Positions 1 through 64,000 of a stretch of DNA of 64,000 bases are shown piece by piece. The notes beneath the pieces were generated by a model, which made no database searches, was not told where the DNA came from, and saw only the letters and a program-made list of their open reading frames with translations. Numbering within the stretch: the stretch's first letter is position 1; each line of letters begins with the position of its first letter. The position numbers were made by a program, and so were the translations under genes. Source of the DNA: Oceanidesulfovibrio marinus (GTDB lineage: Bacteria > Desulfobacterota > Desulfovibrionia > Desulfovibrionales > Desulfovibrionaceae); contig NZ_CP039543.1 of NCBI RefSeq assembly GCF_013085545.1, positions 682,001 through 746,000 of the forward strand, read 5' to 3'.

Positions 1-47
1 TGTAACTCGACGTTTTTGTATTGCGCGAGCGCAGGAGGAGTGATCAC

Positions 48-911
48 ATGCCTTTGCCTCCCCCTTCCGATGAAGACCGCCGTCGTTCCATCCGTCTTCG
101 TCGTTCCACACTCACCACGCTCAGGCTGGAGGGCATCGACCGCCCCAGCATCACAATCGCTACCAAGGGCGAGGACCTGTTGCAGGCTTTTCGTCTGGTG
201 CGGCAGGAGTATGGGAGAATGGGCTACATCCAGGGCAACGGTACGTACCACTTCAGTGTATACAACCTTTTGCCCGAGACATGCGTTTACGTCTTCAAGT
301 CTTATGACACGGTGATCGCCAGCCTGACCCAGGTGTTCGATTCGCCGGAGTTCGGGCTGCCCATGGACTCGCTGTACGGCGAGGAGCTGGATGCGTTGCG
401 GAATCGCGGGCGAAGCGTCTCGGAGCTCACCTGCTTTGTCACATCGCGCGATCTGCGCTGGCGCAACCTTATGACGTATCTCTGCAAGGCCATGTTCGTG
501 TACTCGAAACAGGTGGGCGTGGACGACCTCTGCATCATGGTAAATCCCAGGCATGTCCCCTTTTACAAACGAATTTTTCTGTTCGATGATTTCGGACCGG
601 AGCGGCACTACGAGCAGGTGAATGCGCCGGCAGTGGCTTTGCGAATCGACATGCACGACATCGATGCCAGGCTGGAGGAAAAATACTCGGGCTTCGCGTT
701 TGAAACCGACCTGCACACCTTCTTCTGCCGGATGCACGCGCCCTCGGATGCGATTGTCAAAGGATGCGCTCCAGGCAGGAAGAACGCCGCCCTGCCCACG
801 GGCATGGTCCGCCGCCTGCTGGGCGACTCGGACAGCCTGCGCTGCCAGCTGAGCGACGAGCAGGGCGCGCTTCTGGAGTCCCTATATCCCGGAGTGTGCT
901 TCTTCGATTAA
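48..911 (+). CDS. FeeM-like N-acyltransferase of the exosortase/PEP-CTERM system
   Basis: This 287-residue protein resembles the N-acyl amino acid synthase (FeeM) and PEP-CTERM/exosortase-associated acyltransferase families. These are GNAT-fold enzymes related to autoinducer synthases that move an acyl chain from acyl carrier protein to a small amine. Support includes the early LVRQEYGRMGYI helix, the YNLLPETCVYV strand and a central MVNPRHVPFYKRI segment, all typical of this fold. The ATG at 48 is chosen because a strong AGGAGGAG ribosome site lies at 32-39; an earlier in-frame TTG at 21 has none. Its stop overlaps the end of the convergent FAD oxidase gene by four bases. The exosortase genes a few kilobases away support the assignment. 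The acyl substrate and acceptor cannot be read from the sequence. Confidence 0.72.
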   Translation: MPLPPPSDEDRRRSIRLRRSTLTTLRLEGIDRPSITIATKGEDLLQAFRLVRQEYGRMGYIQGNGTYHFSVYNLLPETCVYVFKSYDTVIASLTQVFDSPEFGLPMDSLYGEELDALRNRGRSVSELTCFVTSRDLRWRNLMTYLCKAMFVYSKQVGVDDLCIMVNPRHVPFYKRIFLFDDFGPERHYEQVNAPAVALRIDMHDIDARLEEKYSGFAFETDLHTFFCRMHAPSDAIVKGCAPGRKNAALPTGMVRRLLGDSDSLRCQLSDEQGALLESLYPGVCFFD

Positions 912-2473
912 TCCTGGTTCCGGCCCCGGCCCCTCCGGCCATCAATGGCGTACCGGCCGGGAGCGATGACGCCGTGCGGGTCGAGCGCGCTCTTGATGTC
1001 CGAGAGGACCTGCCGTTTTGCTTCATCATACTCCAGGTCCGTCATTCCCAGGAGTGCGGAGCGGTAGGTGCGGATTCCCTGCTCCGAGAAACGCGTTTTC
1101 AGTGCGTAATACAGTTCGTGGGCCTGGCCGCGCTGGGTCTCGTCGTGCAGGTCGAAGGCGATGTTAAAAATACCGACAATCCGGTCCGGCGTGACCAGGG
1201 TCATGGTCAACGGCATCTCGAACCCGTGCGTGCGGAACAGCGGCCGCGCCAGCTCCACGGCGGCGCGCGCCATTTCGCCGGTGGCGTCCAGGACTGGCGA
1301 GAACCAGATCAACCCCAGGTCGCCGTGCTCGGCCACGCGCCAGCGGATGTTTCGGTACGGCTCGTCCGTGGGCACGCCCTGCATGAGCTCGTGGATGTGC
1401 TTGAATGATTCGAGGCTCTGCTGGAGCTGCCTTCCTGTCGAAAAGCCCATGGCGTCCAGCTTGCCTGTCACCTGCATCAGGCGGCGGAGCTTGGCGTTTG
1501 AGAAGAAGCGGACCTCGCCGATGCCTTTGAACACCTCGCGCATGCGCCGTTTGGCCGCGCTGACCGATCCTTTCAGCCCATACAGACCGCCGGCCGCGTT
1601 CCAGAAGCCAACCTTCAACAGCCGGGTGCTCATGATCCGCACCGCGTCCGGGCTGGTGATGATCGTGTTTGCGAACTCCGGCGGGCAGGGGCGGGAGGAG
1701 ACGAGGTAGCGCGTGGCGTTGGCCATGTGCACGCAGCTTGTGACCACGCCCTCCTGCCGCAGCTGGCGCAGGCGGTCCGTGAGCGCTTCCAGCCCGGCGT
1801 CGGCGTCTATCCTGATGATGAAGGACTCGTAGTGCGCAGGCCTTGGCAGGAGCGGCAGGCGCAGCGCCGTGACCACACCGAAGTTGGACTGTACGAAGAT
1901 GCCCTTGAGGTCTGGGCCCAGATCCGGGAAGCGGCCGGTTCTTAGGACAGTGCCGTTGCCCAGGACCACCTCGGCGTCGCTGAAGTGCTCGCGGTGGTTG
2001 CCGTACGGGGTGTGACCGAACCCGCCCTCCAGGACGTTGCCTATGATGCTCGCTTCCAGGCCGGCGCCAGTGGCGTCCATCATGTGGGGCGCGTTGCGAT
2101 CCACCAGGAATTGATGGAGCTGGCGCTGGGAGACGCCGGGCTCCACCACCACCGCGCCGAGCACAGGATCGTACTCTCGGATGGCGTTCATGCCCGAGAG
2201 GTCGAGCACGGCGCAGTCGTCCAGCACAGGCGTTTTGGAGCCGTAGCCAATGTTCCAGCCGCGGCTGATGGGGTAGAGCGGCACACCATGCCTTCCGGCG
2301 GCGGCCACGGCGAGAACCACGTCCTGCGTGCTTTGGGGCCGGATGCGGGCGAGGATCCGGCGCTCCAGTCCCAACGTGTTGGTGGAGAGCTCGCGGAGCA
2401 CGGCGTCATCGTGCGATACGTGCTGGTGTCTGATCCGGTCGCGGAGTTCCGAGAGGAAAGGTTCGATCTGCAT
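908..2473 (-). CDS. FAD-binding oxidoreductase, vanillyl-alcohol oxidase/4-cresol dehydrogenase type
   Basis: This 521-residue flavoprotein has an N-terminal PCMH-type FAD-binding domain. It shows the ARIRPQSTQDVV entry strand, the YPISRGWNIGYGSKTP loop and the GLEASIIGNVLEGGFGHTPYGNH segment that wraps the isoalloxazine ring. The C-terminal half (about residues 220-510) is the substrate-capping domain of the vanillyl-alcohol oxidase/4-cresol dehydrogenase family. Family members oxidise phenols, alcohols or hydroxy acids, but the substrate here is not predictable. There is no signal peptide, so the protein is probably cytoplasmic. It stands alone, divergent from the PEP-CTERM gene, and its link to the exosortase locus is uncertain. 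Confidence 0.8.
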   Translation of the reverse strand: MQIEPFLSELRDRIRHQHVSHDDAVLRELSTNTLGLERRILARIRPQSTQDVVLAVAAAGRHGVPLYPISRGWNIGYGSKTPVLDDCAVLDLSGMNAIREYDPVLGAVVVEPGVSQRQLHQFLVDRNAPHMMDATGAGLEASIIGNVLEGGFGHTPYGNHREHFSDAEVVLGNGTVLRTGRFPDLGPDLKGIFVQSNFGVVTALRLPLLPRPAHYESFIIRIDADAGLEALTDRLRQLRQEGVVTSCVHMANATRYLVSSRPCPPEFANTIITSPDAVRIMSTRLLKVGFWNAAGGLYGLKGSVSAAKRRMREVFKGIGEVRFFSNAKLRRLMQVTGKLDAMGFSTGRQLQQSLESFKHIHELMQGVPTDEPYRNIRWRVAEHGDLGLIWFSPVLDATGEMARAAVELARPLFRTHGFEMPLTMTLVTPDRIVGIFNIAFDLHDETQRGQAHELYYALKTRFSEQGIRTYRSALLGMTDLEYDEAKRQVLSDIKSALDPHGVIAPGRYAIDGRRGRGRNQD

Positions 2474-2538
2474 AAGATATCCAATAGCAGGAACTCCGCC
2501 AGATCACGAGTGGATGGGGACGGTAGATGCAGCTGCGA

Positions 2539-2577
2539 TGTAAAGAATGGGCGATCACCCTGTCGGCAGTCTTTACA
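2539..2577. promoter_or_regulatory. 8-bp inverted repeat upstream of the PEP-CTERM sigma-54 promoter
   Basis: TGTAAAGA at 2539-2546 and its exact complement TCTTTACA at 2570-2577 flank a 23-base spacer. The centre lies about 80 bases upstream of the -24 element, where an enhancer-binding protein such as PrsR would bind. Assignment to PrsR is inference; no second copy was found in the window. Confidence 0.35.
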
Positions 2578-2637
2578 AAATCACGGATTCTAAGAATTTT
2601 AAACTTATAATTTATTGATATTGTTGTAAAAACAAGC

Positions 2638-2653
2638 TGGCATTGTCCTTGCT
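2638..2653 (+). promoter_or_regulatory. sigma-54 (-24/-12) promoter of the PEP-CTERM gene
   Basis: The sequence TGGCAT-TGTCC-TTGCT matches the sigma-54 consensus TGGCAC-N5-TTGCW at all but one position, with GG at 2639-2640 and GC at 2651-2652. It lies 46 bases before the PEP-CTERM start codon. A sigma-54 activator of the PrsR family is encoded in the same locus, so PrsR control is likely. Confidence 0.75.
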
Positions 2654-2698
2654 AACTCCTGGCATCCATCGATATCAATCCCCAATTCAGGAGGGCAC

Positions 2699-3397
2699 AT
2701 GATCAGGAAGTTCAGCAGTTCCATTGTCGCGGTCTCGTTGAGATATCTGTTCCAGAAACGGATAGCCCTCTCCATTTTCGTCTGTATGCTCCTGTCACCG
2801 GCTCTCGCCATGGCAGCGCCGATATATGGCCAGAACATCGTGCTCAACGGCGGTTTCGAATCGGGTGATTATATCGATAATGGTAGAGGGTTCATGGAGC
2901 TGGGTGCCGGCACCTCGTATCTGGACAACTGGACGATCACCAGCGGTTCCGTCGATTGGATCGAAGGCTACTGGACGCCGCAGGAACCGATCAAGAGCAT
3001 CGACATCAATGGCAGCAACGGCGGCACGCTTTTGCAGGATCTTCAGACCGAGGCCGGTTTTACCTATGGAGTGAACTTCTGGCTCGCCGGGAACCCTGCG
3101 GGCGGGGACAGTTTGAAGAACCTCGCGGTTGAGTTGTACTCACCGTATAATCAATTGCTCTACAGCTTCGATACGTCAGGCTACACCCTGGGCGACATGG
3201 GGTGGACCGAGTTCAACTTCTTCTTCACAGCAACCGGGGATTCGACCACACTTGTCTTCAGGTCTCTGGAGAGTGGCGCCTACGGACCGGCCCTGGATAA
3301 TGTGAGCGTCGCCGCGACTCCGGAACCGGCCACCCTGTTCCTGCTCGGCAGCGGGCTGTTCGGCCTGGGTCTCATCCGACGCCGCCGCCGTGTGTAG
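2699..3397 (+). CDS. PEP-CTERM sorting-domain protein
   Basis: This 232-residue exported protein has a long signal peptide ending near ALAMAAPIYG. Its body is a beta-sandwich of the DUF642/choice-of-anchor type, starting with NIVLNGGFESG. The C-terminus is a textbook PEP-CTERM tail: PEPATLFLLGSGLFGLGLI followed by a run of arginines. In this system the exosortase recognises the PEP motif and the tail anchors or is cleaved at the inner membrane during export. The ATG at 2699 follows an AGGAGGG ribosome site at 2689-2695. The gene has its own sigma-54 promoter and ends in a strong terminator. It is the only PEP-CTERM substrate seen in the window and probably takes part in biofilm or extracellular matrix. 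Confidence 0.93.
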   Translation: MIRKFSSSIVAVSLRYLFQKRIALSIFVCMLLSPALAMAAPIYGQNIVLNGGFESGDYIDNGRGFMELGAGTSYLDNWTITSGSVDWIEGYWTPQEPIKSIDINGSNGGTLLQDLQTEAGFTYGVNFWLAGNPAGGDSLKNLAVELYSPYNQLLYSFDTSGYTLGDMGWTEFNFFFTATGDSTTLVFRSLESGAYGPALDNVSVAATPEPATLFLLGSGLFGLGLIRRRRRV

Positions 3398-3420
3398 ATG
3401 ATAAAAGGATAGATTCAGCA

Positions 3421-3447
3421 GGGGAGTCGTACGGCTCCCCTTTTTTT
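3421..3447 (+). terminator. rho-independent terminator of the PEP-CTERM gene
   Basis: GGGGAG and CTCCCC arms flank an eight-base loop and are followed directly by seven T residues. It sits 24 bases after the PEP-CTERM stop codon. Confidence 0.88.
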
Positions 3448-3502
3448 GTATTATTCAGTCTGGTAGGGAAAAGCTCCAGCACAGGCGTCCGGATAGAAAG
3501 AT

Positions 3503-4972
3503 ATGAGTACACGAGCAATAAAAATATCTGCACTGGTAGCCGGTGGCATTGTGCTGTCAGTTGTTTTATTTGTTTGTTCGCTACAATGGGGACCTGGTGT
3601 ACACTACGATTCAATTTATTATATGAATGGTGCAGACAATATTTCAGCTGGTAAAGGTTATACAGCGTCATTTGCAGGCGAACACGCAAAGACAATCACC
3701 ACATTTCCTCCTCTTACATCATATGTTCTGAGCATTTTTGAAAATCTCGGAAATTTAAAGTATGCAGTCGTAAACTCATTATTTTTCTGTATATTTTTTA
3801 TTACTTCGTATTTTACAATAAAGCAATTTTCTAATGGCAAAGATACGTATCTAGTAATTGCATTATTTGCTGCTTGCATCTCACCTCCAGTTCTCGATGC
3901 GTTTTCGTGGATTCAGAGTGAAGTGGTATTTCTGCCAGCTGTATTTCTGTCGATATATGGATTGTCTAAATATTGTTCTAAAGGGAAGTATCGTAACTTG
4001 ATATGGTCAGGTGCTTTCATGGGACTTGCCCTTATGACACGATATGCCGGAGCGATAGTCGCATTGTCTGTGACGCCATCGATATTATTGGCAGGAAAAA
4101 CAACCATTGGACGTAGAATTAAGAATGCTGTTGTATTTTTAGCGTTGTCGTTCCTGCCGTTGGCCATGTATTTTATCTGGCACGTGCACGGCAAGAATCC
4201 GGCAAGCACTCGGCCGTTCGACTTCAAAGCCATAGGCGCGGAGAAGTTGATGCAGTTGGTGTATACGTTGGATGGTTCATTCGTACCCGGCTCAGATCGT
4301 TTTCGTGTGTTTACGGGACAGGAATACGTAGTTTTATTCGCAATCATCATGGTGCTGCTCGCACTATTCGTCAGTCGCAGAAAAGAACTGACTCTTTCTA
4401 GACAGGCCGAAAGCGGACTTCTTCCATATTTTCTTGTCGTTTTTGTCTATCCTTTGTTGTTGATTATTCTGATGGCAACCATGGACAGTACGCTTGTTCT
4501 CGATATGCGGTTGCTTTCTGTCAGTATTATTTCATTATATGTTGTTCTGTTTTACCTGAGCAAAAAGTATGTTGGTAAAAAATTATTCAAAAGTATTGCC
4601 ATGTTTTTGGTGTTGGTTTTTGTCATACATTATGCGGGATTTATGTATTATTTTTATGATAATGGGCGCGGTGATGTTTCTAGGAAGTATATAAATACCA
4701 AAATAGTAAATATCATTTTGAATGATAATGGCGTTGTGTATACGAATAAGATACAGGCTGGATATTATCTGGTTGGGAAACGAGCTCGACCAGATAAGCA
4801 ACTATTGAGTGGGAATGGTTCGAGCGAGCATGGATTGTTGCTCTGTTTTGCGTCTGAAGATTCTTTGGTCTTGAGTAGCATGAAATGGTCTTCGCAACGA
4901 GACTGCGAAGTACCGCGCGAAGCCGTACACGTGGTTGATGGCGACTATGTGGACTTGTATTCCATCAATTGA
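3503..4972 (+). CDS. ArnT/GT39-like multi-pass membrane glycosyltransferase
   Basis: This 489-residue integral membrane protein has about ten hydrophobic segments. The first is followed by a periplasmic loop reading WGPGVHYDSIYYMNGADNISAGKGY. This acidic early loop is typical of GT-C glycosyltransferases (dolichyl-phosphate mannosyltransferase and ArnT type), which transfer a sugar from a polyprenyl carrier in the periplasm. A short C-terminal soluble part follows the last membrane segment. The DNA is clearly more AT-rich than its neighbours, suggesting recent acquisition or replacement. It lies between the PEP-CTERM gene and epsI, ending nine bases from the convergent epsI stop, so it may glycosylate exported protein or polysaccharide. 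The sugar and acceptor are unknown. Confidence 0.7.
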   Translation: MSTRAIKISALVAGGIVLSVVLFVCSLQWGPGVHYDSIYYMNGADNISAGKGYTASFAGEHAKTITTFPPLTSYVLSIFENLGNLKYAVVNSLFFCIFFITSYFTIKQFSNGKDTYLVIALFAACISPPVLDAFSWIQSEVVFLPAVFLSIYGLSKYCSKGKYRNLIWSGAFMGLALMTRYAGAIVALSVTPSILLAGKTTIGRRIKNAVVFLALSFLPLAMYFIWHVHGKNPASTRPFDFKAIGAEKLMQLVYTLDGSFVPGSDRFRVFTGQEYVVLFAIIMVLLALFVSRRKELTLSRQAESGLLPYFLVVFVYPLLLIILMATMDSTLVLDMRLLSVSIISLYVVLFYLSKKYVGKKLFKSIAMFLVLVFVIHYAGFMYYFYDNGRGDVSRKYINTKIVNIILNDNGVVYTNKIQAGYYLVGKRARPDKQLLSGNGSSEHGLLLCFASEDSLVLSSMKWSSQRDCEVPREAVHVVDGDYVDLYSIN

Positions 4973-4981
4973 GGGAAAGCT

Positions 4982-5611
4982 CTACCTCGGAACAAACATC
5001 TTGGTCACAGGCTGAAACGCCTTCAGGAAACCATAGGCGGCTTTTTGTGCGCCTTCCGCGTCATCCAGGAATTCCACGCTGATGCGCACGAAGCTTTCGT
5101 CACGGCGGCTGTAGAGCGCCGAGTTGATGATTTCCTGGATCTTCAGGGCATACTCGCTCTGCATGGTTTTATCGCGCATCTGGAACCAGTAGAGCATCAG
5201 CATGCGCACGTTGCCTTTGGAGAGCACCGTCTCGACGAGGTGGATCGGCGAACCGTCGATGTTGTTCACGGTTTTTTCAGTTCGGCTTTCCTGGAACCAG
5301 CCGCTACCCAGCAGGCAGTTGCGGGGCGAGTGGATGCCGCCTTTTCCATGATAACCGAGGTACAGATGAACGCGTTCGCCGTTGGGGCCTACATAGAAAC
5401 GGGAGAGGTAGGCGGTGGGATGCAGGATATCCAGCGTCTCCGCGGAAAAGGTCTCGCTGCCGGCCTGGCGCCAATCCCCAAGGCTGGCCGGGAACTCGTC
5501 GAAGGATCGAACCTGGGGCACCGCCACGTTCTCATGCAGATGGATAAACAGAACTACCGGCAGCAGCACCAAAACCGAGAGCAGATAGGGCCTTCTGGAA
5601 AACGCTGTCAT
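4982..5611 (-). CDS. epsI: EpsI-family exosortase-associated protein
   Basis: This 209-residue protein has one N-terminal membrane anchor (PYLLSVLVLLPVVLFIHLH). A periplasmic EpsI/DUF3485 domain follows, with the hallmark segments LGDWRQAGSE, LYLGYHGKGGIHSPRNCLLGSGW and VLMLYWFQ-like MLMLYWFQM. EpsI is either fused to exosortase or encoded next to it and is needed for exopolysaccharide and PEP-CTERM function, although its chemistry is not settled. The ATG at 5611 overlaps the exosortase stop as ATGA, so the two are translationally coupled. A longer open frame continuing upstream in this phase is only the shadow of the exosortase gene. Confidence 0.88.
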   Translation of the reverse strand: MTAFSRRPYLLSVLVLLPVVLFIHLHENVAVPQVRSFDEFPASLGDWRQAGSETFSAETLDILHPTAYLSRFYVGPNGERVHLYLGYHGKGGIHSPRNCLLGSGWFQESRTEKTVNNIDGSPIHLVETVLSKGNVRMLMLYWFQMRDKTMQSEYALKIQEIINSALYSRRDESFVRISVEFLDDAEGAQKAAYGFLKAFQPVTKMFVPR

Positions 5612-6516
5612 TGCGTCCCCTCCGGTATCGAATGACCGCGCGTTTTGCAGAGCAGGGCGCCGGCGGCCAGCAGCAGAGCCAGGGCAAAGGCGAACACGGC
5701 CATGCCGGCGAACTCGTGGAAGAACCCCCGCGCCGCATCCGGGCTGACGTACTCCACAAGCAGTCCGGTCACGATGACCCGGATGATGTTGGCGACAATG
5801 GCGATGGGGATGGCGGATAGCACCAAAGCGATGCGGTGTCCGGCGCGTAGCGGCAGCACGGCGGCGTAGGCCACGCCCAGGGCCAGGAGCGATACCAGGG
5901 AGCGGATTCCACTGCACGCGTCGGCCACCTCCAGCACCATGTCGGGCAGCATGATGATGTTGCCCTCCCGCAACACCACCACGCCCACGGCCTTGAGCAC
6001 CCAGACAGAGACGTTGGAGACCAGCAGCTTCAGCGGGAACGCCACGGCGTTGTAGATCACCATGGGGATGGGGATCATGAAGACGAGGAAGAAAAGAGGG
6101 AACGCGACCACCCTGAACGTCTGCGTACCGAACAGAGCCAGGGTGAGCCCGGCCAGGATGACGATAAGGGAGGCGCGCATGGTGAAGTACTCGGTGGCGA
6201 GGTAGCCGAGGCTCAGCATCAGCCCGCCGAGGACGAGAACGAGCAGCCCGGCGGCGTTGGGCGCCACTGGGGCGTCGAGCAGGCGGCCTCGCCGTTGCCA
6301 CAGGAAGTAGGCCGCGATCAGCGGAATGATGAAGCCGTGGGAGTTGTTCTCGTTCTGGCTCCATTCCCGCACCATCTCCGGGATGATGCCGGCGTAAAGC
6401 GCGACGAGCAGGGCCAGGACGAGGCACAGCTCGGGCAGCCGCCGGGAAACGACCTGCGCAAGCGATGCGTACGCGAGAGAGCCTGCGGCGGCGGTGTCAG
6501 GCGTTCTTGAGCGCAT
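5608..6516 (-). CDS. exosortase (EpsH/Xrt family membrane transpeptidase)
   Basis: This 302-residue protein has about eight membrane segments and the conserved early motif NENNSHGFIIPLIAAYFLW. The exosortase catalytic triad is intact: Cys201 in DACSGIRS, Arg246 in NIIRV and His267 in FHEFAG. The enzyme processes PEP-CTERM tails at the inner membrane. The start overlaps the end of prsR by 20 bases and the stop overlaps epsI as ATGA, so the genes form one operon. The context of PrsK, PrsR and a separate EpsI points to the XrtA-like group. The exact subtype is not certain, because classical XrtA is often fused to EpsI. Confidence 0.92.
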   Translation of the reverse strand: MRSRTPDTAAAGSLAYASLAQVVSRRLPELCLVLALLVALYAGIIPEMVREWSQNENNSHGFIIPLIAAYFLWQRRGRLLDAPVAPNAAGLLVLVLGGLMLSLGYLATEYFTMRASLIVILAGLTLALFGTQTFRVVAFPLFFLVFMIPIPMVIYNAVAFPLKLLVSNVSVWVLKAVGVVVLREGNIIMLPDMVLEVADACSGIRSLVSLLALGVAYAAVLPLRAGHRIALVLSAIPIAIVANIIRVIVTGLLVEYVSPDAARGFFHEFAGMAVFAFALALLLAAGALLCKTRGHSIPEGTQ

Positions 6517-7873
6517 GCTTTTTCATCAGGTCGTAGAACGTGGGCCGGCTGATCCCCAGTGCCTTGGCCGCCAGGGAGATGTTGCCCTCGTTCTGGTCCA
6601 GGGATCGCGCCACCATCTCCCGCTCCAGCCAGTTTCGCGCATCTTTGAGCGTGGCGTCGCCGGGGATGGAGCCCGAATGGCTGGCCGTCCCGTTGAGGTC
6701 GAGGTCCCCAGGCTCGATGCGCGGTCCGTTGCAGAGGATCGCAGCTCGCCTGATCTTGTTTTCAAGCTCGCGCACATTGCCGGGCCAGGAGTGCGCGCGA
6801 ATGGCCTCCAGGGCCGCCGGGGAGAGGTCCAGAGGCCGGCGCGGCGTTTCGCGTGCGATTCTGGAGACAAAGTAGCGCGCCAGGGTCTCCACGTCGCGGC
6901 CGCGCTCCCGCAGCGGCGGCAGGTGGATAACGACCACGCCGAGGCGGTAGTAGAGGTCCTCGCGGAAGTCGCCGCGCTCGATCACCTCGGCGATGTTGGC
7001 GTTGGTGGCGGCCACCAGCCGGATATCCACGTCGATGTCTTCCCGGCCGCCCACGCGCTGAAAGCGCTTCTCCTCGATAAATCGCAGCAGCTTGACCTGC
7101 ATGTGCAGGGGCAGGTCGCCGATCTCGTCCAGGAACAGCGTGCCCTGGTGGGCGTACTCGGCCTTGCCCTTCACGCGGGCGTGGGCCCCGGTAAAGGCGC
7201 CTTTCTCGTGGCCGAAGAACTCGGATTCGAGCAAGTTCTCGGGAATGGCGCCGCAGTTCATGACCATGAGCGGCCCCTCGCCGCGCGGACTGGCCTTGTG
7301 CAGGGCCCTGGCCACGAGCTCCTTGCCTGTACCGGACTCCCCGAGCACGAGCACCGGGATGTCCGATCCGGCTACCTTGCGCACGGTCTCCAGCACGTCC
7401 TGCATGGCCGGGCAGTCGCCCACGATGTCGTAGGAGTCGCCGGCGTCCACCTGCTCGCGGAGCTGCCGGTTTTCCTCCTCCAGGCCGCTCACATGCAGGG
7501 CCCGCTCGATGATCACGCGCAGCTCCTCCAGGTCCACGGGCTTGCGGTAAAAGTCGTAGGCGCCGCTGGCGATGGCGGCCAGGGCGTGGTCGCGGGTGTC
7601 ATTGCCGGTAATTACGACGACCTTGCAGAAGGGGTCCACGCGGAGCATCTCCTCCAGACACTTGAGCCCCTCGCTCACGCCGCCGGCATCGGGCGGCAGC
7701 CCCAGGTCCAGCGCCACCACCTTGGGATGCAGCTTACGCTGCGCTTCCAGGGCGGAAGGGCGGTCATTGGCCAGCTTCAGGGTGAAGCTTTCCTTGGACA
7801 GACCCCACCGCAACTGGGTGCGGATGGCGTCGTCGTCATCGACAAGGAGAACGGTGTGCTCGCTGTTCTGCAT
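6497..7873 (-). CDS. prsR: PEP-CTERM-box response regulator PrsR, sigma-54 activator
   Basis: This 458-residue NtrC-type regulator has three domains. The receiver domain (about 1-120) has the acidic cluster DDDD and phospho-acceptor Asp56 in ALDLGLPP. The AAA+ domain has the Walker A GESGTGKE, an intact GAFTGA sigma-54 contact loop and GNVRELEN. The C-terminus is a Fis-type helix-turn-helix ending in AAKALGISRPTFYDLMKKH. It follows prsK by nine bases and belongs to the exosortase operon. In related systems PrsR activates PEP-CTERM genes with RpoN. The sigma-54 promoter before the PEP-CTERM gene at 2699 is its likely local target. Confidence 0.93.
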   Translation of the reverse strand: MQNSEHTVLLVDDDDAIRTQLRWGLSKESFTLKLANDRPSALEAQRKLHPKVVALDLGLPPDAGGVSEGLKCLEEMLRVDPFCKVVVITGNDTRDHALAAIASGAYDFYRKPVDLEELRVIIERALHVSGLEEENRQLREQVDAGDSYDIVGDCPAMQDVLETVRKVAGSDIPVLVLGESGTGKELVARALHKASPRGEGPLMVMNCGAIPENLLESEFFGHEKGAFTGAHARVKGKAEYAHQGTLFLDEIGDLPLHMQVKLLRFIEEKRFQRVGGREDIDVDIRLVAATNANIAEVIERGDFREDLYYRLGVVVIHLPPLRERGRDVETLARYFVSRIARETPRRPLDLSPAALEAIRAHSWPGNVRELENKIRRAAILCNGPRIEPGDLDLNGTASHSGSIPGDATLKDARNWLEREMVARSLDQNEGNISLAAKALGISRPTFYDLMKKHALKNA

Positions 7874-7882
7874 AGGCTGTAA

Positions 7883-9982
7883 CTATGGTGTTGTGCGCGC
7901 CGGAATATCGCTTTTGGGCTCCGCTTCCGGCAGCTTTGCCAGGGGCAGGTGGACAGAGAAGGTGCTGCCGGCACCGGGGGTGCTGGCCACCTCCAGCCGG
8001 CCGCCGTGGTTCGCAACAATCTCTCGACATTGATAAAGCCCAATGCCAAGACCCGTGCCCTTGGTGCTGGAGAAGGGCTTGAACAAATGGCGGGCGATGA
8101 ACTCCTGGTCCATGCCGCAGCCCTGGTCCTGTACGCGGATGACGGCCTTGCCGTTTTCGGTGGTCACGCCCACTTCGATGGGAGGCTGGCCGTTGTCCTT
8201 GGAAGCCTCCACGGCGTTCAGGAACAGGTTGGTGAGCACCTTGGCCAGCTCCCCGCGGTCCGCCATGGCGGCCACGTCCTGGCCGTGAATCCGGATGTTC
8301 GCGCCTGGCAGGGTGCGCCGCACTTCATGCGCCAGCTCCTTCAGCGAGTGCGGCGCCAGCTCCAGATACGAGCGTCGGGGAACTTGCCGGAGCGTCTCGA
8401 TGAGGCGAATCATCTTGCTGTGCACCGTGGAGAGCGAGTCGAGCATGTCCTCCTGGAACTCCGGGTCGTGGATGTAGTTCTTGGCGTTGGCGAGGATCAG
8501 GCCCAGGCTTTGGACATGGTTCTTCAGGTCGTGCGTCAGGCTTGCGGAGATCTTGCCGAACACCTCAAGCTCCTTTGCCTGGGAGAGCTCTTCCGCGAGC
8601 TGGAGGTTTTGCAGCGCCGTGTGGGACTGGCTGGCCAGCGCCGTCATCAGGTCGATGTCCTCTTTGGTGAACACATCGCCGGCCGCGATGGCCGGGCCGA
8701 GGAGGATGATGCCCGCCAGATTTTCTCCGCTCAGCAAGGGGAGGGCGCCGCTGAGACGGTGCCGGGCAATGAGCTCCGCAAGCTCGTCGCCGCCGCGTTT
8801 TTCCAGAGCGTCCGCATCCATGGGGCTTCGCTCCTCCAGCAGCAGAGCGGGCAGGGAGGCGTCCGCCGGCACGGCGCATTCCAGCGGGTCCATCTCGATG
8901 CGCGATGCATCCTGGAAGGCGTCCCTGCCGCGGGAAGGCAGCAGAAGTGTCGCGCCCACCAGGCCGAAGGTGTCGCAGTAGGAAAAGAGGATGGCGTGGT
9001 GCAGGTCCGCGCTGTTCTTGCACAGGGAGATGCGCGCCGTAAACTTCATCCACTCCTGCCGGTAGTCGTAGCGATCGGTGTAGAAGTGTGTCTGGATGAA
9101 GCCCCGGATGGTGCGGGAGGCGCGTTCCGAGAGCAAAACCACGAGCAGGAGGATGCCGCCCAGGAAGACCACGACAATGAACAGTGAAGGCGACATGAAG
9201 CCCAGCGGCGAAGCCTGCCTGCCGTGAAACAGCGCAAGCAGCATGAGGTAGAGGCCTACGCTGAACAGCACCAGGGATTTGTACGCCAGGCGCGGCGAGA
9301 TGTAGATGCTGACGGAGTCGTCGCGCCGCACGTGCGTGAACACGAAGAGGGTGATGGCGATGATCGTGGTGGCGGGCCGGATGGCCAGCAGCGAGGGATC
9401 GATGGCCTTGCCCAGGATGGTCTGGCTGATAAGCAGTACCTGGGTGGCGGCGATGACGCCGGAGCCGACCAGGACGTACTTGATGTGCCAGCGCGCTGCA
9501 TGGGTGGAGTTGGCAAGGATGGATTCCAGCTGCACCAGTATAAGGATGAAGGCGGCCACGAGAGCCCCGTTCCAGGCCAGCGTGACCGGCGTGATCAGCA
9601 TGGGCTCATTCTGTGGGATGGCCACGGAGAGAAGCTGCGCCGGAAGCGCGGCGGCGATAAGCGGAAAGAGGCAGAGGACGTAGAAGACATCCTTGCGCCA
9701 TGAGGATATCCGGGCGCGGGCGTTCTGCCTGGCAAAGATGATGGAGAAAAGGAACCACGACGGCGCGAGCCCGGCCACGCCGATATTGGCTATTCGGCGC
9801 AGGAGGATGTTCCCATGGACGCCTGAGAGCTGCAGCAGCGTGCCGAGCTCCAGCAGGCCCAGGAAGAAGACGCCGAGAATGAGCGCGAGATTCACCGCGT
9901 TCTTTTTTCGCCACACGGCGGCGAACACCAGATAGCCTGTGGCGAAGAGGATGGCGATTTGCGCAAGGGCGGGGTAGAGCAT
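7883..9982 (-). CDS. prsK: PrsK, PEP-CTERM system membrane histidine kinase
   Basis: This kinase of about 699 residues begins with a block of about eight membrane helices in its first 300 residues. A GAF-like sensor segment follows (about 400-490), then the kinase core. The H box reads SLTHDLKNHVQSL, the N box LTNLFLNAVEASKD, the G1 box QDQGCGMD and the G2 box GTGLGIGLYQC. The H box with DLKN is typical of PrsK. The start at 9982 (MLYPALAQ) gives a normal membrane N-terminus and sits behind GGAGGAG, although spacing is short; an extension to 10042 would overlap the epimerase gene. It is the partner of PrsR, encoded next. The signal sensed is unknown. Confidence 0.9.
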   Translation of the reverse strand: MLYPALAQIAILFATGYLVFAAVWRKKNAVNLALILGVFFLGLLELGTLLQLSGVHGNILLRRIANIGVAGLAPSWFLFSIIFARQNARARISSWRKDVFYVLCLFPLIAAALPAQLLSVAIPQNEPMLITPVTLAWNGALVAAFILILVQLESILANSTHAARWHIKYVLVGSGVIAATQVLLISQTILGKAIDPSLLAIRPATTIIAITLFVFTHVRRDDSVSIYISPRLAYKSLVLFSVGLYLMLLALFHGRQASPLGFMSPSLFIVVVFLGGILLLVVLLSERASRTIRGFIQTHFYTDRYDYRQEWMKFTARISLCKNSADLHHAILFSYCDTFGLVGATLLLPSRGRDAFQDASRIEMDPLECAVPADASLPALLLEERSPMDADALEKRGGDELAELIARHRLSGALPLLSGENLAGIILLGPAIAAGDVFTKEDIDLMTALASQSHTALQNLQLAEELSQAKELEVFGKISASLTHDLKNHVQSLGLILANAKNYIHDPEFQEDMLDSLSTVHSKMIRLIETLRQVPRRSYLELAPHSLKELAHEVRRTLPGANIRIHGQDVAAMADRGELAKVLTNLFLNAVEASKDNGQPPIEVGVTTENGKAVIRVQDQGCGMDQEFIARHLFKPFSSTKGTGLGIGLYQCREIVANHGGRLEVASTPGAGSTFSVHLPLAKLPEAEPKSDIPARTTP

Positions 9983-9996
9983 GCTCCTCCGTGTGG

Positions 9997-11016
9997 CTAC
10001 AAGGCTCCGGCGTCTGACATTGCCAGGCGATGCGCGTACCACGGCGCCGCGAGCCTGAGCCCCTCCGCCACGTCGATGGCGGGCAGATAGCCCAGGATGT
10101 TTCGCGCTTTGTCTATGCTGGCCAGGGAATGGCGCACATCACCGGGCCGGAAGTCGAGATATGTGGGCTCCGCGTCCGCAGCATCCGGGGCGTACTTCGC
10201 GACCTCCTGCTGGATGAGCTGGAACAGTTCGTTGAGCGTGGTACGCTTGCCGCAGGCGATGTTGAAGATCTGGCCGGACGAGAGCTCGGACGGGCAGACC
10301 GCGGCCAGGATGTTCGCCTGCACCACGTTGTCGATGTAACAGAAGTCCCGGCTCGTTTCGCCGTCGCCGTTGATGGATGGGGAGGAGCCGTGGAGCAGGG
10401 CGGAGAACCAGGCCGGGATTACGGCGGCGTATGCACCGTTGGGGTCCTGCCGCGGACCGAAGACATTGAAGTAGCGCAGCCCCACCGTGGGCAGCCCGTA
10501 GAGCTTGCTGAACACCTTGGCGTAGAGCTCGTTGGCGAGCTTGGTCACGGCGTAGGGCGAGAGTGGCTCGCCGATCAAGTCCTCGACTTTCGGGAGCAGA
10601 GGGCTGTCGCCGTACGTGGAGCTGGAGGCGGCGTAGACGAATGAACGCACCCCGGCGTCGCGGGCGGCCACGAGCATCTGGAGGAAGCCGGAGAGGTTGG
10701 ACTCGTGGGTGTGGATGGGATCGTCGATGGACCGCGGCACGGAGCCGAGGGCTGCCTGGTGCAGCACGAAGTCCACGCCTTTGCACGCCGCGGCGCAGGC
10801 CTTCGGGTCGCAGATATCGCCCTCAATGAAGGTGAATCGATTCCAGGCTGTCTCGTCTGTAGCGGCCTGGACCTCATCGAGGTTCTCCGGATGCCCTGTG
10901 GAGAAGTTGTCCAGACCGATAACAATCTGGTCGCGGTCGAGGAGGTGCTGCAGGATGTTGGAGCCGATGAAACCTGCGACACCCGTCACCAGCCATGTGT
11001 ATGTTGTATGATTCAT
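9997..11016 (-). CDS. UDP-sugar 4-epimerase, WbpP-like (extended SDR)
   Basis: This 339-residue NAD-dependent epimerase shows the Rossmann motif TGVAGFIGS, the acidic ribose-binding LDNFSTG, and the catalytic SSSTYG...YAVTK serine, tyrosine and lysine. The body ([29 protein letters not shown]) resembles WbpP/TviC UDP-GlcNAc or UDP-GlcNAcA 4-epimerases more than GalE. It would supply a UDP-hexosamine for the polysaccharide made by this locus. It lies about 60 bases after pilZ and 14 bases before prsK on the same strand. Which C4 epimer it makes cannot be told from sequence. Confidence 0.85.
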
Positions 11017-11077
11017 CAGCGGGTTCCTGGTCGTTCCATCGTAAGTTGCGGTGTTGTGCAGTTCCGGGTGAGGTGGG

Positions 11078-11419
11078 TCAGTTGGTATACCGCTGTATCT
11101 CGCTTTCCAGCGCGGCGTTATGCTCGCAGAACGAAACGCCGATCAACATCTTCCTCCGCGAAGAGACCATGTAGACAAGCTCACATTCGGAGCACACCAT
11201 GTACGTATTATCGAATGCTGTGAAATATATTTTGAATTTATCTGTATCAATGTATTTGGAATGATCCTTTATGATGCTCAGGCGAAGTCCAACCTGCGAA
11301 ATATCAACTATTGTCGCAGTGAAGTATCGAGATTGCTTGCCGCCTCCATTGCTTTCTTCGCAGTGCAGGAGTGCCGGCAGGTAGATGGAGTGACGGGTGG
11401 CTTTTCTTCGTTCAGTCAT
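11078..11419 (-). CDS. PilZ-domain c-di-GMP-binding protein
   Basis: This 113-residue single-domain protein carries both PilZ ligand motifs. The arginine cluster [13 protein letters not shown] is at the N-terminus and DISQVGLRL is in the middle (D/NxSxxGxR type). Such proteins bind cyclic di-GMP and control matrix production or motility. It is the first gene of the leftward operon with the epimerase, prsK, prsR, exosortase and epsI, which suggests that matrix export here responds to c-di-GMP. Confidence 0.85.
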
Positions 11420-11798
11420 TGTCGCGCGAACCCCTGCAGTTTGGAGGCGGCTGTTTGAGTTGGATGCACCCTGGAAGCTAAATGCATGCCAAAAATTGAT
11501 GGATGTTTTTCATCAGTAATATTTGTGGGTTGAGCGATTACAGGAGCGCGGCGAAGTAGGTGCGCGACTGCTGTGCCGGCCTGTCTCTCTAGGATTGCTA
11601 GACAGAATCCAAAAAAGCTTGGCGAACCAGCCGCCGCGAAGACGAACGACAGCTCCGCAATCCGCAAGTCCGGGAGACAGCCGACTCAGGCGTCTTCTTT
11701 GGAGCTGTTGGGGAATGGCGGCATAACCATGCGTAATAAAAGTATTTACTTGGAATGGGCGCTTCCAGCTGAATCAGCCTGACAAGCTCCCGGTAACC
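11420..11798. other. divergent intergenic region
   Basis: Apart from the possible sigma-54 promoter at 11477-11491 there is no recognisable gene. Open frames here have no ribosome site and no family resemblance. It must hold the promoters of both flanking operons. Confidence 0.5.
11477..11491 (-). promoter_or_regulatory. possible weak sigma-54 promoter of the pilZ-exosortase operon
   Basis: On the minus strand the bases read TGGCAT-GCATT-TAGC, with GG and GC correctly spaced for -24/-12 but one mismatch in the -12 half. It lies about 60 bases before pilZ. If real, PrsR could autoregulate the operon. Confidence 0.3.
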
Positions 11799-13076
11799 GT
11801 GATCACACCGGAACCCTTGTGGCACATGGTGTGCATTGCCCCGGCCATGGAACCGCAAGCAAAGGATCGCGACGGCGAGCGACGGCGCGTTGCTGCCACG
11901 CTTGGTCGTTGCCGGCCACATCATGCTCAGGCCGATTGGTCAGGGCAGAGGCGAAGGGGCAGCCACGTCGTTCTGGGGGGGTACCTGTTGGCGGTGGCGT
12001 GGCTGCTCCTGCTGCTTTGCCCGCCGGACGTCTCCGCAGCGGACTGGAGCATCGCACCGGGCGTTTCGTTCCAGCTCGGCTACGACGACAACCAAGTGTA
12101 TGAGGGCGACGGCGGTCTTGAGTACGTGATCTCGCCATCATTTACTGCAACACGAAAGGAAGAGCGCAACAGCGTGGCGTGGAGCAGTACCCTGAGACTG
12201 TTATTCTACTCGTCAGACGCCAAGTTGAACCGCGTCGATCAGTCGCATGCGCTGAGCTGGCAATACAATCTCGATGAACGAAGCGATCTCTCGGCGTCGG
12301 CATCGTTCCAGGCGAGCAATGGTTTCGATGTCTTTGGCACGTATGATGGCGATTACAGAACATCCGGCACACGATACTCGCTGAACATTCCACTCGGATA
12401 TACGCGATTGATGACCGAGCTGGATGCATTGTCTCTCGGCTATGCATTCGCATCCGTGATGTATGACGGCCAAGGAGACGACTACACGTCCAATAGTGTG
12501 ACCATCGGATGGACCCATTCGTTTTCCGAAATTTTCAGCGCCACATTGAGCACGGACGGCGAGGTCAGCACCTATGAAGACGGAACGCAGTACAGCGGCT
12601 CCGTGAACATCGGCTGCGGCTACAGGATATCGGAGCGGATCAATGCCGATGCCTCCGTTGGCCTCGGCTACCAGCACGGCTGGGATGGCGACGACTATGT
12701 CACCGGCGTCGGCAGCATCAGCATCTCGTATGCAACGCAATATGCGACCTGGTCTATCAGCTACTCCAGATCGATTTCTCCATCGTCGAGCGGAACGAAT
12801 TCCATTCGCGACTACCTGAACGCCGCACTCGTCTGGAAAATAAGCGAGCGGTTCAGTATAACAGGGAGCGCAGACTGGAGTTACAATCAATCCTATGGTG
12901 AGAACTCGCGTGACCAGCATACATTTTCTGTCTCACCGGGCATTGAGTATGCCTTGAGCGAGGAGTGGTATCTCACCCTTGGCGCCCAGCACTCCTATGT
13001 TCAGCAAATGGATGGATCATACGACTTCAGAAACAAGGTGGTTCTGGGTATTTCATGGCGTGGGTTCTATAAATGA
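11799..13076 (+). CDS. outer-membrane beta-barrel protein of the PEP-CTERM/EPS locus
   Basis: After a signal sequence ending near PPDVSAADWS, the rest of the protein is a run of amphipathic beta-strands with alternating aromatic residues, such as ISISYATQYATWSISYSRS, ending in VLGISWRGFYK. This is the pattern of the outer-membrane beta-barrel proteins found in exosortase loci (TIGR03016-like). It probably helps polysaccharide or protein cross the outer membrane. The start is uncertain. GTG at 11799 and ATG at 11826 and 11847 are in frame, and none has a clear ribosome site. The next gene starts 38 bases after its stop, behind a strong ribosome site. Confidence 0.72.
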   Translation: MITPEPLWHMVCIAPAMEPQAKDRDGERRRVAATLGRCRPHHAQADWSGQRRRGSHVVLGGYLLAVAWLLLLLCPPDVSAADWSIAPGVSFQLGYDDNQVYEGDGGLEYVISPSFTATRKEERNSVAWSSTLRLLFYSSDAKLNRVDQSHALSWQYNLDERSDLSASASFQASNGFDVFGTYDGDYRTSGTRYSLNIPLGYTRLMTELDALSLGYAFASVMYDGQGDDYTSNSVTIGWTHSFSEIFSATLSTDGEVSTYEDGTQYSGSVNIGCGYRISERINADASVGLGYQHGWDGDDYVTGVGSISISYATQYATWSISYSRSISPSSSGTNSIRDYLNAALVWKISERFSITGSADWSYNQSYGENSRDQHTFSVSPGIEYALSEEWYLTLGAQHSYVQQMDGSYDFRNKVVLGISWRGFYK

Positions 13077-13114
13077 GCGGCGTGAAAGAACGTTGCGTAT
13101 GGGGAGGGGGAAAC

Positions 13115-13669
13115 ATGCGTATCATATCAACAGTTGTTATATCTCTTTTTGCTGTTCTTTTCATGACCGCTGCTGTGCAGGCTGCGGATGGCGAGTACAT
13201 ACTCGGACCCGGCGATGTCGTCGAGGTCATGGTCTGGAAGGAAGAGAACCTGACGCGCGACGTGCTCATACGGCCGGACGGCATGTTCTCGTTCCCGCTC
13301 ATCGGCGAGGTCCAGGCCGTGGGACGAACCATAGCCGAAGTGCAGGCCGAGATGCAGGAACGCATGGAGGAGTATGTGCTGGAAGCGCGCATCGCCGTCA
13401 TGCTCAAGGAGATGAACAGCCGCTCCATCTTCATCGTGGGCAAGGTGGTCAAGCCGGGCGGCTTTCCCATGTACAGGAATATTCGGGTAATGGAGGCCAT
13501 AGCCCTGGCCGGCGGGCTGACGCCGTACGCTGACGACGACATTCTGGTGGTGCGCGAATCGCAGAGCGGGCAAACGGTAATGCCTTTTGACTACAGCGAC
13601 GTTGCTTCCGGGAAGAATCTTGAACAGAACATCGTATTGTCTCCCGGCGATACCATCATAGTGCGATAG
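13115..13669 (+). CDS. Wza-type polysaccharide export protein of the exosortase system
   Basis: This 184-residue exported protein has a signal peptide ending at VQAADGEY. A poly-export domain follows (YILGPGDVVEVMVWKE ... VLIRPDGMFSFPLIGEV), then one SLBB domain (FIVGKVVKPGGFPMY). It matches the short single-SLBB exporters of PEP-CTERM/exosortase loci. The ATG at 13115 sits behind a GGGAGGGGG ribosome site at 13102-13110; the upstream in-frame start does not. No lipobox cysteine is present, unlike Wza, so it seems to be cleaved by signal peptidase I. It would form part of the outer-membrane polysaccharide channel, perhaps with the preceding barrel. Confidence 0.88.
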   Translation: MRIISTVVISLFAVLFMTAAVQAADGEYILGPGDVVEVMVWKEENLTRDVLIRPDGMFSFPLIGEVQAVGRTIAEVQAEMQERMEEYVLEARIAVMLKEMNSRSIFIVGKVVKPGGFPMYRNIRVMEAIALAGGLTPYADDDILVVRESQSGQTVMPFDYSDVASGKNLEQNIVLSPGDTIIVR

Positions 13670-13773
13670 GCGAAACGGAAGAGCATTGTAGATCCCTCCT
13701 TGATCCCATCGGTGCGCCGTGCTGCCGGGGGGATCGACAGGAAGCCACGAGTTGTTCGGCGACCCACAGCAAA

Positions 13774-13810
13774 AAACCGTGAGCCAGCTGCGGTAGCCGG
13801 CTCACGGTTT
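13774..13810. terminator. bidirectional terminator between convergent operons
   Basis: AAACCGTGAGCC at 13774-13785 pairs perfectly with GGCTCACGGTTT at 13799-13810. A-run and T-run ends allow it to work on both strands. It separates the export gene from the convergent oxidoreductase gene. Confidence 0.85.
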
Positions 13811-13895
13811 AATATTCAAAGCGCCGCGATTGAGCTGCCTCTCATCACGTGGGCGGTGAGACCCCAAGGCAGCAATCGCTTTGCGCGGTCTGAGC

Positions 13896-16094
13896 TTACG
13901 AGGCCATTTCCGCTTCACGCTCCTTTTCAACGCGGCACAACAATGCGGAATGGGGCCAGCTGCCTATTTCCGGGCTGCAAAACTCCGGATCATCCGGACA
14001 CAGCATGTTGGTGTTCGACTCGAAGGCGCCGAAGAGATCCGGAAGGCTCGGATCGCGCTCCGGGAACCACCATGAGTGTTGCAGATCAACCATTTTGGGG
14101 TGCATGGCGTCCGTAATCTTGACGCGCTGGCGTATCGAACCCTTCGGAGTCGAGATCACGGCCCAGTCCCCTTCAGACAGTCCCAGCTCTGCAGCCGTGT
14201 CGGGATGGATCGAGACCAGGGGGTCCGGGACTTTCTTCCGGGCCTTTTCAATCTGCCGCTGCTCGGATTGATACATCGGCATGAAGCGGCTTCCCGTGAT
14301 GAGGATCAGCGGGTACTCCTCGGCCAGATCGGGGCTGCTTACCGGGCTCCATTTCGGCTCGTGGTATTCGGGAAGCGGGGCCGCTCCCAGCTCTTCAAAG
14401 ATCGAGGACTTGAGCTCGACCTTACCGGAAGGGGTGCCAAACCCGAATTTCTCGTAGCGGCGATACTCCCTTTTGCCCAGGACGCCGTACTGGTCCACCA
14501 GCTGCTGGAACGTCAGCCCGACTGGCTCCAGGCAATGGTCGTAGACTTCTTCCACGGTTTTCCAGGGCCAGTGTTCTTCCTGGCCAAGCCGTACGCCCAG
14601 TCCCCGGTAGAAATCATAGCTGTTGCGGCGCTCGTAAAGCGGCTCGATTCCCTGCGGGCAGGACATGCAGAATCCGGGAGTCAGCCAGAGCTCCGGTTGC
14701 TCCACAGTGGTGGAAGCAGGGAAGACGTAGTCGGCCAGGGCTGCGGACGGGGTCATGTAGTACTCCATGACCACATAGAGCTCCAGAGCCTGCAGCGCTT
14801 CAAACACGTGCTGCGTGTTGGGCAGGGCAAGCAGCGGGTTGTTCGCCAACGTGATTGCAGCCTTCACCGGATACGGCTTGCCGGTGATGATGGCGTTCAT
14901 CACCTCTCTGGCGTGCGCCAGGTTGGAGTGCCATGCCTCGGGTGCGGCCGCGTAGCCCTTGGGCAGCTTTTTGTTGGCGGCCGAGTTCCTTTCCCAACCC
15001 GGGAACCCGAAGAATGGATACTCCTGGCTGCCGAGCTGCTTGGCTCTCTGGCTTGCAGGGATAAGGTGGTTCAGCTCAAGATACTCGGCATCATGGATTT
15101 TTCCGATCTCGCCAGCAAGGGTGAAGACATCACCGCCAGGGATCTCCAGGTTGCCGGTAATGGCCCGGAGAATCGCCCGGCCTCTGGCGCACTGCGTGGA
15201 GTTGACGCCCTGCTTGTCCAGCCCCAGTCCGAAAGGAATCACGGCAGGGCTGATCATGGCATACGTATTGGCGGCTTCTATAATGAGATCCGCAGGCACC
15301 GATGTGATCTCGGAAACCTTCTCCGGAGTATAAGGTTCCACAGCGGCCTTGAGCTCTTCAAAGCCAACGGTCCAGTTGGCGACAAACTCGTGATCGTACA
15401 GGTCGCTCGCAATGATGTGGCGAATCCAGCCCAGCATCAGGGCAAGGTCCGTGCCCGGGCGAATCTGCAGCCATAAATCCGCCGTCTCCGCCTCTTTTGT
15501 CCTTCGGGGGTCGATGACGATCAGCTTGGCGCCGTTCTTTCGCGCATGGAGAATTTTGGGATAGGAGCCGATGGGACTTGATTTGGAGGCGTTGTTGCCC
15601 CACAGAACGATGCACTGCGCGCCCAACAACTCGCTCCCCATGACCATGCCGCCATATGTGGCATACTCCGTGGCGTAGCTGGGACACATGCAAATGGTGT
15701 TGACACCGCATGTATTGGGAGAGCCGAAGAGGTTGAAAAAGCGGCGGCAGTCCCAATGATACGTCCGTTTTGTGCCGTGCGTGAAGGTAAGGGTCTCCGC
15801 ACCGTACTTGTCTTTCAGGTTAGCGAGCTTTGCGGCTACTTCGTCCAATGCCTGTTCCCAGGTCACTCGCTGCCACTTGCCTTCGCCCTTCTTGCCGACC
15901 CTCTTGAGAGGGTAGTTCAGGCGTTGCGGATGATATATGTGATCCAGCATCAATCTGCCACGCTCGCAGAGAGCTCCCTGCGTGATAGGATGATCTGGAT
16001 CGCCGGTAATTTTAACAACTTTGCCATCTTCAATGTGCAACAACGTGCCACATCGGGGATGACAGAGACCACAATAGCTTCTGCGTATTTCCAT
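13896..16094 (-). CDS. acetylene-hydratase-like W/Mo bis-MGD enzyme (DMSO reductase superfamily)
   Basis: This 732-residue protein is close in length and sequence pattern to the tungsten enzyme acetylene hydratase. Cys8, Cys11, Cys15 and Cys43 form an N-terminal [4Fe-4S] site. IVLWGNNASKSSP, DPRRTKEAETADLWL and RPGTDLALMLGWI match the pterin cofactor-binding segments. Cys137 in ICMCPSYA aligns with the cysteine that ligates the metal in acetylene hydratase. There is no Tat signal, so the enzyme is cytoplasmic, and no electron-transfer or membrane subunit is encoded nearby. That fits a hydratase or other non-redox role, but the substrate is not proven. It is divergent from a TetR gene, with two operator-like repeats between them. 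Confidence 0.82.
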   Translation of the reverse strand: MEIRRSYCGLCHPRCGTLLHIEDGKVVKITGDPDHPITQGALCERGRLMLDHIYHPQRLNYPLKRVGKKGEGKWQRVTWEQALDEVAAKLANLKDKYGAETLTFTHGTKRTYHWDCRRFFNLFGSPNTCGVNTICMCPSYATEYATYGGMVMGSELLGAQCIVLWGNNASKSSPIGSYPKILHARKNGAKLIVIDPRRTKEAETADLWLQIRPGTDLALMLGWIRHIIASDLYDHEFVANWTVGFEELKAAVEPYTPEKVSEITSVPADLIIEAANTYAMISPAVIPFGLGLDKQGVNSTQCARGRAILRAITGNLEIPGGDVFTLAGEIGKIHDAEYLELNHLIPASQRAKQLGSQEYPFFGFPGWERNSAANKKLPKGYAAAPEAWHSNLAHAREVMNAIITGKPYPVKAAITLANNPLLALPNTQHVFEALQALELYVVMEYYMTPSAALADYVFPASTTVEQPELWLTPGFCMSCPQGIEPLYERRNSYDFYRGLGVRLGQEEHWPWKTVEEVYDHCLEPVGLTFQQLVDQYGVLGKREYRRYEKFGFGTPSGKVELKSSIFEELGAAPLPEYHEPKWSPVSSPDLAEEYPLILITGSRFMPMYQSEQRQIEKARKKVPDPLVSIHPDTAAELGLSEGDWAVISTPKGSIRQRVKITDAMHPKMVDLQHSWWFPERDPSLPDLFGAFESNTNMLCPDDPEFCSPEIGSWPHSALLCRVEKEREAEMAS

Positions 16095-16275
16095 TGTGTA
16101 CGACTCCCGCTTTTACAGTTCATGAACTGACCGAAGTCGATACATTCGCCCCGGTCCGCAATTCGTTCATGGCTGCCACAACCGGCGCCGGCGCATGAGG
16201 AATTGCGCGTAGTTTTCCCGAAGTTGGTACGGGCGACAATCGCCCTAAACCGCGCCTTTAGGTTGACCTTGGGAG

Positions 16276-16292
16276 AAAATCGACTAAGAGTC
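16276..16292. promoter_or_regulatory. operator copy 1, candidate TetR site
   Basis: AAAATCGACTAAGAGTC contains the near-palindrome CGACT-AAG-AGTC. It repeats 23 bases downstream, between the divergent oxidoreductase and tetR genes. Confidence 0.55.
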
Positions 16293-16298
16293 AATATT

Positions 16299-16316
16299 AA
16301 AATCGACTAAGAGTCG
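16299..16316. promoter_or_regulatory. operator copy 2, candidate TetR site
   Basis: AAAATCGACTAAGAGTCG contains the perfect palindrome CGACT-AAG-AGTCG. It lies 83 bases before tetR and is the better of the two copies. Two sites about two helix turns apart suit binding of two TetR dimers. Confidence 0.6.
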
Positions 16317-16398
16317 AAAAAAATGTTAATGGTCATCCATGGTATTACAGAGAGCAATGCGCCGGTTGAGCTGGAAGCGTCGATAAAAAGGAAATAAA

Positions 16399-17043
16399 AT
16401 GAAACAATCTAATAGCATGCCAGAACAAAAAGAACGCAAGAGAAAACACCGGATCGGGGCCCCGCCTGGACCACGGAAGGCGAATCTGAGACGCGCAGCC
16501 TTGATTGACGCTGCCGGCAAGCTCTTCGTGGAAAAGGGCTACGACGCCACAACGATGGACGAGATCGCCGCAGCTGCCGGTTTCGCCAAGGGCACGCTGT
16601 ACCATTACTTCGCGAACAAGGCTGACCTGCTCCTGATATTGCGGGAAGGTTTCGACAAAGAGATCGTGAACCGCATCCAGTCGCACGTTGAAAGCTGCCA
16701 GCCCGATGATTGGCGTGGACGCATCCGAGCTTGGATCGACGCGGCGGTGGATGCCTACTTCGACATGAGCGAGCTCCATGACGTCGTGATCTACGGCGCG
16801 GGCATGCCGTTTCGCCATGCCATGGCGGATTCCGAAATCACCCGATACCTTGCACGGCTGATCGGTGAGGGCGCCAGGGCCGGTGCCTGGCGCGTTGATG
16901 ACGAACGCTGGACCGCGGTGATGATGTTTTACAGCTTCCGTGGCGGTTGCGACGAGGCCATGGTAGGGACCCAGCGCGCCGAGGACCTGCCGGGAAAGCT
17001 CAACGATGTGTTTTTGCGCATGCTGGGTGTCTGCGAGCAATAA
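16399..17043 (+). CDS. TetR/AcrR-family transcriptional regulator
   Basis: This 214-residue regulator has a basic N-terminal tail (KERKRKHRIGAPPGPRKANLRR). A standard TetR helix-turn-helix follows: LIDAAGKLFVEKGYDATTMDEIAAAAGFAKGTLYHYFANKADLL. The C-terminal ligand domain is all-helical and contains a RYLARLIGEG segment. It is divergent from the acetylene-hydratase-like gene, and the tandem palindromes in between are its likely operators. The ligand is unknown. Confidence 0.9.
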   Translation: MKQSNSMPEQKERKRKHRIGAPPGPRKANLRRAALIDAAGKLFVEKGYDATTMDEIAAAAGFAKGTLYHYFANKADLLLILREGFDKEIVNRIQSHVESCQPDDWRGRIRAWIDAAVDAYFDMSELHDVVIYGAGMPFRHAMADSEITRYLARLIGEGARAGAWRVDDERWTAVMMFYSFRGGCDEAMVGTQRAEDLPGKLNDVFLRMLGVCEQ

Positions 17044-17463
17044 AAGAGCGCTGCCACCACTGGATGGGGCAGAGGGGCGGATGCCGTGGATTATGCTGTC
17101 GTTCGTGGCGCAGAGCCGCTGCGATGCATGCACGGGGAACGACACACATCCGCCGGGTACAGACAGAATCCACGAGGCTACAGGCAACAGCCCTGCAGAG
17201 AGCACGTTTGGGCGCATCAGCGACTCCCAAGCGTGCTTTTTTATAGGCAAAGAGCCCTCAAAAACGCTTGGTCCGAGAGGATTGTGCAAGAATTTGATAA
17301 AATCGTGTCTACCTTTGTCCCGCCGAGATGGCTATTGACAATAGTACGAATGCTGCCCCTTCCGGCTCGTCCTGAGCAGGGGCAATTGCCGGGGATTGGT
17401 AATTTCCGGATACGCGGAAAAACTCACAGAAGATTTTCGGGCCGGCGGCCCCAAGGAGCAAAC
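17044..17463. other. intergenic region before the exported hydrolase
   Basis: No gene is supported here. The hydrolase frame stays open through much of it but lacks a ribosome site and signal peptide upstream of 17464. A CCAAGCGT/ACGCTTGG inverted repeat at 17227-17234 and 17264-17271 encloses a 29-base loop. It could be an RNA structure or a weak terminator for tetR. Confidence 0.4.
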
Positions 17464-18495
17464 ATGAAGCTACTTCTTGCACTTTTGACATTCGGCTTTG
17501 TTTTTATTTTGGCTGATACAACTTTTGCGGAGGACAATATGACCTGGGACAAGACCTTCAAGTTAAGCGACAAGGTGAAGCACGAAAAAGTCTCCTACCC
17601 CAACAGGTACGGAATTACCCTGTCCGCAGACATGTACATGCCCAAGGATATGGACACGTCTAAAAAGTATCCGGCTCTCGTCGTGGGCACGCCCTATGGC
17701 GGCGTCAAGGAGCAGGGCGCGGGCATCTATGCGCAGACAATGGCGGAGCGCGGATTCGTGGCCATTGCATTCGATGAATCGTTCAACGGCGAGAGCGGCG
17801 GCGAGCCGAGGCATATCTCGTCCCCCGAGATCTTCTCCGAGGACTTCAGCGCAGGCGTTGACTTCCTGGGAACCCGCCCGTTTGTGGATAGGAACAGGAT
17901 TGGCGCCATCGGCATCTGCGGCAGTGGCGGATTCGCCCTGAAAGCCGCACAGGTCGATCATCGTATCAAGGCCGTTGCCACGGCGAGCATGTACGATATG
18001 AGCCGTGTGATCCGTAATGGATGGGAAGATTCGATGTCCGCCGAGGAGCGCAACAAGATGCTCGACGAGCTTGGCGAGCAGCGCTGGAAAGACTTTGAAA
18101 ACGGCAGCCCGATGCTGCCCGAGGGCTTCCCGAGTGAGCCGACCACGTCCATCCCCGAGGGCCTGGACCCCATCAGCAGCGAGTTCTGGGAGTACTACGC
18201 CATGGAGCGCGGCCACCATCCCAGGTCGCACGGTCCGTTCACGGCCACAAGCAACATGGCGTTCATGAACTTTCCGCTGATGAACTACGTCGACACCATC
18301 TCGCCCAGGCCGATTCTGTTCATCATGGGTGAGAAGGCGCACTCGCGGTACTTCACTGAAGACGCGTACGAAATGGCCGCAGAGCCCAAGGAGCTCTTCA
18401 TTGTCCCCGGCGCAAGGCACATCGACCTCTATGACCGGGTGGACATGATCCCCTTCGACAAGCTGGAAGACTTCTTCACCAAGTCGCTGTCGTAA
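17464..18495 (+). CDS. exported alpha/beta hydrolase (dienelactone hydrolase-like)
   Basis: This 343-residue protein has a signal peptide (MKLLLALLTFGFVFILADTT) cut near TFAED. An alpha/beta hydrolase domain follows with YPALVVGTPYGG at the oxyanion region and the nucleophile elbow IGICGSGGFAL. In the usual GxSxG frame the nucleophile position is cysteine, as in dienelactone hydrolase and YcjY-like proteins. The likely catalytic acid lies near FIMGEKAHS and the histidine in GARHIDLYD. The ATG at 17464 is chosen for its AAGGAG ribosome site at 17453-17458. Its substrate is unknown; the neighbouring regulator and oxidoreductase may share the pathway. Confidence 0.8.
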   Translation: MKLLLALLTFGFVFILADTTFAEDNMTWDKTFKLSDKVKHEKVSYPNRYGITLSADMYMPKDMDTSKKYPALVVGTPYGGVKEQGAGIYAQTMAERGFVAIAFDESFNGESGGEPRHISSPEIFSEDFSAGVDFLGTRPFVDRNRIGAIGICGSGGFALKAAQVDHRIKAVATASMYDMSRVIRNGWEDSMSAEERNKMLDELGEQRWKDFENGSPMLPEGFPSEPTTSIPEGLDPISSEFWEYYAMERGHHPRSHGPFTATSNMAFMNFPLMNYVDTISPRPILFIMGEKAHSRYFTEDAYEMAAEPKELFIVPGARHIDLYDRVDMIPFDKLEDFFTKSLS

Positions 18496-18551
18496 TCTGC
18501 ATGAATCGAAGGCTTTCGCCGTCGCGGCGATGAGCTTGAAGAGAATTGACA

Positions 18552-18581
18552 GGCCCCCTGGCTTCCGCTGGCTGGGGGGCC
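18552..18581 (+). terminator. hairpin after the hydrolase gene
   Basis: GGCCCCC and GGGGGGCC arms flank a loop that itself contains TGGC and GCTGG. The following bases are only moderately T-rich, so termination is likely but not certain. Confidence 0.5.
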
Positions 18582-18664
18582 GTTGCCCTTTGAACATGCC
18601 CGGCATCCGTTCCTGTTCTTGATACAGGTATAGAGCGCGGCACTATATAAAGGGAGCTGCTGTG

Positions 18665-19759
18665 ATGAACAAAAAACGTATTTCCGTAGGCGTTATCGGT
18701 TTGAATCCTGATAGCCACTGGGCCTCGATGGCGCATATGCCGGCACTGAAATCGCTGCCGGATGATTTTGAAGTTGTCGGCGTTGCAAACTCAACTCCAG
18801 AAAGTGCACAACAAACGGCCAAGGCATTCAACCTGCCGCATGCATTTGCCACACCGCACGATCTTGTGTCCTCGGATGCGATTGACCTTGTCGTGGTGAC
18901 GGTCAAGGTGCCGTATCACTACGAATTGGTGACTGCTGCACTGAATGCCGGAAAGAACGTGCATTGCGAATGGCCATTGGGAAATGGTCTGGCAGAAGCG
19001 CTGAAGTTGACCAAGCTGGCAAAAGAAAAGGGCGTTGTCGCGACCGTAGGAAACCAGATGCGCGTTGCCCCGGAAGTGCAGCACCTGCGCCGACTCATTG
19101 CAGACGGGTACGTTGGCGAGGTGCTGTCAACGTCCCTGATCGGCGACGGAGGAAACTGGGGCGCGGAAACGATTGCCGATCTCGCCTACCTCTTCGACAA
19201 ATCCAACGGCGCGACCATGCTGACCATTCCGTTCGGCCATACCATGGCCGGTCTGAAAGAGGTCCTTGGAGATTTTGCGGAGGTTTCCGGCCGCATGCTG
19301 AAACGGCGCGATATGGTGCACATCACCGACACAGGAGAGACGGTTCCGACCACGGCGGAGGACCAGATCATGGTGCATGGCGTGCTGCAAAGCGGAGCAG
19401 CCTTCTCTGCCCATTATCGTGGTGGACTGTCGCGTGGAACGAACTTCCTCTGGGAGATCAATGGCACGGAAGGCGATATCCAGGTGACTGGTGATATTGG
19501 ACATGGGCAAATGACGCAGTTGTCCATCTTGGGTGCACGTGGCGAAGATACAGAGATGAAGCCTCTCACGCCGCCCGCCGAAATGTACAACGGTCTGCCG
19601 GAGAGCGTCATTCCCCGTAACGTTGCTTGCGTGTACGCCAGGATTGCCAACGATATTCGCAACGGCACGAGAGAGGCCCCGAGTTTTGAAGATGCACTCA
19701 AGCTGCATGAGCTGCTCGATGCGATTGAGCAATCATCAAAACGCAGCAGCAAGGAATAA
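18665..19759 (+). CDS. Gfo/Idh/MocA-family oxidoreductase, Gal80-like
   Basis: This 364-residue protein has an N-terminal Rossmann domain (VGVIGLNPDSHWA) and the substrate-domain signature HCEWPLGNG, replacing the usual EKP motif. That EWPLG form is seen in the Gal80-like branch, in which catalytic activity may be lost or altered. The C-terminal domain is the standard alpha/beta half. The ATG at 18665 follows GGGAG, with a GTG immediately before it. It heads a five-gene operon with MFS, acetyltransferase, cyclophilin-like and flavodoxin-like genes. Confidence 0.85.
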   Translation: MNKKRISVGVIGLNPDSHWASMAHMPALKSLPDDFEVVGVANSTPESAQQTAKAFNLPHAFATPHDLVSSDAIDLVVVTVKVPYHYELVTAALNAGKNVHCEWPLGNGLAEALKLTKLAKEKGVVATVGNQMRVAPEVQHLRRLIADGYVGEVLSTSLIGDGGNWGAETIADLAYLFDKSNGATMLTIPFGHTMAGLKEVLGDFAEVSGRMLKRRDMVHITDTGETVPTTAEDQIMVHGVLQSGAAFSAHYRGGLSRGTNFLWEINGTEGDIQVTGDIGHGQMTQLSILGARGEDTEMKPLTPPAEMYNGLPESVIPRNVACVYARIANDIRNGTREAPSFEDALKLHELLDAIEQSSKRSSKE

Positions 19760-19787
19760 CGTACGTTGAAGCAAAGGATCTGGAACG

Positions 19788-20990
19788 TTGCAACAGTCTC
19801 ACGAGAATATGGGGTTTATCGCAGCCACCATATCGTTATTAATGGCGTTTGCGGTTTCGGCTACGCCGATTCCGCTCTATGATATATACCGCCGCGCCGA
19901 CGGGCTCACGTATAGTGACCTTTCCCTTACGGCGGTCGTCTACTTCGTGGGCGCGATCACGGCGCTGCTCATATTCGGTCGCATTTCAGACCACCTGGGC
20001 CGAAAGCCGGTAACCTTTCTGGTGTTTGGGCTTGAAGCCGTCGCTTGCATACTTTTGCTGGATGTCGATAGTGCGCTGCCTCTGGTCATAGGCCGTCTGC
20101 TTCTGGGCTTGGCGTGTGGTCTGGCATCCAGTGCAATCGCATCGTATGTCGTCGATAGCGCGCCTTCATCACCGCACTGGCTCCCAGCTGTCGTTGTAGC
20201 GAACTCCCCGATGACTGGTCTGACTTTAGGCGCCATCGCATCGGGTGCGCTTGTAGAGTATGGGCCGTATCCAAGAGTGCTCTGTTACTTGGTTGTTCTG
20301 GCCGGAATTGTAGTTTCCGCCCTGTTGGTTACATTGAGCAAGGGAACCGTCACACGGACGCCCGGGCTCCTTGCTTCTCTTCGGCCCAAATTTTCTCTGC
20401 CCCAGGCTGACCGGCGGCTCTATCCGGTGGCCGCCTGTACGTTTGTGGCGACATGGGCATTGGGCGGGTTCTTTCAGGCGTATGGCCCCTCCATCGCGGC
20501 GGATCAGCTTGGGACACAAGATACGTTGACAGCCGCTCTTGTGTTTTCGTCGTATTTGCTTCCTTGCGTGATCGGAGGTCCTCTTGCAGGGCGCTTTTCT
20601 CCGGCGACAGCACAGCGACTGGGGATGGTGGTCTTTACGTTGGCTGTCGGTGGCGTTCTTGTGGCATTGAAGATGTCTGCAGTAGGCGTCTTCCTGCTGA
20701 CAAGCGCCATAGCAGGAGCAGCCCAGGGCACGGTCGTAACCGGCAGTATCCGCTCTTTGCTGGCAGATGTTTCTCCGCAGAAACGCGCCGGCGTACTGTC
20801 GTTGATTTACGCAACGTCATATACGGGCGCGGCAGTTCCGAGCTTTATAGCAGGGCAGCTGTCCCATTTTATGGGTCTCTTCCAGATTGCTGTCTGTTAC
20901 GGCTTCCTGGCCATACTCGCCTGTATCATTATTCTCCTGTTCGCACGCAATCCCCAGGTGAGCAATATTCAAGCGATTACCTGCGCATAG
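19788..20990 (+). CDS. MFS transporter
   Basis: This protein of about 400 residues has twelve membrane segments. It carries the major facilitator loop 2-3 motif GRISDHLGRKPV and a second-half SPQKRAGVLSLIYA segment. It follows the Gal80-like gene by 28 bases. The likely start is TTG at 19788, behind AAGGA; an ATG at 19809 is the alternative but lacks a good ribosome site. The substrate is not predictable; the family suggests efflux of a small metabolite or drug. Confidence 0.87.
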   Translation: MQQSHENMGFIAATISLLMAFAVSATPIPLYDIYRRADGLTYSDLSLTAVVYFVGAITALLIFGRISDHLGRKPVTFLVFGLEAVACILLLDVDSALPLVIGRLLLGLACGLASSAIASYVVDSAPSSPHWLPAVVVANSPMTGLTLGAIASGALVEYGPYPRVLCYLVVLAGIVVSALLVTLSKGTVTRTPGLLASLRPKFSLPQADRRLYPVAACTFVATWALGGFFQAYGPSIAADQLGTQDTLTAALVFSSYLLPCVIGGPLAGRFSPATAQRLGMVVFTLAVGGVLVALKMSAVGVFLLTSAIAGAAQGTVVTGSIRSLLADVSPQKRAGVLSLIYATSYTGAAVPSFIAGQLSHFMGLFQIAVCYGFLAILACIIILLFARNPQVSNIQAITCA

Positions 20991-21008
20991 AAAGTAAGAG
21001 GACACACA

Positions 21009-21608
21009 ATGAATCTCGATGACTTGTTGGAATACTTCAATAACGGCCAGGCTGTGCAGGGCGGTACGGAAATTCATAGTCTCCTGGTGCATTTCAGTAA
21101 CGAAGCCATGCGGATAACAGCCGAGCTGAACAACTCGTATCACACGCCGGAGCAAGTTCGGGCGCTTATGTCTGAGCTTACAGGCAAGCAGGTGGATGAA
21201 ACATTCACTTTGTTTCCCTCGTTTTACACAGACTTCGGGAAGAACCTGAGCATAGGCAACAACGTCTTCATCAATTCGTGCTGCAATTTTCAGGATCAGG
21301 GTGGGATTACCATCAAGGATGGGGCTCTCATCGGGCACAAGGTGGTGCTTGCGACCATAAACCATGGCTTCACCAGGGAAAAACGGCATTGGAACTATCC
21401 GGCTCCCATTGTTGTCGGCCAGAACGTCTGGATTGGTTCAAATGCCACAGTACTTCCGGGGGTTACCATTGGTGATAACGCCATTGTTGCTGCCGGAGCG
21501 GTCGTCACCAAAGATGTTGCGCCGGACGAGATTGTTGGCGGGGTGCCAGCGAAGTTTATCAAGACTGTCAGCGAAGCGGACAAGGAGAGCAATCGCTCCG
21601 AGCCATAA
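21009..21608 (+). CDS. sugar O-acetyltransferase (LacA/Maa-like left-handed beta helix)
   Basis: This 199-residue enzyme ends in hexapeptide repeats ([42 protein letters not shown]) typical of maltose and galactoside acetyltransferases. The catalytic histidine is in TINHGF, and the C-terminal [10 protein letters not shown] is classic. The N-terminal helical part is present but lacks the best-known Maa consensus. It follows the MFS gene by 18 bases behind a GAGGA ribosome site. The acceptor is unknown. Confidence 0.9.
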
Positions 21609-21661
21609 GCGGAACGATCTGTTTTGAACGTTTCAGTTGATATAAACCATAGGAATTCACG

Positions 21662-22114
21662 ATGCTTATATTGACAGTAATCTGTTGTATTCTTGTAGCC
21701 TCCCTTGCGTTCGCCGCAACATGCCATGCCGTGTCAGAGGGGAGCGGTGCTGATGAAACCAACATAAAGCTGATCGTCGACGAAACCGAGATTTCCGCTG
21801 TCCTGAACAACAGCCGATCGTCCAGGGCGCTTGTCGACAGGCTGCCGCTTTCGCTGCGGCTCCAGAAGTACGACCACGACTACTGCGGTATGATGGCCGA
21901 GCCCTTGCCGTATGACAAAAACGACCTGCGCAATGGCTGGTCCAACGGCGACATCTCCTTCGAAGCAGGCGGGAATTACTTCGCCATCCTGTACAAGGAT
22001 GAAGAAATTTCGCAGCAGTTCGGCAACCTCGTGACCCTCGGAAGGATCGCAGCGCCGCTTTCAGTCATGGATACGCTGGACCAGCAAATAACCGTTCGGA
22101 TCGAACTGGATTAG
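21662..22114 (+). CDS. exported cyclophilin-like-fold protein
   Basis: This 150-residue protein has a signal peptide ending near CHAVSE. A cyclophilin-like domain of the Cyclophil_like2/DUF type follows, with LVDRLPLSLRLQKYDHDYCG, NGDISFEAGGNYFAILYKD and LVTLGRI. Family members are small beta-barrels without proven prolyl isomerase activity. They often sit beside flavodoxin-like and oxidoreductase genes, as here. The ribosome site AGGA is seven bases before the ATG. Confidence 0.8.
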   Translation: MLILTVICCILVASLAFAATCHAVSEGSGADETNIKLIVDETEISAVLNNSRSSRALVDRLPLSLRLQKYDHDYCGMMAEPLPYDKNDLRNGWSNGDISFEAGGNYFAILYKDEEISQQFGNLVTLGRIAAPLSVMDTLDQQITVRIELD

Positions 22115-22133
22115 AAAAACTCCGAGGAACGAC

Positions 22134-22670
22134 ATGAGCAAGAAAATATTGATTATATCGGCAAGCCCCAGAAAGGGCGGCAACTCCGATCTGCTGTGCG
22201 ACGAGTTCATGCGTGGCGCGCAGGAAGCCGGCCACGACGTGGATAAGATTCGTCTGTCGGAGAAGGAGATCAACTACTGCACGGGATGCTGCTCCTGCGT
22301 CGGCGGGAGAGGCACCTGCGTCCAGCAGGACGATATGCCGGAGATCCATGAAAAAATACTCGACGCCGATGTCCTGGTCCTGGCCACTCCGGTGTACTTC
22401 CGCTCCATGAACGGTCAGCTCAAGACATTTATCGACAGGATCTGCCCCATTTACTCCATGATCCGCGGCAAGGACGTGTACTTCATCGTGTCCGCCGCGG
22501 GTGGCAAGCTCCCGGTGGACAGCACCGTGCAGAGCCTGCGGGTCTTTACCAACTGCCTGAGCGGCATCACGGAGAAGGGCACCATCGCCGTGACTGGCAT
22601 CTGGGACGCGGGTAGGGTCAAAGGAACCCGAACCATGGAAGAGGCATACATGGCCGGGAAAAACGCCTGA
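22134..22670 (+). CDS. flavodoxin-family NAD(P)H-dependent FMN reductase
   Basis: This 178-residue flavoprotein has the FMN phosphate loop ISASPRKGGNSD, the aromatic-site motif ATPVYFRSMNGQLKTFIDR and a cysteine pair (YCTGCCSC). The last may bind a metal or an iron-sulfur cluster, as in iron-sulfur flavoproteins. It closes the five-gene operon, starting 19 bases after the cyclophilin-like gene, and a terminator follows. It likely passes electrons to a partner encoded in the operon. Confidence 0.88.
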   Translation: MSKKILIISASPRKGGNSDLLCDEFMRGAQEAGHDVDKIRLSEKEINYCTGCCSCVGGRGTCVQQDDMPEIHEKILDADVLVLATPVYFRSMNGQLKTFIDRICPIYSMIRGKDVYFIVSAAGGKLPVDSTVQSLRVFTNCLSGITEKGTIAVTGIWDAGRVKGTRTMEEAYMAGKNA

Positions 22671-22698
22671 CGTTGTTCAAAACAGGTTTGGGAATCGA

Positions 22699-22740
22699 AA
22701 AGGGTTTCGGCATACGATGCTGGAACCCTTTCTTTATTTA
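22699..22740 (+). terminator. terminator of the 18.6-22.7 kb operon
   Basis: AAAGGGTT at 22699-22706 pairs with AACCCTTT at 22724-22731, followed by a T-rich stretch. Confidence 0.75.
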
Positions 22741-22922
22741 AACCGGTGATCGCCACCAGCGCACCAGTACATTCCAGCATTGCATCCAGATAAGGATGGG
22801 CGCGGCAACGGCTGCGTGCGGAGTCGTCTTGGCCGCGGATTCAGTCGCTCATTGACGTCCCTGCTGCCAGGCATCGCGGTCAGTAGCGGGGAGGTTGCCG
22901 TTGCCTCGTCTGAATCAGTACT

Positions 22923-22938
22923 TGTGCATTTGTGCACA
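22923..22938. promoter_or_regulatory. upstream activator site 1 of the glycyl radical operon
   Basis: TGTGCA-TTTG-TGCACA is a 16-base palindrome with exact half-sites. It is the first of three such sites upstream of the sigma-54 promoter. Confidence 0.75.
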
Positions 22939-22947
22939 AACTATTTT

Positions 22948-22963
22948 TGTGCAGATTTGCACA
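22948..22963. promoter_or_regulatory. upstream activator site 2
   Basis: TGTGCA-GATT-TGCACA repeats the same half-sites 25 bases after site 1. Confidence 0.75.
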
Positions 22964-23006
22964 AATATTCAGATTTCGTTTTATTCTAATGCAATACATA
23001 CATTAC

Positions 23007-23022
23007 TGTGCAGATCTGCACA
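23007..23022. promoter_or_regulatory. upstream activator site 3
   Basis: TGTGCA-GATC-TGCACA is a perfect palindrome 59 bases after site 2 and about 90 bases before the -24 element. That distance suits an enhancer-binding protein. Confidence 0.75.
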
Positions 23023-23097
23023 AAACTACCGGCGGAGGAGGAAAAGGTCTTGATCCATATTTCACAAAAAGACTCGCTATTTTAGCCTGTTAATAGG

Positions 23098-23113
23098 CTG
23101 GCATGGTTGATGC
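23098..23113 (+). promoter_or_regulatory. sigma-54 promoter of the glycyl radical enzyme operon
   Basis: TGGCAT-GGTTG-ATGCT carries the -24 GG at 23099-23100 and the -12 GC at 23111-23112, one base away from the TTGC consensus. The expected transcript start near 23124 lies before the ribosome site at 23169-23173 and supports the ATG at 23181 as the true start. Confidence 0.72.
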
Positions 23114-23180
23114 TTACTCAGGGGCATTGTTGCAACTCAGAACTCAACGTCATTATTCAATAAATTCTAGGAGTAGAATT

Positions 23181-25661
23181 ATGATAGCTGCTGCAGAGTG
23201 TTGCCTGTCCCCCCAAGAAGAGCGCATCGCCACCCAAAAGGTCGATCGCCAGGGACGCGAGCGTGTGTACCAGATTCTGGAGACGAACCAGTTCACCGTG
23301 CCTGTCGTGGATATCGAGCGGGCACTGTACTTCACGCAGTCAATGAAGGAGACCGAAGGCGAGCTGCTGACCCTCCGCTGGGCCAAGGCGCTGAAGAACG
23401 TCGCCGAGAAGATCACCGTCTACATCACGCCGAATCAGCTCCTCGCCGGCCGCGCCGGGCAGCTCGGCCGCTACGGCATCCTCTACCCGGAGATCGACGG
23501 CGATTTCTACATCGAGGTCATGAAGGACCTGCCGAACCGCGCCAAGAGCCCATTCAGGATTTCGCCCGAAAACATGAAGACCCTGGTGGAAGAGATCGCC
23601 CCGTACTGGGAAGGCAAGACCTACCACGAGCATCTCAACAACGTGCTCCCGGAAGAGCTGCGCACCGTGACCTACGACGACGAGCGCGGCCTCAAGTCCA
23701 AGTTCGTGGTCAGCGAAACCTCGTCCTACCGTTCCGCCCTGCAGTGGGTGCCGGATTACGAAAAGGCCATCACGCGCGGCTTCATCGACCTGCAGAACGA
23801 GGCCAAAGCCAAGCTCGCCGCTCTGGAGAAGGAGAACGACTCCGTCAGCATCTGGGACAAGAAGCCTTTCCTGGAAGCCATGATCATCGTTTGCGACGCG
23901 ATCATGATCTGGGCCCGGCGCCATGCTGATCTGGCCAGGGAGCTGGCCGCCAGCGAGACCGATCCCACCCGCAAGATGGAGCTCGAACGCATCGCCGAGA
24001 CCTGCGAGCGCGTGCCCGCCTATCCGGCCCGCAACTTCCGCGAAGCCATGCAGTGCCAGTGGTTCGTGCAGATGTTCTCCCGCTTGGAGCAGAAGGCCAG
24101 CGCCATCATCTCCAACGGCCGCATGGACCAGTACCTCTATCCCTTCTACGCCAAGGATATCGAGGACGGCACGCTGACCCGCGATGAAGCCCGCGAGCTG
24201 CTGGAGTGCATGTGGGTGGACATGGCCCAGTTCATCGACCTCTACATCAACCCCACCGGCAACGAGTTCCAGGAAGGCTACGCCCACTGGGAGGCCGTGA
24301 CCATCGGCGGCCAGACCCCGGACGGCGAGGACGCCACCAACGATCTGACCTACTTGTTCCTGGAGTCCAAGCGCGACTTCCCGCTCAACTACCCGGACCT
24401 GGCCACGCGCATCCACAGCCGTTCGCCGGAGCGCTATCTGTACGAGGTGGCCCTGACCGTCAAGGACGGCTCGGGCTTCCCCAAGCTCATCAACGATGAG
24501 GAAGTCGTGCCGCTGTACGCCATCAAGGGCGCGCCCATGGACGAGGCTCTGGACTACGCCGTGTCCGGCTGCACCGAGGCGCGCATGCCCAACCGCGACA
24601 CCTACACCTCGGGCTGCGTCTACATCAACTTCGCCTCGGCTCTGGAAATGCTCATGCGCAACGGTCGGATGCGCTGCTACAACGATGAGCTCATCGGCGT
24701 CGAGACCGGCGACTTCACCAAGTTCGAGACCTGGGAGGAGTTCTACGAGGCGTACAAGACGCAGCATCTGAACCTGCTGCAAAAGGCATTTCAGCAGCAG
24801 TATGTGGTGGATTGCCTGCGGCCGCAGCACTTTGCCGCGCCGCTTTCCTCGCTCCTGCACAGCCTGTGCATGGAGAACCTCCAGGACCTGCACGAGCCCA
24901 AGATCGAGGGCGGCGTGGACTACTCCTACTTCGAGTTCCTGGGCTACGGCACGATCGTGGACTCGCTGGCCGCCATCAAGAAGCTCGTTTTCGAGGACAA
25001 GAAGCTGACCCTGAAGCAGGTGCTGGACGCTGTGGACGCAGACTTCGTGGGCCATGAGCCCGTGCGCGAGATGCTGCGCAATGCGCCGTGCTACGGCAAC
25101 AACGACCCCTACGCCGACTCCATCGCCAAGGACATCGACCGCTTCACCCAGGTGGCAGCCAAGAAGAGCTCCGAGGAGCGCGGCGTACACGTCGACGTGC
25201 GCTACGTGCCCATCACGTCCCACGTGCCCTTCGGCAAGGTGGTTTCGGCCACGCCCAATGGTCGCAAGGCCTGGACCGCGCTGTCCGACGGCTCTTCCGC
25301 CTCCCACGGCGCGGACAAAAACGGTCCCACGGCAGTGCTTCTGTCCAACTACCACACGAAAAACTACGGCATGATCAACCGCGCCTCGCGCCTGCTCAAC
25401 ATCAAGCTGTCGCCCAAGTGCGTGGCAGGCGAGGAGGGCACGCAGAAGATCATCGACCTCATCCGGACCTGGTGCGACCTCAAGCTGTGGCACCTGCAGT
25501 TCAACATCGTCAACAAGCAGACGTTGCTTGCCGCCCAGGAAGACCCGGATAGCTATCGTAGTCTGCTCGTGCGCATCGCCGGGTACAGTGCCTACTTCTG
25601 TGACCTGTCCCGCGATTTGCAAAATGACATCATCGAGCGGACCGAACACGCCGATATGTAA
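23181..25661 (+). CDS. glycyl radical C-S lyase, isethionate/DHPS sulfite-lyase type
   Basis: This 826-residue glycyl radical enzyme has the thiyl motif GCTEAR (Cys464, Glu466) and the C-terminal radical loop RIAGYSAYF (Gly801). Arg184, Gln188, Trp370 and Arg674 fall at a near-constant offset of four or five from the residues I recall for isethionate sulfite-lyase IslA (Arg189, Gln193, Trp374, Arg678), where they hold the sulfonate. Position 678, matching Phe682 of IslA as I recall it, is Ile. The substrate could be isethionate, dihydroxypropanesulfonate or a relative. The released sulfite would feed respiration in the cytoplasm. The start at 23181 has AGGAG seven bases upstream. The activase follows in the same operon. 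Confidence 0.82.
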
Positions 25662-25682
25662 CACACATCGGCACCATGGGGC

Positions 25683-25716
25683 GGATCGGGAGCCGTGCGC
25701 GCATGACTCCCGATCC
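25683..25716 (+). other. intercistronic hairpin between lyase and activase
   Basis: GGATCGGGAG at 25683-25692 pairs perfectly with CTCCCGATCC at 25707-25716. No T-run follows. It may stabilise the upstream message or lower activase expression relative to the lyase. Confidence 0.6.
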
Positions 25717-25805
25717 CTTGGGGTTCCTTTCCCTTCATGTGCTGGCGTTGCGGCCATCGGGGAAAAAGAAGACGAAATAATGCGCGCGATGCAAAGGATC
25801 ATGTC

Positions 25806-26699
25806 ATGTTAGACAAAGACGTTACCGGTATTGTGTTCAATGTGCAGAAGTTCAGCGTGCACGACGGCCACGGCATCCGCACTCTGATCTTTCTGAAAGG
25901 GTGCCCGCTGCGCTGCCGTTGGTGCTGCAACCCCGAGTCGCAGTTGCTCGACCCGGAGCGCGCCTTCAACCCGACCCGATGCCTCACAGCCTCGGTGTGC
26001 GGCCGCTGCGTGGACGTCTGTCCGACCAAAGCCATCACGGTTGTCGGCGATTTGCTCATCATCGACCGCGAGCGGTGTACGGACTGCTTCGCCTGCGTGG
26101 ATGCCTGTCCTTCCGGCGCGCAGACGATGTATGGCGAACGGCAGACCGTGGACCAGGTGCTGCGCCGTGTGGAGGAGGACAGTCTCTTCTACGCCAGATC
26201 CGGTGGCGGGCTGACGCTCAGCGGTGGCGAGGCCATGGCACAGCCCCAGTTTGTGACCGCGCTTCTGCGCGAGGCGAGAAAGCGGCACATCAATACAGCC
26301 ATGGAGACGTGCGGCCACTACTCCTGGGATGTCCTGCAGGAAGCCTGCGGCCTGCTCGACAACCTCATCTACGACATCAAGTGCATGGACAGCGTCAGGC
26401 ACAAGGAGTTCACCGGGGTCGGCAACGATCTGATTCTCAGTAATTTCAACAAGGTTTGCGAGACATTCCCCACGCTGCCAATCAAGGCTCGCACACCTGT
26501 TATTCCAGGGTTCAACGACTCGGCGGAAGACATCGTTGCTATCCGCAGGTTCATTGCCCAGCGTCCGAACGTCACTTACGAGCTGCTGCCTTTCCACCGC
26601 ATGGGACAGCCGAAGTACGAGTACCTCGGCCGAAGCTACTCCTATGCGGACGCTTCCCTCCAGGAGGCCTCATTCAAGCAGCTGCAAACGCTCGTGTGA
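25806..26699 (+). CDS. glycyl radical enzyme activase (radical SAM)
   Basis: This 297-residue activase has the radical SAM motif CPLRCRWC (Cys33, Cys37, Cys40). A two-cluster ferredoxin insert follows, with Cys59, 65, 68 and 72 and Cys91, 94, 97 and 101. This layout is standard for activases of the IslB, CutD and HpsH group. It uses SAM to form the glycyl radical on the upstream lyase. The ATG at 25806 follows AAGGA. It ends before a long hairpin and a convergent regulator gene. Confidence 0.92.
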   Translation: MLDKDVTGIVFNVQKFSVHDGHGIRTLIFLKGCPLRCRWCCNPESQLLDPERAFNPTRCLTASVCGRCVDVCPTKAITVVGDLLIIDRERCTDCFACVDACPSGAQTMYGERQTVDQVLRRVEEDSLFYARSGGGLTLSGGEAMAQPQFVTALLREARKRHINTAMETCGHYSWDVLQEACGLLDNLIYDIKCMDSVRHKEFTGVGNDLILSNFNKVCETFPTLPIKARTPVIPGFNDSAEDIVAIRRFIAQRPNVTYELLPFHRMGQPKYEYLGRSYSYADASLQEASFKQLQTLV

Positions 26700-26733
26700 C
26701 GATCCGCACGGATGCGGCATGACCTTGGAACGC

Positions 26734-26772
26734 GCCAGGACAGCGGCCTACTGGATCTGCCGCTGTCCTGGC
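26734..26772. terminator. strong hairpin after the activase
   Basis: GCCAGGACAGCGGC at 26734-26747 pairs over 14 bases with GCCGCTGTCCTGGC at 26759-26772. No T-run follows, so it may act as a terminator, a 3' stabiliser or both between convergent genes. Confidence 0.6.
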
Positions 26773-26842
26773 TTACAAACGGGGGAATGTTAAAGCTGTA
26801 CATGAAGTCGATGGCCGGCCGATTCGAGCGCGGGCCGCAGGC

Positions 26843-28279
26843 TCACGAGTCCTTAGTGGACTTCCGCTTCCGCCGCTTGTTTACAGGCATGGGCATGTTG
26901 AGATCTTTGGCCATGGCCCGGACCTTGCGGAACACAGTGGTGCGGTCGAGCTGGAAATGCTCGGCCATCTCCTGCAGCGAGCCGTACTGCTTCAGCCCCG
27001 CCAGAAGTACCTGATTCTCCAGCTCCCGCATGATGTCCTTGTAGGACCTGTCGGCTATGTCCAGGTCAGGTGCTTCGGCGTCCGCGATGTTGATGGGCGG
27101 CGCGCTGCTGCGCTTGATAGGCAGGTCGCCTTCATCAATGCGATCATTGGCGCTGGTGATGACGAGACCGTGGATGAGGTTTTCCATCTCGCGCACATTG
27201 CCGGGCCAGCGGTACTCGGTAAGCGCCTGGCCGGCCGCCGGGGTGAGCTCGCAGGAGCGTTTGTACCGGGCGCCATAGAACTCCAGAAAGCATTGGGCCA
27301 GGGGCAGAATGTCCCCTTTGCGCTTGCGCAGGGGCGGGATGCGGATGACCGCCACCTTGAGCCGGTAGTACAGATCGCTGCGGAACCGGCCGGCGGCGAC
27401 TTCCTCTTCCAGATCCTTGTTGGTGGCAGCGATGACGCGCACGTCGATCTTGGTCGGCGTGGTGGAGCCCACGCGCTTGATTTCCCAGTCCTGGAGCAGG
27501 CGCAGCAGCCGGGATTGCATGGCAAGGGGCAGCTCGCCGATTTCGTCGAGGAACAGCGTCCCCGAGGAGGCGGCCTCGATCAAACCAACCTTGCCCTGCT
27601 TGATGCCGCCGGAAAAAGTACCCGGCGCGTAGCCGAACAGCTCCGTCTCCACGAGATTTTCCGGAATACTGCCGCAGTCGGCCTTGATGAACGGCTTGTC
27701 GGCCCGGGGGCTGGAGGCGTGCAGACGCCTGGCGAACACGTCTTTGCCCACGCCGGTCTCGCCCAGAAGCAGCACCGTGGCGTCTGTTTCGGCGAGCATG
27801 CCGATCTGGCCGATTGCCCGGCGCATGGCTTCGCTGTGAACGACCAGCGGGCAGATGCGTTGCTCGCCCGCGTCTATGCTTTGCAGCTTCTTGAACGTTT
27901 CCAGGAGCTCCCGCTGGGCGATGACCTGCTCCTTGAGCTCCTCCAGGGTGGTGATGTCGTAGATAAAGGTCACGACACAGGCGACCTCGCCCTGGTCGTC
28001 GAAAATCGGGTGCCCGTCCAGAAGGAGCTTCTTGCCGTTCATGAGGTTCTGGATGCGGGAGGTCTCCACCTTGCCCTTGACGATGATGGGGTTGAGCACG
28101 ATGTCAAAGTGCCCGCCATCCACGAGCTCCTGGAGGTTCTTGCCGACGATGTCCTTTTTTTCAATCCCGGTCAGCCTGGAATACTTGGCGTTGATATGCA
28201 GGACGACGCCCTGGCTGTCGGTGATGCAGACAGCCTCTTTGAAGGCGTCGAGGAATGGTTCGAAATACTTGGCTTCCAT
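26843..28279 (-). CDS. PAS-domain sigma-54 enhancer-binding regulator
   Basis: This regulator of about 478 residues has an N-terminal PAS domain (FEPFLDAFKEAVCITDSQG). The AAA+ domain has Walker A GETGVGKD, Walker B TLFLDEIGELPL and WPGNVREMEN. A Fis-type helix-turn-helix follows near the C-terminus (LQEMAEHFQLDRTTVFRKVRAM). The sigma-54 contact loop reads GTFSGG instead of GAFTGA, an unusual change. The start at 28279 is chosen for AAGGG upstream; longer starts lack domain content. It is convergent with the glycyl radical operon and is the obvious candidate to bind the three palindromes there. The PAS domain may sense the sulfonate. Confidence 0.87.
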   Translation of the reverse strand: MEAKYFEPFLDAFKEAVCITDSQGVVLHINAKYSRLTGIEKKDIVGKNLQELVDGGHFDIVLNPIIVKGKVETSRIQNLMNGKKLLLDGHPIFDDQGEVACVVTFIYDITTLEELKEQVIAQRELLETFKKLQSIDAGEQRICPLVVHSEAMRRAIGQIGMLAETDATVLLLGETGVGKDVFARRLHASSPRADKPFIKADCGSIPENLVETELFGYAPGTFSGGIKQGKVGLIEAASSGTLFLDEIGELPLAMQSRLLRLLQDWEIKRVGSTTPTKIDVRVIAATNKDLEEEVAAGRFRSDLYYRLKVAVIRIPPLRKRKGDILPLAQCFLEFYGARYKRSCELTPAAGQALTEYRWPGNVREMENLIHGLVITSANDRIDEGDLPIKRSSAPPINIADAEAPDLDIADRSYKDIMRELENQVLLAGLKQYGSLQEMAEHFQLDRTTVFRKVRAMAKDLNMPMPVNKRRKRKSTKDS

Positions 28280-28666
28280 ACGAAATAGCCCTTGGGAACG
28301 CATCATGGCCCGGTCAGACAGCGGCAGGGCGTTGCGTCCGGCCCCCCGCCCGACACACAGGCGTGTATTATTAAAGAAAAAAGGCGTGGAGCCCACCTGC
28401 CGCGTTGCCTGAGACCGCGTCCCGGGAGTGTGCGACAGGATGACGGATGGTTGTCCGGCACACCGCATCGGACGTGAAGCGGTGCAAGGCCGGCTGACGG
28501 TGCGCCTGTATTATTCACGGGATGTCCCGTAACGTGCAATTATTTATACTATCTGTGTAGTTGTACAATGGCAAGCGTGGGGCCGGCGTGCCAGATCGGT
28601 TGTCGACAGGCAGCGGCCCGGTTCTCGAAACGCCTTGTTCGGAGAGTCGGAGGTACGGTCCAGCAG
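28280..28666. other. intergenic region between regulator and ABC permease
   Basis: No gene is supported. A perfect palindrome ACGGGA-TG-TCCCGT lies at 28517-28530 and may be an operator for the leftward regulator gene. The rest shows no clear terminator for the ABC operon. Confidence 0.4.
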
Positions 28667-30349
28667 TCACCGCAGCACGGGGCTGACACGGCTGATGAGA
28701 ATGCTCAGGCAGACGGTCAGCGCGATGAGCACCGTGCCGTAGGCCATGGCCAGGCCGATATCGTACTCGAAGATGGCGTTGACCATGGCTATGGAGATGG
28801 GCTTGTTGGACGCCGTGTAGAGAAAGGCCGAAACCGTGTACTCGCCTATGCTGCGCACAAAGACATACAGGAATCCGGCGAGGAGCCCCGGATAAAGGAT
28901 GGGGAGGGTGACCTTGCAGAATGTCCGGCACCCTGATGCACCGAGGCTCTTGGACGCCTCCAGCAGGGTTGAGTTCAGCCCCTGGAATGAAATGTGTGTG
29001 ATCCTGACCACGATGGGCAGGGATTTGATGAAGTAGCCCAGGGGCAGCAGTACGTACGCGCCCACCAGGACCATGTTGAAGGAAAACACGCTGGGCGTGC
29101 TGTTGGCCGTGATGATGTTGATGGCGATTGCGCTCGCCGGCATGGCCCAGGGCAGTACGACCAGAAAATCGACCAGCCCCCTCAATCTGTTCCGGGTCTT
29201 TTCGATGATCCAGGACGCTGGCACGGCAACGACCAGACAGAACAACGCGGCCATGATCGACATGTTGATGCTGTTCATGAAGGGGGCGAACTTGCGCGCC
29301 TTGGAGAAGATCGCCGCAAAGTTCTCCAGGGTGAATCTCTGGGGATAGATGGAGACCATCCACGAGCCCGAATCCACGAATGACAGGACTATGATGGTGA
29401 CAAAGGGCAGCAGGATCAGCAGGACCAGGACCAGCTTGATCCCCGAAGCGCACCAGCGGAGCCGGCGGGTTCGTATCCGGATGGGTTGAAATGGCACGCC
29501 CTTGACCGAACTGATGAACAGCTTTTTCTTCTCGTACCAACGCAACACCATGAAAAAGCCCATGGAAATGGTCGTCAGGACCACCACCTGCACGGCGGCG
29601 GTCTCCATGTAGTTGTTGGCTTTGGACAGCAATATCTGGGTGGTCAGAACCTTGTACCCGCCGCCGATGATGCTGGGCGCGGCAAAGGAGCCGATGCCGG
29701 TCATGAACGTCACAGCCGCGGCGGTGATGATCGCCGGCGTGGTGAACGGCAGGATGACCGAGCGGAACACCTTTGCGCGCGACGCCCCCAGAACCCTGGC
29801 GCTCTCTATGACCGAAGCATCGATCTGTTTGATTGCCAGTGAAACCGTGAGATAAAAATAGACGTACTGGGTATACACGTGCACGAACAGGATGCCTGGT
29901 AGACCGGAGAAGCTGTACGGCGTTTTCTCCAGCCCGAGTAGCGACTCCAGGGTCTTGGTTACAAGGCCGCTCTCGCCGTAGAGCTGTACAAAAGCAAAGA
30001 CGATGATGATTCCGGGCATCATCACCGGCAGGAGCAGGAGCTTGTCCAGCAATTCACGGTGGGGACATTCGAAGTAGTGTACCAGAAACGCCAGACCAAT
30101 GCCCACCGAGGCGCACAGCACCACGGTCAGCACGCCGAGCAGGAGGGTGTTCTGCAGAACCTGCAGGCTGGAGGATGAGGTGAAGAACTCGACGTAGCGG
30201 CCGATTCCGGTCCCGTGGTCCACAGACAGGCTCTTCCACAACGTGGTGAGCGCCGGATACAGAATGTATCCCACCAGCACCCAGAGCAGCGCCAGGAAGC
30301 CGAAGCCCGGGACAATCCGGCTGGTCAGTTGCTTCTTACCTGCGGCCAC
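28667..30349 (-). CDS. ABC transporter permease, fused FbpB-type double domain
   Basis: This 560-residue protein contains two tandem binding-protein-dependent permease domains, each with six membrane segments and an EAA loop (IESARVLGASRAKVFRSVILP and LLEASKSLGASGCRTFCKVTLP). This fused form is typical of Fe(III), 2-aminoethylphosphonate and related small-anion importers. It starts 12 bases after the ATPase gene on the same strand, closing a phosphatase - binding protein - ATPase - permease operon. The substrate is unknown. Confidence 0.88.
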   Translation of the reverse strand: MAAGKKQLTSRIVPGFGFLALLWVLVGYILYPALTTLWKSLSVDHGTGIGRYVEFFTSSSSLQVLQNTLLLGVLTVVLCASVGIGLAFLVHYFECPHRELLDKLLLLPVMMPGIIIVFAFVQLYGESGLVTKTLESLLGLEKTPYSFSGLPGILFVHVYTQYVYFYLTVSLAIKQIDASVIESARVLGASRAKVFRSVILPFTTPAIITAAAVTFMTGIGSFAAPSIIGGGYKVLTTQILLSKANNYMETAAVQVVVLTTISMGFFMVLRWYEKKKLFISSVKGVPFQPIRIRTRRLRWCASGIKLVLVLLILLPFVTIIVLSFVDSGSWMVSIYPQRFTLENFAAIFSKARKFAPFMNSINMSIMAALFCLVVAVPASWIIEKTRNRLRGLVDFLVVLPWAMPASAIAINIITANSTPSVFSFNMVLVGAYVLLPLGYFIKSLPIVVRITHISFQGLNSTLLEASKSLGASGCRTFCKVTLPILYPGLLAGFLYVFVRSIGEYTVSAFLYTASNKPISIAMVNAIFEYDIGLAMAYGTVLIALTVCLSILISRVSPVLR

Positions 30350-30361
30350 GGCGTCTCCCCA

Positions 30362-31408
30362 TCAGTCCTCAAGCAGTCTGAGGGCTTTTTCGGGCAGGGT
30401 CATCCAGACAGGTTCTCCGGGCTGCGGTTCCGACTTACGGGCGGCGGTATTCAGTTGCGCCACACGGAAGACAAACTCACCCACATGCACGATCAGGTCG
30501 ATCCAGACCCCGTTCAGCTGGCGCCCGGCCAGCTGTCCCTGCAAGGTGTTGGGCGCATCCACGGGAGAGCTGGATAGCTCTATGTCCTGAGGTCTGATGG
30601 AAAGATGGCCTTGTCCACGCGCCGCACCTGGCATCCGTAGCTCGATTCCATGGGCCAGACGGGCTCTGTCGTTGTCCGTTGTTACCCGGAACAGGTTGGT
30701 GTCGCCTACGAACCCGGCCACGAAGACATTCCGCGGCGCGTTGTAGATTTCCAGGGGTGTCCCGATCTGCTCCACGCGGCCCTTGTTGAACACGGCCACA
30801 CGGTCCGAAAGGGTCAGGGCTTCGGTCTGATCGTGGGTCACGAAGATGGTGGTTATTCCCAGCCGCTTCTGCAGCGATTTTATCTCGCCTCGCATGGCGT
30901 CGCGAAGGCGGGCGTCGAGATTGGAAAGCGGTTCGTCAAGTAGCAGAACGCTGGGCTCCACAGCCAGGGATCTGGCCAGAGCCACGCGCTGCTGCTCGCC
31001 TCCGGAAAGCTCCGTCACCTTGCGGCCGCCGAATCCGGCCAGCCCGACCATGTCCATGTAGAGCGCAACGGTTTCCTTCCGCTCCCGGGGCGTCTTGTTT
31101 TGAATGGCCACCCCGTACTCTATGTTCTGGTACACGGTCAGAAAGGGGAACAGGGAGTAGTTCTGGAACACCATGCCCACCTTGCGCTTTTCCGGCGCCA
31201 GATGGGTGATGTCTTTGCCATCCAGAAAAACCGCGCCTGATTGCGGAGTGATGAACCCCGCGATCAGGCGCAGCAGAGTGGTTTTTCCACAACCGGAAGG
31301 GCCGAGAAAGGTGAAGAACTCTCCTTTGCGTATGCCCAGATGGATGTCTTTGCAGGCCCAGACTCCATCGTAGGAGACCCCTACACCTTCGAGGACAACG
31401 CCCTCCAT
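30362..31408 (-). CDS. ABC transporter ATPase, FbpC/PotA type
   Basis: This 348-residue ATPase has Walker A GPSGCGKTT, Q loop VFQNYSLFP, signature LSGGEQQRVALARSL, Walker B VLLLDEPLSNLD and switch VTHDQTEAL. A C-terminal TOBE/OB domain follows (LSIRPQDIEL). ATG 31408 is chosen because TAGGAG lies just upstream, overlapping the stop codon region of the binding-protein gene; an ATG at 31429 would add seven residues without a better ribosome site. It powers import through the adjacent fused permease. Confidence 0.9.
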   Translation of the reverse strand: MEGVVLEGVGVSYDGVWACKDIHLGIRKGEFFTFLGPSGCGKTTLLRLIAGFITPQSGAVFLDGKDITHLAPEKRKVGMVFQNYSLFPFLTVYQNIEYGVAIQNKTPRERKETVALYMDMVGLAGFGGRKVTELSGGEQQRVALARSLAVEPSVLLLDEPLSNLDARLRDAMRGEIKSLQKRLGITTIFVTHDQTEALTLSDRVAVFNKGRVEQIGTPLEIYNAPRNVFVAGFVGDTNLFRVTTDNDRARLAHGIELRMPGAARGQGHLSIRPQDIELSSSPVDAPNTLQGQLAGRQLNGVWIDLIVHVGEFVFRVAQLNTAARKSEPQPGEPVWMTLPEKALRLLED

Positions 31409-31418
31409 TCGGTCGCTC

Positions 31419-32459
31419 CTACTTCGCATCCTTGCCCGAGTCTTTTATTTCCGAATCCCAGTGCTGCATCCACTCGGATTGCTTGGAGGCCAGAGCGCCC
31501 CAGTCCACGTCCATGACGCGGAACTTGATCTCGCCCATCCATGCCGGGGAGCTGGCTATTGCATCGGGAAGGGTGGGCATGCGGTTGAACTGGTTCGCGA
31601 GCATGGACTGGACCTTGGCGCCGCCGGCAAATTCCACAAAGGCCTGCGCCGCGTTCGGGTGCTTCGCGCCCTTGATCACTGCGATGCCGTCGGTGATGAC
31701 CGGAGAACCGCTGGTTGCGTCGATGATCTCCAGCGGCATTTTGTTCTTGATCTTGTTGTCGATAATCGAGTTGAGCACGGCAAAGCTGATGGCAGCCTCC
31801 TTCCGGCCCACGGCCTGGAATTGGAGCGAACCGCTGCCGTAGTACCGCTTGGTATTGGCGTCCACCGCCTTCAGGAATTTCCATCCCTCTTTCAGCTCAC
31901 CTTTTTTCTCGAACTGCTGCAGCAGCGAGGAGTAGGTGGCGCGGGCCGAGGAGGACAGGGCGTTTCTGAAAACCATGGTGTCTTTGTACTTGGGGTCGGC
32001 CAGGTCCCACCAGTCCTTGGGCGCCTCGTCCTTGCTCATCATTTCGCTGTTGTAGAACATCAGCACCGGGGTCTGGATGGTGCCGTACCAGTAGCCGTCC
32101 TTGTCCTTGAAGATGGGCTGGATCTTGTCCGCCCAACTCGGCGTGCAGGGAGCGAAGAGATCTTCCGCCTTGAGCTCCTGATATACGGAGGAAGGCGCGC
32201 CGTACATGACATCGGACTGGGGGTTGGCCTTCTCGGCGCGAACCCTGTCGGCCAGCTCGCCTTTGAGGTTGATGAACTCGACCTTCACGCCGGTCTCCTT
32301 TTCGAAAGCATCCGCCACAACCTCCAGCATGGACTCGCCGTGGGTCGAGTAGACGACGACCTTCTCTTCCAGTGCGTCGGAGGCAAGAGCTACAGTGGGG
32401 ACAAGAATGGCCGCCAGCAGGGTGAAGACGGCCCATCTGATGCAGTTTCCAATGTTCAT
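31419..32459 (-). CDS. periplasmic substrate-binding protein, FbpA/phosphonate type
   Basis: This 346-residue exported protein has a signal peptide ending at VALASDALEE. The mature part starts VVVYSTHGESMLEVVADAFEKETG and continues with the type 2 periplasmic binding fold of the Fe(III)/AEP/polyamine group. A Tyr-Tyr pair occurs at KRYYGSGS, but I do not treat it as proof of iron binding. The ATG at 32459 has GGGAGGA upstream and gives a normal signal peptide; a longer start would not. It is the receptor for the importer encoded downstream. Confidence 0.87.
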   Translation of the reverse strand: MNIGNCIRWAVFTLLAAILVPTVALASDALEEKVVVYSTHGESMLEVVADAFEKETGVKVEFINLKGELADRVRAEKANPQSDVMYGAPSSVYQELKAEDLFAPCTPSWADKIQPIFKDKDGYWYGTIQTPVLMFYNSEMMSKDEAPKDWWDLADPKYKDTMVFRNALSSSARATYSSLLQQFEKKGELKEGWKFLKAVDANTKRYYGSGSLQFQAVGRKEAAISFAVLNSIIDNKIKNKMPLEIIDATSGSPVITDGIAVIKGAKHPNAAQAFVEFAGGAKVQSMLANQFNRMPTLPDAIASSPAWMGEIKFRVMDVDWGALASKQSEWMQHWDSEIKDSGKDAK

Positions 32460-32529
32460 GTGGTGTCCTCCCTTGGACTTTTCTGGGGAATCGCAAAAAC
32501 AGGTGCACTGAAAACCCGCGCGCAGACAG

Positions 32530-33336
32530 TCACACATGGACGGCAATGGCCGCTATGTCGTCATGCGCCTTGAATCGCGGGTAGATACGACAATCCATGT
32601 CCGTGGCTTCCAGGGTCCTGATGCGGTCTCCGAGCTCCTGAAGGCCGTTTTGCCTGAAGATATCAACATGTTCATCAAAATCAGGCTGTTGCTCAGGGGT
32701 TGGGTTTGGCAGCAGCAATCCGTCGGTGAAAAGGAGTAGTTGGCAGATGCCGGCAAGCTGGCGCTCGCCGGAGTGGAGAAAATTCAGGGCCTCGGGTTCC
32801 CCGTTGAACACGCCGTAATCCCTGTTCATGCCGGAGCGGACCTTGAGGAGCTGGTTCTGCATAGCCTCATGGATCGGGGCGTCCGTGGTCCGGCAGATGT
32901 CCTTCCACAGGCACAGGGTCTCGACATCCTGGTTCGATCCTTCGCACAGGAACTCGTACTCGCCCGTGGTGTATATGCAGATGATCCGGCAATCCCCGAT
33001 CTGCGCCCACTCAAGCGTGTCGCTTCGGATGCGGACCACCGCGGCGCTCGTGCTCCAGAGGCAGCCTCTGTCATCCAGATTTACATTGCGCTCGATCATG
33101 GCCTGCCGGATGCGCAGGTTGGCGCGTTCCGCAAGCTCGAACAGGGGCCGGTCATTTTGCTTGAAAGCTTTGGCGGCGGCGTTCGAGGCCAGGAATCCGC
33201 CTGTGAGACCATTCTCGTACGTAGCGGGAGTCAGGCTGGTTGCACCGTCGAACACGCCGAACAGATTTCCCTCCGTAATCAGGAAATCTTCGTTGATGTT
33301 TCCGGTGCCGGTCACAAATAACGTTTCTATCCGCAT
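32530..33336 (-). CDS. PP2C-family protein phosphatase
   Basis: This 268-residue protein has all the metal-binding PP2C motifs: GNINEDFLI, FGVFDGA, WAQIGDCRI, LLLFTDGL and a C-terminal HDDIAAIAV. There is no membrane segment or sensor domain. The start at 33336 follows AGGGATAC and excludes an unlikely extension. It is the first gene of the ABC importer operon, 70 bases before the binding protein. That is an unusual place for a phosphatase; it may signal nutrient status, perhaps to the RsbW-like protein encoded divergently. Confidence 0.82.
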   Translation of the reverse strand: MRIETLFVTGTGNINEDFLITEGNLFGVFDGATSLTPATYENGLTGGFLASNAAAKAFKQNDRPLFELAERANLRIRQAMIERNVNLDDRGCLWSTSAAVVRIRSDTLEWAQIGDCRIICIYTTGEYEFLCEGSNQDVETLCLWKDICRTTDAPIHEAMQNQLLKVRSGMNRDYGVFNGEPEALNFLHSGERQLAGICQLLLFTDGLLLPNPTPEQQPDFDEHVDIFRQNGLQELGDRIRTLEATDMDCRIYPRFKAHDDIAAIAVHV

Positions 33337-33777
33337 GTATCCCTGTGCATATGTTGTGGTTGGTAATGTTACAGTACAAAAAAGTAATGATGGCAAATTG
33401 ATAGGAATCGTGAACAATTGGTCAATCCATCGAAATGCCCAATGCCCGGCGCTGCACTATCAACGTCGCTTGCTGAAAGCCTTTGTTATTCCTGGCGGAG
33501 AGGCGGCTGTCCGTTGATACCGGAAGCGGCTGAATTCATGCCCGCCAGCCCGCCGCATGAGCGGGGGGAAGGGTTTCTCCTTCCGCGTACCCGGCCGATC
33601 GCGATGTGTATTTCTCGATTGAATTTCGGCTGGTGCTTCCTGTGTGTTTTCCGCCCAGGGTGGGTCTCTGTCCGCGAGTATTCTTGCGCCGATTGGCTCG
33701 TGGCGTTATGAAAGCGCCTTCCGCATATCCGAAAGCGAGCCTGTCCAGTCCTGGATTCTGAGAGAAAAGTACACGCC
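33337..33777. other. divergent intergenic region of 440 bases
   Basis: It holds the probable PP2C promoter at 33398-33425. The rest shows no family-like open frame or clear operator. It must include the promoter of the rightward RsbW-like/GNAT gene. Confidence 0.45.
33398..33425 (-). promoter_or_regulatory. possible sigma-70 promoter of the PP2C/ABC operon
   Basis: On the minus strand TTGACC and TATCAA are 16 bases apart, 61 bases before the PP2C start. Confidence 0.4.
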
Positions 33778-35091
33778 ATGCCCAAAGCACCCGATACAGT
33801 AACGCTGGAACTGCCGGCCCATGTCCGCTGGCTGCCGGCTGCCCAGGCTGTGGTGGAACACGGCGCCCCAACGCTGGGACTTCCTCCGAAAAAAGTCGTG
33901 CGTCTGGTTATGGCGGTGGAAGAGATATTCGTCCATTTGGCCAGAACCACCCCAGGATGCGCCGTACTGCTGCGCCTGCTGCGCCGGGGAAGCAGTGTCC
34001 AGGCGGTCTTCAGGTTCCAGGCGGACGTAGAAGATCTGTGGGCCATGAACCTGACGGCGGCGCAGGAGCTCACGCCCACAGACGAAAACATGGACCATAT
34101 GGGCCTGTTGCTCGCCGCCGGCGTTTCGGACGGCTTCTCCATCACCCGGGAAGGCGGGACCGTGCAGCTCGTGCTCAGCCAGGACAAGGTCTATCCGGAA
34201 ACAACGCCGTCGGATCGCGGCCTCACCGCTGCTCGCGGAGCTCTGCGTATGGTGGATGACCCGCATCCGGCCGAGGTGGCCGAGGCCTGCGCCCTGGCAC
34301 GAGGCCTTTATCCAGCCGAGAAGCTCCATCCGGACCTTTCCATGGCGGGAAAGCTCGTGGACAATGCGGCCGGAGGCGGAATCGTCCTCTCCGTGGCCAA
34401 GGACGATGCAGGAGCCATCCTCGGAATGATGTTCTGGGAACAGACATCGGAAAGGAGCGTGGGGTTCTGCGGACCGTACGTCTTCAGCCAGAACTCCGGG
34501 CCTGTCGCGAAAGCCCTTACCGAGAACATGCTCAACTGCCTGGCCCGCAGCCGGACCATCGGCGTATGCAGCCGTCGCGCCACCGACGACCTGCCCCTGG
34601 AGGGATTCGAAGCGCTGGCCAGGATCCACTACTGCCACAAGAACATCGTCTGCGCGGAACAGCGCATTTGGTTCCGCCTGCTGCGCGAGGATGACGGCGC
34701 CGTGATCTGGGCCCATGCCGGCATGGTCGATTTCCTGGAGGAAACCTATGCGCGGCTCTCACTCATGCGCGACATCCGCACCGTGGAGAACATCGGCATA
34801 GAGATGCCGGCGCGCTCGGTCCTTGCTGCGGAGCTGAACCAGGAGCTGAGTGAGGCGTACCTGCGGGTGTTGATTCCAGGCCTCGATGTGGAGGAGAACA
34901 TCCGGAAGCATGCAGCCCACCTGAGGAGCTCCGGGTACGAAAACATCTTCTTCACTCTGGATCTGGCCTTGGGAGAACAGGCCTGCCTCGGAGGAGCGCT
35001 CATGGCCAACGGCTTCGAACCTGCTCTTGTGCTCCCCTTTGCCGGCAAATCAGACCTGGTGGTGTTCCAGCATGTCGCTCCCCGCTCTTGA
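33778..35091 (+). CDS. fusion of RsbW-like ATPase domain and GNAT acetyltransferase domain
   Basis: This 437-residue protein begins with an HATPase_c-like domain of the RsbW anti-sigma group (about 1-140), where KVVRLVMAVEEIFVHLA looks like a divergent N box. The remainder is GNAT-like, with a distinctive C-terminal RSSGYENIFFTLDLALGEQACLGGALMANGFEPALVLP. The pairing of a PP2C phosphatase gene, divergent, with an RsbW-like gene suggests partner-switching, but no STAS antagonist is encoded nearby. The aminotransferase gene overlaps its end by 20 bases. Confidence 0.6.
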   Translation: MPKAPDTVTLELPAHVRWLPAAQAVVEHGAPTLGLPPKKVVRLVMAVEEIFVHLARTTPGCAVLLRLLRRGSSVQAVFRFQADVEDLWAMNLTAAQELTPTDENMDHMGLLLAAGVSDGFSITREGGTVQLVLSQDKVYPETTPSDRGLTAARGALRMVDDPHPAEVAEACALARGLYPAEKLHPDLSMAGKLVDNAAGGGIVLSVAKDDAGAILGMMFWEQTSERSVGFCGPYVFSQNSGPVAKALTENMLNCLARSRTIGVCSRRATDDLPLEGFEALARIHYCHKNIVCAEQRIWFRLLREDDGAVIWAHAGMVDFLEETYARLSLMRDIRTVENIGIEMPARSVLAAELNQELSEAYLRVLIPGLDVEENIRKHAAHLRSSGYENIFFTLDLALGEQACLGGALMANGFEPALVLPFAGKSDLVVFQHVAPRS

Positions 35092-36187
35092 CCGGCTCGT
35101 CCCGGCACATATCCAGCGTTTCGAACCGTATTATCCCAGCAAGCCGGACCATGTGCTCAAGCGCATGTACCATGTGGACACTCTTCACAGGCTGAATAAC
35201 AACGAGAATCCGCTGGGCCCTCCAGCGGCTGTCCACCGTCTGGTGGAGTCCTTCTCCCCGGAGACCGTGCCGGTCTACCCGAACGGCGACTGCTTCGACC
35301 TGCGCCTGCAGCTCGCGCAGAAGTTTTCCAAGGACCCGGACCAGTTCCTCGTGGGAAACGGCTCGTGCGAGGTTATTTCCAGTGTCATCAAGGCCTTCTG
35401 TGAAGAAGGGGATAATATAATAACCGCGGACAAGACATTCGCCGTCTATGAATGGGTGGCGGAGTTCTCCGGCATAGAAGCCAGGCTCATTCCGCTCCGC
35501 GAAGGCGCTTTCGATCCGCAGGCCATGTTGGAGGCCATGGACGAACGCACCAAGATTCTTTTCGTCTGCAATCCGAACAACCCCACCGGCACCTACTGGG
35601 ATGCCGACACGATGAAGGATTTCCTGGAACGGGCAGGGGATGGCCGGATTATCGTGTTGGACGAGGCGTACTTCGAATACGTGGACAAGGCGGACTATCC
35701 GAACGGGATGGAGCTCATGCGCCAGCATCCCAACATCATCGTTTTCCGCACCTTCTCGAAAATGTACGCTTTGGCGGCAGCGCGGATTGGCTATCTCTGC
35801 GGTTCGCCGGAGGTGGTGAACATCGTGCGCCGGACGCATATCGTCTACTCCGTGAATACACTCGCCCAGATGGCCGCCGCCGCGGCGCTTGAGGACGACG
35901 GGCCCTTCATTCAGGCCACCCGGCGCATGGTTTCTGAAGCGAAATCGCTGCTCTGCTCACTTTTTGACGAGTTGGGACTGGAGTACGTTGCCAACGAGGG
36001 CAACTATGTGATGGTCCGACTGCCCATGCCAGACACCCTCATGTATCGGAAGCTCATGACCAGAGGCATCATGGTGCGCACCATGACAGGCTTTCGTTTT
36101 CCCAACTGGATACGGGTGAGCCTAGTGGAGCGGCCTGTGATGGAGATGTTCTGTCAGGCCTTCACCGAAGCGCTCCGGGAAAGCTGA
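35072..36187 (+). CDS. PLP aminotransferase, HisC-like
   Basis: This 371-residue fold-type I enzyme has the substrate loop RLNNNENPLGPP, YPNGD, the PLP-contact NPNNPTGTY, DEAYFEY and the catalytic lysine in FSKMYALAAARIGY. These are typical of histidinol-phosphate aminotransferase and relatives such as CobD. Start 35072 gives the normal family N-terminus; a longer start at 35027 would read 15 more residues inside the previous gene. The overlap with the RsbW/GNAT gene implies coupling. It probably has a specialised role, since no his genes are near. Confidence 0.85.
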   Translation: MSLPALDRLVPAHIQRFEPYYPSKPDHVLKRMYHVDTLHRLNNNENPLGPPAAVHRLVESFSPETVPVYPNGDCFDLRLQLAQKFSKDPDQFLVGNGSCEVISSVIKAFCEEGDNIITADKTFAVYEWVAEFSGIEARLIPLREGAFDPQAMLEAMDERTKILFVCNPNNPTGTYWDADTMKDFLERAGDGRIIVLDEAYFEYVDKADYPNGMELMRQHPNIIVFRTFSKMYALAAARIGYLCGSPEVVNIVRRTHIVYSVNTLAQMAAAAALEDDGPFIQATRRMVSEAKSLLCSLFDELGLEYVANEGNYVMVRLPMPDTLMYRKLMTRGIMVRTMTGFRFPNWIRVSLVERPVMEMFCQAFTEALRES

Positions 36188-36196
36188 GCCGCAGGC

Positions 36197-36497
36197 TCAT
36201 ACCAATTGCGTGAGGAGTAGCAGAAGGTTGCCGGCGACCTCGCGACGTACGCCGCCGACGAGCGGATATCGTCGATGGGTCTGACGGCAGGTCGCACAAG
36301 CTTCGCCGCATCGCGCAGGGCGGTCATGCCGAGCGTGCGGCCGATGAGAGGCTGCCCGGCCGCTTCGCAGCGGAGCACCGTGGGACCGCGGCCTTGATGC
36401 GCGCATGGGGAACGCCGGCGCGTTTGACTCCGACCCTGAGAAGCACCTCGGGATATTCATCGATCGCATAGCGCTCGGTTCCCGGCGCCTTGGACAT
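36197..36497 (-). pseudogene. decayed xanthine dehydrogenase-type FAD-binding subunit
   Basis: In one frame 36243-36378 reads LRCEAAGQPLIGRTLGM...LVRPAVRPIDDIRSSAAY, and in the next frame the natural continuation RREVAGNLLLLLTQLV runs to 36197. Together these match the C-terminus of the xanthine/CO dehydrogenase FAD subunit family (PIDDxRxSAxYRREVAGNLL). A third frame upstream adds a weak RVGVKRAGVPHARIKA match. At least two frameshifts and loss of the N-terminal two-thirds make it a remnant. Confidence 0.65.
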
Positions 36498-36575
36498 GCC
36501 ATCCGCGCGTTGCGAGGTGCGGCCTATCTTCAAGCAAGGACCGTTTCGTCGAATCCCTCAAGCCACACGTTGCGG

Positions 36576-37619
36576 CTATCCGGCGGCTCGCACCGATTCC
36601 CAGTCGGCGCGCACGATCCTGAGGAACTCCTGCGAGTGCTCCGTGAGCAGCTGGATGTTGTCCCAGATGGGATCGCCAGCAATCCGTTGCAGTAAAAGCG
36701 CGTCTCTGTCGAACCACACCGGCAGGATTCCCCCAAGGAAGTAGCCGGCCCTGCGCGCTGTCGAAACCGCCGCAGGCAGACCGGGCTGCCACAGAGGGAG
36801 CACGAGCTGTGAGACGTGACGGCCGGAACACTGGCCGTCCAGATTGGCGAATGTTTCAGCGAAATCCTTGCCGATCTTTTCCACGGTGATGCGGGCGAAG
36901 CTGACAGCCTCTGCGTGGTTGACGCAACATGCGGTGTGTTCCGCCGGCTCGCCGTCCTTCACGAAAGAGCGTTGCAGGTCAAGCGCCTCGTACAGGCCGG
37001 GCAGCACGTTGGCGTACTCGTCCGGCAGGATGAGTTCCTGGTGGGCATCGTTTAAAAGCTGGATCTGGTCGAGCAGGGATATCCTGCCTGTGGACCAGCC
37101 CTCCTGAACCTGAGCCCGTGGCTCCAGCACCTCGATCTCCAGGGCGCACGCGGGAGAAACGAAGCGAGCCGCCAGCTTCTGGGTGAGTATGTGGTCGCAG
37201 ACGCTTTGGCCGAAAAGCGCGTCGAGACCCAGGTGCTCGGGAATATTCTGATGGAGCCTGAGCGTCAATCGCAGGGCCAGCGTTGTTGTGCGGTACGCCG
37301 GATGTACGATCCAGGAACCCGCTTCCATGATGCGCCGGCCAGGGGGATTGCGGAAGAGGGCGTACAGGCCCACGATATCCCCGTTCTCCGTGCGCCCAAC
37401 CACCTGGTGCAGGTCGCCGCAAGCATTGAGGCGTATCATCTCCTCAGGATCGTACACATTGTCTACGGGGAAGGATTCGCCGTACTCGGCAAAGAAAAGC
37501 CTGGCGATTCCCTCTGCATCCTCTGGCCTGAAGTCGTCCACCACAAATTTTTGCTTGGGCGCTATGGGACGTGCGTTTTGACGCAATCTGGCCAGGTTTT
37601 CCGTTCGCGATGCTGTCAT
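36576..37619 (-). CDS. GNAT-superfamily acetyltransferase
   Basis: This 347-residue protein has an N-terminal GNAT domain: FRPEDAEGIARLFFAEYGESFP, then DLHQVVGRTENGDIVGLYALF, and AGSWIVHPAYRTTTLALRLT at the acetyl-CoA loop. The C-terminal half resembles the second part of the RsbW/GNAT fusion encoded at 33778 (AGYFLGGILPVWFDRDALLLQRI). The two proteins therefore probably act in one process. It lies 62 bases downstream of the MFS gene on the same strand. The acceptor is unknown. Confidence 0.72.
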   Translation of the reverse strand: MTASRTENLARLRQNARPIAPKQKFVVDDFRPEDAEGIARLFFAEYGESFPVDNVYDPEEMIRLNACGDLHQVVGRTENGDIVGLYALFRNPPGRRIMEAGSWIVHPAYRTTTLALRLTLRLHQNIPEHLGLDALFGQSVCDHILTQKLAARFVSPACALEIEVLEPRAQVQEGWSTGRISLLDQIQLLNDAHQELILPDEYANVLPGLYEALDLQRSFVKDGEPAEHTACCVNHAEAVSFARITVEKIGKDFAETFANLDGQCSGRHVSQLVLPLWQPGLPAAVSTARRAGYFLGGILPVWFDRDALLLQRIAGDPIWDNIQLLTEHSQEFLRIVRADWESVRAAG

Positions 37620-37680
37620 TTCTCCACCTCTTCACTGTTACCCATTCGCCTGCCGGGTGCGCAGCACAGACTCTTCACGA

Positions 37681-38904
37681 TCAGCTTCCAGCAGGCTCGG
37701 CCTTTGGTGAGCCGGATTCCATCTGGAACCGGGTTGCCCACGTCACAATGCTGGCGAGCACGGCGAATCCTGCTGCCACGAGGAACAGCCCGCTTGGCAT
37801 GAGCCCGCTGGCCAGCAGCGCTCCTCCGAGCAGGGGACCGAAAACGTATCCGGCGTCTATGGTGGAGAGCATGAGATTCGTATTGAGGCCGCGGCTCTGC
37901 GGCGGGGATGCGAGATATACGGCGGAGCCCAGGAGCGGCATGGCGGCGCCCAGACACGAGCCGTAGATCACGGCCAGCCCGAGAACGGCCCACTGCGCCT
38001 TTGTCTCGCCCAGAAAGATCATGCAGGCGGCGAGGAGCAGGAGCGCGAAGGTGATGCCTTTGCGCTTGTCCAGCCTGTCGAAAAACGGGCTGCCGAAAGC
38101 ACGCACCGTGAGCATCGCGCAGATATAGAACGTGAAGAAAAGGCCGGGTCGGTCCATGCGGATGGAGAGGGCGTAGTCCTTTATGAAGAAGTAGACCGTG
38201 GTCACCGCCATGAACAGGAGCAGGTTTACCAGAAGCAGTCGGCGTACGTTCCTGGGGAGAAGCGATTCGCGAATGCGATCAAGCCCGGTAGCGAGCTTCG
38301 TGTCCGGCTCCTCCGGCAGCCTCTCGACGCGCTTGCGTAGCGGGTACAGCAACGCGAGGGCAGGAAGCATGATGAGAGAGACCCAGGCATACGCCACTGC
38401 CTCGTTGCCGGTATGGCGTAGCATCATCTCCATGAACGGCGGCATGATGGCGAAGGGGGCCTGGGTCATGATGGTGAACACGCCGAAAGCCGCCGCGCTT
38501 TTGCCCGGGGGTATGAAGTGCACGAAAACGGCGGCTGCTCCGGAAACAAGCGCAACGAATCCGGTGCCGTGCAGGAGCCGCACCAGTGCCAGGGTCGGGA
38601 CAGTGGTTGCGAAACGATAGGCGAGCAGGGCGGCGATGATGAGGACAAGGCTGCCGGCCATGACTGTCACCCCATTGCGCAGATGGAGCCGCGGGCTGAT
38701 GAGCGGCCGCAGGAACAGTGCGGCGAGGGGTTCCATTCCCAGCAACGGCCCCCGCCATTCGGCAGCTATCCCGAGGCGTTCCATGTAGATATTGAACGAG
38801 TAGAAGACGGCGATGTTGCAGAACGCGAGAAGCGCGATCGCATAGAGCACCAGGAGTTCGAAGCGCAGTAGAGAGTGAGCGGGCGACGACTCGGCGGTAG
38901 TCAT
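37681..38904 (-). CDS. MFS transporter
   Basis: This 407-residue protein has twelve membrane segments. Short helices such as FELLVLYAIALLAFCNIAVFYSFNIY begin it, and a central loop contains RKRVERLPEEPDTK. The ATG at 38904 is chosen because the extended upstream part (to 39060) is hydrophilic and lacks family character. It precedes the GNAT gene on the same strand. The substrate is unknown. Confidence 0.82.
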   Translation of the reverse strand: MTTAESSPAHSLLRFELLVLYAIALLAFCNIAVFYSFNIYMERLGIAAEWRGPLLGMEPLAALFLRPLISPRLHLRNGVTVMAGSLVLIIAALLAYRFATTVPTLALVRLLHGTGFVALVSGAAAVFVHFIPPGKSAAAFGVFTIMTQAPFAIMPPFMEMMLRHTGNEAVAYAWVSLIMLPALALLYPLRKRVERLPEEPDTKLATGLDRIRESLLPRNVRRLLLVNLLLFMAVTTVYFFIKDYALSIRMDRPGLFFTFYICAMLTVRAFGSPFFDRLDKRKGITFALLLLAACMIFLGETKAQWAVLGLAVIYGSCLGAAMPLLGSAVYLASPPQSRGLNTNLMLSTIDAGYVFGPLLGGALLASGLMPSGLFLVAAGFAVLASIVTWATRFQMESGSPKAEPAGS

Positions 38905-39067
38905 GGCAGCCCTGCTCCCTGTGGACTCGGGCTGTCCATGATGGTTTGTCGCGGCAACGCCTTCATTCTCATAAAGCGCAGGATGGGTCGGACTGGAATC
39001 GTATGTCTTTGCAACGCGGGAATCACTCGAATCACTCTGAGCACGTGAGCGGATTGGCAACTCTCTG

Positions 39068-39256
39068 GGAGGTTTCCGAAGGCTTGGAATACGCTATCGG
39101 CCAAGCCTGCGCAACGCCGGATACCCAAGGAGTTTGATGCCAAGACTTCTTCGGAGCGGTGAGCACTGTCATGCGATGACCCGCGCCGAGCAGCTCCTGG
39201 ACGACGATGGAGTCGACCCACCCTGTCGTACAGGCGGAACATGCCCCCTCAGGCAC
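39068..39256 (-). pseudogene. decayed N-terminus of an atypical SDR NAD(P)-binding protein
   Basis: One frame reads TTGWVDSIVVQELLGAGHRMTVLT (39157-39222) and the adjacent frame continues RSEEVLASNSLGIRRCAGLADSVFQAFGNL. Together they match the first beta-alpha-beta of NAD-dependent epimerase-like proteins (TGWVGSxVVxELLxAGHxVTxLxRSEE). A frameshift near 39157 and lack of the rest of the gene show decay. It lies directly after the RND stop codon. Confidence 0.55.
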
Positions 39257-42200
39257 TCGGCGCTCTATGCCGGCGCAGCCATGCCAGCGGGCGGGTCACC
39301 AGGGCTTCGAGCAGGTTTCGCGATTTTTCCGAGACAACGGGCATGGACTCGATGACGGTGACCAGCAGGCACGGCAGGAACGTCAGAGTGACGACCATCG
39401 ATGTAAGCATGCCGCCCAGCATGACCGCGCCGAGGCCCCGGTAGAGCTCGGTACCGGCGCCCGGGATCGCCACGAGCGGGAGGAGCCCGATGACCGTTGT
39501 ACAGGTCGACATCAAGATCGGCCGCAGCCGCGTGCGTACGGCGTGTTCGACGGCGGAGGCCGGCGAGGCGCCTTCCCCCAGGCCGTGATAGGCCTCCATC
39601 ACAATCAGAATTGGATTGTTCACCACTGCGCTCAGCAGCACCAGAAAGCCAAGCAACGTAATCATATCGAAAGGCTGATCGATGCGTCCAAGACCAAAGA
39701 GATCGAGCAACGCGCCGCTGCCGTTGAGAAGCGCGAGCCCCAGCATGCCGCCTGCCGCTCCCAACGGCACGGTTATCATTACCAGCAGGGGGTGCCCCCA
39801 ATGCCGGAACGTGGCGACCAGCGCCAAGTAGGACAGGACGATGGCGATCAGAAAATTGCTGAACAGCGATTGCCGCGTTGAATCGAGCTGATCGGCGGCC
39901 CCCGTGATGTCCAATGATACGCCGTCCGGCACTTCGCCGGCCATGCTCATTTCGTCGAGGATCTGGCGCCGGACCTGTTCGACGCCGGCTTCCAGCGGCA
40001 CAGAACGAGGGGGAACTATGTAAAGTGTCACCGTCCGGCGGCCGTTCACGCGCCGAATGCTGTCTGTATCGACTGTTTCGTGCAAATCAGCGAGCGCAGA
40101 CACAGGCAGAACGGCTCCCGACGGTGTCGCGATAGCCAGATGCTGCAGATCCTCGGGGCGTTGAGCCATCCCCGCGCTGCTGAATAAATAAATGTCGACC
40201 TGACGGTCATCGAGGATCATGCGGTCGACAAACGCACCGTCACTCAAGGCCGCCACAGAATAGCCGAAGCGGCTGGAATCGAGTCCAACCTCGGCTATGC
40301 GATCCCAACGCGGCCGGAGTTCCAGAAGCGGTTGATCCAGCGTCAGCGAACCGGGTTCCGAGCTTATCTGAGCATCGGGGAACAAGTGTTCAGCCCGGGC
40401 AAAGGCCAGTTCGGCCACCCTGTATATCTGCTGAAGATCGTTGCCGGATATTTCGATGTTGATGCTCCGCGTCCCGCCATCTTCTGCCGAAATGACCGAG
40501 CCACGCGCTGTCGATGCCCGCATTCCGGGCACCGCCGTCATCCGTTTCTCCAAAGCCCTGCGCAGTGGCTCGATCTGGGAGGGATCGCTCGGATCAGTCA
40601 CCACCGTTATCCCCTGGGCGTCGACGAACATGGAGAACATCTCTATGTCCGGAAAATTCGCCGTCTGTTGCGCATCATAGGATGCGCCGCCTCTTCTGTG
40701 GGGACGCAAATCGGCGATGAGGTCTTCAGTTACGCCTTCCATCTCGCTCAGGCTGTAACCAGGCGGAGCAACCATGTTGGCGAAGACTCGCGCCTCTTCG
40801 CCTTCGGGAAGATATTCCGCCGGCGGCGTCAGCAAAATGAGCGCCAGGACAGCCCCTGCAACCGTGCCTGCGATCACCAACAGCCGACGCATTCGCGATT
40901 TGATGAACCAGTTGAGGCGCTGCGCAACCCGATCGAAATATCCGCCTCCAGCAGGGGGCTCGTCTTCGTGCGGCCCCATCAATCGTGCAGCAAGGGCGGG
41001 GACGACCGAGGCGGCAACAAGGAGCGATGCGATGATTGATGCCGCGAACGCGATCACAATGTCGGAGAAAAGCTGCCCAGCCTCATCGTCGACCAGTAGT
41101 ATCGGCAGAAACACGATTATCGTCGTTGCCGTGCAAGCGAGGACTGCCCGCCATACGCGCCACGTGCCTTCTACGGCGGCGTCGAATGGCTTCAGCCCGC
41201 GCCTGCGCTCCTGGTCGATGCTCTCCAGCACGACGACCGCATTGTCGACGGTCATACCGAGCGCGAAAGCTATCCCGGCCAGCGAGATTACATTGAGCGT
41301 GCGGCCGGCAAGCAGCAGGCCGGCAAAGGCCGCGATGGTGCAGAGCGGAATGGCGATGACGCCGATCGCGGTTGTCCGTATCGATCGCAGGAAGATGTAA
41401 AGCACAAGCGAGGCGAGCAGGGCGCCCATCCCGAGCGCCCGCCAGACGCTCGCCACCGATTGCTCGACATATCGAGCATCCTCCGAGAACAGCGAAATCT
41501 GGAGACCTTCGGGCGCCAGAACCTCGCGCCCAATCGCTTCGACCTCAGGAAGCACGGCGTATTTAGTCTGGATAACATTCGCGCCGGTTTCGCGCCGCAC
41601 CGACAGAAACAGCGCAGGCTCGCCGTTAACGAAAGTGAGCTCCTGCTGCTCGTAATGATCGAGCTGCACGTTGCCCAGCTCGGACAGACGGGTGATGGTT
41701 CCGTTCTCTTCGGCGACGATCAACGATGTGATCTCGGCAGCGCCGGCGAATCTACCCACGGTACGCACCAACATACGACGCTTGCCCATGTCGAGGTCGC
41801 CGCCGGATGTGTCCAGGTTCCGCGCCCTGAGCGCGTCGCGTACATCGCTCATATCCAGTCCGCGCTGGGCCAGCCGTTCAGGGTCGACCTCAATACGGAC
41901 CTGCCGTTCGGCTCCCCCCATGATGCCAACCAGAGACACGCCGGGAATACGCTCGATTCGCGGACGAACCTCGTCGTCTAGAAAGTCGCGCACCATCGCC
42001 AGGTCGAGATCCATGCCGTTGTCGGGGCGTGGCGTAATGGCGAAATACATGAAAGGCTCTTCGGAGGACGAAGTCGTGGTCAAAGCCGGCTGATCGACAT
42101 TCTCCGGATAGTCGGAAACCTGGCTGAGCGCGTTGCTTGTCCGAAGCAGAGCCTCATTGACGTCGGCACCGAACGGAAAATCCAATCGTATGCCCGCCTG

Positions 42201-42458
42201 CCCGGTGCTTGCTGTTGAGATGATACGCTGGAGATTGGGCAATGTGCGCAGGTACTGCTCCTGCTCGATCAATATCTCCTGTTCCACATCCTGGGGCGTG
42301 GCCCCAGGCCACTGGGTCTCGACCATCACAGTGCGGGTTGCGACATCGGGTATCATCTGCACCGGAACGCTGAACGCCGCGAGAAGACCGAGCACGCAAA
42401 GGCCCAGAACGCTCACCGCAAGCAGGGTGGTATGACGAAGAATGCTCTCGAAACTCAT
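39249..42458 (-). CDS. RND-family efflux permease (HAE-1-like)
   Basis: This 1069-residue inner-membrane pump has the usual architecture: one membrane helix, a large periplasmic loop, six helices, a second loop and five helices. Motifs include VETQWPGATPQDVEQ, GRTLNVISLAGIAFALGMTVDNAVVVLE in helix 4 (one Asp of the proton relay pair is Asn, as in many non-AcrB members) and QPFDMITLLGFLVLLSAVVNNPI in helix 10. It overlaps the adaptor gene stop by four bases (ATGA). No outer-membrane channel is encoded here. It probably exports hydrophobic toxic compounds. Confidence 0.92.
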   Translation of the reverse strand: MSFESILRHTTLLAVSVLGLCVLGLLAAFSVPVQMIPDVATRTVMVETQWPGATPQDVEQEILIEQEQYLRTLPNLQRIISTASTGQAGIRLDFPFGADVNEALLRTSNALSQVSDYPENVDQPALTTTSSSEEPFMYFAITPRPDNGMDLDLAMVRDFLDDEVRPRIERIPGVSLVGIMGGAERQVRIEVDPERLAQRGLDMSDVRDALRARNLDTSGGDLDMGKRRMLVRTVGRFAGAAEITSLIVAEENGTITRLSELGNVQLDHYEQQELTFVNGEPALFLSVRRETGANVIQTKYAVLPEVEAIGREVLAPEGLQISLFSEDARYVEQSVASVWRALGMGALLASLVLYIFLRSIRTTAIGVIAIPLCTIAAFAGLLLAGRTLNVISLAGIAFALGMTVDNAVVVLESIDQERRRGLKPFDAAVEGTWRVWRAVLACTATTIIVFLPILLVDDEAGQLFSDIVIAFAASIIASLLVAASVVPALAARLMGPHEDEPPAGGGYFDRVAQRLNWFIKSRMRRLLVIAGTVAGAVLALILLTPPAEYLPEGEEARVFANMVAPPGYSLSEMEGVTEDLIADLRPHRRGGASYDAQQTANFPDIEMFSMFVDAQGITVVTDPSDPSQIEPLRRALEKRMTAVPGMRASTARGSVISAEDGGTRSINIEISGNDLQQIYRVAELAFARAEHLFPDAQISSEPGSLTLDQPLLELRPRWDRIAEVGLDSSRFGYSVAALSDGAFVDRMILDDRQVDIYLFSSAGMAQRPEDLQHLAIATPSGAVLPVSALADLHETVDTDSIRRVNGRRTVTLYIVPPRSVPLEAGVEQVRRQILDEMSMAGEVPDGVSLDITGAADQLDSTRQSLFSNFLIAIVLSYLALVATFRHWGHPLLVMITVPLGAAGGMLGLALLNGSGALLDLFGLGRIDQPFDMITLLGFLVLLSAVVNNPILIVMEAYHGLGEGASPASAVEHAVRTRLRPILMSTCTTVIGLLPLVAIPGAGTELYRGLGAVMLGGMLTSMVVTLTFLPCLLVTVIESMPVVSEKSRNLLEALVTRPLAWLRRHRAPSA

Positions 42459-43582
42459 TGATTCTGCCGGACCAGGCTGATGGTTTGTCCTTCCTGAAGC
42501 GCTTCATTTCCCTCAACCACGACCTCCTGCCCGGCGTGGAGATTGCCGGTGATCGCGACTTCGTCTTGCTGGCGATAAAGAAAACGGACAGTTCTGCGCT
42601 TGGCGATGTGCGTTTCGCCGACAGTTTCGACGACGAAAACGCTTTGGCCGCCATCAGCTTGGCGAAGGAGGGCATCGCTATGGATGGATATTGCGTCGGG
42701 ACGAGGCGGCAAGACGATTTCTGCCCGTGCGGACATGCCGGGGAGCAACCGCCCTGTGGAATCGTCGACGAGCAGGCGCAATAGAAAGGCTCGTGTACCG
42801 GCATTTGCAGCCGGCACTTTCGCAATGATGCGCGCCGGCAGAGAATCACTTCCAAGCGCTTGAGAATAAATCCGTAATTGGGCGTTCTCGTCAATTTGTT
42901 CGAAGCGTTCCTGTGGCACTTGCAGATCGAGACGGACGCGGTCGAACGCCACCAAACGAAACACGGACGTCCCCCGCGCAACCCATGCACCGGCTTCGGT
43001 CATGCGCTCGGAAATCACGCCTGAAAATGGCGCGGGAAGGCTATGGCGATCGATAAGCTCCTGTTGTTCTTTCGCGCTGGCTCTGGCCGATGCCTCGGCT
43101 GCAAGCGCAATCGCCAACTCGGACTCACGTTCCTCAATTTGGGACGTCGCGATGAAGTCTCCCTCACCAAGCTGCTGCGAGATCGCCAGCTGCCGTTCCG
43201 CCTCACGGCGAACGGCCGTTGCCTGCTGAAGCTGCGCGCGCATCCGCGCCAGCGCCTGGCGTGCAACCTGCCGATCGAGATCCAGGAGCAGGCTGCCGGA
43301 CTGCACCCTGTCTCCGGCATCCACATGCACCTTTGAAACGAGTCCGTCGACACGAGGCGAGAGCAGAACATCCTGCTCCGCCGTCAAGGTTCCTGAAAAC
43401 GAGAGGCGCTCTCCGAAGACCGCTTTTTCTGCACGCTCAGCGATGACGCGTACTGGAGGTTCCTCAATGGGCTCTTCACCACCCGCAGTGTCGCAGCTCG
43501 TCAAAGGTAACGCTGCGGCGAGAAAAGAAACCGCAAGCAGGCCCTTCATCAAACAGGACATTCTTAGCCTGAAAATATTCAT
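42455..43582 (-). CDS. RND periplasmic adaptor lipoprotein (membrane fusion protein)
   Basis: This 375-residue protein has a lipoprotein signal with lipobox LTSC. A barrel-sandwich hybrid follows (LSPRVDGLVSKVHVDAGDRVQSGSLLLDLD), then an alpha hairpin (about 110-180), a beta-barrel and a membrane-proximal domain (GMSARAEIVLP). It links the adjacent RND pump to an outer-membrane channel encoded elsewhere. The start may instead be an internal ATG at 43549; no strong ribosome site decides. Confidence 0.9.
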   Translation of the reverse strand: MNIFRLRMSCLMKGLLAVSFLAAALPLTSCDTAGGEEPIEEPPVRVIAERAEKAVFGERLSFSGTLTAEQDVLLSPRVDGLVSKVHVDAGDRVQSGSLLLDLDRQVARQALARMRAQLQQATAVRREAERQLAISQQLGEGDFIATSQIEERESELAIALAAEASARASAKEQQELIDRHSLPAPFSGVISERMTEAGAWVARGTSVFRLVAFDRVRLDLQVPQERFEQIDENAQLRIYSQALGSDSLPARIIAKVPAANAGTRAFLLRLLVDDSTGRLLPGMSARAEIVLPPRPDAISIHSDALLRQADGGQSVFVVETVGETHIAKRRTVRFLYRQQDEVAITGNLHAGQEVVVEGNEALQEGQTISLVRQNQ

Positions 43583-44175
43583 GCTGGAAAAATACGAATA
43601 AGTGATCGTATTTGTCTAATCGCTTTCGCCTTGGCTCCAGCATCGTCATGTTTAACAGCTTGGTATTGTTAATTTTTAGGCCTAAAGTTCTAAAGAGCAT
43701 GGGGCAGGTCATCCCCGTTGTTTGATCAGCGGGTTCGCGTTTGCACAGGCGCTCTTGCTCCGCCAAAGCGTGTACGGATGCGGTTCAGCAGGAGCTATGG
43801 AAGGGAAGGTCGTTGGGATCGATCGGTGGCGCGCTGGACGACGGTTGCGCTCGCCGGGCTTGGACGGCTAACGGCTGTTCCGACTGTTCAACGGCTCCTG
43901 TCACAGCCTGGCACCGCAATGCGGTGGTTGGGAATGACCTCTCCCCTGGTCCATGCCCATTGTCCATTAGGCTAAGTGGCAAGTTCAGAGAGGCTGAAAT
44001 TCTCTCGGCGCAGGGCCCACACGCGCTGCTGATTAAGCAGAAAGAAGCAGCCCCGTTCGCGGCTCTGCTAGATGGATACGAGGCATGAAGGAAATTCCGA
44101 GGCTGTAGACAGGCCATGAAAGGTCTACCGAATGTATCCCATTTCGTGCCTCATGCGCCCCTGAGACTCAGCACC
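43583..44175. other. 593-base region without a recognisable gene
   Basis: Several short open frames exist on both strands but none resembles a known family. CCCCTGAG at 44158-44165 and CTCAGGGG at 44175-44182 form a hairpin that overlaps the stop of the dehydrogenase gene and may end the leftward operon. Confidence 0.4.
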
Positions 44176-45147
44176 TCAGGGGGCAGGGGGAGGCAGGGGA
44201 GCGGGCCATGTGGGAGGGAGGCCATTCAAAACATCGATCACACTCCGGGCGGCTTGTTCGGCCATTCGCTCCAGGGCCTCATGCGTATGCGCGGCTCCGT
44301 GGGGGGTGAGAATCACGTTTTCCATCTGGAGGAGCGGATTGCCTTCCTGCGGGGGCTCTTCTTCAAAGACATCCAGCCCGGCTCCGCCAATTCGTCCGGC
44401 CATCAGTATTTCGATGAGCTCTTTTTCTTTGACGATCTGTCCCCTGGAGCAATTGATCAAGAAAGCGCCGGGTTGCATCAGCTCCAATTCCGTGCGGCCG
44501 ATCAGGCCTTCGGTTTCAGGCGTCAAGGGCATGTGGAGGGAAACGTAATCCGCGATTCCGAGCACTTCACGCCAATCAGGAATCAGCTTCACACCGGGAC
44601 ATTTCGCCGGGTCGGGGTGCGGGGTATACGCGACGACCCGCATTCGCAGGCCATGCAGCGCCATTTGGGCCAGACTCCTGCCACTCTTGCCCATTCCCAA
44701 AATGCCCAGTGTCTTTCCGCTTAATTCTCTTCCTGGCAGGCGCTTCCGAACTTCGAAATCACTGTCGCGAACCGCGCGGTCCCACGTGATAAGATTGCGG
44801 GACAGGGCCAGGATCAGGGCCAAGGCATGTTCCGCCACGGATATGCAGTTCGCTTCTGGCGTATGCGTTACGACTACGCCGTTCTCGGCGGCAGCAGTGA
44901 GATCTATACGATCCAGCCCGACGCCGTGGCGTGCGATTACCTTGAGTCGCGGCGCGCTTTCGATGACCTCGCGATTGATCGCCGCATTCTTTACGATCAT
45001 TCCTTCGACGTCCGGCGTGCTCTTCAACGTGTCTTTCAGTTGGGAAGCCGACAACGGATTGTCGAAAGCGACAACATCGTGGCCGGCTTCCCTGAGCATG
45101 CGCACACCGGGTTCCCCTATGGGCTGGACAAGGGCTACCTTGGACAT
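44176..45147 (-). CDS. D-2-hydroxyacid dehydrogenase, SerA-like
   Basis: This 323-residue NAD-dependent enzyme has the dinucleotide fold LGILGMGKSGRSLAQ. The catalytic residues are visible: Arg in NCSRGQIV, Glu in LDVFEEEPP and His in LTPHGAAHT. It lacks the regulatory ACT domain of biosynthetic SerA. The ATG at 45147 is chosen because the upstream extension to 45258 is not conserved-looking. As the last gene of the TctCBA/LarA/PdxA operon, it probably oxidises or reduces a hydroxy-acid intermediate. Confidence 0.85.
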   Translation of the reverse strand: MSKVALVQPIGEPGVRMLREAGHDVVAFDNPLSASQLKDTLKSTPDVEGMIVKNAAINREVIESAPRLKVIARHGVGLDRIDLTAAAENGVVVTHTPEANCISVAEHALALILALSRNLITWDRAVRDSDFEVRKRLPGRELSGKTLGILGMGKSGRSLAQMALHGLRMRVVAYTPHPDPAKCPGVKLIPDWREVLGIADYVSLHMPLTPETEGLIGRTELELMQPGAFLINCSRGQIVKEKELIEILMAGRIGGAGLDVFEEEPPQEGNPLLQMENVILTPHGAAHTHEALERMAEQAARSVIDVLNGLPPTWPAPLPPPAP

Positions 45148-45200
45148 CGCACACCACCCAAGGCCGCGCCGGGTACAAGTAAGGTCCCGGCGCGGCGGCA

Positions 45201-46625
45201 TTATTGTTTCATGTGCAAATGAACTGCGGTACCGCCGGAAAAGCACTCGGGCGTGCACAGAATCCTGGGCTTTGCTCCGACTAAGCGTCTGGCGCGTTCC
45301 ATGGCCTGGTCAAAGGTGCTTACCGGGATCATCCCCATTCCCCGTGCGTACTCCGGCTTTTGGGGGCCCACGAGAAACACTGCAGGGCATCTGAGTTGCG
45401 GGACGGAGCCGCCGCTGATCATGGACATGGCATGAAAGGGGTGATAGGTATTATAATTGGAATAGCTATATCGGTATTCCTTGTTGTTTACGATATCCAT
45501 CATGTCCGACGAAGTCAGGAACTCGGCCGCGGTACAATGGCGTTGCAACGCGTGGTAGGTTTCCTCGTAGCTTGGAAACCAATGGGGGTTGAACCACCCG
45601 TCGCATACTGCTGCCGCGATGATGATCGGATCAGGCCGCAGCGCGTTCCAGCACCGTGTCAACTGCCCTCCAATCGCCAGGCTCATGAGTATGGGGTTGC
45701 TTCCCATGCCCGGGCCGTAGTGGAAGTTCCTGGGCAGGCCCACCACCAGAATGTCCGCCCGCTCGTCCATGTCCAGGTGCACGTTCGTTCGCTGGGCGGC
45801 CAGGGGCCAGGTAGCCTTCTCCACTTCGGCCAGTGTGCCGGCCGCGACCTGCAGCACCTGGGCATGTTGCCCCAGAACAGCATCCACGACGAAAAATTGC
45901 TTGCCCATGCCCTTTTCCATGGCCTGGCCGATGCTGGTAAATTGTTTTCGCATGTGTGATTTCGGCGAGGCGCCGAGCCAGTCTTCCCGGTGCATGGTCT
46001 TCGGGCAATGATGGCTGGCAATGGATCGCCATCCGGACAACCCGGTAGCCACCATCTTGTGGCCGCCGCTGTATCCGCCATACGGATTGCCGGCGCAGTG
46101 GCCAATCATGATCGCCAGGTCCGCTTCCGCAACCTGGCGATTGAGTTGTACCGCATTGCCCATTTCATCCTCGCCCAGGTCCAGAAGATCATCGGCTTCG
46201 GCGTCGTGATTGCTGATGCGGTCCGGATAGAATAGATTGACAATGTCCTTGCCGAGATAGCTGTAAAACTCCTCAAGGGTGTTGTGGCGGTGCAACCCCG
46301 GGGCGCAAAGCAGATGGATGTTCTCCATCTTTGTTCCCGCAGCGAGGAGTTCTTCCAGAATAATGGGAATGGAAGTCCGACGGTGGCTGTTGGGTGATGA
46401 TCCGCCTTTGACCCTGTCCGGAAAGGCGATGACCACTTTCTTGTCCGGTCCTGCCAGCTCCGACAGGGGCGGCGAACCCAGGGGGTTTTCCAATGCCTTA
46501 CGGACGGCTTCGCGAGGATCAACGGCAGGTGGATCGGTGTAGGTCTGGCCATAACGCACCACCACGCTGTCTTCCGGCAGATCGACAGCCATCTTGCCGT
46601 CTCCGTAATCCAACAATATCTCCAT
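45201..46625 (-). CDS. LarA-family nickel-pincer racemase/epimerase
   Basis: This 474-residue protein has the lactate racemase superfamily layout. His112 (GLHRHN), His176 (GHC), Lys190 (GGYSGGHK) and His206 are spaced as His108, His174, Lys184 and His200 of lactate racemase, where Lys binds the nickel-pincer nucleotide. LarA homologues also act on malate, phenyllactate and sugar acids, so the substrate is open. The start at 46625 follows AAGGA by eight bases; the ATG at 46634 has no spacing from it. No larBCE genes are in the window, so the cofactor must be made elsewhere. Confidence 0.8.
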   Translation of the reverse strand: MEILLDYGDGKMAVDLPEDSVVVRYGQTYTDPPAVDPREAVRKALENPLGSPPLSELAGPDKKVVIAFPDRVKGGSSPNSHRRTSIPIILEELLAAGTKMENIHLLCAPGLHRHNTLEEFYSYLGKDIVNLFYPDRISNHDAEADDLLDLGEDEMGNAVQLNRQVAEADLAIMIGHCAGNPYGGYSGGHKMVATGLSGWRSIASHHCPKTMHREDWLGASPKSHMRKQFTSIGQAMEKGMGKQFFVVDAVLGQHAQVLQVAAGTLAEVEKATWPLAAQRTNVHLDMDERADILVVGLPRNFHYGPGMGSNPILMSLAIGGQLTRCWNALRPDPIIIAAAVCDGWFNPHWFPSYEETYHALQRHCTAAEFLTSSDMMDIVNNKEYRYSYSNYNTYHPFHAMSMISGGSVPQLRCPAVFLVGPQKPEYARGMGMIPVSTFDQAMERARRLVGAKPRILCTPECFSGGTAVHLHMKQ

Positions 46626-46950
46626 GATGTTCATCCTTATCTAGCACGAGGTGTGCGACGTCAGCTCGCAACGCTCCCCGGCGAAAACCAGCGCATTCTT
46701 TAAGCGCAAATCAAGATAACTCACTGAAATAACCAACCATTTCCAGGAAAGACATAAAAGCTTTTAAGAGCGCCTCACAAGACCTTGTTTCCATTCGAGC
46801 GGCTTGCCTCCTGGCATCGCCAAACTGCACATTGACTCTACTACGCCTGCTTTGTTGTCTTCGTCAGTCGCCAAGCCGCTCGCGCTCGGCGGAACAATCG
46901 ATTTTGTTAGACATTCAAGCTTTTTTGAAAATCGAAATAGTCCAAAATGA
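46626..46950. other. intergenic gap inside the catabolic cluster
   Basis: These 325 bases between pdxA-like and larA-like genes hold no supported gene. They are more AT-rich than the flanks and may contain a promoter for the last two genes. Confidence 0.4.
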
Positions 46951-47958
46951 TCATAGGTTGTATTTGTTTTTGGCCATTTGCGAGATGAGTTCGACCGTGG
47001 TGCGCAGCACACCATGGTTGGCTTTTCCCTGCCAGGCGATATCCGGCGCGCAGCCGTGGTCAACAGTGGCGAAGATATAGGGGATGCCTATGGCGACGGC
47101 CGAGGCATCCATGAACGAATCCACTTTTACAGGGATGTGTCCCTGGTCGTGATACATGGCCACGTAGGCGTCATAGCGAGGATTCGTGGTGCACTGGTAG
47201 AAAAGGGAGTCGGCTGGAACTGGTCCATCGATGTTCAAACCCAATTCCCGCGCGGCTTCGATGGCCGGGATTATGTGTTCCTCTTCTTCGGTTCCGAACA
47301 TGCCTTCCTCGCCGGAATGAGGATTCAACCCCGAAACGGCGATGTGCGGCTTATCGACGCCGAACAACGCCATGGCCTCTGCTCCGGCTTTGATTGCCTT
47401 GAAAACCAGGTCCTTCGTGATCATGTCCAGGGCCTTTCGCAAGGAAACATGCAGCGTCGTGTTCACCACCCGCGTCTTGTTGGCCACCAGCATCATAAAG
47501 GGATCTGGCTCGCCGATCATATCGGCGATGTAGTAGGGATAGCCCAGGAAGTTGTAGCCGGCCAAGTCCGCGGCTTTCTTGCTGTGGGGGCCTCCCACTC
47601 CGCCGTGAATGCTCTCTTCCTTGTAGAACTCGATCAGTTTGTCCGTGTAGTTGAGCATGGCCCGGCCGGTGACCGCGTTGTGTTTTCCCGCTTCGAGCTT
47701 TTCGAGGGGGACGTCCTGGAGGTCTATGAGGTTGATCTCCTCGGAGCCCCAGTCAGCTTCTTTCGGGTGGCCGATGGCGCGGAACTTCAAAGGAACATCG
47801 AACTTGCGGCAGGCCAGCTCCAGAACTCGCGCATCCCCGATGGCCAAGGGTCTGCAAACGTTTTTTCCCGAGATGTCATTAAGCATTTTCACCAGAACTT
47901 CCGGGCCGATGCCCGAAGCCTCGCCCATGGTGATTCCAATAATGGGTAAGTTGTTCAT
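46951..47958 (-). CDS. PdxA-family 4-phospho-hydroxyacid dehydrogenase (PdxA2-like)
   Basis: This 335-residue enzyme has the family motifs GITMGEASGIGPEV, GGVGGPHSKKAADLAGY, AVSGLNPHSGEEGMFG and AMYHDQGHIPVK. The histidines that bind metal in PdxA are present. Being in a catabolic operon and not a vitamin B6 operon, it more likely belongs with PdxA2 enzymes that oxidise D-erythronate or D-threonate 4-phosphate. No matching DUF1537 kinase is encoded here. The ATG at 47958 follows AGGAAG. Confidence 0.82.
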   Translation of the reverse strand: MNNLPIIGITMGEASGIGPEVLVKMLNDISGKNVCRPLAIGDARVLELACRKFDVPLKFRAIGHPKEADWGSEEINLIDLQDVPLEKLEAGKHNAVTGRAMLNYTDKLIEFYKEESIHGGVGGPHSKKAADLAGYNFLGYPYYIADMIGEPDPFMMLVANKTRVVNTTLHVSLRKALDMITKDLVFKAIKAGAEAMALFGVDKPHIAVSGLNPHSGEEGMFGTEEEEHIIPAIEAARELGLNIDGPVPADSLFYQCTTNPRYDAYVAMYHDQGHIPVKVDSFMDASAVAIGIPYIFATVDHGCAPDIAWQGKANHGVLRTTVELISQMAKNKYNL

Positions 47959-47988
47959 CAACTTCCTACCTCCGATGGTATATCCGTA

Positions 47989-48693
47989 TTACGTTGAGGG
48001 ATGTGATTTAGCGGGAAACTCATGCAAGTTGTTTCCGCGATACAAGTTCGAGATGCCCAAGCCCCTTGTCAGGGCGTTTTTCAAGTGAAGTTCCATGTAA
48101 GCGGCCGCGGTATCTTTGTCTTGGTCAAGCAACGCTTTGATGACTTTCATATGTTCGTCCAAGGCCTGATAAAGTTGTTCGGCGCGAAAGTGTTGCCGGA
48201 GCCGGGCCAGGCGAATTTTATCCGCGTTTATGTTGTACACGGACTCGATGGTTTCATTCCCCATGGCTTGGATGAGTTGCTTGTGGAGCATCCAGTCCAC
48301 AGACAGGACCTCCTTGATCCGCTCGAATCCCAGGGGTTCGACCAGGATGGACTGCAACCGGAGGACCAGCTCCTCGTTCTCGCGCAACTGTTCCGATATG
48401 CTCGACAGAGGGATGGTTTTGATCGCGGCGCACTCCAGGATGATTCGAAGCTCAAAGGCCTCATTGAGCATTTGAGGTGATGGTTCCAGTATTTGGACGC
48501 CTCGTTGAGCAATGATTCTCACCAAGCCGGCGGAAGCCAGTCTCTGCACCGCTTCCCGCATGGGAGCCAGCGGCACATCCAACATCTCCGACAGTTCCCG
48601 CTGGGAAAGAAATTGTCCGGGTTCCAGAGTGTGGGCGAACAATTTTTCTTTAAACCGTCGGAAAGCAACTTCTCGTAATAACTCCTTGCTCAT
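47989..48693 (-). CDS. GntR-family regulator, FadR subfamily
   Basis: This 234-residue regulator has an N-terminal winged helix (FLSQRELSEMLDVPLAPMREAVQRLASAGLV). An all-helical FCD effector domain follows (ELRIILECAAIKTIP ... DEHMKVIKALLDQDKDTAAAYMELHLKNAL) with metal-site His residues. It sits between the LarA-like and PdxA-like genes of the operon and probably represses it until its hydroxy-acid substrate is present. Confidence 0.88.
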   Translation of the reverse strand: MSKELLREVAFRRFKEKLFAHTLEPGQFLSQRELSEMLDVPLAPMREAVQRLASAGLVRIIAQRGVQILEPSPQMLNEAFELRIILECAAIKTIPLSSISEQLRENEELVLRLQSILVEPLGFERIKEVLSVDWMLHKQLIQAMGNETIESVYNINADKIRLARLRQHFRAEQLYQALDEHMKVIKALLDQDKDTAAAYMELHLKNALTRGLGISNLYRGNNLHEFPAKSHPST

Positions 48694-48762
48694 TGCGTCT
48701 CACCTTGTCGCGGTATCGTTTTTCGCGGGTAACTTACCGTTGTAACAAACCTTACGGAAAGA

Positions 48763-50073
48763 TCAGAAAACGTCGGCAAGGTCACCCTTCTCAGTAAGGG
48801 GAAGTGGAGCGGCAGGCTCCATCTCCGTGATGAAGCCGCGCTCAATCAACTCCTGAGCCAGAGGCTCGGAAACAAGAAAGCGGTCGAGGGCCAGAGTGGA
48901 CCGGATTACTGCCATGCGCACCGGCTCGCCTTCGCGCCTCCAGCAGGTTGCCAGAGCCGCTTGTATGGCTTCCCGCTCCGTGGGTAACGCCAGAGGAAGT
49001 TTGCCTTTTTCGACAAAGGTGGACGTCATGGCGTTGGTGTATAATGTCGTCAAGTCCAAGGACTCGACCAGCGCTTTGGTCGTGAAGTCGGCTAAGCCCA
49101 GCCCCATGGCGTTCCCATGCGATTCGGGGGTTAACCGCAGAACGGCCAGCTTGGTCACGAAAGGGGTTGCCGGGTTGGCCAGCCCCCGGATGTCCGTTCT
49201 CCCGGTCACCGCGTAATCCATCCCGATGCCCGAAATATTTTTCCCCATCCAGGTTACTACCAGCACATCCAACTGGTTGAACGGCAGCAGGGCGAGGTGG
49301 TTTTTGGCTTGTTTGAGCAAGCGCTCCTCCACCATGAAAAAGTCCTCCGGCTCGATGCCGTCGATGCTGGCAAGCTGTTTGTTCCGGTTTTCCACCAGGG
49401 CCAGCCCATAGGCCACTGGTGCATTTTTCAAGGCGATTGCGGCCAATTCCGGCAGCACTTCAGCCAAGCCGCGGACTCCCAGTCGGTGAACGTTGCGCGC
49501 CCCTTCAGCTTTGCCAAGGCCCACGGCCAACATCTTGATCAGGCCGCTTTCCACGGGGCGTTCAAAGCTGGTGTGGGATTTGACGCGGTTGATGAGCAGA
49601 ATGGCATCGGCCTTGGCGGCGGCGGCGTCGAAATGGGAGCGGATGCCCTGGCTCGTCACACCGTAATCAACCGTTTCCATTGTGGCGCGTATCGGTGCGC
49701 CAACAGTGGCTTGACTTACACCCAAGGCTTCCAGAACCCCGGCCTGGCCTTCCGCGGTGGCTCCACCGTGGCTGCCCATGGCTGGCACTATGAACGGCTT
49801 GAACCCTCGTTGCTTCAGCCAGTTCACTGCGGCGGCAACGGTTTCCGTCAATCCCGCTATGCCCCGGCTGCCCACGGTCACGGCGACGGAGGCGCCCTCA
49901 GGAAGGGAGGCGAGCCGGCAGGAACGCCCCAGAGCCGTTACTGTCGCTTCCGCGGCCGAATCAACCGGTTGCCCTTCATCTTTCTCTGGCATTCTCACCA
50001 TATGCAATGGCGGTATGTCCGTCTCGCGAACCCAGGAGGGAATGCCGACACTCGGAACAATCAGCTTACTCAT
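48763..50073 (-). CDS. second LarA-superfamily protein (DUF2088 type)
   Basis: This 436-residue protein carries the lactate racemase N-terminal domain: VTVGSRGIAGL, PAMGSHGGATAEG (His102), NRVKSHTSF (His167), GLIKMLAVGLGK (Lys180) and His196. The spacing (65, 13 and 16) is close to that of the nickel-pincer residues of lactate racemase. It is a distant paralogue of the gene at 45201 and not a duplicate. ATG 50073 overlaps the TctA stop as ATGA. The activity is unknown; racemisation or epimerisation of a hydroxy acid is likely. Confidence 0.75.
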   Translation of the reverse strand: MSKLIVPSVGIPSWVRETDIPPLHMVRMPEKDEGQPVDSAAEATVTALGRSCRLASLPEGASVAVTVGSRGIAGLTETVAAAVNWLKQRGFKPFIVPAMGSHGGATAEGQAGVLEALGVSQATVGAPIRATMETVDYGVTSQGIRSHFDAAAAKADAILLINRVKSHTSFERPVESGLIKMLAVGLGKAEGARNVHRLGVRGLAEVLPELAAIALKNAPVAYGLALVENRNKQLASIDGIEPEDFFMVEERLLKQAKNHLALLPFNQLDVLVVTWMGKNISGIGMDYAVTGRTDIRGLANPATPFVTKLAVLRLTPESHGNAMGLGLADFTTKALVESLDLTTLYTNAMTSTFVEKGKLPLALPTEREAIQAALATCWRREGEPVRMAVIRSTLALDRFLVSEPLAQELIERGFITEMEPAAPLPLTEKGDLADVF

Positions 50074-51602
50074 GCCGCGGTCTCCTCTTCCCAGGTCGAT
50101 GCGGACATCTCCCGGTGATGCTTGCGATGTCGCCAGATTGAAAACAGTATGGAAAGCACGGACAGGATCAACAGGCTCAGGGATATAGGTCGAGTAACAA
50201 GATCCCAGGCGTTCCCGTACGAGCTGTACATCTTCCTGAAGTTGATCTCCACGATGGGCCCGAGCACAAGCCCCAGGACGAACGGCGGCAGGGGGTATCG
50301 CCAGCGGTCGAAAATGTATCCGACAACTCCGAAGGCGCACATTACGCCGACGTCGAACACGCGGTTGTTGAGGGAGTAGGTTCCCACCGCCGCGAGCACG
50401 AACAGTACGGGCATGAGTATCTGCGTCGGGACCGAAGCGACCTTTGCCAGCATTCTGGAAGCGCAGAGCATGATGACCATCATGCACAGGCTGCCGAAGA
50501 AAACCGAAAAGTACGTGGAATAAATAACTTCCGGATTATTCATGAAAAGTTGGGGGCCGGGTTGCAGACCGTGGATCATCAGTCCGCCCAAAAGAATGGC
50601 GGTCACCGGGTCACCGGGAATACCAAGCGTGAGCATGATAATCAGGGCGCCGCCGATTGTGGCGTTGTTGGCGCTCTCGGCCGCAATGACGCCTTCCACA
50701 GAGCCCTTGCCGAATTGATCCGGTGTCTTGGACGAACTTTTTGCCTGGGCGTATGAGATCAAGCCGGCTGGTCCGCCTCCCATGGCCGGAATCACTCCCA
50801 CCACGGTTCCGATAATGCTTGAGCGGACGTAGTTGATCAAGTTGTGACGGATGTCGGCAAGAGAAGGAAAAATCCGGTCAATGGGGGCTGTTGTGGTGAT
50901 TTGCAACTTTTTTGTGCGGCTCACCTCGTGCATGATTTGGGAGATGGCGAACAGTCCGATCAGGGCGGGGAGAAGGCGGATTCCACCCGTCATTTGAGTG
51001 AAGCCGAAATCAAATCGGGGGAGGCCATCTGCTTCTGATATGCCGATGGTCGCGACAAGCATGCCCAATACAGCGGAAAGCAAGCCCCTGGACACGGTAT
51101 TCCCGGTCAAGGCTGCAACAGCGGTCAACCCGAAGATGCCGACGGCCACGTACTCTGCGAAGTAAAACTTCAGGGCGAACGTTGCGAGAAGGGGAGCGGA
51201 GAATACCAGGATGATAGCGCTGATCGTGGTTCCGAAGAACGAAGCCACCACTGCGTTGCCGATGGCCCGGCCGGCCTGTCCCTTTTGCGCCATGGGAAAC
51301 CCGTCGATGACGGTGGCCACGGAGGACGGCGTACCCGGCATTCGAATCAGGATTGCTGTCAGGCATCCGCCGGAAATGCCCCCCACGAAGACCGCCACGA
51401 GCAGACTCATGCCGATTTGGGGAGGCATCGTGAAGGTGAAGGGGATCATCAGGGCCACTCCCATGGCCGCGGTCAACCCGGGGATCATGCCAAGGACTAG
51501 CCCACCCAAGACCCCGCAGAAAATCAGCAAAAGGGTCCAAGGTTCAACTATCGTAACGAGCGCCTGGGAAATGGCGCCCCAATCGAAGCTCAAACCATTC
51601 AT
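50070..51602 (-). CDS. tctA: tripartite tricarboxylate transporter large permease TctA
   Basis: This 510-residue membrane protein has about twelve helices. Hallmark segments are GMIPGLTAAMGVALMIPFTF, GGCLTAILIRMPGTPSSVATVIDG and GVIPAMGGGPAGLISYA. It forms the transport channel with TctB and receives substrate from TctC. It overlaps the following LarA-like gene by four bases. Confidence 0.93.
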   Translation of the reverse strand: MNGLSFDWGAISQALVTIVEPWTLLLIFCGVLGGLVLGMIPGLTAAMGVALMIPFTFTMPPQIGMSLLVAVFVGGISGGCLTAILIRMPGTPSSVATVIDGFPMAQKGQAGRAIGNAVVASFFGTTISAIILVFSAPLLATFALKFYFAEYVAVGIFGLTAVAALTGNTVSRGLLSAVLGMLVATIGISEADGLPRFDFGFTQMTGGIRLLPALIGLFAISQIMHEVSRTKKLQITTTAPIDRIFPSLADIRHNLINYVRSSIIGTVVGVIPAMGGGPAGLISYAQAKSSSKTPDQFGKGSVEGVIAAESANNATIGGALIIMLTLGIPGDPVTAILLGGLMIHGLQPGPQLFMNNPEVIYSTYFSVFFGSLCMMVIMLCASRMLAKVASVPTQILMPVLFVLAAVGTYSLNNRVFDVGVMCAFGVVGYIFDRWRYPLPPFVLGLVLGPIVEINFRKMYSSYGNAWDLVTRPISLSLLILSVLSILFSIWRHRKHHREMSASTWEEETAA

Positions 51603-51606
51603 GGCA

Positions 51607-52056
51607 TTAGCCCCCCAAGAGACCTGAAGGCAGGATCAGTTTCAGGCCCAGAACGAACAGCCCATAAATGGCCAGGGTGCCCACCACCGCAGTGATTCCC
51701 GATTCCAGCAGGCGCCACGGCCAATCCCTTCGACTGATCCAATAGGAGAAGACCCAAATGAATATCGGCGTCAGGATCAGAAAACCGACCGGTTTGAGAA
51801 GAAGAACATAGGCAAAGCCTCCTGCGGCCGCCAAGAAGGCCTTCTTGGCCAGCGGCTCCGCTTGCTTGCCTGGTTCAAGATTGCCCTTGGCGATCAGATA
51901 AATCGCCAAACCGGCCAGAATCAGCAACAGCAGGCGTGGCCAGAAGGCCATGCTTAACAGTTCCCACTCGGTTTTCCTGAAGGTGAACGTGTCGGCGAAG
52001 AGGACTCCGCAGAGGACGAGCACCGCGATACCCATGTAACGATCCGTGTTTCTCAC
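51607..52056 (-). CDS. tctB: tripartite tricarboxylate transporter small subunit TctB
   Basis: This protein of about 149 residues has four membrane helices, starting MGIAVLVLCGVLFADTF. The GTG at 52056 is chosen because GGAGG lies eight bases upstream. It lies four bases before tctA. TctB is poorly conserved; the identification rests mainly on size, topology and position between TctC and TctA. Confidence 0.87.
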   Translation of the reverse strand: MRNTDRYMGIAVLVLCGVLFADTFTFRKTEWELLSMAFWPRLLLLILAGLAIYLIAKGNLEPGKQAEPLAKKAFLAAAGGFAYVLLLKPVGFLILTPIFIWVFSYWISRRDWPWRLLESGITAVVGTLAIYGLFVLGLKLILPSGLLGG

Positions 52057-52201
52057 AGAATATCCCTCCACAAGCCGGATCGACCGAGACGGACGGCCGA
52101 TCCGGCGATATCCGTCACATGCTCCACAGACCGCTTGGTTCCCAAGGCGCTTGCCGTATTACTAGCCATGGGCCACGCGATCTCGCTCCGGAGCTTCTGC
52201 C

Positions 52202-53158
52202 TCAATAGCCCAGTCGTTTTCCTGTTTGCAGGATCTTCGCACGAACGTCGGTCAGCGCTTCCGCAAAGCGGTCCGAGTCGCCGTACTCGACTATAAGGCT
52301 CACCTCCGCAGCCCGCTTCTGGAACTCGGGATTTTCCGTCACCCTTTTAAGGGCTTGGGAAATCACGTTCGCACGGTCTTCAGGGGTTCCTTTGGGGGCC
52401 AGAAGGCCTTGGGTGAACGGAGCGACTACGTCAACACCTTGCTCCCTGGCTGTGGGGATGTCGGGTGCAAATGGTTGGCGTTCGGGGGAGAGCACCGCCA
52501 GTACCTGCAGTTGCCCAGCCTTCGCCATAGGCAGCACACCGGGTGTCGGTTCGACGATGGCGTCCACATGACCGCCGAGTACGGCCGTCTTTTTTTCAGC
52601 GCCGCCGCCGGCGTTGATCAAGTTCAGATCCGCGTCCATGCCATCCGCCACCATGGCCGCCACAAACTGGCTGAGGGTGCCTCGACCCATGCCCAGCGTC
52701 ACCTTTCCGGGGCGCGCCTTGGCATCGGCCTGATAATCTTTGAGTGTTTTGTATTTACCGTCGCCCTTGGCTGCTACGGTAAGGTAGACGTTGCCAACCA
52801 TGGCGATGGGCTGGAAATCATTCTGAGTAAAGTTGGCCGATTTAATGGCTTCCAGGAGTGCCATTGCCGGGCTGTAGCAGGTCAGGGTGTAGCCGTCCGG
52901 CTTCTCATCCTTGGCTTGGGACCAGCCCAGGGCGCCGCCTGCTCCGTTTATATTGATGATGACTACAGGCTGCCCAAGTTCCTTTTCCAGGAACTGGCTG
53001 GTAATCCTGGTAAGGGTGTCGGACGTGCCGCCCGGCGAATAGGGCACGATGATTTTGATCGGTCTTTCCGGATACTCCGCAAACCCCAGGCCAGGCCCGA
53101 CAATTGTCAGGCCGGCGACAAACAGCATGAACACAGTTGCCTGCAGTAATGCTCTCAC
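52202..53158 (-). CDS. tctC: tripartite tricarboxylate transporter binding protein TctC
   Basis: This 318-residue exported receptor has a signal peptide ending at LGFAEYPERP. The Bug/TctC fold follows: IKIIVPYSPGGTSDTLTR, GALGWSQAKDEKPDGYTL and VDVVAPFTQGLLAPKGTPEDR. The GTG at 53158 has AAAGGAG upstream; longer starts lack support. It is the first gene of the operon and binds the imported carboxylate. Confidence 0.92.
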   Translation of the reverse strand: MRALLQATVFMLFVAGLTIVGPGLGFAEYPERPIKIIVPYSPGGTSDTLTRITSQFLEKELGQPVVIININGAGGALGWSQAKDEKPDGYTLTCYSPAMALLEAIKSANFTQNDFQPIAMVGNVYLTVAAKGDGKYKTLKDYQADAKARPGKVTLGMGRGTLSQFVAAMVADGMDADLNLINAGGGAEKKTAVLGGHVDAIVEPTPGVLPMAKAGQLQVLAVLSPERQPFAPDIPTAREQGVDVVAPFTQGLLAPKGTPEDRANVISQALKRVTENPEFQKRAAEVSLIVEYGDSDRFAEALTDVRAKILQTGKRLGY

Positions 53159-53914
53159 GTGAGTCTCCTTTTGTTTGTGTTGTGTATCGATGCCCTGATC
53201 CGGTGCACGGTGCGGCCGGGGTATACCTCCCGATCGGCGTCCGTGCGCATCGTGAACAAAAATGACTTTCGTGCGTCGGTCGCGGCGTTCGTAAGTCTGC
53301 GCCTGCGTGGGATTGTTTGCTGTACATGCCCTATGCGTACTTCGGGGATACGATATTCGGAGCCAGACTGAGAGGCTTTGAACCAATGAGAGCGCGGGAC
53401 TGTGTCGCGTCGCTTCCGGAACGCGGTCGTATGCGCGGCTGTTTTTCGTGTGCGATACAGGAGGAGGGCAACCCACAGACAACTCTGTGATGGCGTTGGG
53501 ATTAGGCCGCCAGGGAATGCAGGCATCTTATCCTCCGGAGCGTCAAGGCTGCCCGCCGATCCCGAGTTTCTTTCTGCTTGGCGTCTCGTCTCTTCCATGC
53601 GCGTCCCGAAGATCGTTTCTTTGCAAGGCCAATGGGCATAGGTCTGCATTCAAATAATATTTAACTAACATTTTAGTTTGATGTCAGCTGTGTGTCAATG
53701 GGCATTCGTGGAATTTGTTTGTTTGAACCTCGCAACGAAAACCGCCCTGTAAGGAAAGGAAGATGATGCCCCGCGCCGACGGAAGGGGGCAGTACTCCCT
53801 TACCTGGGCCGTGCCGAAAGTCGGGAGGAACAGATGGCCTGGCGGGATGAAAACATGCCCCACATTTCGATCATCTTTCATGAATCTACGGGAAAGCTGC
53901 GCTAGAACTGCACT
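53159..53914. other. 756-base region with no supported gene
   Basis: It carries the promoter of the TctC operon near its left end. Short open frames do not resemble any family. The right part leads into an integrase remnant, and a sharply AT-rich patch at about 53650-53690 may mark an old insertion edge. Confidence 0.4.
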
Positions 53915-54148
53915 GTGATGGCGCGGATCAAGAAGAAAGCGGGCCTTCCGAATAAGTTCCGTATCTTCCACGGGCTACGGCATCACTACGCAGTCACTCT
54001 GGCCAACTCTGGCGAGTTCTCCCTCGATATGATCGGCCAATTCCTCACCCACAAGAGCTCGGCGATGACAAAGCACTGCGCCCAGTTTCTCCAAGAGACC
54101 ATGAAGCAGGCAAGCGAACGGGCAGCCGAGTTGATCGGCAAGAAGTAA
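53915..54148 (+). pseudogene. C-terminal fragment of a tyrosine recombinase (integrase)
   Basis: This 77-residue fragment reads FHGLRHHYAVTLANSGEFS...IGQFLTHKSSAMTKHCAQF, the last catalytic block of phage-type integrases. The HxLRH box and the LTHKSS histidine are present. The nucleophilic tyrosine, expected in a TxRYAHL-like position, is replaced by cysteine (TKHCAQF). The N-terminal three-quarters are missing. It is a remnant of a mobile element next to AT-rich DNA. Confidence 0.7.
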
Positions 54149-54659
54149 AAGTCGTTCGGTTCTTTTCCTCGAATCTGCAAATCCCAGATACACGGGCGTG
54201 CCTCCTAAGGAGAACGCAACAGACAGTATATCTTCCGATTTATTAAGGTGTTTGAGGCATGAGGTGGGAGATACCTAGAGCGCGCCTGACAAGGCGCTCC
54301 CGGATGCGCATTTGAAAATAAAAACGAATTAATTCCGTAAAAAATGACTTTCCGAGTTTTGTATTTGTTTGTAAAGTGCTGTAATAAATAATTAAAATAG
54401 TTTGTTTCATGCCTCTATTATTTCAACTCGATAGAAAAATTGCTTGTGGTTTTTATCTGAATTACAGCTCCGGTCAATCCATATGTCTAAATCAATAACA
54501 TATTGTTGATGTTGTACTAAATGTATTCTGTTCTTGTGGTTTTAATGCACTCGGGATGACTGGTTTAACTAGTCATACTATCGTGTTGTATGTTGATCGA
54601 GATGAATTTTTCTGAGTAAGAATGGAAGAAAGGTATACGGTATTTATTTATAGGACGAA
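54149..54659. other. AT-rich intergenic region after the integrase fragment
   Basis: No gene is seen. GAGCGC at 54278-54283 and GCGCTC at 54294-54299 form a hairpin. From about 54300 the DNA is strongly AT-rich, as in an acquired segment. Confidence 0.45.
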
Positions 54660-54863
54660 GTGATCCAATGGAGACACACTGAATTATTATCAAAACTGAA
54701 TACAAGTGATGCTGCTGCATGTCTGGGGTCGCTACCGGGAACATTAGCTGTATGGCGATGCCAGGGGCGTGGTCCAGCGTACCATAAACTTGGATGTCGA
54801 GTAATGTACGATATTGAAGAGCTTGAAGCATTTGCATCAGGAAAGCATCATATATACAACTGA
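54660..54863 (+). CDS. small helix-turn-helix protein, AlpA/excisionase-like
   Basis: This 67-residue protein reads LNTSDAAACLGSLPGTLAVWRCQGRGPAYHKLGCRVMYDIEELEAF, a clear HTH_17 pattern: a winged-helix MerR-like domain that ends with a predicted recognition wing. Such proteins serve as excisionases or small regulators in mobile elements. The likely start is GTG at 54660, behind AGGA. It lies near the integrase fragment, supporting an old element. Confidence 0.65.
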   Translation: MIQWRHTELLSKLNTSDAAACLGSLPGTLAVWRCQGRGPAYHKLGCRVMYDIEELEAFASGKHHIYN

Positions 54864-54957
54864 CTGTTGCCAAATGATGGCTAGGGAATGCCTCCTCGTA
54901 TTAGTGTGCAGCTGTCATCTCAAGACGAGATAATATTTTACGATTGATGTCAACAAA

Positions 54958-55188
54958 GTGAGGACAAGCATTGCATCTGTTGCTAAAGAAATGCTTAGCA
55001 AGTCTTTGCATGCTGATCATTTTTTGAAGCAGTTCCAAAAGCAGTTTGAGCATTTTAGCAGTCACGTAATTGTAGTTGATAAATTGTTGAACCTTATTTT
55101 TATGAACGTTTATCAGGGTCAAACTGAATTTGAGGTGTTGCTCAAGGAAATTTATAATAGGGATCCTGATAGTTCCATGTCAAAGTGA
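54958..55188 (+). CDS. small hypothetical protein
   Basis: This possible 76-residue helical protein has no recognised family. It starts at GTG 54958 without a good ribosome site and is AT-rich like its surroundings. It could be a real small gene of the acquired segment or chance. Confidence 0.3.
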   Translation: MRTSIASVAKEMLSKSLHADHFLKQFQKQFEHFSSHVIVVDKLLNLIFMNVYQGQTEFEVLLKEIYNRDPDSSMSK

Positions 55189-55595
55189 ATTTAACGTCTA
55201 ATATTGCCAGTGCTTGTTTTGGCACGGGTTCCCATGCGTGACGCCGTGGCTGGACGCATCAACGTCGTGGCTGCGGCCCTGCCTCACGAAAATGACCCGC
55301 CTTCTGTTCTGCCTCGGGCTTTATGGTATTTCTGTCGTGGCAATTATAAAGTGTAAGATGGCTTAGCCTTCCGTTTCGTCTCCCATAATGATTCGGCTAT
55401 ACTCGATATTGACATAGTCAATTCACATCAGTACTTGGGTGGCTGTGCTTGACCAATTTCCGGGCAGGCCAGCTGGGAGTACTGCTGTCTGCAACGCAAT
55501 TTGCAGAACAATCTACGATTGTACACGCGTCCTGGTGAAATGATGTCCTGGTACGCGTGACCCATTAAATTTGCTGAAAATCGAGGGCGGAGACC
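55189..55595. other. region upstream of the type I secretion genes
   Basis: A GC-rich patch at about 55225-55330 stays open for about 45 codons in one frame but matches nothing I know. The promoter of the exporter operon should lie in the right half. Confidence 0.35.
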
Positions 55596-57815
55596 ATGGA
55601 GTCTCAGGTACACGAGCGCGAGGTAGCCACGATTCGCGCCGAGGATTTTTTTTGGCTTCTTGGCAGCCTTTGCCAGCTCCACCGCATCCCTTTTGATGCG
55701 TCCCTTTCGGCGCAGTCGTACCCGCCGCCGTTTACCCTGGACACGCTGCACGAGGCTGCCGGTGATCTCGGCCTGAAGATTGGCCCGTGCCAGCTGGCCG
55801 GGCTCGATTGGCGCTCCGTGCCGCTCCCGATCATTGCCTTTCTGCGCACAGACATAGAGCAGAGCCAAACAGATGAGGCGCAAAGTAATGATGCGGCGGA
55901 TGAGCAAGGCGATGATGCGACAGAAGAGCGCCCGGAGAGCGCTGTGCCCATGCTCATCCTCAAGAACGATGGGCAGCAAATCCTCGGGTTCCGAGCCGGC
56001 TCGCAGACGCCGGAGACTATTCCAATCGAAGAAGCCGCGGATCGATTCCAGCCCCAGCTCATTTTCGTTGCCCGCGAGACCAAGGACGCGAGCCAGGACG
56101 ACATTGACGCCGAGCCCGAGATCAAGGAGCAAAAGTTTGGGTTCCGCTGGTTCATTCCGGAAATTCTGAAGTACAAGTCCATCTGGCGGGATGTTTTGCT
56201 CGCCAGCTTGGCTATCCAGCTCGTCGGCCTGGCAACCCCGTTGTTCACGCAGGTCATTATCGACAAGGTCATTGCCCACCATACGAACAGCACCCTGGTG
56301 GTCATCGGCATTGCGATGATCATGTTCATGATCTTCACCGCGGTCATGACCTGGATGCGGCAGTACCTGGTGCTGCACACGGGCAACCGCGTCGACGCCA
56401 TCCTCGGCGGCAAGGTGTTCCGGCATCTAATGCGGCTGCCGCTGCCGTACTTCGAGAGCCGCCCCACCGGCGTGCTCACGGCCAGGATTCGCGGGGTGGA
56501 AACAATCCGGGAGTTCGTCTCCGGCGCCGCCGTCACGCTCATTCTCGACCTGCCGTTCCTCTTCATCTATCTGGCGGTCATGTTCATCTATAGTCAGCAG
56601 CTCGCGTTCATCGCCATCGGGCTGCTCGGGTTGATCGCCGTCATCAGCCTGATTGTCGCCCCCATATTCCGGGAGAAGATCAACAAGCAGTTCCTGCTCG
56701 GCGCCAAGAACCAAGCTTATCTCACGGAGTACATCTCCGGCATGTCCACGGTGAAGTCCCTGCAGATGGAGCCGGACGTGGAGAAGAAATACAGCGACAT
56801 CCTGGCGCAATATCTGGCCTCCGGCTTTTCGACCAAGCAGGTGGGCAACACGTACAACGTGATCGCCAACGGCCTGGAGCAGACGATGACCCTCTCCATC
56901 CTCATCGTCGGCGCGCTCCTGGTCATGAAAAACGAAGGCTTCACCGTGGGCATGCTGGTCGCCTTCCAGATGTTCGCCAGCAGGATGAGCCAGCCGCTGC
57001 TGCGTCTCGTGGGGCTCTGGCAGCAGTTCCAGCAGGCCAACATCGCCGTGCTACGGTTGGGGGACATCCTCAACATGCCGCAGGAGCCCCACGCCCTGAC
57101 GCCCAGCCGAGAGCGTTCCCCGCAAAGCAAGCTCTCCATCCACGATCTTTCCTTCCGCTACTCCGAGAACCACCCCTGGCTGTTCCGCAACCTCAACATC
57201 AACTTCAAGACCGGCAGCCTCACGGTCATCATGGGCCCGTCGGGCTGCGGCAAGTCCACCCTGGCCAAGCTCATGCTGGGCTTCTATCTGCCGGTGGAAG
57301 GGCACATCGCCCTGGATGGCAAGGACATCCGCCACCTCTCTGTGAACGAGCTGCGCCAGACCTTCGGCGTGGTTCCGCAAGAGACCGTGCTCTTCTCCGG
57401 CACGCTCTACGACAATCTGATAATGGCCCATCCCCACGCCGGGTTCGAGGAGGTCATCGCGGCCTGCAAGGCGGCGGAGATACACGACGTCATCGAGGGC
57501 CTTCCCCAGGGCTACCAGACCGAGATAGGCGAGCGGGGCACCGGCCTCTCGGGCGGGCAGAAGCAGCGCATCGCCATTGCCCGCGCCCTGCTGAAGCGGC
57601 CCAGAATCCTGATCTTCGACGAGGCCGTGTCCAACCTCGACGGCCAGACGGCCGAGCAGTTCGCCAAGACCATCAACCGCCTCAAGGGGCATGTGACCAT
57701 GCTCTTCATCACCCACCAGGTGCCGCGAGGGTTGGAGGTGGATGAGGTGGTCCAGTTCGGCGCGCGGCGGCCCGCGCCGGAAGGCGGCGGTCAACAGGCC
57801 GCACCGGGTGCGTGA
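55596..57815 (+). CDS. type I secretion ABC exporter (HlyB-like)
   Basis: This 739-residue exporter has three parts. The N-terminal C39-like domain (about 1-155) lacks the catalytic cysteine, as in HlyB-type chaperone-like domains, and has a long acidic insert (TDEAQSNDAADEQGDD). The membrane domain follows (about 180-470, VLLASLAIQLVGLATPLFTQVIIDKVI). The ATPase has Walker A GPSGCGKST, signature LSGGQKQRIAIARAL and Walker B RILIFDEAVSNLDG. It exports unfolded RTX proteins through a HlyD/TolC channel. Neither HlyD nor TolC is encoded in the window. The stop overlaps the radical SAM start. Confidence 0.92.
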   Translation: MESQVHEREVATIRAEDFFWLLGSLCQLHRIPFDASLSAQSYPPPFTLDTLHEAAGDLGLKIGPCQLAGLDWRSVPLPIIAFLRTDIEQSQTDEAQSNDAADEQGDDATEERPESAVPMLILKNDGQQILGFRAGSQTPETIPIEEAADRFQPQLIFVARETKDASQDDIDAEPEIKEQKFGFRWFIPEILKYKSIWRDVLLASLAIQLVGLATPLFTQVIIDKVIAHHTNSTLVVIGIAMIMFMIFTAVMTWMRQYLVLHTGNRVDAILGGKVFRHLMRLPLPYFESRPTGVLTARIRGVETIREFVSGAAVTLILDLPFLFIYLAVMFIYSQQLAFIAIGLLGLIAVISLIVAPIFREKINKQFLLGAKNQAYLTEYISGMSTVKSLQMEPDVEKKYSDILAQYLASGFSTKQVGNTYNVIANGLEQTMTLSILIVGALLVMKNEGFTVGMLVAFQMFASRMSQPLLRLVGLWQQFQQANIAVLRLGDILNMPQEPHALTPSRERSPQSKLSIHDLSFRYSENHPWLFRNLNINFKTGSLTVIMGPSGCGKSTLAKLMLGFYLPVEGHIALDGKDIRHLSVNELRQTFGVVPQETVLFSGTLYDNLIMAHPHAGFEEVIAACKAAEIHDVIEGLPQGYQTEIGERGTGLSGGQKQRIAIARALLKRPRILIFDEAVSNLDGQTAEQFAKTINRLKGHVTMLFITHQVPRGLEVDEVVQFGARRPAPEGGGQQAAPGA

Positions 57816-58618
57816 TGAGCACGCCTTCGCCCCTGCGTTTCATCCAGATCGAGGTCAGCACGGTCTGCAACTTCCGCTGCTTCTACTGCATCGGCCGGAC
57901 CTGGACGCCCAGGCACATGGACATGGCGCTGTTCCAGTCAATTCTCCATGGCCTCCAGCCCGGCGCGCGCACCGTCTCGCTCCAGGGGGAAGGGGAGCCC
58001 CTTGCGCATCCACAATTCTGGACAATGGCCGGGCTGGTGAAAGAGGCTGGCCTGACGCCATACACCATCACCAACGGCAGCCTGGTCGATCCCGCGCGTA
58101 TGGCCGGGCTGTTCCCGATAATCGGATTCTCCCTGGATACAGTGGACCCGGACTTTGCCGAGCGCATCGGCCGGCGCGATCTCCCCAATGTCCTCAGCCG
58201 CCTGGAAGCGCTCTGCGACGCCATGGGGCCGGAGCGGATCATCATCCACACCGTGCACTTCGGACAGGATCTCGCCGCGCTCAAGCAGTACCTGCAGCGT
58301 CGCGGGCTTGTCCGGCACGTGGTGCAGCCGCTGCAGGGTAAGAGCGACTACAGAGCCCGCTACCCCAAGTGGCAGCCCAAAGCCGCCGCGCCCGAACGGT
58401 CAGGACCATGCCGCCACCTAGCTCGACCATTCATGCGTTTCTACGATGTGGAGGGCAGGGACTACCCGTGCTGCTACATCAAGAGCAGCGCGCACTACCG
58501 CTCGGACAGCGAGCTTTTGGATGAGCTCGAGGCACGGCGCATTCCCCAAGCCTGCACCGGCTGCCGGGCGATCGGCAGCGGCGTCCAAGACGCGTCCTCC
58601 TCGCTGACCGCGGACTGA
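57815..58618 (+). CDS. radical SAM protein with C-terminal cysteine-rich (SPASM/twitch-like) region
   Basis: This 267-residue enzyme has the SAM [4Fe-4S] motif CNFRCFYC (Cys18, 22, 25), the GEGEPLAHP segment and a C-terminal cluster of cysteines (GPCRHL, YPCCYIK, ACTGCRAIG), resembling SPASM or twitch auxiliary-cluster regions. The ATG overlaps the exporter stop as TGATG, so the two are coupled. Such enzymes modify peptides or small molecules. Here it may modify an exported product or act in an unrelated step; a role with the type I system is inference. Confidence 0.78.
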   Translation: MSTPSPLRFIQIEVSTVCNFRCFYCIGRTWTPRHMDMALFQSILHGLQPGARTVSLQGEGEPLAHPQFWTMAGLVKEAGLTPYTITNGSLVDPARMAGLFPIIGFSLDTVDPDFAERIGRRDLPNVLSRLEALCDAMGPERIIIHTVHFGQDLAALKQYLQRRGLVRHVVQPLQGKSDYRARYPKWQPKAAAPERSGPCRHLARPFMRFYDVEGRDYPCCYIKSSAHYRSDSELLDELEARRIPQACTGCRAIGSGVQDASSSLTAD

Positions 58619-59412
58619 GCGGCGGCGCTCCTCTCTTTGCTTGTACATCTTTGCTGCGCAACGGTGCAGCACATGCGCACTACGTGATGGGTGCAGCACA
58701 TGGTGCTGCCTGCGGTATTTGCAAATTAAATGGCTACGGCAGAAAATCGTGTAATATATAAATCACGGTGGAGCGGCGGGACTTCGAAAAAAATTTGGCA
58801 ACAGCGTACAGATTACATCGGTGAATGAAAACCATTATCCGATAATAATATACTGTAATAATGGACTATACAAAAATTTAGAATTTCAGACTATTTCGAT
58901 CTAAAATATAGGATGTACGTCGCTGATCCACCGGTATTCGAATTAGTTGTAATTGCGTGGCTGGTTATGGAAATACAATATAAACTTTTCTCTTGATGCA
59001 ATCGTAAGTGTTGGTTAAGAGGTACGTAAGCTGTGTAGTTATTGGGCAAAGTGACAAATGTGTGTCAGTCGCTGTGTGGATTTGCCCAGGGCTGCCGGCC
59101 GCAGCACGAAAGCGAAAAGACGGAGTCGAAGTAGAAAGCAGGTTCGAATTCGTTTCCCAGCCTCGCTGATCCCTCCTCCGACAAGGTTCGCCAAGTAGTT
59201 GATTGGTGCCCACGCTGGCATGTTGGGCGCGCTGGATGTCGTGCGTTCACCATAAGCGCATGGGGCAATCAGACCGCCAAGGTAGGGCGGCAACAGGATG
59301 ATCCAAGGGCGAATACCGCCAAGGGAACGAGATGCTCGCGATAGGGCACAGACAGATATCGAGGAAATGGCGCAGGAAGACTGCTGACCGCAGACCCGCA
59401 TCGGAGAATTGT
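58619..59412. other. 794-base region between radical SAM gene and toxin pair
   Basis: GGTGCAGCACATG occurs at 58662-58674 and 58689-58701; the second copy forms a GCAGCAC-ATG-GTGCTGC palindrome (58692-58708). These may be an operator or a transcript end. The middle is strongly AT-rich and gene-free. The last 350 bases return to higher GC and probably carry the promoter of the next genes. Confidence 0.45.
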
Positions 59413-60360
59413 ATGAGAAAGACCGCATCGACGCATTGGTGGATTCTGGCCGCCGCCTGTTGCTGCATGCTGCTGTGTGCAACACCGTCCAGCGCTGCTG
59501 AAAGCGACGCAATAAATGCAACGCCAAAGATCGACAATGTCGGCTTTATGAAAAATCCACCCAAAGAGCTCGTGGATCGCTTTCCCATGTGCGATGCGTT
59601 TTTGAACGTGGAGTGGATTGATAAGGAAAAGAAGATTGGAATTAGCCATTATAGTTTATATAATGAGAAAGGAGAAAAGGTTGTTCAGAGTATTGATGCA
59701 TTAATCCATTTGGATCCACAATTCCCTCGCTATGATTATTCGACTACGGAATACTACCCTGGAAGCAGCATTGATTCTCCTAAGCAACCTTTCAATAAAA
59801 AAAATCTACATAATCTCCGCTCGCTTATTAAGAATGGTAAAGTAGATCGGACGAACATTGATCTCAGAATAAAAGGCAATTCAAGAGGGATTGAGTTCGC
59901 TCGTCTTCCATACGAAAGCTATTCATTGGCGAACCATCAGCGAAATATCTGCGTACCATACCCTGGAAATCATCGCATGTGGTTGGCAGAAAATAAATAT
60001 ATCAGTAAAATATACAGTAATGACAAACTTAAAAAAATCAGAAAAACTCTTGAAAGCGCCCATCTGATGTCCAATAAAATTTCGATATTGGAAGGGTTTG
60101 ATTGTTTTTTGTCAGTTGATTTAAACTTTGACGGTAAACAAGATTACTACGCATGCAATTCATTATTATATTCGGTGGGAGATGACTATTACGAATTAAT
60201 CAGAGGTTCGCATGCTGAGTATGGAAAATTAAAATTTCCGCCATTTTGCAGGAAATGTGAAATTAATGCATTTTCTGATTGTTATCTCACGACAGATGGG
60301 GAGCAATTTTTCCTTAACAATCAATGCAATCTGACAGAATCCACTAAGGGAGATGAATGA
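59413..60360 (+). CDS. exported protein, candidate immunity to the RTX lysozyme-like protein
   Basis: This 315-residue protein has a clear signal peptide (WILAAACCCMLLCATPSSAAES) and no membrane anchor after it. The mature part has no recognised domain and contains several cysteines (VPYPG and CRKCEINAFSDC regions), which suits a periplasmic disulfide-bonded protein. The start at 59413 follows GGAG by six bases. Its stop overlaps the start of the RTX gene as ATGA. Base composition drops from about 55% GC in the signal part to about 30% GC from 59641 on. Position and export suggest that it protects the producer from the lysozyme-like toxin; this is inference. Confidence 0.65.
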   Translation: MRKTASTHWWILAAACCCMLLCATPSSAAESDAINATPKIDNVGFMKNPPKELVDRFPMCDAFLNVEWIDKEKKIGISHYSLYNEKGEKVVQSIDALIHLDPQFPRYDYSTTEYYPGSSIDSPKQPFNKKNLHNLRSLIKNGKVDRTNIDLRIKGNSRGIEFARLPYESYSLANHQRNICVPYPGNHRMWLAENKYISKIYSNDKLKKIRKTLESAHLMSNKISILEGFDCFLSVDLNFDGKQDYYACNSLLYSVGDDYYELIRGSHAEYGKLKFPPFCRKCEINAFSDCYLTTDGEQFFLNNQCNLTESTKGDE

Positions 60361-63300
60361 CCATGGCCCCAATAAATTGGAAAAAGACAGTAGACCAGCT
60401 TACCCAAAAGAAGAGCGATCTTACGAAAGAGGCTATAGCTGATAAGGGATGGCGTGGCTTTTTTCATGCCTTGGGTACGATCGAGTCAAGCGGCAGATAT
60501 TACATTAGTAATGATGCTGGCTATACGGGTATGTATCAAGTAGGTCAAAAAAATGCAACATACTATAATTATTTCGACAAAGATAGTGTGGGGAATGGTT
60601 TTTTGGGTGCATCGACTGTAAAAGATATCGGAAAAGATCCAATTGCACAGGAACTTTACGCAATAATAGCTTTTTCCGGGGTGCCAAAATTTGGGAATAA
60701 GCCATATATTGATATGTATAGTGCAGTCAAAAGTGAGGCGAATGGGCGTGCATCCAATACAAATTTTAATTTATCTGATTTGATAGGTAAAACTTTCAAT
60801 ATAACATATACACAGTCTGGTGGAGTGGTTGGTACGCATGATTTGGTAACATTTTCCGAGGCTGGTATTGCTGCAGCTACACATCTTATCGGCTTTGGAT
60901 CAATGGCAGATGCTTTGATTGCAGTTTGGAACGAATATTCGAGTGCCAAAAATGATCCAACTAAAATCGTAGTAGATCCTGCTGGGAAGACTTCGTACAA
61001 TATCACATTAAATGATAATGGACACTTGGCGGATGGCAATCAGATTGCTTTTTCAAATTATATTGAATTGTTGGATGGGTATAGTATTTCTACATTAATT
61101 TCTGCGCAGAATAATATAACAAGTTTTTCACAATTGGTACAGCAGCTTATTGCTTACAGAAAGGATAAAATCTTAGAGTACTTAAGCATGGATAAATATG
61201 TTACCGACTTAGGTGAAATTGTCCGTGCGACTACTGTAATGGATTTGACTGATAGTAAATTTGATGTGTTAGCTAAAACCATTTATAGAGAACTGGGTTT
61301 GCCAATGCAATATTATAACAATAATTATGGAAAAATAATATTAAGCGGTGACTTGAACACCATATCCAGCAACGAATCGGATCTTATTATTGGGTTTGGA
61401 GAGAAGGATCAAATTTTTATCTCTGGTGATGGTGATGATGTTCTGATTGGAGGCAATGGCAATGATATGTTACAAGGCTATGAGGGTAAGGACACCTATG
61501 TATATGATAAAGGTGACGGTGTTGATAAAATTCTCGATGCGAGTTTAGGCAATAAAATAGTCGTTAATGGCCTCCAGATTCAAAGTGCAGATGCTGTTAA
61601 GAACGTAGCCCATAAATGGATTGATAGCACTGGTCAATATATATTTTCGTTTGATAAGAGTGCTGAAACTCTAACGATAAACGGCGCAGCATTCAATTCG
61701 AACGAAGGCATTACTTTGTATGCCATTAAAAATGCCGCCGATGTTAAGGATCGCTTTGGCATTGAACTCGGAACTTCATCCAACCAAGCAGCTTTTACTG
61801 GTCAAAGCTCCACCCCCTTTGATGCCTCTGATTCTGATGACATCGCCTCCTCCACCAACGAGTACAACTCCGCGTCCATCAATTTGGCGCTCAAGGATAG
61901 CCTCAAGGAAGGCGATGTCCTCAAGATAATCGCTTCCGCAGACGGCGAGATCGACCTGAGCAACGTCTTTGTCGTTACAGGCGACGAGACGCACAGCTTC
62001 TCCGGCGGCGAGGTCGTGCTGGATGGTTCGTCCGGCAAGGACTTCTTCTCCCTGGCCTTTCTGACCAATCAGGACCTTGCCGAGAACTCCAACGTGACCT
62101 TCACTGCCGTCATCGAGACCACGGACGAGAACGGCGCGCCCATCACCATCGAGAGCAACCAGTTCAGCCTCGACGTCCTGGACGTGAACGGCTCTGATGG
62201 CAGTGCTACTCAGAATGTCCAGCTCGGCAGCGATGACGACACATACATCATGCCATCCGACGCCACCGGCCGCATGCACATCGATGGCGGCGCTGGTCGG
62301 GATTATCTCGTTGTCCGCGACGGAAACGACATCCTGGAGGGCGGCTCCGGCGGCGACGGCCTGATCGGTGACGCTGGCAACGACGTGTTGTATGGCGGCT
62401 CCTCCGGCAGTACTGAGGTGCTCATCGTTAACGGCAACAGTCAGGCCGCGACGGGAGAGCTGGGCGATTGGATTGACGGCGGCGACGGCAATGATTCGAT
62501 GTTTTCCGGAGCCGATGATGACATTCTGTTCGGCGGCGACGGCCATGACCTCATTGTTGCAGGCGGCGGCGACGACTGGATCATGGGTGATCTGGACACC
62601 TTCAGTTTTAACGGTCGGTGGCAGGATTGGCATTTTGAGGAAGAGACCGTTACCGGGCCCAATGGGGAAACGTCTACCCAGCGGAACCTGATGAATATCA
62701 GTCTGGAGAGCACCGACGGAGTCGGCGACGATGTGCTGTACGCCGGCGCGGGCAATGATATGGCCGCGGGCGAAGCCGGGAATGACGCGATCTATCTGGG
62801 CAGCGGCGACGACAGAGGGTTGGGCGGTACAGGTTCCGACATCATTCTTGGCGAGGACGGCGACGACGTACTCAGAGGCGACGGTACTCTTGCATATAAC
62901 TCCGGCAGCCTGCCAGATGATGATTCTCTCCATGGTGATGATTTTCTGGACGGCGGCGCTGGCGATGACTCGCTCTATGGTGAAGGCGGCAACGACGTTC
63001 TGTATGGCGGGGCCGGCGACGACTACATGCAGGGTGACTCGCTCGATCAGACCACGGCCGGCCGCGATTACCTGGATGGCGAAGACGGCAACGACACCAT
63101 GTTCGGAGCCCAGGGCGACGATACACTCTATGGCGGCGCCGGTAATGACAGACTGGGAGGGGACGCCAACGATCTCTCTGCTGATCTCCACGGCTCCGAC
63201 TACCTGAACGGCGAAGAGGGCGACGACATTCTGCTCGGCCACGGCGGCGATGATACCCTGTACGGCGGCGTCGGCAATGACGATCTGTACGGCGATGGGG

Positions 63301-64000
63301 ATGAGGTCGCTGTGAGCGCCCATGGCAACGACACCCTCAACGGCGGCGAGGGCGACGACTATCTCTACGGCGGCGGCGCAGACGACTATCTGTTCGGCGG
63401 TACCGGAAACGACAATATGTACGGCGATGGCGGCATCGCTACCGAGAGCGGTTTCGGTGATGACTTCCTGGACGGCGGGGACGGCAATGACGGCCTTGTC
63501 GGTGGCGGTGGCGACGACATCCTGTACGGCGGCGCAGGCAACGACATACTCAAAGGCGACGACCCGAACGCCTTTACCGAGCTGGCCGGCAACGACTACC
63601 TCGACGGCGGCATGGGCTACGATTACCTCGCCGGCGGCGCTGGCGACGACACGATTTTTGGCGGCGATGGTTACGACGACTTGTACGCCGGCGCCGGCAA
63701 CGACTATCTGGACGGCGGTGCTGGCAACGACTACCTCTTTGCCGACGGTGGCGACAACACCCTGGTAGGCGGCAGCGGCGACGACCAATATGTTGTCACT
63801 GCGGATGCAGGCGTTACGCATATTGCGGACAGTGAAGGAACGTATGACAGGCTTCGGATTGAAGGCGCGACCTTTGCTTCCGTGCGCCTCGGTCTGGGAT
63901 CGCTGCTGATCACCACCGAGGATGGGCGCGAGATCCACCTGGACGACTTCGACCCGGATGATCCGTACGGCAGCAAGACCATCGAGTTCTTCGAGTTCGA
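60357..64000 (+). CDS. giant RTX protein with N-terminal lysozyme-like domain (partial, continues past window)
   Basis: The frame is open to the window end (1214 codons). Near the N-terminus, FFHALGTIESSGRYY (Glu43 as likely catalytic acid), DAGYTGMYQVGQKNA and AGIAAATHLIGFGS match phage and effector lysozyme-like muramidases. A helical linker, a small RTX block (about 61393-61485) and an Ig/cadherin-like segment (about 61801-62270) follow. A long GGxGxDxLx array then runs from 62280 to about 63790, where each repeat binds calcium. The start could also be ATG 60363. The type I exporter encoded 2.5 kb upstream probably secretes it. The first 1.4 kb is AT-rich and the rest GC-rich. Confidence 0.85.
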   Translation, partial: MTMAPINWKKTVDQLTQKKSDLTKEAIADKGWRGFFHALGTIESSGRYYISNDAGYTGMYQVGQKNATYYNYFDKDSVGNGFLGASTVKDIGKDPIAQELYAIIAFSGVPKFGNKPYIDMYSAVKSEANGRASNTNFNLSDLIGKTFNITYTQSGGVVGTHDLVTFSEAGIAAATHLIGFGSMADALIAVWNEYSSAKNDPTKIVVDPAGKTSYNITLNDNGHLADGNQIAFSNYIELLDGYSISTLISAQNNITSFSQLVQQLIAYRKDKILEYLSMDKYVTDLGEIVRATTVMDLTDSKFDVLAKTIYRELGLPMQYYNNNYGKIILSGDLNTISSNESDLIIGFGEKDQIFISGDGDDVLIGGNGNDMLQGYEGKDTYVYDKGDGVDKILDASLGNKIVVNGLQIQSADAVKNVAHKWIDSTGQYIFSFDKSAETLTINGAAFNSNEGITLYAIKNAADVKDRFGIELGTSSNQAAFTGQSSTPFDASDSDDIASSTNEYNSASINLALKDSLKEGDVLKIIASADGEIDLSNVFVVTGDETHSFSGGEVVLDGSSGKDFFSLAFLTNQDLAENSNVTFTAVIETTDENGAPITIESNQFSLDVLDVNGSDGSATQNVQLGSDDDTYIMPSDATGRMHIDGGAGRDYLVVRDGNDILEGGSGGDGLIGDAGNDVLYGGSSGSTEVLIVNGNSQAATGELGDWIDGGDGNDSMFSGADDDILFGGDGHDLIVAGGGDDWIMGDLDTFSFNGRWQDWHFEEETVTGPNGETSTQRNLMNISLESTDGVGDDVLYAGAGNDMAAGEAGNDAIYLGSGDDRGLGGTGSDIILGEDGDDVLRGDGTLAYNSGSLPDDDSLHGDDFLDGGAGDDSLYGEGGNDVLYGGAGDDYMQGDSLDQTTAGRDYLDGEDGNDTMFGAQGDDTLYGGAGNDRLGGDANDLSADLHGSDYLNGEEGDDILLGHGGDDTLYGGVGNDDLYGDGDEVAVSAHGNDTLNGGEGDDYLYGGGADDYLFGGTGNDNMYGDGGIATESGFGDDFLDGGDGNDGLVGGGGDDILYGGAGNDILKGDDPNAFTELAGNDYLDGGMGYDYLAGGAGDDTIFGGDGYDDLYAGAGNDYLDGGAGNDYLFADGGDNTLVGGSGDDQYVVTADAGVTHIADSEGTYDRLRIEGATFASVRLGLGSLLITTEDGREIHLDDFDPDDPYGSKTIEFFEF
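61393..61485 (+). repeat. first short RTX repeat block
   Basis: About three GGxGxD-like units (SGDGDD, GGNGND, GYEGKD) occur in the AT-rich part of the gene, before the main array. Confidence 0.7.
62280..63790 (+). repeat. main RTX nonapeptide repeat array
   Basis: Dozens of GGxGxDxLx units such as GGAGDD and GGEGDDYLYGG repeat in tandem with short inserts. They form calcium-binding parallel beta-rolls outside the cell and are the secretion hallmark of this family. Confidence 0.92.

Follow-up and report, generated by a model that had tools for sequence, protein, structure and literature searches.

Predicted sigma-54 control region upstream of the hpsGH sulfonate lyase operon of Oceanidesulfovibrio marinus

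Results

The window, the whole 64,000-nucleotide stretch of DNA analysed here from this sulfate-reducing bacterium, carries adjacent plus-strand genes for a glycyl radical enzyme and its activase. The first, hpsG (23181..25661), encodes a dihydroxypropanesulfonate (DHPS) sulfite-lyase that scores 1498 bits against NCBIfam NF048011 (cutoff 1000). In the PDB, its best match is 6lon (1604 bits); 5ymr (1239 bits) and the isethionate lyase IslA, 7kq3 (1180 bits), score lower, and we therefore assign the protein, which is above the family cutoff and nearer to HpsG than to IslA, to the HpsG family. The NCBIfam label for this family is dehydratase; in the Bilophila study, HpsG is described as a DHPS sulfite-lyase with sulfite and hydroxyacetone as its products (PMC8397734). 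The open reading frame is listed as starting at 23103, which falls inside the promoter described below, and the real start is the ATG at 23181. The second gene, hpsH (25803..26699), encodes a radical-SAM activase (NF048010, 483 bits, cutoff 430) and is presumably cotranscribed with hpsG. A second relative of the lyase at a comparable level was not found in the genome. The gene upstream of hpsG is flavin-reductase-like and ends in a terminator-like hairpin on the plus strand (22699..22731; stem of 15 pairs, then a T-rich tail), so the region between the two opens a new transcription unit.

Beyond hpsH, the minus strand encodes an enhancer-binding protein (26843..28279) with a PAS domain (Pfam), an AAA+ sigma-54 activator domain (PF00158, 216 bits) and a helix-turn-helix (HTH). 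It has 478 residues from the ATG at 28279, which is about where its orthologues begin. The AAA+ motifs are intact (Walker A GETGVGKD, Walker B GTLFLDE, arginine finger FRSDLYYR), and the C-terminal HTH, SLQEMAEHFQLDRTTVFRKVRAM, which aligns with the orthologues, contains the helix DRTTVFRK. The sigma-54-contacting loop reads GTFSGG as against GAFTGA, with the phenylalanine and a small hydroxyl residue retained; other HpsG-linked activators have GTFSGG, GSFSGA or GTFSGA. Single-step variants of the loop, GAFSGA and GAFTGG, occur among the activators of D. vulgaris and are tolerated (PMC4641369). A literature search for PspF T86S found no paper. The preliminary description of this DNA had placed the activator gene at the end of the lyase operon, and this proved to be wrong: the gene is convergent with hpsH and lies past a perfect 14-bp inverted repeat (26734..26772, unstranded, z -4.8). 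As the repeat separates the two stop codons, the activator is a convergent neighbour of the operon rather than its final gene, and the repeat itself is probably a two-way transcription end.

A predicted sigma-54 promoter, TGGCATGGTTGATGCT, is located at 23099..23114 on the plus strand. It matches 10 of the 12 letters of the consensus used (TGGCAC-N5-TTGCW), and its GG (23100-23101) and GC (23112-23113) are separated by the ten bases of the GG-N10-GC sigma-54 signature. The promoter had been proposed to lie at the right distance from the dyads; its end had been set one base short. We predict that the transcript would start about 11-12 bases downstream, at approximately 23124-23125. On its own TGGCATGGTTGATGCT is weak, being one of 11 matches of such grade to the promoter consensus in 64 kb, and its weight comes from context and conservation.

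Upstream of the promoter there are three exact copies of TGTGCA-N4-TGCACA, starting at 22923, 22948 and 23007, which are 25 and 59 bases apart from start to start, exactly as had been described. We denote these dyads predicted upstream activating sites 1 (TGTGCATTTGTGCACA, 22923..22938), 2 (TGTGCAGATTTGCACA, 22948..22963) and 3 (TGTGCAGATCTGCACA, 23007..23022), all unstranded. A position weight matrix (PWM) made without the window scores them at 20.0, 20.7 and 16.0, respectively (20-base context). Dyads with up to two mismatches arise a few times by chance in 64 kb, and the window has three such matches where shuffled sequence gives a mean of 3.2, which is what might be said for chance or inert relics as the origin of the palindromes and promoter. 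Against this, all three copies are exact and fall within 100 bp, they are unique in the genome, and the arrangement is strongly conserved across species in both the training and hold-out sets described below; we regard a chance origin as negligible. The uniqueness comes from the genome scan that the preliminary description had proposed, run here with the exact pattern rather than the PWM over 4.76 Mb, which found the three window copies and nothing else. Four one-mismatch dyads are found elsewhere in the genome, none in a convincing promoter context. Extension of the regulon to these places was rejected: two are within open reading frames, one is in an ATCGAT-rich intergenic repeat and one is just 3' of another activator gene.

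Conservation was assessed in 79 fetched loci encoding relatives of the lyase, grouped by identity to the window protein as HpsG (>70%) or IslA (about 58-67%). A sigma-54 promoter is conserved approximately 65-210 bases before essentially all HpsG genes whose upstream region is in the set. TGCA-N4-TGCA is enriched relative to shuffled sequence, with 22 copies before 27 HpsG genes (0.8 expected) and 30 before 40 IslA genes (0.9 expected). When spacers of 0-13 were compared, N4 alone was enriched, every other spacer giving at most 5 occurrences. The PWM, which was grown iteratively from the HpsG regions with the window left out, finds sites in 25 of 26 HpsG and 29 of 40 IslA regions and, at equal threshold, in none of the coding controls. 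Since iteration of a matrix on its own regions inflates the count of 25 of 26, we made a hold-out of 24 new regions drawn from 61 order-level genomes. Sites are present in 22 of these (50 sites against 5.4 expected) and the promoter in 23. Strong PWM matches are about 50-fold denser upstream of the lyase than in the rest of the fetched loci. The dyads and promoter thus keep their places before the HpsG and IslA genes of many species, the hold-out included, which supports the earlier claim of a sigma-54 regulatory architecture for the lyase operon. The half-site given for it, TGTGCA, is exact in the window, but the core conserved across relatives is TGCA-N4-TGCA. About half of the sites in relatives have T instead of the outer G and still keep this core, and half-site positions 4 and 7 vary (G/T and C/T) with a TGYA core retained.

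The geometry of the sites is also recurrent. HpsG regions have two dyads, the proximal one starting 84-98 and the distal one 143-162 bases before the promoter. In 13 of 25 loci the two dyads are 58-61 bases apart; several others, in which overlapping dyads leave the register ambiguous, have an apparent distance of 66-67. Sites 2 and 3 of the window are the distal and proximal halves of this conserved pair, 59 bases apart and 153 and 94 bases before the promoter (20-base frame). In IslA regions the proximal site is about 102 bases before the promoter and the pair is mostly 43-63 bases apart. Assuming a helical pitch of 10.5 bp per turn, the 59 bp of the window pair corresponds to about 5.6 turns and the 84 bp from site 1 to site 3 to 8.0 turns; the HpsG spacing of about 59 bp thus amounts to some five and a half turns of the helix, and IslA spacings are mostly near whole turns. 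Of the three enhancer sites originally proposed, those at 22948 and 23007 are conserved in relatives and that at 22923 is not generally so. The position of site 1 is not general among relatives, although a third site at varying places is common. We read the site at 22923 as an extra, a lineage addition outside the widely conserved pair, and suggest that sites 2 and 3 (22948/23007) probably make up the essential unit.

The dyads and the activator are associated across genomes. At E <= 1e-115, the activator clade is found in all 17 order-level genomes that have the lyase and in none of the 44 that do not (61 genomes; Fisher p = 1.9e-15, a value inflated by genome kinship and by an E-value cut picked after the results were seen). 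A genome's count of activators also agrees closely with its count of lyases. In the tree, the HpsG-linked activators form one supported clade with the window protein inside it. Members of the clade are usually beside lyase genes, and at several loci that seemingly had no activator the gene was found just past the fetched flank. One activator, approximately 46 kb from a lyase, adjoins an amidohydrolase-MFS operon that is equipped with a sigma-54 promoter and three sites. In the same genome, the locus of the lyase has a second cluster of sites ahead of an operon for a dehydrogenase, an ABC transporter and an activator. Tree, neighbourhood and co-occurrence all agree in placing the window activator in the HpsG/IslA-linked clade, and from the association of motif and clade we infer that it would bind TGCA-N4-TGCA.

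We considered whether the dyads might instead be bound by a regulator of the Crp/Fnr family or of repressor type, with another activator serving the sigma-54 promoter. The Crp site is TGTGA-N6-TCACA, and the outer TGTG/CACA letters of the window dyads do stand at Crp-site spacing in an AT-rich upstream region. This resemblance is not kept in relatives, where the frequent loss of the outer G leaves TGCA-N4-TGCA intact, unlike a Crp core. Furthermore, the sites are at a fixed distance from a sigma-54 promoter and co-occur with the activator clade, and the orphan activator likewise has sites adjoining it. A Crp-type operator was rejected in its own right, as the conserved GTGA/TCAC core is absent and positions 4 and 7 vary in relatives. 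We judge that regulation of this kind is improbable.

The genome encodes about 40 sigma-54 activators besides the window protein, and the architecture could be as we describe but with a paralogue acting on it, alone or in a shared role. The paralogue at G000:C1:2440522-2441871 (L155) is 41% identical to the window protein, and its HTH, KMDRSTIFRK (helix DRSTIFRK), could in principle bind the dyads. However, an identity of only 41% puts it at a distance, it falls outside the lyase-linked clades, and no matching dyads were found near its gene. The involvement of a paralogue therefore seems to us unlikely.

Beside the activator, at 28667-32468 on the minus strand, are genes for a 2-aminoethylphosphonate-like ABC transporter, which comprises a binding protein, an ATPase and a two-part permease. 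This transporter is a candidate DHPS importer. No such transporter was found near hpsG in relatives, one of which has an SsuABC-like transporter. Neither a matching site nor a sigma-54 promoter was detected for the window transporter. A PWM scan of the window gave no site scoring >=12 near this operon or in the promoter region of the activator itself; autoregulation and control of the transporter are therefore unsupported.

Discussion

We conclude that the region upstream of hpsG is very probably the sigma-54 control region of hpsGH, worked by the convergent activator at the dyads. We propose that this PAS-AAA+-HTH protein ("HpsR", a relative of IslR) would bind as dimers to the dyads at 22948-22963 and 23007-23022, and to the extra dyad at 22923-22938. 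The signal sensed by the PAS domain would most simply be DHPS itself or something derived from it, and on sensing it the protein would assemble into an ATPase ring. With the DNA that separates the promoter from the sites looped, the activator would open sigma-54 RNA polymerase at 23099-23114, so that hpsG and hpsH would be transcribed from approximately 23124 and the lyase would free sulfite for respiration. The sites, the promoter, the genes, their conservation and their co-occurrence are observed; activator binding, looping, transcript start and inducer are deduced from them.

Regulation of this type is familiar for sigma-54, and the nearest known systems are IslR and DVU2827. In the IslR/islAB system of D. 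alaskensis G20 and Bilophila, as in the window, the genes for a glycyl radical enzyme that cleaves a sulfonate and for its activase have a regulator gene next to them, and knock-out of islR in D. alaskensis G20 abolishes growth on isethionate (PMC6386719). Our likeness to IslR is drawn through the IslA-linked activators compared here, to whose clade the islR protein presumably belongs. These are 42-49% identical to the window protein and share the helix DR[ST]T[IV]FRK, in which N replaces D in some of them; their operons, like hpsGH, have TGCA-N4-TGCA sites and a sigma-54 promoter. The systems differ in the enzyme (HpsG, acting on DHPS, rather than IslA), in the spacing of the sites (58-61 bp for HpsG, mostly 43-63 bp for IslA) and in the activator loop, which is GTFSGG in the window as against GAFSGA or GAFTGA.

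In D. vulgaris Hildenborough, the one-component sigma-54 activator DVU2827 is encoded next to the DVU2824 operon ('pyruvate formate-lyase'). Sites and sigma-54 promoters have been predicted for its regulon, which also takes in an amidohydrolase gene and was assigned to pyruvate metabolism in 2015 (PMC4641369). The amidohydrolase-MFS operon with TGCA-N4-TGCA-type sites that we found in one relative is reminiscent of this regulon in its gene content. The shared gene layout, together with reports of islA-like clusters in D. vulgaris, leads us to infer that DVU2824 may be a sulfonate lyase, and the regulon described as pyruvate metabolism may have to be reassigned. The hpsGH of Bilophila wadsworthia is an enzyme pair identical in kind to that of the window, whose expression in that species is strong and specific when it grows with DHPS, and the available text of that study describes no promoter or regulator (PMC8397734). 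The Bilophila relative in our set (L064) has both the promoter and the sites; hpsGH of the window differs from that of B. wadsworthia in having an unrelated ABC transporter in its neighbourhood.

DHPS is a main product of the breakdown of the plant sugar sulfoquinovose, and the sulfite that HpsG releases from it is respired to hydrogen sulfide. The control arrangement of hpsGH recurs in dozens of related genomes, and a conserved switch, readable from sequence, for hpsGH and its isethionate counterpart would allow prediction of which sulfidogens regulate these pathways. In a wider generalisation, all the sulfonate-cleaving glycyl radical operons of sulfidogens would be under the command of a single activator family that uses a TGYA-N4-TRCA operator and two dyads in a fixed layout, the dyad spacing separating the DHPS and isethionate branches. 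We offer this tentatively, as a possibility that we hold to be somewhat less than even. If true, it would provide a sequence-readable regulon for H2S production from dietary sulfonates.

Some relatives depart from the common pattern. L128 and L130 have no good sites by PWM, and the HTH/recognition region of their activators has diverged. Both have a distal dyad, approximately 160-227 bases before hpsG, in which the N4 spacer is kept and the core is changed (TGTCTCAAAACTGAGACA in L128). The two cases are suggestive of co-variation between site core and activator HTH. A second set of three dyads, spaced at about 31 and 80 and accompanied by sigma-54 promoters, precedes an amidohydrolase-MFS operon and a dehydrogenase-ABC transporter-activator operon (L153:5415-5843 and L154:9467-9874).
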